Origin: a virus
Direction: 5' to 3' (one strand)
DNA length: 41,129 nucleotides
Virus record (IMG/VR): IMGVR_UViG_3300050033_000323
Span: 1-41,129 of that record
This document shows, one piece after another, positions 1 through 41,129 of the stretch; the stretch's first letter is position 1; the number at the start of each line of letters is the position of its first letter. The position numbers and the translations under genes were made by a program. A model generated the notes under the pieces. That model was not told the DNA's origin. It ran no database searches and saw nothing but the letters and a program-made list of their open reading frames with translations.

Positions 1-100
1 ATTCTAAGTTAACTAACTCAAATTCATTAAGATGGTCTATAACCACTTTAGTCGAATACTCTTTAAGAAAATTAATTTCATTATCAGACCATCTTTTCAT
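1..100 (-). CDS. N-terminus of Myb/SANT-like DNA-binding protein (cut by window edge)
   Basis: An ATG at 98-100 opens a frame of 33 codons that runs off the window. It starts MKRWSDNEINFLKEY, the W-S/T-D-x-E-x-x-F-L pattern of Myb/SANT-like helices. Such helices often sit at the N-terminus of phage homing endonucleases. Seen: the start and the motif. Inferred: DNA binding. Too little remains to name a product. Confidence 0.4.
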   Translation of the reverse strand, partial: MKRWSDNEINFLKEYSTKVVIDHLNEFELVNLE

Positions 101-145
101 ATTCGAACCTTTATATATAAATATCTGATTAAATATGAAAGTTCA

Positions 146-165
146 ATATATATATATATATATAT
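146..165. repeat. AT dinucleotide run
   Basis: About ten AT units lie just 3' of the tRNA-Gln gene. It is a simple low-complexity tract with no other visible role. Confidence 0.8.
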
Positions 166-169
166 TTGG

Positions 170-240
170 ATGCCTTATTAAGATTCGAACTTAAACTATG
201 TCAGTCAAAGTGACATGTACTACCATTATACTATAAAGCA
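170..240 (-). tRNA. tRNA-Gln (anticodon TTG)
   Basis: On the minus strand TGCTTTA pairs with TAAGGCA (one G-T pair). The D-arm loop carries GG. The anticodon arm is TGTCA-CTTTGAC-TGACA, giving U33 and anticodon TTG. The T-arm is TTAAG-TTCGAAT-CTTAA. CCA is not encoded. All parts are canonical, unlike many tRNAs further right. Confidence 0.85.
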
Positions 241-314
241 AGATTATATTTATTTTTGTTTATTATATAATATCAAATAACTATAGGATATTTATTAGTA
301 TAAAACATACAGCC

Positions 315-479
315 ATGAACTTAATATATTCTGATAAAGTAAAATTCCTTAAAGGTAAATACCAAAATGAAATAGGTGCATACATCGATGAAACTTCCGG
401 TGCTTATTTAATAAAAATTGATGATTCAATAGTAATAATTGAAAAATATAACTATTCTAAATTTATTGAAAAAATATAG
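315..479 (+). CDS. small hypothetical protein, 54 aa
   Basis: ATG at 315, TAG at 477-479. The protein alternates short hydrophobic beta-like segments (VKFLKGKYQNEIGAY, YLIKIDDSIVIIEKY), suggesting a small beta-barrel. It is one of the few plus-strand genes. No family recognised. Codon use resembles the neighbours, so it is probably real. Confidence 0.55.
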   Translation: MNLIYSDKVKFLKGKYQNEIGAYIDETSGAYLIKIDDSIVIIEKYNYSKFIEKI

Positions 480-515
480 AAACAGGATTGTCGTTGTTTC
501 AATACAAAAGTTGAT

Positions 516-541
516 TTTTAATTGCTGAATCAATCCTTTAT
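516..541. repeat. 26-nt hairpin repeat, copy 1 (copy 2 at 4925-4950)
   Basis: TTTTAATTGCTGAA is followed by T or A, then CAAT, then C or T, then CTTTAT. The two copies differ at two positions. The core can fold as AATTG/CAATT. This copy lies just 3' of tRNA-Pro; the other lies inside the enlarged variable region of the Ser-like tRNA at 4877-5005. Confidence 0.6.
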
Positions 542-548
542 TCTATAG

Positions 549-623
549 TCGGAGTGGTGAGATTCGAACTCACGGACCGATACTTCCAAAGTACCGTAGT
601 ATAACCATCTGCAATACACCCCG
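549..623 (-). tRNA. tRNA-Pro-like (anticodon TGG)
   Basis: Acceptor CGGGGTG/CACTCCG. Anticodon arm GGTAC-TTTGGAA-GTATC gives TGG. T-arm GTGAG-TTCGAAT-CTCAC. Discriminator A, no CCA. The base after the anticodon is A37, whereas proline tRNAs normally have G37, and the D-stem has a C-A mismatch, so identity is less sure than structure. Confidence 0.75.
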
Positions 624-628
624 ATAAT

Positions 629-977
629 CTAATTCTACGCTCCGGAGTTCTCGGATAACTATGAATTAGTAACAGTCATACTCTGTCTACCTAGTTGGAT
701 TCGAACCAACGCTGTCATTTCTGAAACCTCCCGATATCCCAAATATCGTATGTTGACCAAGCTACACCATAGGTAGATATTCTAATTCTACGTTTCCATT
801 TTTATATGTACTATGAATTAGTAACAGTCCCCTTTAGTCGAGCAGTTTAACATTCCATTAAACATCCTAGGTCCCAATGACCTTTGCACTATAATTATGC
901 TATACCCGTTAATTTTATTTCCAATAATGTCAAAGAGCAATTTAATTCTATGTTTAGTCTATGAATTAATAACGGTC
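629..977 (-). repeat. three copies of a tRNA leader repeat, plus a tRNA-like stretch at 830-940
   Basis: Near-identical blocks of 19 bases lie at 659-677, 811-829 and 959-977. On the minus strand they read GACTGTTACTAATTCATAG or a close variant, each followed 20-30 nt later by TAGAATTA. The first two sit directly 5' of the tRNAs at 549-623 and 686-776, so this is a per-tRNA leader. The third should precede another tRNA; 830-940 has stem-forming segments but no cloverleaf I can complete. Confidence 0.6.
686..776 (-). tRNA. tRNA-Pro-like (TGG) with long variable region
   Basis: Acceptor CTACCTA/TAGGTAG. Anticodon arm CGATA-TTTGGGA-TATCG gives TGG with G37, as in true proline tRNAs. T-arm GTTGG-TTCGAAT-CCAAC. 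About 20 nt separate the anticodon and T stems, where class I tRNAs have 4-5. The second TGG tRNA in under 250 bp; one may have another identity. Confidence 0.7.
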
Positions 978-992
978 TGTATAAAAACAAAA

Positions 993-1020
993 AACCCAAT
1001 CTTATTTCTAGGATTGGGTT
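993..1020 (-). terminator. intrinsic terminator
   Basis: Perfect 9-bp stem AACCCAATC/GATTGGGTT. Read on the minus strand it is followed by TTTTTTGTTTTT. It lies downstream of the 28-aa gene at 1048-1134 and separates this region from the left tRNA group. Confidence 0.75.
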
Positions 1021-1047
1021 ACATTTTTATTATAATCTATATTCTCA

Positions 1048-1134
1048 TTATGAGAGATTATATAACATATCCAATCCAGTAAGGGTTTTGCCCTCCGGTG
1101 TTTGTTTTCCTTGATATGTTGTATACGTTTTCAT
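1048..1134 (-). CDS. mini-protein, 28 aa
   Basis: ATG at 1132-1134, TAA at 1048-1050, starting MKTYTTYQGKQTPEGKTL. A promoter at 1172-1202 points at it and a terminator at 993-1020 follows, so it forms a complete one-gene unit. That context, not its sequence, argues it is real. Function unknown. Confidence 0.5.
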   Translation of the reverse strand: MKTYTTYQGKQTPEGKTLTGLDMLYNLS

Positions 1135-1171
1135 AATATTAATTTCTTTTTGTTTGTTTATAAATATGTAG

Positions 1172-1202
1172 CAAAGATACTAAAAGTTTCGATACAAGTC
1201 AA
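1172..1202 (-). promoter_or_regulatory. Bacteroidetes-type promoter
   Basis: TTG (1202-1200), exactly 20 nt, then TATCTTTG (1179-1172). It matches the TTG-N17-23-TAnnTTTG consensus known for Flavobacterium. It drives the 28-aa gene. Confidence 0.75.
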
Positions 1203-1262
1203 GTATTTTTGTAATTATTTTCAATTTATTTTTATTTGTGTTGATTATTAAGGTTTTATCTT

Positions 1263-1460
1263 TTATGTTTTTTTTACTTTATTTTTTTTAATAATACCTT
1301 TATTTATTAACCATTCTTTATAATCTTCCAATATAAATGGTAGGTTTATCGAGCTTTTGCCATTCTTGCTTTCATAAATGAATTGATTATGTTCGTTTTT
1401 ATCACAATTGATTTCGTTGCAAAATTCAATTTCATTTTTAATTATTTCGTTAATATCCAT
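1263..1460 (-). CDS. hypothetical protein, 65 aa
   Basis: Acidic N-terminal half with two cysteines (FCNEINC, residues 13-19) and a lysine-rich end. ATG at 1458-1460 follows the stop of the 27-aa membrane peptide gene by a few bases. No family recognised. Probably co-transcribed from the promoter at 2131-2161. Confidence 0.6.
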   Translation of the reverse strand: MDINEIIKNEIEFCNEINCDKNEHNQFIYESKNGKSSINLPFILEDYKEWLINKGIIKKNKVKKT

Positions 1461-1466
1461 TTTAAT

Positions 1467-1550
1467 TTATTTTTTAGGTTTTTTAAAAGACCATATAAAA
1501 ACACTTATAAAAAGTGTGGTTATAATGAGTATTAATATGTTTTCTATCAT
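1467..1550 (-). CDS. single-pass membrane mini-protein, 27 aa
   Basis: It starts MIENILILIITTLFISVF and ends WSFKKPKK: one hydrophobic helix with a positive C-terminal tail, so a probable inner-membrane peptide with cytoplasmic C-terminus. It sits between two minus-strand genes without overlap. Function unknown. Confidence 0.5.
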   Translation of the reverse strand: MIENILILIITTLFISVFIWSFKKPKK

Positions 1551-1564
1551 ATTAAAATTTATGT

Positions 1565-2107
1565 TTAAATTAAAGCTTTAATTTTATCTCTAATAATAGC
1601 ACATTTTTTATATTCTTCATTTAAAATGGCTTCGTCCAGTTGTTCTTGTAGCGATTTTTCTTTAGGTTTTGACTGTTTTTCTATTAAATCAGACCATTCT
1701 CTTAATATTTTATGTATACCATCATCGATATTATCATAAAATGTAATATCGATATCAGACGATGACATTATAATTGTAGTATCACCGGCATTTTCAATAT
1801 GCCAAGTAATTTCATCAAATGACATACCATCAATTTCAAATTTTCTAATATTAGATGGTTGACCATAAATACTAGATATTTTAGTACGTAGTTCACCATT
1901 ATTAAAACCTTGATTTAACCAAGTTTTAATGTTATCTTGAACCTCAATAGCTTTACGTTCATGTTCATCATCAGACAACTTATCCGATGACTCATCTTTA
2001 GAATATTGATTCATATCTTTAAAATGTTCTTTAAAGAATTTATTTAGTTCACTATCATCTTTACCAAATAAAGATTCACCAAAAAAATCAAAAAAATTAT
2101 CATTCAT
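1565..2107 (-). CDS. hypothetical protein with C-terminal UVR-like motif, 180 aa
   Basis: Start chosen at MNDNFFDFFGESLFG. The frame extends 18 codons further, but the promoter at 2131-2161 lies in that extension. The N-terminus is acidic and low-complexity. The last 30 residues (LQEQLDEAILNEEYKKCAII, then RDKIKAL) match the UVR helical hairpin of UvrB/UvrC and Clp adaptors, a protein-binding element. The middle has no recognised fold. An adaptor role is inference. Confidence 0.65.
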   Translation of the reverse strand: MNDNFFDFFGESLFGKDDSELNKFFKEHFKDMNQYSKDESSDKLSDDEHERKAIEVQDNIKTWLNQGFNNGELRTKISSIYGQPSNIRKFEIDGMSFDEITWHIENAGDTTIIMSSSDIDITFYDNIDDGIHKILREWSDLIEKQSKPKEKSLQEQLDEAILNEEYKKCAIIRDKIKALI

Positions 2108-2130
2108 ATTATTAATTTTTAATTTATATA

Positions 2131-2161
2131 CAAATATAGTGAATATATTTGATATACGCAA
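2131..2161 (-). promoter_or_regulatory. Bacteroidetes-type promoter
   Basis: TTG (2161-2159), N20, TATATTTG (2138-2131). It lies 23 bp upstream of the chosen start of the UVR-motif gene. Confidence 0.7.
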
Positions 2162-2167
2162 GACTTA

Positions 2168-2653
2168 TTATCTTTTTTTCATAATTTCCTCAATTATTCT
2201 CCTACCATCATCATCTATTTCCCCACCTTTCTTAATGTTTTTCTTGTGAGGTATAAATCTTAAATTTCTTATATCAGCAGCAACTTCTGGTGGTATTTGA
2301 TTATTAAAACAAAAAATGATTGGTGCAATGTGGTCAAGATGATAACCCTTGAAGGCCCTTCGTTCATGATTTTTAAGTTGTGTTAGGTCATTAGCTTCAG
2401 TTAATAGCCATACTTTTAGGTAGTATATTTTTTTAGCGATATTTACAATACCTTTAACTCTATTTTTAATATATGGATTAGCCTTAAGTAGTGTTTGTAA
2501 TTCTTTCTTTAAAGCTAATTCATTATCATCTACAACAACCGTCTTGGTTGTGTTAATAAATTCATTATTATGTCGAATATATTTTCCCTTAGAGTCCCAA
2601 ATATATTCCCTTTTACCTTTATAGTTTATTGCAGTATATCTCGTATTGTCCAT
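2168..2653 (-). CDS. HNH endonuclease, 161 aa
   Basis: The catalytic region is at residues 104-145: GYHLDHIAPI supplies the first His with D-H, then IRNLRFIPHKKNIKKG supplies the Asn and last His of the HNH/beta-beta-alpha-metal fold. The N-terminus (ATG 2651-2653) has a conserved-looking YIWDSKGKYIRH. Such free-standing HNH genes are usually homing nucleases in phages. It lies between a HAD-gene operon and the 2131 promoter. Confidence 0.8.
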   Translation of the reverse strand: MDNTRYTAINYKGKREYIWDSKGKYIRHNNEFINTTKTVVVDDNELALKKELQTLLKANPYIKNRVKGIVNIAKKIYYLKVWLLTEANDLTQLKNHERRAFKGYHLDHIAPIIFCFNNQIPPEVAADIRNLRFIPHKKNIKKGGEIDDDGRRIIEEIMKKR

Positions 2654-2689
2654 ATAATAAATATAAACAATACGAGATTAAAATAAAGG

Positions 2690-2884
2690 TTATTTAAAAG
2701 GACTTTTAGATGTTACAGTTCCATCAGCCAATTCGTAAAATATCTTATCATTAACCGAATATACTAATGGTATACCCAATTCTCTATTTTCTTTTTGAAC
2801 TTGTTTGATGGCTTTATTACCTATATCTTCAATTTCAAATCCTTTTAAATATAACATTAAATCATCAAATTTTTCAACTTCCAT
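2690..2884 (-). CDS. hypothetical protein, 64 aa
   Basis: Its ATG directly follows the TAA of the deoxyribonucleotidase-like gene (TAAATG), so the two are translationally coupled. It has a helical N-terminal half, then GIPLVYSVNDKIFYELADG, a beta-hairpin pattern seen in many small phage and bacterial proteins of unknown role. Confidence 0.6.
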   Translation of the reverse strand: MEVEKFDDLMLYLKGFEIEDIGNKAIKQVQKENRELGIPLVYSVNDKIFYELADGTVTSKSPFK

Positions 2885-3322
2885 TTACATTAAATACTTT
2901 ACTACATACTCCCAATTTGGAAATAATTTAGTACCAAATTGGATTAACTCCCATTCCGGTTTATAATCACCCTCTTGAATTAAATCATCAATTAAAAAAT
3001 CACCTTTAACCATCGTTTTATCACATGATAAAATAAGGTCCTTAACAGTATTAAAACCTAAATGTTTTTCAACACTAACTCGTTTTTCAGTATAAGAAAA
3101 AGGATTTAAAATTGATGGTCTAGTTAAGATTTTTACTTTATATTTACTTTGTAAAGTTTTGAACCCTTCAATAGCACCCGGTAATGGTTCCAAATTTTCA
3201 TAAAATCTATATTCACACTGAGGGCAAATATTACCGGGATTTTTTAATATCGCAGCTTGTTTGGCCCCATTATAATCAAATATAGTGTCGTCCATATCGA
3301 CAAGGATTATTTTATCCCTCAT
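2885..3322 (-). CDS. 5'(3')-deoxyribonucleotidase-like HAD phosphatase, 145 aa
   Basis: HAD motif I is ILVDMDDTIFDY near the N-terminus (nucleophile D, general acid two residues on). Motif II is ILTRPS. A loop with ICPQCEYRFYENLEPLPGA follows the pattern of the NT5C/deoxyribonucleotidase family. Late DFLIDDL is motif IV. The enzyme would remove phosphate from dNMPs. ATG at 3320-3322 overlaps the stop of the 45-aa gene upstream; a TTG two codons earlier is less likely. Confidence 0.75.
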   Translation of the reverse strand: MRDKIILVDMDDTIFDYNGAKQAAILKNPGNICPQCEYRFYENLEPLPGAIEGFKTLQSKYKVKILTRPSILNPFSYTEKRVSVEKHLGFNTVKDLILSCDKTMVKGDFLIDDLIQEGDYKPEWELIQFGTKLFPNWEYVVKYLM

Positions 3323-3449
3323 TTTCAACTACTGGAATATTTAACTTATCTCTTAACTCGATTAATTTTTGTCTTTCAAGACCCCAAACAGAAATAATTA
3401 ATAAATCATTATCATTCCCCTTGTATTCAACATATGTTAAATTACTCAT
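3312..3449 (-). CDS. hypothetical protein, 45 aa
   Basis: ATG at 3447-3449, TAA at 3312-3314. It overlaps the next gene by 11 bp, typical of coupled phage genes. The protein has a beta-like start (LTYVEYKGNDNDLLIISVWG) and a charged helix (ERQKLIELRDKL). No family recognised. Confidence 0.5.
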   Translation of the reverse strand: MSNLTYVEYKGNDNDLLIISVWGLERQKLIELRDKLNIPVVENEG

Positions 3450-3485
3450 ACTACCTTATTATTAATATTAATTAAAAACTATTTA

Positions 3486-3641
3486 TTATTCCAGATATAA
3501 ATCAAAATTTACGATACAAAAATCATTAAACCATAATCCTCTATCATACCACGATTCAACCTCGAATTTTGGGCATTTACTCATCTTTATGAGTACATAA
3601 TTAGCTACCTTTTGTAGCAATCGATTCCTTAATTTGTACAT
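3486..3641 (-). CDS. hypothetical protein, 51 aa
   Basis: ATG at 3639-3641, TAA at 3486-3488. Basic N-terminus (MYKLRNRLLQKVANYVLIK), then FEVESWYDRGLWFNDFC. The first gene after the interrupted tRNA at 3663-3849 in transcription order. Function unknown. Confidence 0.45.
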   Translation of the reverse strand: MYKLRNRLLQKVANYVLIKMSKCPKFEVESWYDRGLWFNDFCIVNFDLYLE

Positions 3642-3662
3642 GATTAATTAATTTAAAATGAG

Positions 3663-3849
3663 ACCCGGTGATAGGGATTGAACCTATGACCCTTCAGATT
3701 ATAATATCAACTATAGTAATGGCCAATCCTATAATATATACTTTATATTCCTATACCTGTAATATTTCAATTTAGATAAGCGCTATTTTCAATATCCATA
3801 TTACTCTGTTCATGTCTTCACATGCGCTCTACCGCTGAGCTACACCGGG
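3663..3849 (-). tRNA. interrupted tRNA-like gene, probable GAA anticodon, 110-125 nt insertion
   Basis: Acceptor CCCGGTG/CACCGGG is a perfect 7 bp. D-arm GCTC-AGCGGTA-GAGC and T-arm ATAGG-TTCAATC-CCTAT are canonical. The local anticodon arm is CATG-TGAAGA-CATG, a 6-nt loop one base short, with GAA after U33. More than 110 nt lie between it and the T-arm, with an inverted GTAATAT/ATATTAC. Either a large variable-arm insertion or an intron-like interruption. Amino-acid identity is unsure because a standard tRNA-Phe lies at 4568-4639. Confidence 0.55.
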
Positions 3850-3857
3850 ATTAAAAG

Positions 3858-3981
3858 TGAATATACTTGGACTCGAACCAAGGCTATGAAAGTTAATAAG
3901 CTTTTTATAACGTTATTATTAGCTATCTTTCATAATGACACAGATTAACTGTCTGCCGCTCTACCACTGAGCTATATACCC
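3858..3981 (-). tRNA. tRNA-Asn (GTT) with ~48-nt hairpin insertion
   Basis: Acceptor GGGTATA/TATATTC (two G-T pairs). D-arm GCTC-AGTGGTA-GAGC. Anticodon arm GCAGA-CAGTTAA-TCTGT gives GTT but has A, not U, at 33. T-arm CTTGG-TTCGAGT-CCAAG. The region between anticodon and T stems is about 50 nt and folds on itself through TATGAAAG/CTTTCATA and inner TAATAA/TTATTA. Confidence 0.65.
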
Positions 3982-4121
3982 ATAAGTTTTTTAGTTGATT
4001 AAGACTCAACATAGAACCGTATTTACCAAACTAAAAGTCTCACATGTATCGTATGTAGTACGGGTTATTTATATTCTTGATTACCGAGCATTTAAAACAA
4101 CCTAAAACTTTCGCTACGCAG

Positions 4122-4246
4122 TGATGAAGGTAGGATTCGAACCTACGCTTTATGAAGTTTATAGTAATATCAATTTACCATTCAATTACATCATCATAAA
4201 ATAACCTAACATCTGTTAGCGCTCTACCGGACTGAGCTACTTCACC
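4122..4246 (-). tRNA. tRNA-like gene, possibly Ile (GAT), with ~55-nt insertion
   Basis: Acceptor GGTGAAG/CTTCATC. D-arm GCTC-AGTCCGGTA-GAGC. T-arm GTAGG-TTCGAAT-CCTAC. The local anticodon arm CTAA-CAGATG-TTAG has a 6-nt loop. The insertion nests TTTATGA/TCATAAA around GTAAT/ATTAC, the same plan as the tRNA-Asn neighbour. The anticodon cannot be fixed with confidence. Confidence 0.55.
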
Positions 4247-4252
4247 AAATAA

Positions 4253-4277
4253 TTGAACTTAGACGAACTAAGTTCAA
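4253..4277. other. perfect 10-bp hairpin and tRNA-free spacer to 4466
   Basis: TTGAACTTAG-ACGAA-CTAAGTTCAA lies just upstream (minus strand) of the tRNA at 4122-4246. No U-run follows on either strand, so it is more likely a processing or structural element than a terminator. From 4278 to 4466 I see no complete tRNA or gene. Confidence 0.5.
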
Positions 4278-4466
4278 AATTTACCCTTAAGTTGAACACA
4301 TGAGAGTTCAGTCATCGTCTTGGGATTTTCGACTATTTAATGCAAGTAAATACCCTCATGGACTTAACTACGTTACCACTACTCTTTCTACCCCCTACTT
4401 ATTTTAGCTCTTTACCCCTGTAGTGAAACTCAAGCCTATTAAAGTGCACGTTCAACGAACAACCTG

Positions 4467-4561
4467 TGATACTAGATGGACTCGAACCAACAACCCCTTG
4501 ACCTACTTTACACATCATGTATTTCGTTGCAAGTCCTCTACCAATTAAGAGATATAGTACC
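4467..4561 (-). tRNA. tRNA-like gene with enlarged anticodon loop
   Basis: Acceptor GGTACTA/TAGTATC pairs fully (one G-T). D-arm TCTC-TTAATTGGTA-GAGG. T-loop TTCGAGT with GTTGG/CCATC (one mismatch). CTTG and CAAG can form the anticodon stem, but 29 nt lie between them instead of 7, containing TACA/TGTA. No anticodon can be assigned. The 3' half resembles that of the tRNA at 4877-5005. Confidence 0.5.
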
Positions 4562-4567
4562 AAAAAG

Positions 4568-4639
4568 TGGTGGAAAGACGAGTCGAACATCTCACATCTT
4601 GTGTTTCACGCAAGTACTCTACCGCTGAGTTATCCCACC
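4568..4639 (-). tRNA. tRNA-Phe (GAA)
   Basis: Acceptor GGTGGGA/TTCCACC, discriminator A. D-arm ACTC-AGCGGTA-GAGT. Anticodon arm CTTGC-GTGAAAC-ACAAG (GAA, one C-A mismatch at its inner pair). T-arm AGATG-TTCGACT-CGTCT. At 72 nt it is uninterrupted, a useful contrast to its neighbours. Confidence 0.75.
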
Positions 4640-4724
4640 ATATTTAACAATTCATTACTCAAAAGGAATCCATGAATTCAATAACTCACTTCTAATCCCC
4701 GTGCTACTTCACGCATTGTTATTT

Positions 4725-4869
4725 GTTCCGTATAGAGACTCGAACTCTATGTACTCCCACCAAGAGTCATTTGACCTTAGTAATACGGTACCGTGAGTTT
4801 TACCTCACAGTGTTTTAATTAATAACAGAATTGACTTATACGTGCTCTAACCAATTGAGCTATATTACC
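4725..4869 (-). tRNA. composite tRNA-like region: detached 5' half plus Thr-like (GGT) 3' part
   Basis: 4869 downward gives GGTAATA, then D-arm GCTC-AATTGGTTA-GAGC, but no matching 3' acceptor. 4790-4725 gives TACCGTA, a shortened D region, anticodon arm GACTC-TTGGTGG-GAGTA (GGT), T-arm TAGAG-TTCGAGT-CTCTA and TACGGAA. Either one tRNA split by ~80 nt with a poor acceptor, or a truncated D-arm tRNA-Thr beside an orphan half. GGTAATA pairs perfectly with the 3' acceptor of the preceding tRNA (TATTATC, 4878-4884). Confidence 0.4.
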
Positions 4870-5072
4870 AATTACTTGATAATAGCTGGATTTGAACCAA
4901 CAACCACGACCTTAACGGGCTTAGTTTTAATTGCTGAAACAATTCTTTATATTAATTAGTTACCATAGGTATTTCGATATACCTTCTCCAAACACGGTTA
5001 TTACACCGATATATGGGCTTCATCCATTTAAAAGCTTTATGGTTACCGTGAGTATTACCTCACAGTTTTAAT
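4786..5072. repeat. GTGAG/CTCAC hairpin repeat, two copies
   Basis: CCGTGAG-T-T/A-TTACCTCACAG occurs near 4791-4810 and 5046-5064, preceded by GGTACC or GGTTACC and followed by a TTTTAAT stretch. A partial third copy (ACCTCACAGTAAAAC) lies near 5591-5605. The copies fall in the insertions and spacers of the tRNA array and may mark repeated insertion of one small element. Confidence 0.5.
4877..5005 (-). tRNA. Ser-like tRNA (possible CGA) with long variable region
   Basis: TGTAATA (5005-4999) pairs 6 of 7 with TATTATC. Then a Ser-type D region (ACC-GTGTTTGGAGAA-GGT), an anticodon hairpin AGGTAT-ATCGAA-ATACCT, about 65 nt, and T-arm GTTGG-TTCAAAT-CCAGC. The long variable part includes the AATTG/CAATT hairpin repeat at 4925-4950. 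The 6-nt anticodon loop leaves identity open. Confidence 0.4.
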
Positions 5073-5183
5073 GTTTATAAAATCTCGGACGGCGACCTTA
5101 TAAGGCCGAAAGTAGAGATAACTTAATATTGGTGATATCAGATATTTATATCTTATCAAGTTTATAAACAACTACATCATTAA

Positions 5184-5233
5184 TCAGAGTGGGAATTCTA
5201 CCTCGTACTTTTCCAGTACGACAACGAATCTGA
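5184..5233 (-). other. degenerate tRNA-like hairpin cluster
   Basis: TCAGATT pairs 6 of 7 with ACTCTGA, enclosing a perfect 5-bp arm with 7-nt loop CGTAC-TGGAAAA-GTACG. There is no D-arm or proper T-arm, so this is at most an armless tRNA relic of about 50 nt. A separate palindromic segment lies at 5087-5125. From 5006 to 5183 I see no gene. Confidence 0.3.
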
Positions 5234-5274
5234 CATGTTTTTTTACCCACATATGTCTTGTAATTGTTTATTAG

Positions 5275-5407
5275 ATTGCGTAGCAAGATTCGAACTTGCG
5301 AGAATTGGATTATATCGTCTTATCCTCACCACCCGTTTTCGCTCCATCATATTCGATACATTTTTCGGAGTTTGGACCGGTGTTTTTAGCCACTCAACCA
5401 TACGCTT
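5275..5407 (-). tRNA. tRNA-like gene, class II or interrupted, identity unresolved
   Basis: T-arm GCAAG-TTCGAAT-CTTGC is canonical. The 3' acceptor TACGCAA pairs 5 of 7 with AAGCGTA (5407-5401). The D region GGT-TGAGTGGCTAAAAAC-ACC looks Ser-like. Between lie about 85 nt with CTCC/GGAG. I cannot choose an anticodon. Confidence 0.4.
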
Positions 5408-5421
5408 CTATCTTTAATTAA

Positions 5422-5549
5422 TTATAATGATAGGGTTCGAACCTATACTAGACGGGAAACCGGGTTGGGACCTATTAGGCTGTTCTGTTTACCGTGTACA
5501 TACTATTTTAACCCCTGTCCAGCGTGTATACCAGTTCCACCACACTATT
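5422..5549 (-). tRNA. tRNA-Leu-like gene with enlarged anticodon loop
   Basis: The 5' part (AATAGTG-TG-GTG-GAACTGGTATA-CAC) is typical of leucine tRNAs. The T-arm is ATAGG-TTCGAAC-CCTAT and the acceptor 3' strand CATTATA pairs 6 of 7. GGAC and GTCC form the likely anticodon stem but enclose about 45 nt. GTTAAAA near its 5' side could supply TAA. First tRNA after the array promoters. Confidence 0.45.
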
Positions 5550-5716
5550 GTTAACTATATTTTAATTAGTCTTAATAGTTACTCATCGCTACCTCACAGT
5601 AAAACTTTTCAACCTATAACACGCCTTTCACTGAGTGAGTCTGCCATTATAGGGTTATCTATTTCTAATTAATTATTTTATTCTTTTCAATGAACTTGTT
5701 TGTTTTAATTACTCTG

Positions 5717-5747
5717 CAAATATAAAACTAATTTTTGACATGTGCAA
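5717..5747 (-). promoter_or_regulatory. tRNA-array promoter, proximal copy
   Basis: TTG (5747-5745), N20, TATATTTG (5724-5717). Reads toward the tRNAs. Confidence 0.75.
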
Positions 5748-5813
5748 GTATTTCTTCATTTATTTTTAAATTATTTTATCATGTCAATGAACTTGTTTGT
5801 TTTAATTATAATG

Positions 5814-5844
5814 CAAAGATAAAGCTTATTTTTGACATACGCAA
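5814..5844 (-). promoter_or_regulatory. tRNA-array promoter, distal copy
   Basis: TTG (5844-5842), N20, TATCTTTG (5821-5814). It shares TTTTTGACAT (plus strand) with the proximal copy. Confidence 0.75.
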
Positions 5845-5917
5845 GTATTTTAAGAAAAAAATTTAAATTATTTTATATCCATACAGATATATAATTGGCT
5901 ATTATAGTCTTGTGGGA

Positions 5918-6532
5918 CTATTTTCCTATAGATAAAAAATCCTTAGTATCGTCGTGACCTAATTCTTTTCCTATTTGTTTAATGAAACTCTTAGGATTTT
6001 CACTATATTTATTCATTATATTAACGATGTCTTGTTCTTTTTCACGATTTAAACCGGTCTTATAATGAACAATATCACGAAGTGGCATAAACCAATAACC
6101 ATTTATATATGTTGCTTCATGTAATATTTGTGTTGTCGGTCTCGCTTGAAAATTAGCCCATTGACCCCCAGCTTTAGATGGGTCCCAATCATTAAATGCT
6201 TCTATTTCAGCACCGTTAGTTTTATATTTAAATGGTGAACCGTAAGGTACCTTACCATAATCCCAATATTTCTTATCTGGTATAACAATATCTAAATCAC
6301 CAATACTTGAATCTAATCCAAATACTTCTTTTAACTTAGGGTATAAATATAATCTGGCCGAACCAGCTATGAAATAAACCTTTTGGTCTGGTGCAATACC
6401 AAATCTATCAAATATAACCTTTTTAGATATATCTAATAATTCAGTTAATCTTGAATCTGGTGTTGTAGTTTCATCGATTAAACCCTCAAAATGTTCTAGT
6501 ATAATATCTTTATATATATTGAATAATTTCAT
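5918..6532 (-). CDS. nucleotidyltransferase-like protein with possible capsid-targeting N-terminus, 204 aa
   Basis: Start taken at MKLFNIYKDIILE rather than 15 codons upstream. The core GSARLYLY followed by SIGDLDIVIPD has the Gly-Ser and Asp-x-Asp signature of the polymerase-beta-type nucleotidyltransferase fold. The substrate cannot be told. The N-terminal amphipathic helix ends in I-L-E, as in T4 head proteins cut by prohead protease (inference). Three other proteins here share this feature. Confidence 0.6.
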   Translation of the reverse strand: MKLFNIYKDIILEHFEGLIDETTTPDSRLTELLDISKKVIFDRFGIAPDQKVYFIAGSARLYLYPKLKEVFGLDSSIGDLDIVIPDKKYWDYGKVPYGSPFKYKTNGAEIEAFNDWDPSKAGGQWANFQARPTTQILHEATYINGYWFMPLRDIVHYKTGLNREKEQDIVNIMNKYSENPKSFIKQIGKELGHDDTKDFLSIGK

Positions 6533-6620
6533 AACTATAAATATCTTAATATTGATAAAAAGCTCATTGTGACTCATAATTTAATAATAAGCCACAATAG
6601 GTGAGATATTGAGCTTTATT

Positions 6621-6698
6621 TGGTGGAGTATTTCGGCACCGACCCGAACTGATATTCTACTTGCAAAATAGATGTCCACCCAAGCAGACCCATACCCC
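6621..6698 (-). tRNA. tRNA-Ala (TGC), CCA encoded
   Basis: Acceptor GGGGTAT/ATACTCC has the G3-U70 pair that marks alanine tRNAs. D-arm GTC-TGCTTGGGTG-GAC. Anticodon arm TCTAT-TTTGCAA-GTAGA gives TGC. The T-arm TTCGG-GTCGGTG-CCGAA has an unusual loop. ACCA follows, so discriminator and CCA are encoded, unlike the array tRNAs. It stands alone between two protein genes. Confidence 0.75.
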
Positions 6699-6799
6699 AA
6701 TTTACAGGTTGGTTTTGATGAATTTGAATCATCTTAGTTTTGATTATTAGTCAATTCTGTTAACCTAGTTATTTGCTGTAACCAACCTTTTATTTTTAC

Positions 6800-7639
6800 T
6801 TAAACCTTTTCATATAATTTGATAAAATCTTTACCGTATTTATTAATAACATACGGTAGAATTTCTTTTTTAATATCCCATTTATATAATATCTGTATTT
6901 CATGTGGGAAATGCTTTAATTTAGCGTCTGTTAATTCTGAACTAAAATTTTTAATTTCAATATAATTACCGTCATCTAATATAAAATCGGGATAGTATTT
7001 ATGATTTTCACCCTCATACACATAATCAAATCCAATTTTATTCCTAGAAAAAATAATATTATTATCTAAATTATAAATAACCCAAGCTAATTCATAACTA
7101 CTATCACACCAATAACTTTTATACCAACCACATTTACCACGACTAGAACCTCTTTTTACACCACCAGAGCATTTCAACCAACATTCTTTATGGTATTTTC
7201 TTATTTGATTATCTTTATGTATTATATCTTCACTACAATATAAACATTTTGTTGTCGTATCTTTATTTTTAATGAATTTACCACGTCTTAACTCACCATA
7301 AATCTTATTAGCTAATTTTACGTTATCCGAATTTTTACATGTTTCAGACAATTTTAATTTATATTCATCACTTCTAATACGACTATTAGCACAACTATTC
7401 GAACAAAAATATTTTGCCTTTTTCGGTTTATCCGTATTATATTCTTTTATAATAATATTTATACCACATTTAAAACACTTAACCTCAAATTCTACCCACT
7501 TTTTACTATTTGTAACTCTTCTTCTTTCAATACTTTCAACACTTAATTTTTTCCCAGTACATTGATGTTTATTTTGACAACTAACATCACAATATTTATT
7601 CTTAACCGGTTTACCACAATTTAAACATTCATTACAAAT
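6800..7639 (-). CDS. zinc-ribbon PD-(D/E)XK homing-type endonuclease, start unclear
   Basis: Three cysteine clusters come first (CLNCG..YCDVSC, CFKCG..YFCSNSC, CLYCSE..YHKECW), then a nuclease core: YYPDFILDDGNYIEIKN carries the PD and E-x-K residues. The frame is open from 7645 but has no ATG; the first TTG (7349-7351) would discard two zinc ribbons. ATG at 7630-7632 is one frame off, so a missing T in the TTT at 7623-7625 would give MNVLNCGKPV. Likely frameshift, or an ATT start at 7637-7639. Confidence 0.65.
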   Translation of the reverse strand: MCNECLNCGKPVKNKYCDVSCQNKHQCTGKKLSVESIERRRVTNSKKWVEFEVKCFKCGINIIIKEYNTDKPKKAKYFCSNSCANSRIRSDEYKLKLSETCKNSDNVKLANKIYGELRRGKFIKNKDTTTKCLYCSEDIIHKDNQIRKYHKECWLKCSGGVKRGSSRGKCGWYKSYWCDSSYELAWVIYNLDNNIIFSRNKIGFDYVYEGENHKYYPDFILDDGNYIEIKNFSSELTDAKLKHFPHEIQILYKWDIKKEILPYVINKYGKDFIKLYEKV

Positions 7640-7947
7640 ATAGCATTATTTAAATCCTGATTATTTGATAATATACTTATAGTACCACCATTTTGAGATT
7701 GTTGATAAGCCATAACACCATCTTTATTATTGGGATAAATACCTTTATTATCTGTAAAACCTTTCACTAATTCAGGTTTACCCATTGGTTGATTAATAAG
7801 CATTATATTATGTTGTTGTGCTAATTTACCAGCAAATTGTGGTAATGATTCTTCAGATTCATTAATAATACTTCTACCAGCATTTTGTCTTTGTTCGGTT
7901 AACATATTAACCTTTTGAATGTTTTTAATTTTATCAATTCTACGCAT
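7621..7947 (-). CDS. hypothetical protein with possible capsid-targeting N-terminus, 108 aa
   Basis: Start at MRRIDKIKNIQK. The 17 codons upstream are hydrophobic and overlap the terminator at 7982-8013, so they are excluded. The N-terminal helix ends MLTEQR, an L-T-E site. The rest is Gln/Asn-rich with no recognised domain. Its stop overlaps the 5' end of the zinc-ribbon nuclease, which may have invaded its 3' end. Confidence 0.55.
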   Translation of the reverse strand: MRRIDKIKNIQKVNMLTEQRQNAGRSIINESEESLPQFAGKLAQQHNIMLINQPMGKPELVKGFTDNKGIYPNNKDGVMAYQQSQNGGTISILSNNQDLNNAIFVMNV

Positions 7948-7981
7948 AATAATTAGTTTTATTATAAATATCATATAAAAT

Positions 7982-8013
7982 AAAAAAAACCTTATCAATT
8001 TCTTGATAAGGTT
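7982..8013 (-). terminator. intrinsic terminator
   Basis: 11-bp stem AACCTTATCAA/TTGATAAGGTT with a 4-nt loop. On the minus strand it is followed by TTTTTTTTATTTTA. It ends the lipoprotein transcript. Confidence 0.85.
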
Positions 8014-8034
8014 TACTTTTTGAAATAATATTAC

Positions 8035-8217
8035 TTATTTCTTAACAGTTGTATCAAGTGTTGCAGTATCAACTTTAGTTGTATCAACAGCTGTTGTGTC
8101 AACTTTAACTGAGTCGATAGCTGTGCTATCAGCATTAGTTGTTGATTCGGTTGAAGTTTTACAACTTGCTACTCCGATAACTAATGCAACGCTTAATAAT
8201 AAAAAGATTTTTTTCAT
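8035..8217 (-). CDS. small lipoprotein with Val-Asp-Thr repeats, 60 aa
   Basis: A signal peptide (MKKIFLLLSVALVIGVASC) ends in a lipobox with Cys19. The mature part is only Thr, Asp, Val, Ala and Lys in repeats such as VDTTKVDT. It has its own promoter (8264-8294) and terminator (7982-8013). It would be lipid-anchored in the host envelope; a superinfection-exclusion role is possible but unproven. Confidence 0.75.
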   Translation of the reverse strand: MKKIFLLLSVALVIGVASCKTSTESTTNADSTAIDSVKVDTTAVDTTKVDTATLDTTVKK

Positions 8218-8263
8218 AATAGATTTGGTTTTAAATTAATTAATTTATTTTTTATCTGAGGTA

Positions 8264-8294
8264 CAAAGATACTAAAAATTTTAATATATGTCAA
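8264..8294 (-). promoter_or_regulatory. Bacteroidetes-type promoter
   Basis: TTG (8294-8292), N20, TATCTTTG (8271-8264). It drives the lipoprotein gene and overlaps nothing else. Confidence 0.8.
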
Positions 8295-8310
8295 GTGTTT
8301 TTGACATTAT

Positions 8311-8703
8311 TTATAATGGCTCGTCAAATATTACATTCCATGAATTTAATGGTACCCATTCATTAAATTTAGTTAGTATTTCTAAACTATTAGAAGGTAC
8401 GGGTGTAAAGGTGATATATTCTTCACCCTTATTTTTGGCTATTCTGGGTGATATTTTAAATGTATTATTTAATTTTGTCCTTAAAATAACCATTTTATCT
8501 AAACCACCTTTTGCTTTGGCGTAATACTTAGCATAATCTAAATTATTTATGAATGATATTGATGGTTGTTCTTCACCAGTATTGTTAGCTTTCATGAATC
8601 CAGTATTTTGGATATTCAAAGCTTGACCTTTACCGGTACCATGGTATATAAAATTACCATCTGCGATATATTCTCTTAATAATTGTTTAATTAATTGTTT
8701 CAT
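8311..8703 (-). CDS. ADP-ribosyltransferase-fold-like protein, 130 aa
   Basis: The pattern FIYHGT..(A/I)..I...GF, then ISFINNLDYAKYYA, then VILRTKL, follows the H-Y / S / strand order of PARP-like and phage ADP-ribosyltransferases. A clear catalytic Glu is not assured, so activity is uncertain. The N-terminus MKQLIKQLLREYI ends in L-R-E, a possible prohead-protease site. T4 Alt, a packaged ADP-ribosyltransferase, has a comparable leader; the analogy is inference. Confidence 0.5.
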   Translation of the reverse strand: MKQLIKQLLREYIADGNFIYHGTGKGQALNIQNTGFMKANNTGEEQPSISFINNLDYAKYYAKAKGGLDKMVILRTKLNNTFKISPRIAKNKGEEYITFTPVPSNSLEILTKFNEWVPLNSWNVIFDEPL

Positions 8704-8750
8704 ATATTATAAATATTTGACTTTTTAGAATAATTGATTATAATATATGT

Positions 8751-8800
8751 ATTAAATATAATAATAATGTATAAAATTAAATATAATAATAATGTATAAA
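8751..8800. repeat. 25-nt tandem duplication spanning a start codon
   Basis: Two exact copies of a 25-nt unit (8751-8775, 8776-8800) each contain AATGTATAAA. The first ATG (8767) stops after ten codons; the second (8792) opens the 58-aa gene. Confidence 0.85.
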
Positions 8801-8968
8801 ATTAATAAAAAATACCCTATTAATTATGAAGATGTCTTATTATACGGCATTAATTTGTTAACTAATGAACATATTACCACTATTGGTTATAGAGTAAAGA
8901 TTGAAGATAGGTTTATTACACCACCAAATGGTTGGATGGTTAATTTTACTCATTACAATAAATTATAG
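8792..8968 (+). CDS. hypothetical protein, 58 aa
   Basis: ATG at 8792 lies in the second copy of the tandem repeat; TAG at 8966-8968. Sequence such as YGINLLTNEHITTIGYRVKI suggests a small mixed alpha/beta protein. Seven bases separate it from the downstream GIY-YIG-like gene, so the two form a plus-strand pair. Function unknown. Confidence 0.5.
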   Translation: MYKINKKYPINYEDVLLYGINLLTNEHITTIGYRVKIEDRFITPPNGWMVNFTHYNKL

Positions 8969-8975
8969 TATAGTT

Positions 8976-9299
8976 ATGAGTGGGTGGGTATATTTTTTAC
9001 ATAATTGGTCTGATGGTGAAGATTTATATAAGATAGGTATAAGTAAGCATGAGGATATTTCTAAAAGAATAAAACAGCTTAGTACCGGGAATCCTCATGA
9101 TATATTATTAGTGGCAAAATATAAAAGTGATAATTATAATAGAATTGAAACTATGTTACATAATCACTTCTATAAAGAACGTAAAAAGGGTGAATGGTTT
9201 AGTTTGGATTATGATAAATCAACACAATTTTTAATAAAATGTGATGACTTTGATAGAATAATAACTCTACTAAAAAAAGAAAACCCGTTCTACAAATAA
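8976..9299 (+). CDS. T5orf172/MUG113-type GIY-YIG domain protein, 107 aa
   Basis: Start at MSGWVYFLHNW (the frame is open 25 codons further up inside the previous gene). VYFLHNW..DLYKIGISK gives the GIY-YIG-like strand pair. SKRIKQLSTGNP and ETMLHNHF..ERKKGEWFSL follow the T5orf172/MUG113 pattern, with the late Glu. Probably a DNA nuclease, possibly mobile. Confidence 0.7.
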   Translation: MSGWVYFLHNWSDGEDLYKIGISKHEDISKRIKQLSTGNPHDILLVAKYKSDNYNRIETMLHNHFYKERKKGEWFSLDYDKSTQFLIKCDDFDRIITLLKKENPFYK

Positions 9300-9302
9300 T
9301 AA

Positions 9303-9956
9303 TTATATTTTATCAAAAATCCAATCATCGGTAACTAAACCATCTGAATAAATTACTTTGAATGTATCTTTGGTTTCAACATCTATTTTATTTTGACCTA
9401 TTGTATTTATAAAACAACAACTAAATGCTGGTGCATTTTTACCTTTAGCATACTTACATAATCTTTTAACTGAAACATCAATATTATTCTTAGTAAAATA
9501 ATAAGTACAACCTTTCGTTATTAATTCGTCGGATGAATACCCAATAACTGGATTATTAGATTCAAAAAATTCATTAGCCGCAATAAAATTACTATCATCT
9601 ACTTTCTTCAATTCCGTTAATCTTAATCTATCAGCTTTAAACCAATTTGAAAGTTCTATCATCTTTTCAACGGCAATTGGTTTTTCTTCGTCATTATAAC
9701 TATTATTAAACGTTGAATTAATCGAAAACATAAATTTTCTATTAATTAAAGAATTTTTAATTTCTTCAAATGAAATATTTCTTCCTAATATTTCACTATG
9801 TTTATTCTCATTAAAATGATGTATTGAAACCTGTAATTCATCTATTAAATCATTCAATATATTAACCCTTTCAGGTGTTAATAATGAACCATTTGTATTT
9901 AAAACAATTCTATCTTTATACGGTCTTATTTTTTTTAATAAGTTCAATAACATCAT
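9303..9956 (-). CDS. radical-SAM protein, C-terminal part (frameshifted)
   Basis: It continues the N-terminal part at 9916-10179 one frame over. KKIRPYKDRIVLNTNGSLL is the strand and NTNG motif that should follow the GGEP region. Later Cys residues (GCTYYF, RLCKYAKG, CCFIN) could hold a second cluster. The in-frame ATG at 9954-9956 is an artefact of the shift. Confidence 0.65.
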   Translation of the reverse strand: MMLLNLLKKIRPYKDRIVLNTNGSLLTPERVNILNDLIDELQVSIHHFNENKHSEILGRNISFEEIKNSLINRKFMFSINSTFNNSYNDEEKPIAVEKMIELSNWFKADRLRLTELKKVDDSNFIAANEFFESNNPVIGYSSDELITKGCTYYFTKNNIDVSVKRLCKYAKGKNAPAFSCCFINTIGQNKIDVETKDTFKVIYSDGLVTDDWIFDKI

Positions 9957-10179
9957 AAAAATTTAAGAATGGTTCACCTCCAGTTATTATAACTGTTTTA
10001 TAATCAATATATAAAATTGCCTCATCTGATATTTTTTCAATATTAATATTATTTGTTTTATAACCGCCTTTATCAACGCAAAACGAACAACTACAATTAC
10101 AAGTATTATTAATTTTAATAGATAACATTTTAGTAGCATCTTTACTACATAAATTTTCTTTGTGAGGTATTAATTTCAT
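9916..10179 (-). CDS. radical-SAM protein, N-terminal part (frameshifted)
   Basis: CNCSCSFC is the CxxxCxxC 4Fe-4S motif and VIITGGEPFLNF the SAM-binding GGE motif. The frame ends just after a run of eight A (plus-strand T at 9929-9936). Seven A would join it to the downstream part, giving roughly 290 residues. No other queuosine or cofactor genes are near, so the product is unnamed. Sequencing error, decay or transcriptional slippage are all possible. Confidence 0.7.
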   Translation of the reverse strand: MKLIPHKENLCSKDATKMLSIKINNTCNCSCSFCVDKGGYKTNNINIEKISDEAILYIDYKTVIITGGEPFLNFYDVIELIKKNKTV

Positions 10180-10182
10180 ATT

Positions 10183-11220
10183 CTATAATTTTCTTATTTG
10201 TAATAGTAAATCATTAACAAATTCTCCATCACAAATATCTGGAAGATTTGAATTTTGATATAATTCATCTAACCTCTTAACATCAAGTTCAGCCTTATCT
10301 AGGACTTCATCTAATGATAATTCACCTCTTCTTATTGATAATAGGAATTCAGCATTAGGTCTTTTAACATTGAATGTACCGGTTTCAGCGATTTCAATTG
10401 CCATATCTAATAGTCTTCTGCAATGCATTAAGTTTTTACCGTCAATTTTTTGATTATGGTTTTTAACCTCGGTATATTTAGCAATATTTCTATTTTCTAA
10501 CCATTCTTGATATTCTTTATAATCTTTACAATGGGTTGAATAACCTTCCATATTGAAATTAATCATAGTTAATGGTTCCAAAAATATTGGTATGGATGAT
10601 AATCTAGGTTCGTTACTATTTTCTAGAAATATACCTTTAAATTTAAATTCATTATCCTCTGAACTATCATAATATAATGCATAACTATTTTTAAAATGAT
10701 TAAGTTTAACTAAACCACATTTTTCTTGTTCAAGTCCGTAATCTTCTAAATATTTACTTAATGGCATGGTTTTACCGTCTACATATGCATGGGTGAAATC
10801 AATAGGGGTTTTTCTTGAAACCCTATCCATTTCCCAGTTTTGTTTTTTATCCAAACATCTAGCTTTTTTGATTTGAGCTAATGCATAACCACCAAATGAG
10901 TCTCGACATTTTTTAGTTAAGAATTTTTCTCTATGTTTAACCATCAATTGATATTGTGGTGATGTTTGTAATATACATTCTTCAGGGGCAAAGATGAGTT
11001 CTAACATTCCGGGATTTGCTGTTTGAAGCAATTGAATGAATCTTCTTACCTCATAATAACATTCATCTTTAGTTACATCAATTTGTTCTTTATAATTAAA
11101 CGTTATTAAATCATCAATGCTCTGCATGTAAATACCTTTAATATCAACATCGGATGTTGCGATATTTGTACCATATGATTGGCTACCAACTATGGTTTTA
11201 AAAATCAAGTTCTCTTTCAT
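10183..11220 (-). CDS. RlaP-type predicted nucleotidyltransferase, 345 aa
   Basis: The N-terminus has VGSQSYGTNIATSDVDIKGI, the Gly-Ser and Asp-x-Asp motif of polymerase-beta-fold nucleotidyltransferases of the PF10127/RlaP type, which are often found with RNA ligases. Length fits the family. It precedes the radical-SAM pair in the minus-strand operon. It would transfer a nucleotide to RNA or another acceptor; the substrate is unknown. Two RNA ligases in the window support an RNA-related role. Confidence 0.75.
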   Translation of the reverse strand: MKENLIFKTIVGSQSYGTNIATSDVDIKGIYMQSIDDLITFNYKEQIDVTKDECYYEVRRFIQLLQTANPGMLELIFAPEECILQTSPQYQLMVKHREKFLTKKCRDSFGGYALAQIKKARCLDKKQNWEMDRVSRKTPIDFTHAYVDGKTMPLSKYLEDYGLEQEKCGLVKLNHFKNSYALYYDSSEDNEFKFKGIFLENSNEPRLSSIPIFLEPLTMINFNMEGYSTHCKDYKEYQEWLENRNIAKYTEVKNHNQKIDGKNLMHCRRLLDMAIEIAETGTFNVKRPNAEFLLSIRRGELSLDEVLDKAELDVKRLDELYQNSNLPDICDGEFVNDLLLQIRKL

Positions 11221-11483
11221 TATTTTATTTTTACTTCTTTAATTAAATGTTCTCTTGTATTTAACTCATCTTTTATATTGGTTAATAATGCAATATCTTT
11301 AATAAACAAATCGTTATTACTACAATAGCCAATTGTCCAACCAATTACATTTTCACCGTTTTCATCTACTACTGGGTCATTGCCATTCATAATAGTACCA
11401 TGTTCGTATAGTGATAAACACGTTTTTCTGTGACTTCTATAATATGCTAATAATCGTTTAGTCGTTAATTTCTTTAAATCCAT
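11220..11483 (-). CDS. hypothetical protein, 87 aa
   Basis: Its stop touches the start of the RlaP-like gene. The N-terminus LKKLTTKRLLAYYRSHRK is very basic. This opening occurs in unnamed phage proteins. An N-terminal helix, then a mixed acidic region with CSNNDLFIKDIALLTNI. No enzymatic motif seen. Confidence 0.65.
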   Translation of the reverse strand: MDLKKLTTKRLLAYYRSHRKTCLSLYEHGTIMNGNDPVVDENGENVIGWTIGYCSNNDLFIKDIALLTNIKDELNTREHLIKEVKIK

Positions 11484-11485
11484 AT

Positions 11486-12502
11486 TTATTCTCTTTGATA
11501 ATCAAATTCACAAGTTTTAATAACTTGTTTAAGGTTATCTAATGTGTCAGCAAAGATAAGAAAACCATGTTTTTTAAGATTTATTTTGCCATATGCTTTG
11601 TCACACATAAAACCATCAACCTCATCAACTTCTCTCATATCACCACATACATAATATTCATTAGTTGTTGGGCAATCTTTAATGAATGCGTGACCATGAA
11701 TCATATAATTAACATCTTGATGCATATTATATAACATAACCTGAATTGGTGTATCTACTGAAGGTTTATTGACACCACTATAAAATATTTTACCTAATTG
11801 TTGGTCAGGTACATCGAACCAAGCTAATATCATATCTTCTGGTGTTAATGATTCTTTATTAGAATTTCTTGGTGAAACAAAAACATAATCATATTCAACT
11901 TTCATAGCCGGAAATAATTTTTGACATCTAGTTGAAATATTGCCAAAAAATCTAGTCCCACATGACGTTTGAATGAATTCAGTTAAAGATTTATTAACTT
12001 CAATAAATTCAACCAAGTCGTTATTTCGTTCTATACCTTCAATGTCTTGTCTTTCACTATTTATCCTCCAAGCCTCATTTGTGAAAGCGTAAAACTCTTT
12101 AATTGAATTACATAATTCAGAAATTTCACTACCGGTATACCAAGTATTACCAAGCGCATCTATTAGTTCAAAAACAAATTTTTCACCCGGATATATAGCG
12201 ATAACAGCATTACCACGCATTTTGAATATCCTAGATACCGCTTCAGCTCTTAAATAACCTTCACGCATTACCTTAGAACAAATAAGGACATTACCATTAG
12301 ACTTTTTAGGGTATTGTTTTGGGGTTTCATTTGTTATATTTGGCATCCAAATAATCAAATCCATATTCATTTCATGTGGTAAAGATTCTAAAGTACCACC
12401 ATTTATAGTTTCAACTTCTTCGAATTCATAACCTATCTTAGTTACTACCGATGATGCTTTAGATTCATCACCAAAATTTCCACCAACTATTAATGTTTTC
12501 AT
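11486..12502 (-). CDS. two-part protein with C-terminal class II aldolase/adducin-like domain, 338 aa
   Basis: The N-terminal half begins MKTLIVGGNFG with a Rossmann-like strand-loop. From about residue 175 the aldolase II pattern appears: FFGNISTR, FVSPRNSNKESLTPEDM, then VDTPIQVMLYNMHQDVNYMI and HGHAF supplying the metal-binding H-x-H. These aldolases act on phosphorylated sugars. It starts just downstream of the 12529-12559 promoter, heading a four-gene run. The exact reaction is unknown. Confidence 0.6.
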   Translation of the reverse strand: MKTLIVGGNFGDESKASSVVTKIGYEFEEVETINGGTLESLPHEMNMDLIIWMPNITNETPKQYPKKSNGNVLICSKVMREGYLRAEAVSRIFKMRGNAVIAIYPGEKFVFELIDALGNTWYTGSEISELCNSIKEFYAFTNEAWRINSERQDIEGIERNNDLVEFIEVNKSLTEFIQTSCGTRFFGNISTRCQKLFPAMKVEYDYVFVSPRNSNKESLTPEDMILAWFDVPDQQLGKIFYSGVNKPSVDTPIQVMLYNMHQDVNYMIHGHAFIKDCPTTNEYYVCGDMREVDEVDGFMCDKAYGKINLKKHGFLIFADTLDNLKQVIKTCEFDYQRE

Positions 12503-12528
12503 ATTATATGTTTTTAATTATTACTTCG

Positions 12529-12559
12529 CAAAGATAACGTAAAAAAACGAGACTTGCAA
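12529..12559 (-). promoter_or_regulatory. Bacteroidetes-type promoter
   Basis: TTG (12559-12557), N20, TATCTTTG (12536-12529). Its TTG lies in the loop of the terminator at 12541-12572. Confidence 0.75.
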
Positions 12560-12572
12560 ATAAATCTCGTTT
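12541..12572 (-). terminator. intrinsic terminator overlapping a promoter
   Basis: 8-bp stem AAACGAGA/TCTCGTTT, minus-strand tail of seven T. It closes the transcript of 12579-14634 and shares bases with the next promoter. Confidence 0.8.
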
Positions 12573-12578
12573 TTATTA

Positions 12579-12989
12579 TTATGATTCTGAATAAACTACT
12601 ATTGGTATATCTAATATTACCAAGTTACGCTTATCTAATTCAGTTATTATTTCATTTATTTTTTTATGGGGTAGATGTTGAACCTTAATTTCCCACCGTT
12701 CATATAAACACCATTCATTTTCAGTACCAACTAAATTAGGGTATAATTTCTTTGAATCATGATATTCTAACCACATATTAACACCGGCTAAATCAAAATT
12801 TTCTTTAATATACTTTAAAAAAGACTCTAAAATTTTGTGACGTGCATCATGTGATATCTCGGTATCTTCTACGTAGATATATGTTTCCTGTATTTCACCT
12901 TCTTCTAAATAATCATCCTCATAAAAATCATCCCAAATATTAATTGGTATTGGTTCCATTTTATCCATAGTCTTAAAATTGTGGTTCAT
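12579..12989 (-). CDS. hypothetical protein, 136 aa
   Basis: ATG at 12987-12989 overlaps the previous gene by 17 bp; an ATG seven codons on (MDKMEPIPIN) is an alternative. An acidic, aromatic N-terminus (WDDFYEDDYLEEGE) precedes an alpha/beta body. No family recognised. Followed by the terminator at 12541-12572. Confidence 0.65.
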   Translation of the reverse strand: MNHNFKTMDKMEPIPINIWDDFYEDDYLEEGEIQETYIYVEDTEISHDARHKILESFLKYIKENFDLAGVNMWLEYHDSKKLYPNLVGTENEWCLYERWEIKVQHLPHKKINEIITELDKRNLVILDIPIVVYSES

Positions 12990-13275
12990 GATGAACCGGT
13001 TTTGGGTATACTCGTTTTTTATGTTTTATCTTTAGGTTATCCGGTAAATAATCACCAAATTCCCAAATCATATTTGTCTTAGCTAAAATATGATAATTAT
13101 CATTAATATCAAAATCTTTAGCTAAAATATTCCAATTGACACCTTTAGTCATACCCTTATTAACTGAACTAACTTTAGTCCAATCAGTAATACTTATTTT
13201 AGCCATATTGAACATCTCATCCAATTGTTGATTCGTTATAATTTCAGCTATTTTTCTTGCGTCTTGCTTATTCAT
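12973..13275 (-). CDS. hypothetical protein, 100 aa
   Basis: Starts MNKQDARKIAEIITNQQLDE, a helical opening, and ends in a basic His/Pro-rich tail. Overlaps both neighbours by a few bases, as in coupled phage operons. Function unknown. Confidence 0.6.
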   Translation of the reverse strand: MNKQDARKIAEIITNQQLDEMFNMAKISITDWTKVSSVNKGMTKGVNWNILAKDFDINDNYHILAKTNMIWEFGDYLPDNLKIKHKKRVYPKPVHHEPQF

Positions 13276-13460
13276 ACCCCATTTTCTTTAATTAATGTAC
13301 TTAATTTCTTAAAATCACTATTTATTTTAAGTAATAAGTCAACCTCATCTTTTTTTAATAGATGTGATTTACTTAAAACACTATTACAGCTTATTCTACT
13401 ATTAATGGATGCGTATAATTGTTTTCTATACATAAAATATATAAAACCGTTAGTATTCAT
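13272..13460 (-). CDS. hypothetical protein, 62 aa
   Basis: The C-terminal half is a charged helix (KKDEVDLLLKINSDFKKLST). The stop overlaps the next ATG (ATGA). No family recognised. Confidence 0.5.
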   Translation of the reverse strand: MNTNGFIYFMYRKQLYASINSRISCNSVLSKSHLLKKDEVDLLLKINSDFKKLSTLIKENGV

Positions 13461-13461
13461 A

Positions 13462-13680
13462 TTATAATTTCATTTTAATAAAAGTATAATTACTATGTAT
13501 TAAATCGATTACATTAACACCACAGAAAACGAATATTATAGTCCAAATAATAGTGAACATTATTACAACGAATAGGTATATTAAAATACCCAATTCTTCT
13601 TTACAACTTCTAGGTGCTAATATATACATTAATGCACATATCAAAAACCAAGTTATTAAATCTAATGCATGAAAATCCAT
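13462..13680 (-). CDS. two-helix membrane protein, 72 aa
   Basis: Two hydrophobic segments, about residues 8-23 (LITWFLICALMYILA) and 32-58 (ILIYLFVVIMFTIIWTIIF), are joined by a short charged loop with Cys. Probable inner-membrane protein; topology and role unknown. Confidence 0.6.
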   Translation of the reverse strand: MDFHALDLITWFLICALMYILAPRSCKEELGILIYLFVVIMFTIIWTIIFVFCGVNVIDLIHSNYTFIKMKL

Positions 13681-13682
13681 AA

Positions 13683-14183
13683 TTATCCCGGTATTTCGTC
13701 AAATTTAAACTCTGTTAACATATTATCAGCTTTGGTGAATACCATCAATTTTTCAAATGCTGGTAAAGATTTAAGTATTTCTACTTTATTCTTCTTCATT
13801 TCATCAATTTTCTTCATTCTCATATGATTTAATACAATACTTTCAACCATATCAACATCTGCACCCATGTTTTTAATGAATTCAACATCTCGCTGAACAA
13901 TTTTAGTACCCATTTGTTCATGACCAAAGGCCCTGAATTTACCGGTTTTCTCTAATGTTTTTTCGGCTGCCGTTAATTTACAAATATCATGATATAAAGC
14001 AGCCATAATTAAATCAATATCACCGGTGGTAATTAACCTATCAGTAACAATCTTAATATGTTCATACACATTAGATTCAGGATGATATAAGCTGTTTTCT
14101 TCGTAAGTTTTAAGACGTTCTAATTCATCTTTAATCTCTTGCGGCGCTAATAATACCAATTCTTCAAATGTTTTAAATTTCAT
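13683..14183 (-). CDS. HD-domain phosphohydrolase, 166 aa
   Basis: ALYHDICKL is the H-D pair, preceded by SNVYEHIKIV (first His) and followed by FGHEQMGTKIV and VLNHMRM, the order of metal-binding residues in HD domains. Size and spacing recall the HD part of tRNA nucleotidyltransferases and of small nucleotidases. Substrate not deducible. Overlaps the next upstream gene by 11 bp. Confidence 0.75.
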   Translation of the reverse strand: MKFKTFEELVLLAPQEIKDELERLKTYEENSLYHPESNVYEHIKIVTDRLITTGDIDLIMAALYHDICKLTAAEKTLEKTGKFRAFGHEQMGTKIVQRDVEFIKNMGADVDMVESIVLNHMRMKKIDEMKKNKVEILKSLPAFEKLMVFTKADNMLTEFKFDEIPG

Positions 14184-14634
14184 AATATTCCTTATATAAA
14201 TCCATAAAATTATCCTTACAATATATTGCGGTAGCTACATCTTTTAAATAAAGGGCCGATGGAACATCCATATTCATATAAAAAGAATAAGTACCACCGA
14301 AAACAAACGAACCATTTTTAAAGTAAAACCAATTGTAACATTTAGTTTGGTTATCATCGTTAAAATCAGGTTTCCAACCATCATTTAAAGCCTCAGATAA
14401 TAATTTTATATACCTATATGCTATTTCTCGTTTTGTTAATCTTAAACAAGAATTATGGAAACTTTCTATAGTAATACCATGGTACTCCAATATATCAGAC
14501 TTACTTTTAATATTAAATGGTGATTTAACACATTTAAACTCACTTTCTAATAACGTTTTAATTTTAGTGAATAAATTTTCATTAAATGAAACCGTCTCAC
14601 CGTTAATTGTTATATCTATTTTAATATTTTCCAT
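14173..14634 (-). CDS. conserved phage protein of the GWKP paralog family, 153 aa
   Basis: The C-terminal half has NDGWKPDFNDDNQTKCYNWF, then SALYLKDVATAIYCKDNF and DLYKEYY. Genes at 32740-33153 and 40847-41129 share this plan. I recall the same signature from unnamed proteins of Bacteroidetes phages. Function unknown. It heads the run that ends at the 12541-12572 terminator. Confidence 0.65.
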   Translation of the reverse strand: MENIKIDITINGETVSFNENLFTKIKTLLESEFKCVKSPFNIKSKSDILEYHGITIESFHNSCLRLTKREIAYRYIKLLSEALNDGWKPDFNDDNQTKCYNWFYFKNGSFVFGGTYSFYMNMDVPSALYLKDVATAIYCKDNFMDLYKEYYEI

Positions 14635-14662
14635 AATTATAATATTTTAAATTATTACTTTA

Positions 14663-14693
14663 CAAATATATAAATAATATTTGACATATACAA
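14663..14693 (-). promoter_or_regulatory. Bacteroidetes-type promoter
   Basis: TTG (14693-14691), N20, TATATTTG (14670-14663). It lies upstream of 14173-14634. Confidence 0.75.
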
Positions 14694-15122
14694 TTATATA
14701 TTAAACATTTTTCTTAATTTTAACCAATTTAAATATGGTCTACCATTTTCAGGTTGAATAAGTGGCGCTCCGTAGGCTGCATCATCAACATATAGATTAC
14801 TATAACATTTTTTACTGTCGGTCCAGAATTTCTGAGTAGGGTTTTCATTAACCGCATATAATTTGACACCATTTTCAGTTAGATAATCAATAGCTTCCTG
14901 TAAACAGTCTCTTTTTATCTCTATTATTTCACCAGATTCATTCTTAATTTTCTGAATGACTGGTCTATGACCTCTCATTGTTAATAATATTATCTTATGA
15001 CCCAAACCATTTAATTCTCTTAATGTTTCTAACGCATATGGTACCGGTGAACCTATCTCAGGGTATTCATGTGTAGTGATGGTGCCGTCAAAATCACATG
15101 AAATGTAAAGCTTATCATTCAT
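14694..15122 (-). CDS. HAD-like hydrolase, 142 aa
   Basis: Motif I is ISCDFDGTITTHEYPEIG (nucleophile D, then D-G-T). ILLTMRGHRP gives motif II. LYVDDAAYG is the late acidic motif. Length fits small phage HAD proteins. Substrate unknown. Its ATG overlaps the stop of the 2H fragment at 15115-15244. Confidence 0.75.
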   Translation of the reverse strand: MNDKLYISCDFDGTITTHEYPEIGSPVPYALETLRELNGLGHKIILLTMRGHRPVIQKIKNESGEIIEIKRDCLQEAIDYLTENGVKLYAVNENPTQKFWTDSKKCYSNLYVDDAAYGAPLIQPENGRPYLNWLKLRKMFNI

Positions 15123-15244
15123 TTGTTAATCCTTTTTTAATTATGTTATGTATATATTCGGAATGTTTCATATTATTTTCATTCGCATAACCTAAAGATA
15201 AATGCAAACCCCAATGTGGTCTACCTAAACCTAATTCTTGACGT
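15115..15244 (-). pseudogene. C-terminal fragment of a 2H phosphoesterase
   Basis: About 43 codons (IRQELGLGRPHWGLHLSLGY, then ANENNMKHSEYIHNIIKKGL) align residue by residue with the end of the intact 2H protein at 17119-17610. It keeps the second H-x-S motif (HLS). There is no N-terminal half. A relic of duplication or recombination. Confidence 0.7.
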
Positions 15245-15251
15245 ATAAATA

Positions 15252-15527
15252 TTATATTTTTATACCTGTTATATAAATAAATTTACCTCTATTCTCTATA
15301 TTACCTATTTGTTGAAAGCCTATTTCAGTTATTAATTTAGTTAAACCAATAATATCCTCTGGAGTTTCATAATATTTGCTTGGTTCAGCAATATAAATGA
15401 TTCCTTTAGGTTTTAACACCCTATAAGATTCTTTAATATAATCTTTATAGTTAGTTCCCCATAAGGATAATGAAAATATAGCTACGTCTACCGATTCATC
15501 ATTTACATAGTTAGATATATCTGACAT
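15252..15527 (-). CDS. Rrp8-like methyltransferase fragment (broken)
   Basis: NDESVDVAIFSLSLWGTNYK and RVLKPKGIIYIAEPS strongly follow the Rrp8-type class I methyltransferase core (motifs IV-VI). Upstream codons continue in frame to about 15620 (KVISIDHIACDKDVIACDMS). A second frame from ATG 15691 (MNKDRKLHPYFTIEECP) may be its start, cut by a frameshift near 15610-15625. The SAM-binding Gly loop is missing, so this is probably inactive. Confidence 0.6.
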   Translation of the reverse strand: MSDISNYVNDESVDVAIFSLSLWGTNYKDYIKESYRVLKPKGIIYIAEPSKYYETPEDIIGLTKLITEIGFQQIGNIENRGKFIYITGIKI

Positions 15528-15694
15528 ATCACAAGCAATTACATCTTTATCACAAGCTATATGGTCAATTGATATTACTTTATTATTTGGTATACAATCT
15601 TTAAATTTATACCAAGATATGATAAAGAATGATGTAATTTAGGACATTCTTCAATCGTAAAATATGGGTGTAATTTTCTATCTTTATTCATTTA

Positions 15695-15928
15695 TTAAAA
15701 TCTTGGTAATTCATCTAAATTATCTCTTGAATCATCATTTGGATTAGTGGTTATAAATTTACCTTTCTTATGTATTCTAGAGCCTTTTTTCTTATTAACC
15801 AAAGTATAATATTCATTATTATTTAAATCGTTATATAGCGATTCTCTTGTTATTTCAACACTATTATTTAATTTAAGTGTTACAATTGTACCATTTATTT
15901 CATTTACTGATTTTACGTATTTTTCCAT
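15695..15928 (-). CDS. DUF3892-like protein, 77 aa
   Basis: The start VKSVNEINGTIVTLKLN and the end FITTNPNDDSRDNLDELPRF match the small DUF3892 family, whose members end in a T-x-P-(D/N)...DNL..LP signature. Function unknown. Promoter at 15962-15992 lies 34 bp upstream. Confidence 0.7.
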   Translation of the reverse strand: MEKYVKSVNEINGTIVTLKLNNSVEITRESLYNDLNNNEYYTLVNKKKGSRIHKKGKFITTNPNDDSRDNLDELPRF

Positions 15929-15961
15929 TTTATATTTTTAAAGGAGGATTATTATTTATAT

Positions 15962-15992
15962 CAAAGATACTATAATTTTTTCGTTATGTCAA
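15962..15992 (-). promoter_or_regulatory. Bacteroidetes-type promoter
   Basis: TTG (15992-15990), N20, TATCTTTG (15969-15962). It drives the DUF3892-like gene. Confidence 0.75.
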
Positions 15993-16058
15993 GTATTTTT
16001 TCGAGTATTTTTAAAAATACTATTTATTTTTCAATAATAATTGAATATATTTATTTCT

Positions 16059-16190
16059 ATGAAAGATACTACTAAAATTAATATTACACTACCAACAAAC
16101 CTATTATCCAAAATAGAAACCGGTAATTACAATCGTAATAAACTTATTATCGATTTATTTAAAAAATACATTGATAATAAACAAAAATAA
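16059..16190 (+). CDS. ribbon-helix-helix mini-protein, 43 aa
   Basis: KINITLPTNLLSKIE is the N-terminal strand plus helix of the MetJ/Arc/CopG fold. NRNKLIIDLFKKYI is the second helix. Such dimers bind DNA through the strand. Plus strand, followed by a hairpin at 16194-16207 and a second RHH gene. A repressor role is inferred from the fold. Confidence 0.6.
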   Translation: MKDTTKINITLPTNLLSKIETGNYNRNKLIIDLFKKYIDNKQK

Positions 16191-16193
16191 TTA

Positions 16194-16212
16194 CGGTTTT
16201 ATGACCGTTTTT
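16194..16212 (+). terminator. weak intrinsic terminator
   Basis: CGGT-TTTATG-ACCG followed by TTTTT between the two RHH genes. The stem is only 4 bp, so attenuation is as likely as full termination. Confidence 0.4.
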
Positions 16213-16251
16213 ATATTTTCTGGATATTTATAATAAAGAAATAAATTTATT

Positions 16252-16395
16252 ATGGGAAGAAAGAAATTAATAGAAAAGAAACAAACGGTAAGTATCCGTA
16301 TACCAAATGACTTATTACATCATTTAGATGGTATAGAAAATAAGTCAAAATTCTTTGAATGGTTATTACAAGAACATTTTAATACAGTAAAATAA
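16252..16395 (+). CDS. ribbon-helix-helix mini-protein, 47 aa
   Basis: KQTVSIRIPNDLLHHLDGIE gives the RHH strand and first helix, KSKFFEWLLQEHF the second. Basic N-terminus (MGRKKLIEKK). The stop is two bases from the ATG of the HNH gene, suggesting it may be co-expressed with, or control, the nuclease. Divergent in sequence from the RHH at 16059-16190. Confidence 0.6.
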   Translation: MGRKKLIEKKQTVSIRIPNDLLHHLDGIENKSKFFEWLLQEHFNTVK

Positions 16396-16397
16396 TT

Positions 16398-17126
16398 ATG
16401 AAATATACTACTGAAGAAGAACGAAAAGAGGCAAGACGATTATCAATTAATAAGTATAATGATAAAGCTAAGGTATTAAAAAAACTACATTATGAAAATA
16501 ATAAAGACATGTATAAAGAAAAGAGTCGGGAATATTATTTAAATAATAAAGAAGAAATTAAAGAACGAACTAAAAAATATTCTAATGATAATAAAGACCA
16601 AATTAAAGAAAATAAACATCGTTATTACACCGAAAATTTAGAAATGTTTAAATATAAGTGTCGTGAGTGGTATGAAAAAAATAAAGATAATAAATTAAAA
16701 TATGATAAAAATTATCGAAAAGAAAATAGAGAGTTAATTACAGCGAAAAAATTAATTTATAAAAAAAACCGTATGTTAAACGACCCCAAATATAAATTAA
16801 GTTATAGTATTAGACGTACGATAAGTGATTCTATCAGACGATTCAATTATACTAAAAAATCAAAAACATTTGAAATACTCGGTTGTTCATTCGAAGAATT
16901 TAAATTACACTTAGAATCTAAATTTGAACATTGGATGTCATGGGATAATTATGGTAATCCTAAAGATGGTGTGTATGAAATAAACAAAACATGGGATATT
17001 GACCATATAATACCACTTGCAACAGTTAAAACTGAGGAAGATGTTATTAAACTAAATCACTATACTAATCTTCAACCTTTATGTAGCTATACTAATAGAT
17101 TTATTAAGAAAGATATTATTAGTTAA
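16398..17126 (+). CDS. HNH homing endonuclease with coiled charged N-terminus, 242 aa
   Basis: Residues 1-120 are repeated Tyr/Asn/Lys/Glu helices (ENNKDMYKEKSREYYLNNKE), a DNA-wrapping linker type. ILGCSFEEFKLHLESKFE precedes the HNH core WDIDHIIPLA..LNHYTNLQPLCSYTNR. A sister copy, frameshifted, is at 30610-31303. Convergent with the 2H gene (8-bp overlap). Probably a mobile element at this site. Confidence 0.8.
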   Translation: MKYTTEEERKEARRLSINKYNDKAKVLKKLHYENNKDMYKEKSREYYLNNKEEIKERTKKYSNDNKDQIKENKHRYYTENLEMFKYKCREWYEKNKDNKLKYDKNYRKENRELITAKKLIYKKNRMLNDPKYKLSYSIRRTISDSIRRFNYTKKSKTFEILGCSFEEFKLHLESKFEHWMSWDNYGNPKDGVYEINKTWDIDHIIPLATVKTEEDVIKLNHYTNLQPLCSYTNRFIKKDIIS

Positions 17127-17610
17127 TTATTAAACCTTTTGTTATTAATTTATGAATATAGTTTGAATGGTCAATATGTTTTTCGTTAGCGTACCCTACC
17201 GTAAGGTGAAATGGGAAAAATGGTTTATTTAAACCCAATTCTTCACGAATTGTATTTAATTCATTTAAGTCATTATCTATTACATTTAACCACCAATGTT
17301 CACCAGATGTTCTAACATCTATATTAATATATAATTCAATCTCTTTACCACCCCATTTTGATTTAACTTCATCCCATTTATCGTTCATATCAGATACTTT
17401 ATCTGATATTATTGTAACATGTGAATTTCTTAATGGTTTATTTAGTATAACCCTATACTTTTTTTTAAGTAACCAAGAATAATATTCACATATATCACCA
17501 TCAATTACAACCATAGCGACTTTCTTCCAAGAAGCCTGAGCTTTTTGTTTATTAGTATAATCTATTGGGTCAAATAATATCCTCCCCTTTTGTTTTATTG
17601 TTGTTATCAT
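17119..17610 (-). CDS. 2H phosphoesterase-like protein, 163 aa
   Basis: Two H-x-(S/T) motifs, RNSHVTIIS (about residue 83) and PFHLTVGY (about 137), are the paired catalytic histidines of the 2H superfamily (RNA 2',5' ligases, cyclic phosphodiesterases). Such enzymes open 2',3'-cyclic phosphates on RNA ends, fitting the ligases encoded here. A fragment of a close paralog sits at 15115-15244. ATG at 17608-17610. Confidence 0.7.
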   Translation of the reverse strand: MITTIKQKGRILFDPIDYTNKQKAQASWKKVAMVVIDGDICEYYSWLLKKKYRVILNKPLRNSHVTIISDKVSDMNDKWDEVKSKWGGKEIELYINIDVRTSGEHWWLNVIDNDLNELNTIREELGLNKPFFPFHLTVGYANEKHIDHSNYIHKLITKGLIIN

Positions 17611-17778
17611 AATCTAATTTTATTACTGGGAAATCATTAAAGTTTAACGATTTCGGCTCATTTTCCCATTCAAAGTTAACACACATTTGTTGATTGTTAT
17701 CTAATCTTGTTAAAAGATTAGCGTGACCATTAAAACCATTTAGCGTTAAATAAGTAGGTCTACTATACCTTGCTTCAT
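17570..17778 (-). pseudogene. ORF of ~69 codons with disrupted start
   Basis: The frame ARYSRPTYLTLNGFNGHANL onward is open to TGA at 17570-17572 but has no start. ATG at 17776-17778 is one base out of phase; ATGAAAGC instead of ATGAAGC would give MKARYSRPT. The frame is also continuous with the gene above through its TAA. Overlaps the 2H start. Likely a one-base deletion or error. Family unknown. Confidence 0.45.
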
Positions 17779-17779
17779 C

Positions 17780-18001
17780 TTAAGCCCAAAAGGGTATTGT
17801 CTCTTTATATTTAAACCAAGAATCTTTTATCGACCTATCTTTAAAATATTCCCTTATTAGATGCTTACTTTTAAACTCATTAGCCCCAAATACGGTAATG
17901 ATATCATCTAACATTTCTTTACCACTTAATTCTGAAAATGGCTTATTATAATGTATTTTAATATAATTATTAACTAAATTATGTTCCTTTTTATGTGACA
18001 T
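17780..18001 (-). CDS. hypothetical protein of the local HW/DSWF paralog group, 73 aa
   Basis: SELSGKEMLDDIITVFGANE and LIREYFKDRSIKDSWF align with the genes at 18007-18384 and 18384-18821. These three tandem paralogs keep I-x-x-V-F, R-x-(Y/W)-F and, six residues on, D-(S/D)-W-F. Helical and possibly DNA- or protein-binding. Its TAA is followed by an open frame in the same phase. Confidence 0.5.
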   Translation of the reverse strand: MSHKKEHNLVNNYIKIHYNKPFSELSGKEMLDDIITVFGANEFKSKHLIREYFKDRSIKDSWFKYKETIPFWA

Positions 18002-18006
18002 AGTTC

Positions 18007-18384
18007 TTAAGGTATATAACGTCTATCATTTTCATTACGAGTACGTGCTCTATTAAATAATGCTAATATTCTATCGTGCTAGTCACGATGTTCATCATCC
18101 AACACCGCATTAGTGCTACATTCATCATCCGGTTCTGCATTACCCATAAAACCATCATCATCTTCACATTCATCATATGATGCTCTTTCATCTGATAAAA
18201 ACCATGAATCTTATATTTTATAACATTTACTAAACCATTGCCTAATAATATGTTTTGAAAATTGTTCATTATAACCAAATACAGCTATAATATCTTCTAA
18301 CATAGCGACACCATTTAATTGGTCCAATGGTTTAGTCCAATGTCTAGTAAGATATCTATATTCTAATTTATTTGGATTTTTCAT
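18007..18384 (-). pseudogene. paralog interrupted by in-frame TAA and TAG
   Basis: ATG at 18382-18384 overlaps the upstream stop (TAATG). The frame reads to IIRQWFSKCYKI, then TAA (18211-18213), DSWFLSDERASYDECED, then TAG (18079-18081), then HDRILALFNRARTRNENDRR to TAA. Both paralogs have exactly six residues between F and D(S/D)WF; here six residues plus the TAA, so the TAA looks like a 3-nt insertion. Confidence 0.55.
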
Positions 18385-18821
18385 TAATCTAAATTATTCA
18401 TAAAATATGTTATACTAGCATTATAATCTAAATTTGGACCTTCAGCTAAATCAATACCCATTACACACCCACCATTATTATGATTTATTTCACCTAAACG
18501 CATTAAATTATTAATTATATTTCTATCAATATCATTACTTACAATCCTACCTAATTCAGCTTCCATATCAATATTATAGTACATAGCTAAATCTTGATAC
18601 ATTATAATATCCGGGTTTATGAACCAATCATCGGTTAATAAAAACTCACTAAAATACCCACGTATAACTAATTTAGCCTCATCGTCTGAATAATTGAATA
18701 CGTTAATAATATCCCCAATTATTTTATGACCTTTAATATCTTTAAAACATTCACTGTAATGTCTAGCAATATATAAGAAAACAATCTCAGTTTCTATATC
18801 TAAAAAATAATCTTCATACAT
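18384..18821 (-). CDS. hypothetical protein, 145 aa, intact member of local paralog group
   Basis: KIIGDIINVFNYSDDEAKLV and IRGYFSEFLLTDDWF are the shared core. The C-terminal half (MEAELGRIVSNDIDRNIINN) is unique. Promoter at 18826-18856. It heads the run of paralogs at 17.6-18.8 kb. Function unknown. Confidence 0.6.
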   Translation of the reverse strand: MYEDYFLDIETEIVFLYIARHYSECFKDIKGHKIIGDIINVFNYSDDEAKLVIRGYFSEFLLTDDWFINPDIIMYQDLAMYYNIDMEAELGRIVSNDIDRNIINNLMRLGEINHNNGGCVMGIDLAEGPNLDYNASITYFMNNLD

Positions 18822-18825
18822 ATCA

Positions 18826-18856
18826 TAAAGATACAGTATGAAGATTAATATTTCAA
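18826..18856 (-). promoter_or_regulatory. Bacteroidetes-type promoter, variant -7 box
   Basis: TTG (18856-18854), N20, TATCTTTA (18833-18826). The -7 start lies just 5 bp from the downstream ATG, so a leaderless or very short-leader mRNA is likely. Confidence 0.6.
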
Positions 18857-18872
18857 CATTTTAGTTAACTAT

Positions 18873-19310
18873 TTATCGAAGTTTGATAGAATTTTTTAAT
18901 CTTGCTTCCATTCTAGATAAACTTTCTTCAGGAACATTATGGGTATCTTTACCACCATGCCAATTTTCAACTACTAAATGAAATACTGAATAACCATACT
19001 TTTCAGCCATATCAGCATAAGGTTGCCACTCCTTTTTACTTGTGTTAGTATTAGCTACTATAACAGTTGAAGACTCCATTCTCATTAATTGGTCACATTT
19101 ATCTTGACACATTCTATGAGCGTAACCTTGATTTTCAAGTGTCCATTTATATTCACCGTCAACCATATGGTAATCATCAGCACAACATATTATTGAACTA
19201 TTAGGGTCAATAAATTTTGAAATATATTCGGCAACAGTTGTTTTACCACACCCAAGTTAAGGGATGCCTTTTAAAATAAAAAGGCATCTATTAGTTTTTA
19301 ATTGTTTCAT
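18873..19310 (-). CDS. AAA_33/polynucleotide-kinase-like P-loop protein, interrupted at the Walker A motif
   Basis: ATG at 19308-19310 gives MKQLKTNRCLFILKGIP, then TAA (19257-19259) and CTT, then GCGKTTVAEYISKF. Removing the six bases TAACTT gives KGIPGCGKTT, a perfect Walker A. The rest (ICCADDYHMVDGEYKW, VIVANTNTSKKEWQPYADMA, VENWHGGKDTHNVPEESL) follows N4BP2-type kinases. Downstream in-frame ATG at 19166 lacks the P-loop. It would phosphorylate RNA or DNA 5' ends if functional. Confidence 0.6.
19263..19288 (-). other. perfect 10-bp hairpin inside the kinase reading frame
   Basis: GATGCCTTTT-AAAATA-AAAAGGCATC lies within codons 8-16 of the kinase, ending four bases before the in-frame TAA. 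No T-run follows on the minus strand; on the plus strand TATTAGTTTTT follows, so it could also be a plus-strand terminator. Confidence 0.6.
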
Positions 19311-19504
19311 ATTCTTTAAATTTTAATTCATATTTATTCGTAAATTTAATTAATTGTGTATAATACAAATTTTTAATTTCTTCTTTCGTTAAACAACCAA
19401 TATCCCGTATTTTATAAGTAAATCCATTATCAATACAATATTTAATACTAAAATTTATTTTTAGCACCGGAAATTGATTTTAAAATTATAAGTACCCTTT
19501 CCAC
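19291..19504 (-). pseudogene. small ORF of ~70 codons with one-base frameshift
   Basis: GTG at 19502-19504 starts VERVLIILKSISGAKNKF then TAG. Dropping one base from the AAAA at 19450-19453 (TTTT in the gene) continues SIKYCIDNGFTYKIRDIGCL to TAA at 19291-19293, overlapping the kinase ATG. The joined product would be about 70 residues. Family unknown. Confidence 0.45.
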
Positions 19505-19505
19505 T

Positions 19506-20279
19506 TTATTTACTAAATTTAACTATATTACTAGCTTTCATATGGTAATTATAAACTTTTTCTATTTCCTTTGTTATTAATGGTCTATTTGGTTGTTCAA
19601 ACATAATACCACTACATTTAGATAATTTTTCCATCATTCTGTTAGTGTCATAATTTTCGTTATAAAAACATGTTGCTAAGGTAGTGAAAAATCTATCTGT
19701 TTTAGCGAATGGAATATATTTTACAACATCTTTCCAATGTTCACATAATTCATTTGGGTTTCTTTTTTCACTTATTTTATAAGTACCCCTTTTTAAATGT
19801 TCATTATATAAATTTTGACATGAACATACTGAAACTATACTTGATAATGGGGCTCCATATTTTTTATTAGCCTCAAGTACCTTAATATAATCTATATGAC
19901 CCATTTTAGCAAAATGTTCAACATATTCCCTACCAGCCCAATTTTTTGATGCATTATTTAATATTGGAGCATCTTCAATATTAGCTTCTTCACTAACAAC
20001 AAAATGGATAGGTAAACCCAATGTCTTACAAGCCATATATCTATTTTGACCATCAATTATTAATAAATCACCATTTTCCATTACAACTACCATAATTGGA
20101 TTATAAGCTGTAAAATCACCCTTTTTAATACTTTCAATTATTTTCTTGAAATGTTTTGGTGTACGATTTAAACCAGAGAATTTAAATTTATTATAATCCA
20201 TAGTTTTGTATATAATAATATCACTTTTTATTACGCTATTATTTTTATTTGAATCTTCTTCGTTAATTATGTTTTTCAT
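19506..20279 (-). CDS. ParB/Srx-fold domain protein, 257 aa
   Basis: NPIMVVVMENGDLLIIDGQN followed by RYMACKTLGLPIHFVV is the ParB N-terminal-domain pattern (strand, D-G-Q-x-R, helix). Such phage proteins can be DNA-binding, CTPase-like or nuclease relatives. The C-terminal half is helical with a CSCQN element. It starts MKNIINEEDSNKN. Terminator 20317-20341 lies upstream. Confidence 0.7.
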   Translation of the reverse strand: MKNIINEEDSNKNNSVIKSDIIIYKTMDYNKFKFSGLNRTPKHFKKIIESIKKGDFTAYNPIMVVVMENGDLLIIDGQNRYMACKTLGLPIHFVVSEEANIEDAPILNNASKNWAGREYVEHFAKMGHIDYIKVLEANKKYGAPLSSIVSVCSCQNLYNEHLKRGTYKISEKRNPNELCEHWKDVVKYIPFAKTDRFFTTLATCFYNENYDTNRMMEKLSKCSGIMFEQPNRPLITKEIEKVYNYHMKASNIVKFSK

Positions 20280-20316
20280 TTCTTTTATTTTTAAATTAAT
20301 ACTTGTTTATAATAAA

Positions 20317-20341
20317 ATTGGGGATGTTTTAAGTCCCCAAT
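20317..20341 (-). terminator. intrinsic terminator
   Basis: 8-bp stem ATTGGGGA/TCCCCAAT; minus-strand tail TTTTATTAT. Ends the SPFH-membrane-protein transcript. Confidence 0.75.
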
Positions 20342-20346
20342 CATTT

Positions 20347-20613
20347 TTATTCTGTTATATTTGTTTTAACTTTTGGAACCCAAACTTTATATATAAAGAA
20401 TGAACCAATTATTATTACACCAATTTTGATTAACCAAGCATAACTACTTATACCGGATTGAGTTTTTAATGTGTAATACACATCTGAATTAACTTGTTGA
20501 GCAGCAACCTGAGCGTAATTTTGGTCAACTGCGTAGCTACAGTTATTTAATATTATATTAACCCCAATAAATAACCCTATAATTAATAGGGTTAAAAATA
20601 TTTTACTTTTCAT
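20347..20613 (-). CDS. small exported membrane protein, 88 aa
   Basis: Start at MKSKIFLTLLIIGLFIG (an ATG nine codons earlier overlaps the SPFH gene). An N-terminal signal or anchor is followed by NNCSYAVDQNYAQ and a second helix (SYAWLIKIGVIIIGSFFIY). Two bases after the SPFH stop, so co-expressed with it; it may be its membrane partner. Confidence 0.65.
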   Translation of the reverse strand: MKSKIFLTLLIIGLFIGVNIILNNCSYAVDQNYAQVAAQQVNSDVYYTLKTQSGISSYAWLIKIGVIIIGSFFIYKVWVPKVKTNITE

Positions 20614-20614
20614 A

Positions 20615-21586
20615 CTATTTTTTAGTTTTAGCTTGAGCACTTTGAGCAGCTACACCTTTTAAACCATATAAATCAAGTATTGACATATTACCTCCAATTG
20701 TACTTGGAACCGGAATTTTACCACTTCTAATACCGTCAGCAATTGCATTCTTAATATTTATATCAGCATCTAATTGTTTTTGGTCCGTAATTGCGTTCTT
20801 AGCAAGTGCAAAATTATTAGCTGCTTTAACTGAATTAAGTGCCTCTGTTACTTTAGATTCTGATGTGAATTTAGCGTTTATAGCGTCTTGAATTGTTTGG
20901 TCGATATATCCAAATTGTCCAGCAGCACCAATATTCATTATTTTAACACCTAAAGTTGCAAAATGTTCAGTGACTTGTTTACGCATACCTTCATAAATAT
21001 CTTTTCTATCATTTTGACATTGAGATAAACCTCTAATACCAAATTCAGTTGTTAGAATATTTTGAACATAACCACGTACATCGTTATCCATTACTTGTTC
21101 TAGTGTTCTAGTATTATAATTATATAAGAATTTTGAAGCCCATTCTTCGGGTATAGAAGCTGTTGCTGTAATACCTACTCGGAACCCAATACTTTCTTTA
21201 CTTTCTACTTCTAATTCTTCACGTTTATTTGTATTAGTACCAGAACCAGCACCAGTCCATTCACGAGTTACCGGAGTTCTATCTACTGTTATGATTTTAA
21301 TTGAAGGAATCCATTCACCATCTGTTTCCCATCTTCCAGTTTGATGCCATTGTGTAGTAATATATATACGTTTGTCAGCTACTTTCTTTTCATCCAAATA
21401 CTTCTCAGAATTGAATTTTGCTTGACCTTCTTTATTACCAGATTCTAACGGAAATACATAAGCTGTTTGATTCGGTAGAATCTCGATGTACTTTTCCTCC
21501 TGATAAGGTTTTCTAAAACAACTTGTCATTGTAAATGACATTACTACTAGAGCAATTAAACTCATTAAACTTGTTACTTTTTTCAT
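20615..21586 (-). CDS. SPFH/Band 7 lipoprotein, 323 aa
   Basis: Signal peptide ending in a lipobox (MTSC, Cys about 23). Residues 60-240 show prohibitin/stomatin features: IGFRVGITATASIPEE, LEQVMDNDVRGYVQNILTTE, VTEHFATLGVKIMNIG. The C-terminal helix is rich in Ala and Lys (SKVTEALNSVKAANNFALAK). SPFH proteins form ring scaffolds on membranes. Lipid anchoring of such a domain in a phage is unusual. Promoter at 21639-21669. Confidence 0.75.
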   Translation of the reverse strand: MKKVTSLMSLIALVVMSFTMTSCFRKPYQEEKYIEILPNQTAYVFPLESGNKEGQAKFNSEKYLDEKKVADKRIYITTQWHQTGRWETDGEWIPSIKIITVDRTPVTREWTGAGSGTNTNKREELEVESKESIGFRVGITATASIPEEWASKFLYNYNTRTLEQVMDNDVRGYVQNILTTEFGIRGLSQCQNDRKDIYEGMRKQVTEHFATLGVKIMNIGAAGQFGYIDQTIQDAINAKFTSESKVTEALNSVKAANNFALAKNAITDQKQLDADINIKNAIADGIRSGKIPVPSTIGGNMSILDLYGLKGVAAQSAQAKTKK

Positions 21587-21638
21587 TTTTTTGTTTTTAA
21601 ATTAATACTTAAAATATTTAATTGTTATAATTGAGCAG

Positions 21639-21669
21639 CAAAGATAAATATAATTTTTGATATACACAA
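21639..21669 (-). promoter_or_regulatory. Bacteroidetes-type promoter
   Basis: TTG (21669-21667), N20, TATCTTTG (21646-21639). Drives the SPFH operon; its leader is about 50 nt. Confidence 0.8.
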
Positions 21670-21695
21670 GGGAAATTACATTTATTTTAAAAAAA

Positions 21696-21920
21696 TTAAT
21701 TGAATCTTCTAAAATCTTCTTTAAACATGACTTTATTATCCATATTAGCAACTAACCAATCATATATACAACCTTGCATATCTGGTGGAATTGGAAAACC
21801 ACCCATATAAACTATATCAGCTACTATTTCAAATTCGGTACCACTAGGGAATTTAAAACTCGTTTTATTTATACTAGCATCTTGCTTTAATACTAATATT
21901 TTTTGTGTTATCTTTATCAT
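21696..21920 (-). CDS. hypothetical protein, 74 aa
   Basis: Beta-rich N-terminus (KITQKILVLKQDASINK) and a motif GGFPIPPDMQGCIYDWLV. Last gene before the SPFH promoter. Function unknown. Confidence 0.6.
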   Translation of the reverse strand: MIKITQKILVLKQDASINKTSFKFPSGTEFEIVADIVYMGGFPIPPDMQGCIYDWLVANMDNKVMFKEDFRRFN

Positions 21921-21929
21921 AATTACTAT

Positions 21930-22172
21930 TTATTTACTATTCTTACTTTTTATATTGGTAATGTAACAAGAATATTCACTATAAAATGGTGCTGAATATA
22001 TAAATTCATCAAATTTATTATGATTCATTTTTAAACCATTTTTAGTTTTTTTTAAACCTTTTTTACTATATGACAAATTAATAGTTTGATAAAAATACTC
22101 CGTGGGTTTATTATAGCCATCAATTTTTAACTGCATAGCTAATTCTAAATTAATTGGTGAATCTATTTCCAT
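21930..22172 (-). CDS. hypothetical protein, 80 aa
   Basis: Basic centre (KKGLKKTKNGLKMNHNKF) and a Tyr/Ser-rich end with one Cys. No family recognised; lies in the same minus-strand run as its neighbours. Confidence 0.55.
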   Translation of the reverse strand: MEIDSPINLELAMQLKIDGYNKPTEYFYQTINLSYSKKGLKKTKNGLKMNHNKFDEFIYSAPFYSEYSCYITNIKSKNSK

Positions 22173-22182
22173 TTTAATATTT

Positions 22183-22386
22183 TTATTTATTTATTATTTC
22201 ACCGGTATTTCTACTGTATACATTAGTTATATCTTTATTTAAAACATCTTTTATCATAGCCCATGATTGCATAATATCTCTATCAACAGATGTTTTCCTA
22301 TCCTTTGATTCTAGAATTCTAGCAACGATTCTGAATGTATCTTCAATTTGTTTTGCTTGATATTCATATATTTTTAACTCTTCCAT
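22183..22386 (-). CDS. hypothetical helical protein, 67 aa
   Basis: Mostly helical (YEYQAKQIEDTFRIVARILE). ATG overlaps the stop of the RNA-ligase C-terminal ORF by one base, so the two are coupled. Function unknown. Confidence 0.6.
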   Translation of the reverse strand: MEELKIYEYQAKQIEDTFRIVARILESKDRKTSVDRDIMQSWAMIKDVLNKDITNVYSRNTGEIINK

Positions 22387-22871
22387 TATATACCAGCTTT
22401 TTCATTTAATTTTTGCATAAACCAAGGTCTAGCTTTGTTTGATATTGCGCCACCAACTTCTTTTGGTTCTATACCATTGGCCATCATTGTATCCAATTCT
22501 TCTTTTACAATGTCACCATAAACCCATTTTAAGAAGAAAACTATGTTCTTTATTTCTAATTCAAGATTATTTTCTCTTAGTTTATCCAAACCTTGATTTA
22601 ATCTATTTTCAGTTACTGTATTACTAACGAATTCAGAAATTGAATTAACTTTCTCTGTATTTACAGGTACTTTCTCACGAGTTTCAGAAATTTTATGACT
22701 TAAACCCTTAACTTTAAAGAAGAACCTACCATTTAACCATTCTTTATCGCATGGAATAAATACGCAACCTTCACCATTCATGGTAACATTAAACGTAATT
22801 TCATCATTTAATTCTAAAAGTACGTCTGATTCGGTGGTTCCAAATTCATTTAATTTTATCGTATATTCCAT
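22386..22871 (-). CDS. rnlB: C-terminal part of Rnl2-type RNA ligase (split gene), 161 aa
   Basis: GEGCVFIPC (residues 33-41) is nucleotidyltransferase motif IV and GRFFFKVKGLSHK (48-60) is motif V. ENRLNQGLDKLRENNLELEI to ARPWFMQKLNE matches the Rnl2 helical C-terminal domain. Motifs I and III are missing here and lie in the ORF at 23910-24725 beyond the GIY-YIG gene. The first ~30 residues are not Rnl2-like. Confidence 0.7.
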   Translation of the reverse strand: MEYTIKLNEFGTTESDVLLELNDEITFNVTMNGEGCVFIPCDKEWLNGRFFFKVKGLSHKISETREKVPVNTEKVNSISEFVSNTVTENRLNQGLDKLRENNLELEIKNIVFFLKWVYGDIVKEELDTMMANGIEPKEVGGAISNKARPWFMQKLNEKAGI

Positions 22872-22889
22872 ATTATTATTATTTATTTA

Positions 22890-23861
22890 TTATTTATCTA
22901 AACATTGTATATTCCAACCATTAATTGATGAAATGCCTGATTTTTTTAAGTTGTTTCTAAATATTACCCAACCATCTTTATCTATATTATGCGGCCTTGG
23001 ATACTGTAGACCCCTATATTTAAAAAATTTAATAAGGTTAAAAGTTTTATATTCATTACCATTAATATCAGTAATAACCCATCTTTTTGATGATATTCCA
23101 CCTATTTCACCATTTTTAACTCTATAATCATCTTTATGAACCCTATAAATATTACCATTCCAATCTTTACCTGTCATAAAACCTAATCTCATTTTTGATA
23201 GTTTAGCTTTTAATTCATCAGTATGTTTAAAACCTTTATTTATATGTTTATATTCATTTTTACTATTTTTAAAAACATCCTTTGTTATTAAAAAACTTTT
23301 ACCGGTTTTAATTTCAATAACTGGTACTAAGCCAACTGTGTGACCAGATAAATTAACATCATTATCAAATTCATACTTAGAGACCCTAACTTTCTCATTG
23401 GTTAATACGTTAATTGCCACAACTTCCTTAGTTCTACCACACATTGGATTGTCTTTTCCGTGTAAAGGTGGTAATTTATAACTCAAACCATTTTTATGTT
23501 GTTCCGATGTTCGCTTACCTATTATTTTCTTCTGTTCGTCACTTATTACCATACCAAAAAAACCGTTTATACAAGCAAAAGACTCATTAAAATATTCTTT
23601 TGATTTAACAACGTTACGTTCTATTTGTACCCTAAGTTCTTCTATTAAAGCATCCTTCCTAGTTCCATGATAACTTAAAATAGTAACGCTAAATAAATGT
23701 TTATTATTTTTACTTTCAAAATTAAAAATATCGAACCATTTTTTAGACCTTATACTACCTAAATAACCATTTTTGATTTTATTTTCACTAGTGGAACCGA
23801 TATAATATTTTGGTAATTTATCACCACTATACGTAACCAAATAAACAACATATTCATTCAT
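22890..23861 (-). CDS. GIY-YIG homing endonuclease inserted in the RNA-ligase gene, 323 aa
   Basis: YVVYLVTYSGDKLPKYYIGS gives the GIY-YIG strands. A Glu-containing ALIEELRVQIERNVV follows. LHGKDNPMCGRT and the His/Lys-rich stretches fit NUMOD3-type DNA-binding repeats. It lies exactly between the two halves of the Rnl2-type ligase, same strand. A near-promoter (TTG-N19-TATATTTA at 23879-23908) could express it alone. Confidence 0.8.
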   Translation of the reverse strand: MNEYVVYLVTYSGDKLPKYYIGSTSENKIKNGYLGSIRSKKWFDIFNFESKNNKHLFSVTILSYHGTRKDALIEELRVQIERNVVKSKEYFNESFACINGFFGMVISDEQKKIIGKRTSEQHKNGLSYKLPPLHGKDNPMCGRTKEVVAINVLTNEKVRVSKYEFDNDVNLSGHTVGLVPVIEIKTGKSFLITKDVFKNSKNEYKHINKGFKHTDELKAKLSKMRLGFMTGKDWNGNIYRVHKDDYRVKNGEIGGISSKRWVITDINGNEYKTFNLIKFFKYRGLQYPRPHNIDKDGWVIFRNNLKKSGISSINGWNIQCLDK

Positions 23862-23909
23862 AATTAAACTTTTATTTATAAATATATGGGTATAGTATGA
23901 AATCGCAAT

Positions 23910-24725
23910 TTATTTTAAAGAAAATTTAATATAATTAATACCTTTAGGATGTTCAATTCTTTTATTTTTAAAAATTTGTATTAATTCTTTTTTTATCGGT
24001 TTTACTAAATCGTTTTCATTTTTAAATGATATTTCACCGTTCTCATCTTCAAATGCTATATTATCAACCCAAACCGATTCACCAAATGCTTTAGCTACCG
24101 GACATTCTTTATCTATTTCATCAACTAATAAACCCATTTTATCAGCAGCTTCTTTTGGATTGTTAAAATCGATGGTTATATTATATACTGGGTAGTCTAA
24201 TATGTTGAATATATTATGGTCAGGTAACTTAACATTCTTTAATATGTCGTCAGAAACCCATTCATCATTAATTTTAATACCGAAAATAACCATTCGTTTT
24301 GATAACTTGGCAATACCAACACCCGATTGTATTTTTTGCCCACACCACTCAGAATAAACTTTAATTATTGGTGAGTCAACTATTAATTCTTCTGGAATTA
24401 AGTTAAGTAACTCTAATACCGGTCTAGTATGAACAAATGCAGCAAAACCCATATTGTCTTTTTGAGGTGTTATTATATTTTCTCTTGATTGACAATAGAA
24501 TTGATAAACATCTAACTCACTGTCTTTCACAAAAATAACACCTGAATTAGTTCCATGTAATTTTACGGTACCCCTATAATTTAATACTGGTAATGGTATA
24601 GTACTATCAAATAATGGTGAACCATTATAATCTTTACCTATATATCTCGTTCTATAGGTAACATCTTGTATTACATTCCTAAATTGTTGAATATCTGGGA
24701 ATGAATAAAACGTATTTTCACTCAT
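23910..24725 (-). CDS. rnlB: N-terminal part of Rnl2-type RNA ligase (split gene), 271 aa
   Basis: YRGTVKLHGTNSGVIF holds motif I with the adenylated Lys (about residue 55). QFYCQSREN, IKVYSEWCGQ (motif III region) and RMVIFGIKI (IIIa) follow. Rnl2 similarity ends near CPVAKAFG (208-215), just before where motif IV should come. The last ~55 residues look like run-on sequence. The rest of the enzyme is at 22386-22871. Seals nicked or broken RNA if reconstituted. Confidence 0.75.
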   Translation of the reverse strand: MSENTFYSFPDIQQFRNVIQDVTYRTRYIGKDYNGSPLFDSTIPLPVLNYRGTVKLHGTNSGVIFVKDSELDVYQFYCQSRENIITPQKDNMGFAAFVHTRPVLELLNLIPEELIVDSPIIKVYSEWCGQKIQSGVGIAKLSKRMVIFGIKINDEWVSDDILKNVKLPDHNIFNILDYPVYNITIDFNNPKEAADKMGLLVDEIDKECPVAKAFGESVWVDNIAFEDENGEISFKNENDLVKPIKKELIQIFKNKRIEHPKGINYIKFSLK

Positions 24726-24741
24726 ATTATTATTTTTAAAT

Positions 24742-25008
24742 TTATACTAATAAATTATCAACCTCTAAATAACTTACACTAGGGGTGTGTTGTAATTCAT
24801 ATATTTTTATTATTTTATTTTTATCTTTTATAGCTTCCAATCTTTTATTTTTATTAATATTACTACCACTATCACCTTCATTAATTTCAACGTTAAAACA
24901 ATTTTCTTTTAACGTTTTTGATATTAAATCAATTATAGTTGATTTACCACTGGCTAATGAACCACTTACTGTTATGATTATTTCATCATTTAAACTTTTA
25001 TCTTTCAT
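24742..25008 (-). CDS. small P-loop protein, 88 aa
   Basis: IIITVSGSLASGKSTIIDLI is a Walker A loop with its helix; no Walker B or lid is seen. Very like 27102-27350 (GRSASGKTTIQEIIEKAL). Could be a truncated kinase or a nucleotide-binding adaptor. Precedes the RNA-ligase N-terminal ORF. Confidence 0.65.
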   Translation of the reverse strand: MKDKSLNDEIIITVSGSLASGKSTIIDLISKTLKENCFNVEINEGDSGSNINKNKRLEAIKDKNKIIKIYELQHTPSVSYLEVDNLLV

Positions 25009-25032
25009 AAGTATATTTTTAATTAAAACAAA

Positions 25033-25458
25033 TTATTTTAACAATTTTTCGATTTCATCCAATTCAAGTTGTCTTTTCATTTCAGGACTAACAAGCCCAT
25101 CAAGACGTTTTTCCAAATTAGATAATTCATCTTGTTTAGTTTTAATCTGAATCTTACCTAGTCTTGTTTTTAAATCGGTTTTCCAATCTCCTACCGCATA
25201 TCCGGATATTTTAAACTTATATTTAATACCTAGTTCATTAGCTGCTTCTTCATGAGCTTTATCAGCTAAAATTATTGAAGCATAAGCCTCAACAATTTTT
25301 TCTGGGTCTGATACAGTATGAAGATTTAAATTACCATTAGTAAATGGTAATGAACAATTTGTTATCCAATTTGGTCTATCCAATTTTTCTATTTCAGCTT
25401 TTTTAGTCTGAATTACATCAAACAATTTTTTAATTGTTTCATCTGCTTTATTTGTCAT
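25033..25458 (-). CDS. hypothetical coiled-coil protein, 141 aa
   Basis: Start at MTNKADETIKKLFDVIQTKK; the ORF is open 14 codons further but those overlap the preceding gene. Helical ends (KQDELSNLEKRLDGL, LELDEIEKLLK) around a mixed middle. A structural or adaptor role is possible; no family recognised. Confidence 0.6.
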   Translation of the reverse strand: MTNKADETIKKLFDVIQTKKAEIEKLDRPNWITNCSLPFTNGNLNLHTVSDPEKIVEAYASIILADKAHEEAANELGIKYKFKISGYAVGDWKTDLKTRLGKIQIKTKQDELSNLEKRLDGLVSPEMKRQLELDEIEKLLK

Positions 25459-25483
25459 AATTTTATTTATATTTAAGTTTTTA

Positions 25484-26638
25484 TTATTTAAAATATTCAT
25501 TAATATTTATCTCGATTCCATTATTTAATATAAGATATAAATCCATAAAAGTCAAGTCTTTAAAACGTGTTAATGATATTATTTCACTTCTTTCATTATT
25601 AGGCAATGATACATAATTAAGTTTTCCACTGTTAAAATCAATTCTATATTTTTTAACAATTCTAAATCCTTTAAATGTGGAATTACCAGGCCTCCAAGTG
25701 TAATCATTTTGTAGATATATCTGAACTTGATAATATGTATTATCTTCACATATATAAGATACAGCGCTATAATAACTACCATCTTTAATAAGTTTATCCC
25801 CATCAATAGTACTTGGTTTACTAATACAATCTTTTATTATACTAAAGTATTTACTGTTTTGATATTCCTCTAATATATCTGAATAATTCTCAGCTACTTC
25901 AGTTGTTAAACGTTCACCTAATGTCGTAAAACCAGATTCTTGGTAAAAAATTTTACTTTTAACATCATAAAAAATATGTTTTGGTGATATATCTATCGTC
26001 TTACGATAAGTCCATATTTCACACCAATTATATCTACCTAAATACATGACATCAACCTGTTTTTTAGTTTTATATAAACAACCCGGTAATATATCAGTTT
26101 TAGTTACTTTTTTACTTTGTAAATCAGTGAATCCAGCCGAATTTTTATATTCTTTACAACCTACTGGTAGTAATACCAATTCTTTTCCAGACCAAGCATA
26201 AACAAACTCACCTTCTAAACCTTTACCCTTAATAGCGGATGTTTCTTGTAATATGAATAATAGATTTGGAATACTAATTTCAAATTCAAAATTTCTTGGG
26301 TCATAGACACGAACTTTTTCAATTCTTGCATCCCAACCATAACTTCTTCTAGCACCACCAACATCCTTATTTAATACAAATCCTTCGGTAGGTACATTAT
26401 CAAATGCTTTAGCAGCATATTCTGGGCCACAAATGATATCTTCCCATTTACCAGTAATATCGTTTCTAATGTTTTTTTTATCACCTTCTTTCCATCGCCA
26501 GCTTTCCCATGAACCTTCTTTACGTAATTTACCTTTGTTATCCCAATATATAACATAACCTAACTTACCAGTGTAGGTATCGTTTCTTCCTTGTAACCCA
26601 ACATTGATTTTTTGGGGTATAAATAATTGATTATCCAT
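25484..26638 (-). CDS. conserved phage protein of unknown function, 384 aa
   Basis: Contains KINVGLQGRNDTYTGKLGYV, then FDNVPTEGFVLNKDVGGARR and VRVYDPRNFEFEISIPNLLF, a signature I recall from unnamed proteins of diverse large phages. Trp- and Tyr-rich, no transmembrane segment or catalytic motif seen. ATG at 26636-26638. Confidence 0.7.
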   Translation of the reverse strand: MDNQLFIPQKINVGLQGRNDTYTGKLGYVIYWDNKGKLRKEGSWESWRWKEGDKKNIRNDITGKWEDIICGPEYAAKAFDNVPTEGFVLNKDVGGARRSYGWDARIEKVRVYDPRNFEFEISIPNLLFILQETSAIKGKGLEGEFVYAWSGKELVLLPVGCKEYKNSAGFTDLQSKKVTKTDILPGCLYKTKKQVDVMYLGRYNWCEIWTYRKTIDISPKHIFYDVKSKIFYQESGFTTLGERLTTEVAENYSDILEEYQNSKYFSIIKDCISKPSTIDGDKLIKDGSYYSAVSYICEDNTYYQVQIYLQNDYTWRPGNSTFKGFRIVKKYRIDFNSGKLNYVSLPNNERSEIISLTRFKDLTFMDLYLILNNGIEININEYFK

Positions 26639-26646
26639 ATAATATT

Positions 26647-26895
26647 TTAATTAAAAATCGTTTCAAATTCTTTTAACTCTTCTTCTGAAATATCGTCATA
26701 TTCACCATCCGAAGCACGGTCGCTGAATGTATTTATAAAAGAATAGTTATATTCATGCCCACTTGGAAATCCACTTAAAAAATGTAATATTAATTTTGGG
26801 TCTTCTATTATTTTAATGTCACTTTCATCTAAGGTATTATATACTTCAGAATGTTTACCATCTATCTCACCAAAGTAAATTGTTTTACCTAACAT
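26647..26895 (-). CDS. C-terminal 82 codons of a gene interrupted by in-frame TAA
   Basis: ATG at 26893-26895 (MLGKTIYFGEIDGKHSEVYN) is internal: the same frame continues upstream without a stop for 46 codons (ending EKIEIVKKF), then TAA. Acidic C-terminus (DGEYDDISEEELKEFE). With the upstream part it would be 151 codons plus the TAA. Confidence 0.55.
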   Translation of the reverse strand: MLGKTIYFGEIDGKHSEVYNTLDESDIKIIEDPKLILHFLSGFPSGHEYNYSFINTFSDRASDGEYDDISEEELKEFETIFN

Positions 26896-27105
26896 AAATT
26901 TTTTAACGATTTCTATTTTTTCGATTGGTAATACTATTTGTTCTCTAATACCTTCCCAGAAACCTCGCCAACCACTCCATTCTAGTATTAATAATAAAAG
27001 TTTTTCTTCTTTTATTCTTTTAATCTGACAATTTTAAGTTATTTCGCATAATGAGATGAATTCACCATCTATTATAATACCATTTTTTTCGTATTGTATA
27101 TTCAT
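26896..27105 (-). pseudogene. 5' part of the same gene, with in-frame TAA
   Basis: ATG at 27103-27105 overlaps the P-loop gene stop (ATGA). It reads MNIQYEKNGIIIDGEFISLC then EIT, TAA (27034-27036), NCQIKRIKEEKLLLLILEW, SGWRGFWEGIREQIVLPIEK, then into the ORF below. The composition is the same on both sides of the TAA, so one gene was interrupted, or is read through. Confidence 0.5.
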
Positions 27106-27350
27106 ATTATTTTTTTATATGTTATTATTTCATTTAATTCGATTTCAGTATCTTTAGATAAAAGCGTAAAAACTTTATCCTCAATATTATTTTTAACTTC
27201 GTTAATATCGTAGTTACATTTAACTTTAAATCCATTTTCAATTAATGCTTTTTCTATTATTTCTTGAATCGTGGTTTTACCTGATGCTGAACGACCAATA
27301 ATATTAACAATAATTTGGTTACTCTTTAAATTAATACTTTCACTTTTCAT
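27102..27350 (-). CDS. small P-loop protein, 82 aa
   Basis: IIVNIIGRSASGKTTIQEII is a Walker A motif. Paralog of 24742-25008 with the same truncated architecture and similar C-terminal helix. The stop overlaps the next ATG. Flanks the DNA-ligase gene. Confidence 0.65.
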   Translation of the reverse strand: MKSESINLKSNQIIVNIIGRSASGKTTIQEIIEKALIENGFKVKCNYDINEVKNNIEDKVFTLLSKDTEIELNEIITYKKII

Positions 27351-27355
27351 ATATT

Positions 27356-28756
27356 CTATTTTGTTAATCCCTTACACATGTTTTCAATAGCTAATATTTC
27401 TTCATAAGAATCGGCAACCGTTTTATCGGTCCTAAATTTGTTTTTACCTAATCTTGGATGTAAAAGAGAGTGTTTACCCTTACTATTAGTAATACCACAA
27501 GACTTAACATCAACTATAGTACCTAACAATTCTTCTTGTCTAACTGTTACATCGACCATTGTCTTCTCATCCATACCACAAGGTTCGGCTGTTAATAACC
27601 CATCACTAGATTTACATTGTAATGAGGCAATAACGAATTCATTTTTTTTACCTTTTTCACCATAGTTAAAACCAACTATCTCTAAATCAACATCCATATC
27701 TAATTTCATTTTAACTTGGTTGGGTTTTTTACCATCTCTCCATAATCCATTTATGGTTTTAATAACACAACCTTCTAAACCACGGTCTAAGCAATGTTGG
27801 AAATATCTCAACGCATCTTCAAATGAAGTTAATACGACCGTTTCAACAACCCTAACCATAGTTAAGTTATATTCTTTAATTAAGTTAGTTACCTTACTCA
27901 AACGTTCATTATACGGTGTATCAGATGATTTATTGTAGTATTCATATGGTGTAATAATATCCCATACAGTATAAGCAATTTTATTTAAAGCTTCATCATA
28001 ATCATATTTATGTTTCTTTTTAAATTCAATTTTCTTTTTATTGGTTTCTTCTTCAGTTCTCTCATCAATTTTCTTGGCAATATCGATTAATGAACTCATA
28101 ATACCATTAGCAGTTAAACGATTTTCTTCACCATCAATAGTGAACTCACCATTTAAAACACAATCAGGTAATTTAGATAATTCAAGTAAAAATTTAGCAC
28201 CGGTTAATATTATAGGTTCACCTTGACGAGATTCACCATAAACATCACCATTACGTATAATTTCAGCACCATATTGGCCGTCCATCTTGATTTGGCCATA
28301 ACAACTATTACCATTATCAAATAACTTACTTACAATCTCTTTTTTATAACTGAGACACCCCATATAAGGGGTTTCCTCAAAAAGGTCTGGTATTACTTTA
28401 TTGATGTTACCACCCATCTTAATTTTGAGGTCCTTACCTATAATTCTTTCAATTACGTAAGCATCATCAGATGATAAATGACTTAAAATAGTACCTAAAT
28501 GGTCTGAAGCATCTTTACCGGTAACTTCTCTACTTGAGAGTGCTGTAAATTGATTTAAAGCTTCTTCTAATGTATCTTCACCCGAAACTTTAGTGTATTC
28601 AGGTATTTGTTTAATATAGAATTTAACCCTACCTGAATTAGCCAAATATAAAACTCTTTTTAATAATTCATTATCTTTATATTTACCTAAGATAACCATT
28701 TTTTGTTTTGTGCTACTCTCGTTTGCGATTTCATCCAATATTGTCTTTATATTCAT
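27356..28756 (-). CDS. ATP-dependent DNA ligase, 466 aa
   Basis: Motif I CYGQIKMDGQYG (Lys about 157), motif III CVLNGEFTIDG, motif IV LEGCVIKTI, motif V QVKMKLDMDVDLEIVGF, then an OB-fold C-terminus. Start at MNIKTILDEIANE; the frame is open further but runs through the previous gene, and an ATG five codons earlier is possible. Seals DNA nicks in replication or repair. Ends in TAG. Confidence 0.85.
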   Translation of the reverse strand: MNIKTILDEIANESSTKQKMVILGKYKDNELLKRVLYLANSGRVKFYIKQIPEYTKVSGEDTLEEALNQFTALSSREVTGKDASDHLGTILSHLSSDDAYVIERIIGKDLKIKMGGNINKVIPDLFEETPYMGCLSYKKEIVSKLFDNGNSCYGQIKMDGQYGAEIIRNGDVYGESRQGEPIILTGAKFLLELSKLPDCVLNGEFTIDGEENRLTANGIMSSLIDIAKKIDERTEEETNKKKIEFKKKHKYDYDEALNKIAYTVWDIITPYEYYNKSSDTPYNERLSKVTNLIKEYNLTMVRVVETVVLTSFEDALRYFQHCLDRGLEGCVIKTINGLWRDGKKPNQVKMKLDMDVDLEIVGFNYGEKGKKNEFVIASLQCKSSDGLLTAEPCGMDEKTMVDVTVRQEELLGTIVDVKSCGITNSKGKHSLLHPRLGKNKFRTDKTVADSYEEILAIENMCKGLTK

Positions 28757-28760
28757 ATAT

Positions 28761-29666
28761 TTATTTTCCATATGAATCCATCCATTTTCTAACGTGCCAT
28801 AACATACCACACCCTGCTCCCACACTGTCTTGTCCGGCCGGGTCAAATACTCTTACATTATATCCATCATCAATAAAGTTATTCATGACTTCATTAATAA
28901 CATCTAAGTTTCTATAACCAGCATCTTTCATTGTTTCATCGGCCGAGCATATAACACTAAATGTAAAATTGAATACTGAAGGTGAGAATAGGTCTTTTAA
29001 TCGATTAATTTCACCATCTGATATATTTGTACCATCTATACAATAATTGAGGTACACTGGTCTATTTGTGACACTATTCCAGTATGTACCATAGTCACGT
29101 ATTTCTCTAAGTGTTAATTTATTTTTAAACGGTATCAAAAAATTTCTTTTTTCTTCGTATGCTTGATGAATACTGAATTGTAGACCAACTTTATCAATCT
29201 CTTCACTTAATGCACATAATCTACTTAAAACATTATTATTATTAATACCGACAGTTGATAATAATAATTGTGCGTTAGGATATATAAAATTTAACTTTCT
29301 AAAAGATTCTTCAACCGCTTCAAAATTTAACATATTTTCACCCATACTCATCGTCATAATTTGAAATTTTTCACAACGACTGTTTAACGATGGGATATTA
29401 TTATTTATTTGAATATCATTAACAATATCAGTAATTTGAAACATAATTTCATCACTGGTTAAATTCCTAATAAATTTTTTACCAGTTCCACAGAATGAAC
29501 AACCTACTGGACAACCACTTTGAACCGAGCAACATATTACAGTTCGTTTCTCAAATGATTCGTATTTGTATAAAACTGCTTCTACAATAGCATTTTCAAA
29601 TTCGTAAACATATTTCCATACATTACCTTCTGGACTAGGATAAATGTCTTTTTTAATTAATTGCAT
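28761..29666 (-). CDS. RlmN-like radical-SAM methyltransferase, 301 aa
   Basis: SGCPVGCSFCGTGKKFIRNL has the CxxxCxxC cluster and RNLT typical of RlmN/Cfr. MSMGENMLNFEAVEES is the glycine-rich SAM region. LLSTVG and the late GQDSVGAGCGMLW resemble the catalytic Cys segment (GQDIxAACGQL). RlmN methylates A2503 of 23S rRNA and A37 of some tRNAs; slightly short for the family. Promoter 29689-29719. Confidence 0.75.
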   Translation of the reverse strand: MQLIKKDIYPSPEGNVWKYVYEFENAIVEAVLYKYESFEKRTVICCSVQSGCPVGCSFCGTGKKFIRNLTSDEIMFQITDIVNDIQINNNIPSLNSRCEKFQIMTMSMGENMLNFEAVEESFRKLNFIYPNAQLLLSTVGINNNNVLSRLCALSEEIDKVGLQFSIHQAYEEKRNFLIPFKNKLTLREIRDYGTYWNSVTNRPVYLNYCIDGTNISDGEINRLKDLFSPSVFNFTFSVICSADETMKDAGYRNLDVINEVMNNFIDDGYNVRVFDPAGQDSVGAGCGMLWHVRKWMDSYGK

Positions 29667-29688
29667 ATTAATATTTTTATTTAGTTTA

Positions 29689-29719
29689 CAAAGATATAAA
29701 ATATTTTTAATACATGCAA
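29689..29719 (-). promoter_or_regulatory. Bacteroidetes-type promoter
   Basis: TTG (29719-29717), N20, TATCTTTG-type box at 29696-29689. Drives the RlmN-like and DNA-ligase genes; it lies in the divergent gap to the plus-strand gene at 29743. Confidence 0.8.
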
Positions 29720-29742
29720 GATATTTATAATAAAAAGTTATT

Positions 29743-30096
29743 ATGAAGAAGATATTATTTTTATTACTATTATTACCAACTTTATTGTTTGGTCAAACCG
29801 TCGATACAATTATTAAAACACCGATATACACTAGTTATTTCAGTTATTCAGTTAAAGAACCTTTATACGTTACTGGTACTATATATAAAGTTGGTGGTAA
29901 TTTACCTAGAACTGGTTTAACGTTTAAAACTGGTGGTTTGAAATATTCAGCAACCGCATCTGATTATTCACATAATGGTTATGATGAAGGACATATGTTC
30001 ACAAATACTGATAATGCAACTGAACAAGAAGTGACATTACCAGAACTTTTATTAAAATTAAACTATAAAAATAACATAACAAATTTATTAAAATAA
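29743..30096 (+). CDS. exported protein, degraded DNA/RNA non-specific nuclease-like, 117 aa
   Basis: Signal peptide MKKILFLLLLLPTLLFGQTV. Later SYSVKEPLYVTGTIYKVGG, then DYSHNGYDEGHMFTNTDNA, resembling the DRGH region of NUC1-type nucleases, but Arg is Glu and the usual downstream Asn motif is absent. Either a shortened relative or unrelated. It lies four bases before the endolysin, perhaps a lysis-related partner. Confidence 0.5.
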   Translation: MKKILFLLLLLPTLLFGQTVDTIIKTPIYTSYFSYSVKEPLYVTGTIYKVGGNLPRTGLTFKTGGLKYSATASDYSHNGYDEGHMFTNTDNATEQEVTLPELLLKLNYKNNITNLLK

Positions 30097-30100
30097 AAAT

Positions 30101-30544
30101 ATGCAAATGTCAAGCAATTTCACATTAGATGAGTTAATACACAGTAATACAGCGGTGGCTCATAATATACCTAATGTACCAGATAATGATACAATCAATA
30201 ATTTAAAAGCATTAGTAGAAAATGTATTACAACCATTACGTGACTTAATAGGTCCAATTCATATAGATTGCGCTTATAGATGTCCTGAAGTTAATAAATT
30301 GGTTGGTGGTGCTCCTACATCTCAACATCAATATGGGCAAGCAGCTGATATTAGTAATGGTCCAACTAATAATAAATTGATATATGATACAATCATAGCA
30401 CATCTACCATTTGACCAAGTAATAGTTGAAGGTGGTACATTTGAAGAACCAGCATGGATACATGTTAGTTTCTCAACAACTCATAATAGAAAACAAAAAT
30501 TATCACATGTACACGGCCAAGCCGGTTATGTACCAATAGTATAA
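30101..30544 (+). CDS. M15-type peptidase, probable endolysin, 147 aa
   Basis: IHIDCAYRCPEVNKLVGG followed by SQHQYGQAADI (S-x-H-x-x-G-x-A-x-D zinc motif) and AWIHVSF (W-I-H) match the peptidase M15_3 fold. It cleaves peptidoglycan cross-links. No signal peptide; the exported protein upstream or a holin elsewhere would release it. Plus strand, followed by a strong terminator. Confidence 0.85.
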   Translation: MQMSSNFTLDELIHSNTAVAHNIPNVPDNDTINNLKALVENVLQPLRDLIGPIHIDCAYRCPEVNKLVGGAPTSQHQYGQAADISNGPTNNKLIYDTIIAHLPFDQVIVEGGTFEEPAWIHVSFSTTHNRKQKLSHVHGQAGYVPIV

Positions 30545-30545
30545 C

Positions 30546-30575
30546 AAAAAAGGGACTTTTAAAGTCCCTTTTTTA
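30546..30575 (+). terminator. intrinsic terminator
   Basis: AAAAAAGGGACTTT/AAAGTCCCTTTTTT, near-perfect inverted repeat with a T tail on the plus strand (bidirectional). It ends the endolysin transcript. Confidence 0.9.
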
Positions 30576-30609
30576 TTTACTTTAGTTTAATAACCATTAT
30601 ATTTATATC

Positions 30610-31303
30610 ATGACACCCGAAGAACTTAAAATATATAAAAGAAATTGGTATTTAGCTAACGAAGATAGGCTAAAAACAAAAAAAACTTGATAATTCAGAA
30701 TATTTAAAACTAAAACGAAAAGAACGTTATGACGCTAATGCCGATGAAATCAGACGTAAAAGACGTGAATATTATTATAAAAATAAAGAGCTTGAAGCTA
30801 ATCGTAGTAAATCTTACCATGAACTTAATCGTGACAAAAATTTAGCTGTTAAAAAGAAATATAGGGAAAACAATAAAGAAAAAATAGCTAAATCTAAAAA
30901 GGAATGGGATATTTACCATAGAGAGCATGTTTGTGATTATGTTAAAAATAAAAGACTTACAAATCCGAAATATAAATTAAAACAAAACATAGGTAGTAGA
31001 ATTCGGGAGTGTATTATTAATAATGGTTATCAAAAAAAATCTAAAACATGTGATATACTTGGTTGTTCAATCGAAGAATTTAAATTATACTTAGAATCTA
31101 AATTTGAAGATTGGATGAACTGGGATAATTATGGTAATCCTAAAGATGGTATCTACGAAATTAATAAGACATGGGATATCGACCACATTAAACCAATAAC
31201 CACAGGAAAGACTGAAGAGGATATACTTAAATTAAACCATTATACCAATCTTCAGCCTTTATGTAGTTATACAAATCGTTTTATAAAAAGAAATAATTTC
31301 TAA
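30610..31303 (+). CDS. HNH homing endonuclease, frameshifted sister of 16398-17126
   Basis: ATG at 30610 gives MTPEELKIYKRNWYLANEDR then a stop caused by a run of eight A (30678-30685). With seven A the frame continues through basic helices to CDILGCSIEEFKLYLESKFE and the HNH core WDIDHIKPIT..LNHYTNLQPLCSYTNR. The last ~65 residues are almost identical to the other copy. Transcribed convergently with the RNA-ligase gene, overlapping it by 4 bp. Confidence 0.7.
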
Positions 31304-32421
31304 TTTAATATTTTATAAAGTTTCTTATTATCAAAAACCATTAGATACTCTTTTACCGACTTAATTTTATTATCATATAAAGAAAAAAATAAACCAGTAA
31401 ATATACTTAAATCACTTATATTTGATGTATTAATTATAATATCAGCAATTATTTTACGATTGATTGATTTATCATTTACTGGATATTCTTCAATAATTCT
31501 ATTAAAAATTTCAAACCAAGTATATTGTAATTTATCTGTCAATATATCATATTTACATTTCAAGTTTATTATATCATCTTTCTTATCTGGAAAAGTAGCT
31601 ATAAATTCCTCTATTTCATTAGATTTTATAATATCTAATATATGATGTGTAGCTGTTTTACTTCTTAAAAAATGTGCAGCCACATATGCTGGATTCTTAA
31701 TCTTAACTCTATTAAAATTACCATCCACTATAACATAACCTTCTTCAGAAAATGGCATACCCTCAAATTTATTCTTTATTTCATCTAATGTAGATACATT
31801 CATACTCACATACCCAATTAATTCAATACCTAATATTAAGGAATATTGTGATAATTCTTCATATGGTATTTCTGATAGGGTAATTCTATTTCGAATAGTT
31901 AATAAGGTAATACTATATGTTACGTGTGGTGTAACAATTATATTTTTAGGGGTACATAATTCAAAAACATAAATTAAATCTTTATCTAATCTATTAATAT
32001 CAAATTTAGCTGTGTACCAAAATAATTCACTAAATGTCATACTATCAGAATTAACATTACCCTCACCATTTGGTGTACCACTAGTTCCAGAACACCAAAC
32101 ATTTAGATACCAATCCCAATATAATTGTATTAATGTACCGTCTTTTTTTATGAGACATTTGGCAGTATTTAAATCAATATTAGCTGCGTGACCCTCACCA
32201 TAATTGAAAAATTTAATAAAAGCTAATGACATTACTTTCCAAGTGTCACGTTCTAAAATTAAACCACGACATTCTCTCGTTTCTTGAAAAGCCATTGGTG
32301 ATTCTAACATATCATACTTTAAAAGAATCTTATTCTCACATACATTAGTTTTAAGCTTAAAGTCGTTAATAGCCTTTGCTAAACCATGTTCTTTTATATA
32401 TTTTACTATTGCTAATTCCAT
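31300..32421 (-). CDS. rnlA: Rnl1-type RNA ligase, 373 aa
   Basis: ECRGLILERDTW then CLIKKDGTLIQLYW holds motif I (Lys of K-x-D-G, about residue 92). IYVFELCTP is motif III, FSEEGYVIVD motif IV, RVKIKNPAYVA motif V. Length equals T4 Rnl1. Seals broken tRNAs or other single-stranded RNA. Starts at MELAIVKYI, two bases after the upstream stop. A second RNA ligase of another family is at 22.4-24.7 kb. Confidence 0.85.
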   Translation of the reverse strand: MELAIVKYIKEHGLAKAINDFKLKTNVCENKILLKYDMLESPMAFQETRECRGLILERDTWKVMSLAFIKFFNYGEGHAANIDLNTAKCLIKKDGTLIQLYWDWYLNVWCSGTSGTPNGEGNVNSDSMTFSELFWYTAKFDINRLDKDLIYVFELCTPKNIIVTPHVTYSITLLTIRNRITLSEIPYEELSQYSLILGIELIGYVSMNVSTLDEIKNKFEGMPFSEEGYVIVDGNFNRVKIKNPAYVAAHFLRSKTATHHILDIIKSNEIEEFIATFPDKKDDIINLKCKYDILTDKLQYTWFEIFNRIIEEYPVNDKSINRKIIADIIINTSNISDLSIFTGLFFSLYDNKIKSVKEYLMVFDNKKLYKILN

Positions 32422-32422
32422 T

Positions 32423-32680
32423 TTATTTTTTTATATTATTAATGAATAAAAATTTAGGTACGAATACATCAAGGTCAATAATTCTGACATATCTGGCATC
32501 ACATACATTTGAAGGTCCAAATATCATCATTCGTTCTTCTTTTATTGTAAACCCAGAACCTTCTTGCATAACTTCCATCACCATTTTGGTTCCGGTATCT
32601 ATATTCGTTATATGCTCTAAATACCCTTCATTATATGTTAGCATTACATTAGTATCTAACAGTTTTATTCTTACTTCCAT
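32423..32680 (-). CDS. hypothetical protein, 85 aa
   Basis: Beta-rich (MEVRIKLLDTNVMLTYNEGY), one Cys. It directly precedes the Rnl1-type ligase in the operon driven from 32707-32737. Function unknown. Confidence 0.6.
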   Translation of the reverse strand: MEVRIKLLDTNVMLTYNEGYLEHITNIDTGTKMVMEVMQEGSGFTIKEERMMIFGPSNVCDARYVRIIDLDVFVPKFLFINNIKK

Positions 32681-32706
32681 TTTATTTATTTTAAATTAAT
32701 ATCTTA

Positions 32707-32737
32707 CAAATATATAACTAATAATCCATATTACCAA
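32707..32737 (-). promoter_or_regulatory. Bacteroidetes-type promoter
   Basis: TTG (32737-32735), N20, TATATTTG (32714-32707). Drives the Rnl1-type ligase operon. Confidence 0.7.
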
Positions 32738-32739
32738 AT

Positions 32740-33153
32740 TTATAACATATAATATTCCTTATATAAATCAAAGAAATTATCCTTACAATATATAGCTAAT
32801 TCTTCATTTTTAAAATAAAGGGCCGATGGAACATGCATATCCCCATAACGACAATAAGTATAAGTAGTACAATAGAAAACAAACTCACCATTTTTAATAC
32901 TAAAATAGTTGTAGCATTTATTTTGATTAGGGTTAGTGAAATTAGGTTTCCAACCTTCGTTTAAAGCTTCAATTATAATTGTTAGTTTTTCGTATGGCGT
33001 TCTATTAATAATAGGTATACCCAATTCATTACAAGCCGTTTCATATGAAGTAATTCGATATAAAATTGATATATCACTTCTAATTCTTTTTACCTCTTTT
33101 TTAATTATATTTTCTATATTACTATCATAAAAAAAATCCAAATCTTCTGTCAT
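32740..33153 (-). CDS. conserved phage protein of the GWKP paralog family, 137 aa
   Basis: NEGWKPNFTNPNQNKCYNYF, then VPSALYFKNEELAIYCKDNF and DLYKEYYM: the same blocks as 14173-14634 and 40847-41129. The N-terminus is charged and helical. Function unknown. Confidence 0.65.
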   Translation of the reverse strand: MTEDLDFFYDSNIENIIKKEVKRIRSDISILYRITSYETACNELGIPIINRTPYEKLTIIIEALNEGWKPNFTNPNQNKCYNYFSIKNGEFVFYCTTYTYCRYGDMHVPSALYFKNEELAIYCKDNFFDLYKEYYML

Positions 33154-33166
33154 AAACTATTTTATT

Positions 33167-33499
33167 TTAATACTTTTTAATATATATAATCATTGGTAAT
33201 TTCTTGAAAACGAATTTTAATACTTCACATAACCATAATTCAAAATTATGATTCTCACTGGTTAATTGGTACCAACCACCATTATATTCTTCTCTTACGA
33301 AATGTAGTTCCATATCATGGTCAAAAGATTCTAATTTAACTTCTAATTCTACTGAATTATCAGGTTTATTTCCAAGTAATATATCTAAAAGAATATCAGC
33401 ACCGGCAGTCATTAATAAGTCTTCATGTGAACCATCCCATTCAGGTAATACCACATACCACTTGTAATTATTATCTCGTTCAAACCTAATTTTACTCAT
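33167..33499 (-). CDS. hypothetical protein resembling DUF6717, 110 aa
   Basis: WYVVLPEWDGSHEDLLMTAG followed by ADILLD, and later GGWYQL and LWLCEVLKFVFKKLP, follow a small conserved family I recall as DUF6717. Function unknown. ATG overlaps the TGA of the 58-aa gene upstream (ATGA). Confidence 0.65.
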   Translation of the reverse strand: MSKIRFERDNNYKWYVVLPEWDGSHEDLLMTAGADILLDILLGNKPDNSVELEVKLESFDHDMELHFVREEYNGGWYQLTSENHNFELWLCEVLKFVFKKLPMIIYIKKY

Positions 33500-33672
33500 A
33501 AAATTATTTTTAATTTTTGTGGTGCTGGTTGCACATTTGGACGTGGGGTTAAAATTTTACGTATATAACCGTATTTAGGTGTATATGCAACATAATACTC
33601 TTTTTTAACATAACCAACTATAACTCTATTTTTTCCTCCAAATAATCCAATAATATACTTTAAAATGTTCAT
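33496..33672 (-). CDS. hypothetical protein, 58 aa
   Basis: ATG at 33670-33672, TGA at 33496-33498, overlapping both neighbours by 4 bp. Starts MNILKYIIGLFGGKNRVIVG (a short hydrophobic helix) and ends in a Pro/Gln-rich basic tail (TPRPNVQPAPQKLK). Function unknown. Confidence 0.55.
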   Translation of the reverse strand: MNILKYIIGLFGGKNRVIVGYVKKEYYVAYTPKYGYIRKILTPRPNVQPAPQKLKIIL

Positions 33673-34136
33673 TTTTTTATATTATTAATAATTTTATTTA
33701 TTTCAGCTAAACATTCCATTTGAGTGTGATGTGGTTGATAATTATTACTACCTACTTCATTCAAAGGTAGAAATAGAAAATTATCCATTTCGTAAAAATC
33801 ACCTATTTCCGGTTTTACTTTACTATTACATTTTAATTCAAATATTGAAAAATCTATATGTGGATTTTCATGTTCAAGAACCACGAATGAATTAAGTCTT
33901 TTACGTTTATTTTTAAAAACCTTAGGCGTTAATTGATGTGTAAATAATTTTTTACCTATAAGATTAACATTAACCTCTTCATGCATTTCTCTTAATGCGG
34001 CTGTAAAAAAATCCTCACCCTTTTCTACTTTACCCTTAGGAATTGACCAAAAATTTTTAGCGTGATTGGTTGGATGTGCAACTAGCAATTCAATATTTTT
34101 ATTTATTAAAAATATTCCACCTGTTTCTATAATCAT
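33669..34136 (-). CDS. NUDIX hydrolase, 155 aa
   Basis: GKVEKGEDFFTAALREMHEE is the NUDIX box (G-x5-E-x7-R-E-x-x-E-E). SIPKGKVEKG and the upstream GGIFLINK strand fit the fold. Cleaves nucleoside diphosphates linked to another group; a bis(5'-nucleosyl) type is likely from the pattern, unproven. Lies next to the dCMP deaminase, suggesting nucleotide clean-up. Confidence 0.85.
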   Translation of the reverse strand: MIIETGGIFLINKNIELLVAHPTNHAKNFWSIPKGKVEKGEDFFTAALREMHEEVNVNLIGKKLFTHQLTPKVFKNKRKRLNSFVVLEHENPHIDFSIFELKCNSKVKPEIGDFYEMDNFLFLPLNEVGSNNYQPHHTQMECLAEINKIINNIKK

Positions 34137-34140
34137 ATTA

Positions 34141-34347
34141 TTATTTAATTAAATTGTAAAATGTTATTCCCCATAATATAATAGAGATAACCATAATTAT
34201 ATTAGCATTTAAAATATCCTTATCAGTAAATTCCTTTTTAAATGTTTTAGGGTTTATTCTATATGCATGCCAAGTTATTAGTTTACCGAAAAAGTATGTT
34301 GGTGTCGCTAAAGCCAATATAAACAATATCGTTAATATAAATTTCAT
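34141..34347 (-). CDS. small two-helix membrane protein, 68 aa
   Basis: FILTILFILALATPTYFFG and IIMVISIILWGITFYNLI are membrane helices joined by a charged loop (RINPKTFKKEFTDK). Co-directional and four bases from both neighbours. Function unknown. Confidence 0.6.
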   Translation of the reverse strand: MKFILTILFILALATPTYFFGKLITWHAYRINPKTFKKEFTDKDILNANIIMVISIILWGITFYNLIK

Positions 34348-34351
34348 ACTC

Positions 34352-35017
34352 TTAACATTTATAAATTAATTCAATACCACATTCTTCTAACATTTCTAAA
34401 GATATTTTAAATTGAGCTCCCCATCTAACATCATTAAAATCTGGTTTACAACAAACAATCTTTGTTATACCCGACTGAATAATAGCTCTAGTGCATGACA
34501 CACAAGGAAACCATTTAAGGTACATCGTACACCCTTTAACCGATACCCCTATACGAGCAGCAGTATGTATTGCATTAGCTTCAGCGTGCTCAGTATAATC
34601 ATATTTAGCTGGTCTTTCATGTCTAGAATCTATATTATCTCTGAATCCCGATACAAAACCATTATAACCAAAACCAATTACCCGTTTATCATTATCAACA
34701 ATGACCGCACCAACCTTAGTACTTCTATCTTTAGACCAATTGCCAATATATTCACCTAAATCTAAAAATCGCTGGTCCCAATCTGTTTCAATTATTATTG
34801 GTTCAGTACACTTAATATCATCAAATAATACTGAATTAAATATTTCTTTTGGGAATTCCTTAAGTGTTACATCTGTTGAAAACGAATTAACCTTAATATA
34901 CTCTACGGTATAATCATTACCAATTAATAAAAATTTATCCGCATATTCCCTATCATAACTATAACCATTTTTACCGTTATAAGTTACTTTAGTACCTTTT
35001 TCCGTATATATATTCAT
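34352..35017 (-). CDS. dCMP deaminase with N-terminal accessory domain, 221 aa
   Basis: The C-terminal 140 residues carry EHAEANAIH (zinc His plus catalytic Glu) and WFPCVSCTRAI (two zinc Cys). DWDQRFLDLGEYIGNWSKDR opens the domain. Residues 1-75 (NGYSYDREYADKFLLIGNDY..FNSVLF) look like a separate small beta domain fused on. Converts dCMP to dUMP for thymidine synthesis. Confidence 0.85.
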   Translation of the reverse strand: MNIYTEKGTKVTYNGKNGYSYDREYADKFLLIGNDYTVEYIKVNSFSTDVTLKEFPKEIFNSVLFDDIKCTEPIIIETDWDQRFLDLGEYIGNWSKDRSTKVGAVIVDNDKRVIGFGYNGFVSGFRDNIDSRHERPAKYDYTEHAEANAIHTAARIGVSVKGCTMYLKWFPCVSCTRAIIQSGITKIVCCKPDFNDVRWGAQFKISLEMLEECGIELIYKC

Positions 35018-35021
35018 AATA

Positions 35022-35327
35022 TTATAAATTAATTTTATTTAATTCACTTTTTACTTCATTAAACTTGCGTTCAATTAATTTGGGAAATGTTTCATATTTA
35101 TCGGTTGATTCATAATATATTCTATCATTATTTTCAGAATTATATAACAATATTTCCTGAGGATTAAATTCATCCGGAATTGTTATACTTATACTGAAAT
35201 ACATATCAGCTAATAAAATTGTTACTATCGGTTGACAATCCAATTTATTATCTTTTTCATATAAACTATATAGTTTATAATTAATTTTTTCAACAGCCTT
35301 TAAAGCCTCTACCTGTTCTTTAGTCAT
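35022..35327 (-). CDS. hypothetical protein, 101 aa
   Basis: Start at MTKEQVEALKAVEKINYKLY; the ORF is open nine codons further but the promoter -7 box at 35344-35351 lies in that extension. Helix, central beta section with one Cys, then helix. First gene of the transcript leading to dCMP deaminase and NUDIX. Function unknown. Confidence 0.6.
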   Translation of the reverse strand: MTKEQVEALKAVEKINYKLYSLYEKDNKLDCQPIVTILLADMYFSISITIPDEFNPQEILLYNSENNDRIYYESTDKYETFPKLIERKFNEVKSELNKINL

Positions 35328-35343
35328 AATAAAATATTTTTTA

Positions 35344-35374
35344 TAAAGATACAAAAGATTATTATAATATGCAA
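35344..35374 (-). promoter_or_regulatory. Bacteroidetes-type promoter, variant -7 box
   Basis: TTG (35374-35372), N20, TATCTTTA (35351-35344). Directly follows the terminator at 35380-35408. Confidence 0.65.
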
Positions 35375-35408
35375 TAAAAAAGGGTGAAATATTTTACTAT
35401 CCACCCTT
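35374..35408 (-). terminator. intrinsic terminator
   Basis: 7-bp stem AAGGGTG/CACCCTT with a 15-nt loop; minus-strand tail of TTTTTT. Ends the phosphoesterase transcript. Confidence 0.75.
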
Positions 35409-35434
35409 AAAACATAAAAACAAAACAATTAAAA

Positions 35435-37105
35435 CTATATTAACATTAAACGACCTTCTAAAATAGTACCAGAATCTTTATTTACTATTTCAAAATCAAC
35501 AGCGGCTTTTGAATTACCGAAGTTTGTTTGAATCCATTTAGAACAACCATATAAAGAACTTACTTTTTTCCATCTGAAACGTTTGGCGTAATTAACACTA
35601 GTTTGATGTAAATCACCAGATACAACATGTATATATTTTGAATTTATACTAGCATTATGAATGTAATCATTGAAATAAGTTTCAACTTTATCATTTAAAT
35701 CTAATGGTAAACCATTTTTATTATCTTCTTTATCCTTACCATGTAAAAGAATAAATGTATGTGAACCATATTCAAAATTCTCAATATATTTTTCAAATAT
35801 ATTAACTTTCATTTCAGGATATTTAACATTAAAATAAACCTCCAATGTTCTATTAGCAACATAACCAAAATCACCATCATGATTAGCATCCCCAACACAA
35901 TTATAATCAATTGCATTAGCCATATCTAAATCATATAATGTTTCAAATAATGTAATCATACCATTAACAAAAGTATTATATTGACCTTTATTATCCATAT
36001 TTTGTGGTAAACCATGACCACCTCTTGTGGTACCACCATTATAACCGTCTAATGAATCACCTAAATTACAAATAATTATTCTATCGAAACGACCAAATGT
36101 TTCATATTGATTAACTATTTCACTAACAGTTTTTCTTAATCGATTATTGAATTCTTCTTTATCATAATGATTGTTATATAAAGAATCTTTCTTAGTTTCA
36201 GCCCCAACATGCATGTCTGATAAATATACAATTAAAGCTCTATCATCTTTTGTTATTTTCTGTTCAATCTTAAATGGTTGAATATCTTCCAATACAACAC
36301 GATTAATCATAGATTTCCAATCTGACATTTTAGCCTTTAAATCTGTTAATTCTCTTAATACATCAACATAAGATTTTTCAGCATTTTTACCTCTTTCTTC
36401 TTCAAATTTCTTGAAATAATTATTTTCTTTATTTCTTTGAACTATCTCTATAACTGTTTCTATTGGATTTTCTTCTAAAACATGAGGTGCAAATGGATGA
36501 GACGATTTGGTTATGTTAAATGCCCTCAAAATGCGTTTAAAGTCAACGAATGTTAAGCTAGGGAAATATCTTGAAACAACTCTTTGTGTTAAACCGGCAC
36601 CATCCATATTAGAATATAAACGGTATACACTATCCATTTCTTCTCTAGTGAATTCACCTTCTAAGTCAGGACGATTTTTAATTTTAATATTATATTTATA
36701 TGATACAATTTTATTAGTCCTAGTTTTACCATCACCTAATACTAATTCTTCATTACCACGAATAGATTCACCAACACTTCTCTCATCATATTCTTCATCA
36801 TCTGTTGAATCATACTCAACAAGTAAATCATCGTATGATTTAATCGAATCACTTTCAGTATCCGGTGCGATTCTAGCTTTATTTTCTAAATACTCATCGT
36901 ATAAAGAAAGTAAATTGCTAATGGTTTCTATTTCTGTTTTATCTGATGGTACTTCACCATTTCTTAATTCCCAAACTAAGTTGGCCACAAAATTCCTACG
37001 TCTACCCTTATTAACACATAAGGTATTTAATGATATTTGTGTATTTATGGCTTCCTTTATTAATTCAGTTGCTAAATTAATTGTAATTAATCGTTGTTCT
37101 GTCAT
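35435..37105 (-). CDS. metallophosphoesterase with N-terminal DNA-binding-like region, 556 aa
   Basis: The C-terminal half has IVYLSDMHVGA (D-x-H), ICNLGDSLDGYNGG, CVGDANHDG (GNHD-like), FILLHGKD and VVSGDLHQT, the metal ligands of calcineurin-like phosphoesterases in order. Residues 1-240 contain an HTH-like stretch (VVSRYFPSLTFVDFKRILRA) and acidic linkers. It could act on DNA/RNA or on nucleotides. Promoter 37146-37176. Confidence 0.75.
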   Translation of the reverse strand: MTEQRLITINLATELIKEAINTQISLNTLCVNKGRRRNFVANLVWELRNGEVPSDKTEIETISNLLSLYDEYLENKARIAPDTESDSIKSYDDLLVEYDSTDDEEYDERSVGESIRGNEELVLGDGKTRTNKIVSYKYNIKIKNRPDLEGEFTREEMDSVYRLYSNMDGAGLTQRVVSRYFPSLTFVDFKRILRAFNITKSSHPFAPHVLEENPIETVIEIVQRNKENNYFKKFEEERGKNAEKSYVDVLRELTDLKAKMSDWKSMINRVVLEDIQPFKIEQKITKDDRALIVYLSDMHVGAETKKDSLYNNHYDKEEFNNRLRKTVSEIVNQYETFGRFDRIIICNLGDSLDGYNGGTTRGGHGLPQNMDNKGQYNTFVNGMITLFETLYDLDMANAIDYNCVGDANHDGDFGYVANRTLEVYFNVKYPEMKVNIFEKYIENFEYGSHTFILLHGKDKEDNKNGLPLDLNDKVETYFNDYIHNASINSKYIHVVSGDLHQTSVNYAKRFRWKKVSSLYGCSKWIQTNFGNSKAAVDFEIVNKDSGTILEGRLMLI

Positions 37106-37145
37106 TTTAACTTTGATTTATAAAACGTTATATTTTTTGTTAAAT

Positions 37146-37176
37146 CAAAGATATATAACTAAAAACGATATTTCAA
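37146..37176 (-). promoter_or_regulatory. Bacteroidetes-type promoter
   Basis: TTG (37176-37174), N20, TATCTTTG (37153-37146). Drives the phosphoesterase gene; the divergent plus-strand gene starts at 37243. Confidence 0.75.
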
Positions 37177-37242
37177 GTTTTTATATGAAAAAATCACCAT
37201 TTTATTAAAATATTAAGATATTTATAGAAAAAGAATACCATA

Positions 37243-37578
37243 GTGAATTTTATTAAAGAAAAATTAAGAATATTATTAGAAGGAATTAAAACTACTCATA
37301 CCCCAAGCAATCAATCATCAAGAAAATTAAATATAAATGTTGATAGTTCTAACCTAAAACAATTTGATATTGATAGAGAAGATGCTAGAAATAGAGTAAT
37401 AGAATTATCAGCACAAGCTGTATCTAAAGTTAAACCAGAAGACAAAGGGAATGTTTCAAATAAAGTTAAAAAATACTTTAATGATGCAACTGAAGGTGAT
37501 GGTGTTTACCTAGCAATATTAAGCAAAAATGGTAAGTTTAAAATTACAACACCAAATAGACATTTTGATGATAATTAA
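37243..37578 (+). CDS. N-terminal part of protein interrupted by TAA, 111 aa
   Basis: GTG start, MNFIKEKLRILLEGIK, an amphipathic helix ending L-L-E like three other proteins here. The frame ends NRHFDDN then TAA (37576-37578) and continues in phase as IGGIYNNLMVPIKAYSG into the next ORF. The two most likely form one virion-associated or internal protein. Confidence 0.55.
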   Translation: MNFIKEKLRILLEGIKTTHTPSNQSSRKLNINVDSSNLKQFDIDREDARNRVIELSAQAVSKVKPEDKGNVSNKVKKYFNDATEGDGVYLAILSKNGKFKITTPNRHFDDN

Positions 37579-37602
37579 ATTGGTGGTATTTATAATAACC
37601 TA

Positions 37603-37989
37603 ATGGTACCCATAAAAGCTTATTCTGGAAATGATGAATTTATAAGACACGGTAGAGGAACCGTAAATGGTAAACCTTATGGTCAAAGTGGTGCTGATGA
37701 CGCTAGATTAAAGGTATATACAATATTTGGTGATACAATACGTGATATGGTTAATAGTAGTGCCGAAACAAAAGATAAATATGTTGAACCTAATAATACA
37801 TTTAAAGGTAATGATGAAAAACAAATAGCTAGAACAGCATTCATTCAAAATCGTGAAAAAGAAAGAAATACAATTAGTAATAAAAAAGGTCCAACTACTT
37901 TAGCACCCGATGATGAAGAAGAAGTATTAAGAAAACAAGCTGACTTACAAGCCAAATATAAAGCATTAAAAATGAAAGGGAGAATTTAA
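37603..37989 (+). CDS. C-terminal part of the same interrupted protein, 128 aa
   Basis: ATG at 37603 (MVPIKAYSGNDEFIRHGRGT) is in the same frame as 37243-37578, with eight codons and one TAA between. Charged, Lys/Asp-rich, no known domain. Terminator follows. Together about 247 residues. Confidence 0.55.
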   Translation: MVPIKAYSGNDEFIRHGRGTVNGKPYGQSGADDARLKVYTIFGDTIRDMVNSSAETKDKYVEPNNTFKGNDEKQIARTAFIQNREKERNTISNKKGPTTLAPDDEEEVLRKQADLQAKYKALKMKGRI

Positions 37990-38005
37990 TCCCCCCTTTT
38001 TATTT
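37976..38005 (+). terminator. terminator between convergent genes
   Basis: AAGGGAG..CCCCCCTTTTTAT: G-rich arm pairs with the C-run, plus-strand T tail, at the convergent end of 37603-37989 and 38000-38866. Confidence 0.65.
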
Positions 38006-38866
38006 ATAATCTTCCGGAAACATATGTTTTTTAATAAAAGAATCAATATCTTCTAAATTAATTAAATGCATAAAATCTTCATCACGAAACACAAATGCAA
38101 CTTTATTACTTATATGACTAAATATAGGTAAATCAACCACTGATATTTGATTGCGCTCTATAACTAGATTAGGGTTCTTACGGGCATTATGGTTTTTAGG
38201 TAATGTATCAATCTCCGCTTGAGAAAATAGTTTAGAGGTTATAACTCTCTTAACATAAGTACCACGTTTAAATTTAGCCGGTAAATCGTTCCAATTAACA
38301 CCTTTTTCAAGCATCATTATATCTTGTTTTTGTTTACCATTAAGACCTAATAATCTATTGTGAGAAAATAAACTTTGCGCCAACATTGATATACTATTTT
38401 TACTAGCATCATTTTCTCGCCATAATAATTGAGCACATGCATCATCTAAAGTAGGTGTTTGATATATTCTACAATCAAATATTGCTGGTTTAGTGTGACC
38501 CGGTAAATATTTCTCTCTATTTTCATTAAAGAATTGAACACATTTACCAGTTAATTTAGATAAAATCTTTTGTTTCTTACCATCATTATATATTGCAGAT
38601 TTTCTATTACTAGAATATAATATCAAATTTATTTCGTCACTTTGAGTGTAACCAATAACAGCATTAGTTTCTTTAACTAACATTTTAGTCGTTTCAATCA
38701 TTAAATTGCTCAATCTTTCATCAAATGGTTTAATTAATCCTCTCGTCCATGTTGAGAAATTATTACCATCTAATCTTATTATAACTGGTAGTGTTGGTAC
38801 CATAATCTCTGGTGAAAAATTTTTTTCTAGCCATTTGCTCCAATCACCTAATTTTTCGTAATCCAT
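38000..38866 (-). CDS. thg1: Thg1-like tRNA guanylyltransferase / 3'-5' RNA polymerase, 288 aa
   Basis: PVIIRLDGNNFSTWTRG has the first metal Asp with G-x-x-F, KPFDERLSNLM follows, and GYTQSDEINLIL has the second metal Asp of the Thg1 family. HNRLLGLNGKQKQDIMMLEK and the C-terminal part are also family-like. Adds nucleotides to tRNA 5' ends, template-free (G-1 of tRNA-His) or templated repair. The interrupted or truncated tRNAs nearby could be substrates (inference). Confidence 0.85.
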   Translation of the reverse strand: MDYEKLGDWSKWLEKNFSPEIMVPTLPVIIRLDGNNFSTWTRGLIKPFDERLSNLMIETTKMLVKETNAVIGYTQSDEINLILYSSNRKSAIYNDGKKQKILSKLTGKCVQFFNENREKYLPGHTKPAIFDCRIYQTPTLDDACAQLLWRENDASKNSISMLAQSLFSHNRLLGLNGKQKQDIMMLEKGVNWNDLPAKFKRGTYVKRVITSKLFSQAEIDTLPKNHNARKNPNLVIERNQISVVDLPIFSHISNKVAFVFRDEDFMHLINLEDIDSFIKKHMFPEDYK

Positions 38867-38878
38867 TTTATTTTTCTT

Positions 38879-38977
38879 TTAACTTATTTTAGACCATTTT
38901 CGTACCATATATGGTAATCCCAATAAATCTATTTCTTCTTTTAATTTAATTAATTCCTTATTTTTATATAAAACCAA
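38879..38977 (-). CDS. possible 32-aa peptide gene in the gap downstream of the PRPP synthetase gene
   Basis: TTG at 38975-38977 could start VLYKNKELIKLKEEIDLLGL followed by PYMVRKWSKIS. The same frame is open upstream to the TAA of the PRPP-synthetase-like gene, with which it is in phase, so it may be its readthrough tail. Phage-like but very short. Confidence 0.35.
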   Translation of the reverse strand: MVLYKNKELIKLKEEIDLLGLPYMVRKWSKIS

Positions 38978-39043
38978 AATGGTATATCCCCTTCTATTTA
39001 TATAGCACTTAAAAAAGATATTACCGGAACAACTTAAATGTTT

Positions 39044-40030
39044 TTACATATATTTTTCTTCTAAACTACAACCCCAATTAATCGAATCTATAGCTAATGA
39101 AATTTGTTCTGCTATACTAACAATCTTTATTTTACTAAATGCTGAATGACCTTCACTTATATTTAACTGTAAAGAGTCACTTATGACTAATTCTAATAAT
39201 TTTGAATTACTTAATCTGTTTAAAGCCGGACCAGATAATATACCATGACTAGCAACCATTCTAACTGATTTAGCACCTTTATTTAGTAAAGATTCAATTG
39301 CTTTATCAGCGGAACCAAATGTGTCAATCATATCATCTAATATAATTACATGTTTATACTTAACATCACCTATAATAGTAACACTTTCAACTTCATTAGC
39401 CTTAACTCTTACTTTATCTATGACAACATAATTTAAATTAATCCCTAGTTTAGTGTTTATTTTACTAACCATACGATTAAGTTTTTTAGTACCACCAGCA
39501 TCAACAGATGATAATATTACATTTTGACAACCTAAAGATTCTAAAATACTTTCAATATACCCATCAAACACATTCTTACTTTCTAAATGAATAACAGGAA
39601 TATTGAAAAAACCTTGAACTTGGTCAGCATGTAAATCAAATAATATTACGGATGTTGAACCTCTATGCTCTAACATTTCAGCCATAACTTTAGCACCAAT
39701 AGGTCCTCTAACGTCTTTTTTGTCTTGGCGTGAATAGGGGTAAAATGGTAATATAGGTATAATTTCTTTAGCTGAGGCTCTTTTAGCCGCATCTATAGCA
39801 AGATTAAGCGTCATTATTAAATCACTATTTATCGGTGAGCACATTAAATAGACTCTTTTACCCCTAACACTATCGCCATATTGAACATTTATTTCACCAT
39901 CTGAAAAACGTTTAATTTCAATTAGTCCAGAAACTAACGCATCATCTGATGTCGTATTTTTATTAAAATATTTTATGATTTCATCAACTAATTTAGTTCT
40001 TCCATCTAATGTAAAAATTACTGATTTCAT
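39044..40030 (-). CDS. prs: ribose-phosphate pyrophosphokinase-like enzyme, 328 aa
   Basis: KRFSDGEINVQYGDSVRGK, PFYPYSRQDKKDVRGPI, FDLHADQVQGFFNIPV and the PRPP loop VIILDDMIDTFGSADKAI are all in family order. Makes PRPP from ribose-5-phosphate and ATP. Alternatively it could be the ADP-ribose pyrophosphate synthetase of the phage NAD-rebuilding pathway, which is a Prs relative; no partner gene is in view. Promoter 40058-40088. Confidence 0.8.
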   Translation of the reverse strand: MKSVIFTLDGRTKLVDEIIKYFNKNTTSDDALVSGLIEIKRFSDGEINVQYGDSVRGKRVYLMCSPINSDLIMTLNLAIDAAKRASAKEIIPILPFYPYSRQDKKDVRGPIGAKVMAEMLEHRGSTSVILFDLHADQVQGFFNIPVIHLESKNVFDGYIESILESLGCQNVILSSVDAGGTKKLNRMVSKINTKLGINLNYVVIDKVRVKANEVESVTIIGDVKYKHVIILDDMIDTFGSADKAIESLLNKGAKSVRMVASHGILSGPALNRLSNSKLLELVISDSLQLNISEGHSAFSKIKIVSIAEQISLAIDSINWGCSLEEKYM

Positions 40031-40057
40031 AGTATATTATTATTTAAAATTATAATA

Positions 40058-40088
40058 CAAAGATACAATTAAAAATCGATAATAACAA
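40058..40088 (-). promoter_or_regulatory. Bacteroidetes-type promoter
   Basis: TTG (40088-40086), N20, TATCTTTG (40065-40058). Drives the Prs-like and Thg1-like genes together. Confidence 0.75.
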
Positions 40089-40147
40089 AAATATTATCTT
40101 TATTTTTAATATTTTTTTTTTCATATATTAAAGATAAAACTAAATAT

Positions 40148-40858
40148 ATGAAAAAATTAACAACGGAAGAAGTTATCACTAGAATAAAAAATATTCATGG
40201 TGATAAATATAGTTATTCTAATTTAAAATATATAGGGTCTAAAAATAAAATAATTATAACATGCTTAAAACATGGTGATTTCAATACAATATTAGACAAA
40301 ATTATATGTGGTATTAATTGTCCAAAATGTTCGAGTGAACTTTCTAATTTAAGACAAAAAAAGACTAATGATGAATTTATATTTCAAGCAAAAAAAATTC
40401 ATGACGATAAATATGACAATTCATTAGTAGATTATTATAATAATAAAAGTAAAGTTAAAATAATTTGCCCTAAACATGGTATTTTTGAACAAAGGGCTAG
40501 TTCTCATATCGAAGGTTATGGGTGTCCTACTTGCAAAGAATCTAATGGTGAACGAGAAATTAGATTGTTTTTAGAGTCTAAAGATATTACTTATATAACC
40601 CAACATAGATTTAACGATTGTAAAAATATTTACCCACTACCATTTGATTTTTATTTACCTGATTTAAATAGTTGTATTGAATTTAACGGCAAACAGCATT
40701 ATGTTCATAATCATTTCTTCGTTTCAAAGAAGGGTTTTAATGAATTAGAAAATCGTGATAACATAAAAATGGAATATTGTAAAAATAACAATATTCCATT
40801 AATAATTATAAAATATGATGAGTCTATTAATAAAATCCTAACTAATTTATTCTTCTAA
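40148..40858 (+). CDS. DUF723/zinc-ribbon homing endonuclease with PD-(D/E)XK end, 236 aa
   Basis: Two repeats of the type HGDKYSYS..Y...KIIITCLKHGDF..CPKC carry HG and Cys-x-x-Cys pairs of the phage DUF723 domain. The C-terminus PFDFYLPDLNSCIEFNGKQH has the nuclease PD, E and K residues. Probably a mobile homing nuclease. Its stop overlaps the convergent gene at 40847 by 12 bp. Confidence 0.8.
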   Translation: MKKLTTEEVITRIKNIHGDKYSYSNLKYIGSKNKIIITCLKHGDFNTILDKIICGINCPKCSSELSNLRQKKTNDEFIFQAKKIHDDKYDNSLVDYYNNKSKVKIICPKHGIFEQRASSHIEGYGCPTCKESNGEREIRLFLESKDITYITQHRFNDCKNIYPLPFDFYLPDLNSCIEFNGKQHYVHNHFFVSKKGFNELENRDNIKMEYCKNNNIPLIIIKYDESINKILTNLFF

Positions 40859-41129
40859 ATAAAATTCTTCATATTCCTTTAAGGCTATTTTACTAGCATG
40901 TCTAGTTAATTCATTACTCTTTAAATAAAGGGTCGATGGAACAGACACATACCCATAACTATAATAAGTATCATCGAAAACAAACTCACCATTTCTCATT
41001 TTAAACCAATTATAATATTTATATTGATTAGGGTTATTAAAATCAGGTTTCCAACCACCATTTAAAGCTTTAATTATAATCTTTAACCTATCATAAGCTG
41101 ACCTAGGAATACAATTAATTGATAACAGT
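40847..41129 (-). CDS. conserved phage protein of the GWKP paralog family, partial at window end
   Basis: LNGGWKPDFNNPNQYKYYNW, FVFDDTYYSYGY, PSTLYLKSNELTRHA and KEYEEFYLEE align with 14173-14634 and 32740-33153. The start lies beyond the window. Third copy of the family in 41 kb. Function unknown. Confidence 0.65.
   Translation of the reverse strand, partial: LLSINCIPRSAYDRLKIIIKALNGGWKPDFNNPNQYKYYNWFKMRNGEFVFDDTYYSYGYVSVPSTLYLKSNELTRHASKIALKEYEEFYLEE

Follow-up and report, generated by a model that had tools for sequence, protein, structure and literature searches.

The Rnl2-type RNA ligase gene of this phage is divided by a cassette that carries a GIY-YIG nuclease gene and that probably also supplies its own docking peptides, a C-terminal tail on the upstream ligase piece and an N-terminal head on the downstream one, whose docking would give a two-subunit ligase. 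The window, i.e. the whole stretch of DNA analysed, covers positions 1 to 41,129 (41,129 nucleotides) of virus record IMGVR_UViG_3300050033_000323. The same split, with the same tail and head, is present in eight other phage lineages (L090, L091, L092, L095, L096, L097, L100 and L102). The locus is organized as follows:

23910-24725, minus strand: N-terminal ligase ORF, 271 aa, KLHGTN at residues 55-60
24075-24725, minus strand: N-terminal ligase part proper, residues 1-217, with K55 in KLHGTN and the EWCG segment, aligned with intact homologues
23910-24074, minus strand: N-tail, residues 218-271 and stop, non-ligase sequence, in nine split lineages
22890-23861, minus strand: GIY-YIG homing endonuclease-like gene, 323 aa, phrog_10820 and phrog_314, orthologues in seven of the eight other split lineages
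22386-22871, minus strand: C-terminal ligase ORF, 161 aa, with GEGCVF and FFKVKG
22779-22871, minus strand: C-head, the first 31 residues of the C piece, with an ATG of its own, non-ligase sequence
22386-22778, minus strand: C-terminal ligase part proper, with motif IV (E34 G35), motif V (K53, K55), helical C-terminal domain and stop
22779-24074, minus strand: putative whole mobile cassette, about 1.3 kb, consisting of tail, stop, spacer, GIY-YIG gene, spacer, ATG and head

The preliminary description of this DNA had placed three ORFs here, with KLHGTN in the first and GEGCVF and FFKVKG in the third, and had read the outer two as one Rnl2-type ligase and the middle one as a GIY-YIG gene lying between them on the same strand, all of which is borne out. 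In profile searches, positions 3-199 of PHROG 548 (RNA ligase) match the first ORF (E 2e-26) and positions 200-340 the third (E 3e-24); the break thus falls between adjacent profile positions, and the two ORFs complement each other within a single Rnl2-type ligase rather than being members of different ligase families. The N piece is also matched by Pfam PF09414. Together the pieces have the features of an Rnl2-type RNA ligase, with motif I (KxHGTN), motif IV (EGxV), motif V (KxK) and a C-terminal helical domain, and the motif residues form invariant columns in the alignments of both pieces. The cut lies just before motif IV, where intact relatives read CPVxKxFGxSG(I/V)GEGxV. Rnl2 similarity had been said to stop at CPVAKAFG and to resume at GEG, which agrees with our alignment apart from the ES that still belongs to the first part; to this we add that the break is bordered by non-ligase sequence, 54 extra residues beyond FGES in the N piece and 31 residues ahead of the N-GEG of the C piece. 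A search of the 41 kb virus record, possibly incomplete, turned up no second Rnl2, intact or otherwise. An 88-aa ORF with a P-loop (GSLASGKST) lies directly upstream of the ligase pieces (24742-25008, minus strand) and looks like a short or truncated kinase.

The middle ORF matches phrog_10820 (E 2e-25), a family annotated as "HNH endonuclease", and phrog_314 (E 2e-10), and gives weak matches to SegE_GIY-YIG and NUMOD3 in Pfam, below the Pfam cut-off. The Y..Y, Y-G, R, E and N columns are conserved in the nuclease alignment (A9), and the domain with these residues, followed by putative DNA-binding C-terminal modules, would be that of a GIY-YIG homing endonuclease. A full-length relative of the cassette nuclease stands free after a DNA ligase gene in a 364.7 kb phage contig (L189, 2989-3912), without tails, and no Rnl2 match was found in that record.

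The other split lineages were recovered by searching viral contigs with alignments as queries, which were needed, since scans with a single C piece or a single nuclease protein found nothing. L103 is a near-copy of L096, L100 is the same as L101, and L028 carries the same motif IV cassette too. The tail (~54 aa) and head (~31 aa) always accompany the split and are missing from intact ligases. The insert is optional, as two near-identical relatives carry the empty allele: intact L114 and split L095 are 99.6% identical over flanks of 2663 and 2504 bp, the insert being the difference between them, and intact L148 and split L096 are about 96% identical in their flanks. Read against these empty sites, the insert consists of tail, stop, nuclease, ATG and head, so that the head is part of it, and its ends fall at identical codons in both comparisons. 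At the junction the sequence reads GGT TTC TC^ ... ^GAA GGT, with the three codons that encode GIG replaced at the end of the insert. The cassette ends in the window were transferred by alignment from these two comparisons, to within 2 codons on either side. In L092, only 123 nt separate the two ligase pieces, including a remnant of the C-terminal part of the nuclease, and both pieces are intact.

The preliminary description had left open whether the insert is an intron with its endonuclease gene inside or whether a free-standing insertion converted the ligase into two polypeptides, and our results favor the second. Two points would speak for a group I mobile intron, spliced at the RNA level to restore one ligase ORF and with tail and head as mere open intron sequence: homing endonucleases inside essential genes most often reside in introns, and the insertion site is a conserved active-site motif. 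The group I core that was to be sought in the intervening RNA was, however, not found: no group I or II core was detected in the window (E up to 1) or in the L092 insert (E up to 5), whereas the T4 td intron was found as a control in the same search mode (E 2.4e-8). No group I or II match above gathering was obtained in eight loci either, a result that is weak alone since T4 td is also missed at the gathering threshold. Moreover, the RNA of the L092 insert folds no better than shuffled sequences (z 0.53), only short spacers lie outside the ORFs, and the substitutions in the tail are mostly synonymous, making an intron very unlikely. The head ATG is conserved and the tail stop lies at about the same place in all nine lineages, which further favors two polypeptides.

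Splicing at the protein level, with the tail as Int-N and the head as Int-C of a split intein that joins the halves in trans, is less credible still. The layout, a tail at the end of the N piece and a head at the start of the C piece, is that of split-intein fractured genes, and a related ligase (L032) does contain a true intein. Against this, tail and head together come to about 85 aa, whereas a Hint domain usually takes at least about 130 aa, and the tail has no match, to a Hint domain or otherwise, among Pfam and PDB sequences. The junction residues vary among the nine lineages: the insert lacks a conserved Cys/Ser/Thr where it starts and an Asn followed by Cys/Ser/Thr where it ends. With neither an intron core nor intein nucleophiles, two polypeptides remain, and the division of the ligase gene into two separately translated parts is well supported.

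The split ligase is under unrelaxed constraint. The median dN/dS is 0.193 between split ligase cores and intact homologues and 0.197 among the intact ones, the catalytic motifs are kept in all nine split ligases, and no stops or frameshifts are present in the nine class A pairs. The split also persists after loss of the nuclease, as L092 keeps both pieces with a dN/dS of 0.14-0.19 against intact homologues (median of intact pairs about 0.20). These data, together with the conservation of the tail across lineages with only 40-57% core identity, argue against the view that the insertion killed the ligase and that its pieces are in decay or of use only for expressing the nuclease, which we regard as improbable. 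Two observations nevertheless lean toward it: the insertions in L095 and L096 are very recent and cannot show selection after the split, and the window has a long Rnl2 branch (0.98 in the core tree), compatible with some relaxation, as well as an Rnl1-type ligase, so that its Rnl2 might be dispensable. The latter is one of several nucleic-acid repair genes of the window:

31300-32421, minus strand: Rnl1-type RNA ligase
27356-28846, minus strand: ATP-dependent DNA ligase
38000-38866, minus strand: tRNA-His guanylyltransferase
10183-11220, minus strand: nucleotidyltransferase

The tail itself is under strong purifying selection, with a dN/dS of 0.03-0.12 in close pairs, no higher than in the ligase core, and ten residues are invariant among the eight tails compared. 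The head is more variable (dN/dS 0.27-0.83, and >1 between the window and L090), with few sites and too short for a firm statement on selection. Profile comparison revealed no similarity of the tail to the ligase profile. An origin of tail and head by duplication and decay of parts of the ligase was considered because MAFFT apparently aligned them with neighboring ligase strands, and was rejected on profile comparison probabilities of about 1% or less; similarly, a tail shared with those of other split sites or of Aeh1 NrdA was rejected, the scores being near zero. Elsewhere in phages, tail hits had E values of about 6 or worse. Searches with one peptide pattern, which could miss distant tails, found the tail only in the same contigs among viral contigs and not at all among genome contigs.

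This conservation also bears on a simpler explanation, that the native ligase interface alone reassembles the halves while tail and head only cap the break or aid nuclease expression. Many enzymes tolerate splitting, and the weak conservation of the head would fit. In contrast, a mere cap would hardly account for a tail at least as constrained as the ligase core, and tails are also found at split sites of other classes. Furthermore, the tails of Aeh1 NrdA were reportedly found to be essential by Crona et al. in 2011. We therefore consider reassembly by the native interface alone to be unlikely, if slightly less so than a dead ligase, and docking through tails encoded by the mobile element to be likely.

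The cassette has moved between phages repeatedly. On the ligase core tree, the nine split genes need 8 changes, no better than with shuffled labels. Third-position identity between L095 and L096 is 49% in the N core, 71% in the tail, 79% in the nuclease, 84% in the head and 50% in the C core, the cassette thus being synonymously less diverged than the surrounding ligase. Protein identities of cassette and core also conflict: the ligase core of the window is closest to L090 (55%), whereas its nuclease is closest to L095-97 (63-65%, versus 51% to L090). The jumps of third-position identity at the borders and this conflict indicate that tail, nuclease and head travel together.

We propose that a GIY-YIG homing cassette inserted into a phage Rnl2-type RNA ligase gene at the codons for motif IV, giving the upstream half an in-frame C-terminal tail with a stop and the downstream half an ATG with an in-frame N-terminal head. 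Without splicing, three polypeptides would be made, the N ligase piece, the nuclease and the C ligase piece. Tail and head, by analogy with known split enzymes, would bind each other, most likely as the two halves of a small docking domain, which would keep the ligase halves joined across motif IV and rebuild the active site of the adenylyltransferase, and the reassembled enzyme would presumably be active as a ligase. The insertion might thereby cost the host gene little, the cassette entering an active-site gene without destroying it.

Structure models were obtained with AlphaFold on read-through chains in which artificial linkers replaced the stop codons and spacers; an alignment into which intact ligases had been mixed put the tails in the wrong place and was kept out of folding, and two further alignments were dropped for poorly aligned rows. 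In both L092 and the window, the tail is predicted as strand-strand-helix-strand and the head as two strands, with moderate confidence (pLDDT about 46-79). The best PDB matches of the L092 model by Foldseek are T4 Rnl2 structures (2HVR/2HVQ/1S68), and its overall fit to T4 Rnl2 is poor (TM 0.30 / 0.43), so that the model backs secondary structure and family only. With this fit and the moderate confidence in tail and head, the docking geometry is not established by the AF2 models.

Other nucleases interrupt further members of this Rnl2-type ligase family elsewhere in the gene. In contig IMGVR_UViG_3300006484_000013 (L028, 2070-5471), the RNA ligase is in three pieces: in addition to the motif IV cassette, a second insert at ITP^DNAGF comprises a 40-aa tail, a GIY-YIG gene on the opposite strand and a 14-aa head with ATG, L096 being the empty site. 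L085 (3324-5303) and L086 carry a split after motif V with an HNH gene on the opposite strand, a tail VGGTWIEG...FEFLE and a head MLKIISNGKEYEVDV..., for which no near-identical empty site was found. In L075 (3784-5393), an opposite-strand HNH gene interrupts the ligase at motif IV and the N part is tailed; no Rfam intron was found there, and the locus was left out of the split count, since no start codon is evident for its C part. The intein of L032 (2-1597) lies in frame at EWCG^SGIQ (ends VHN|S) and contains an endonuclease-like region. Finally, the ligase ORF of L046 (4603-5375) lies in overlapping frames without an insert, reflecting a frameshift or a sequencing error.

The best structural and family match, T4 RNA ligase 2 (Rnl2, PDB 2HVR/1S68), is here encoded in two genes, and a search of an open-access literature collection brought up no account of a split Rnl2. 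Other phage replication genes are split next to a homing endonuclease gene as this ligase is, namely the T4 topoisomerase (gene 60 / mobA) and the phage 25 DNA polymerase (43A/43B), whose pieces are thought or shown to cooperate, and the available text of the source describes no co-mobile conserved terminal peptides for them (PMC2988022). Split inteins with a homing endonuclease in fractured genes resemble the ligase cassette in that a mobile unit supplies the terminal peptides that reunite the protein halves, but the cassette has no intein motifs or nucleophiles, and its predicted assembly is non-covalent. If docking is confirmed, protein engineering could draw on the tails for small split docking pairs, and phage enzymes whose annotation calls them truncated would have to be re-examined. 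Such cassettes with a split docking domain, which would turn the invaded enzyme into two non-covalently joined subunits, may form a third general niche for homing endonucleases within coding genes, beside introns and inteins; the unrelated cassettes of L028 and L085 at other ligase sites and Aeh1 mobE would then be further families. The closest parallel is the arrangement NrdA-a / mobE / NrdA-b of phage Aeh1, in which a homing endonuclease gene likewise lies within a conserved enzyme gene and yields two polypeptides with terminal extras. The split NrdA is reported to form an active enzyme (PMC2988022; PMC3267527), and in the Aeh1 genome both pieces show extra terminal sequence at the break; the ligase locus is likewise a gene in pieces, with an endonuclease between part-enzyme ORFs and tails unique to the break. 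The two differ in the enzyme, in the nuclease (HNH in Aeh1, GIY-YIG here) and in tail sequence, which has no detectable similarity. The Aeh1 reductase alone had made one ask how function survives in a gene that a homing endonuclease has interrupted; with one cassette in nine phage lineages, a direct test becomes possible of whether mobile elements bring along a protein-reassembly domain of their own, and in contrast to Aeh1, the ligase cassette makes visible the empty sites, the repeated transfer of the unit and a split that outlasted its nuclease.
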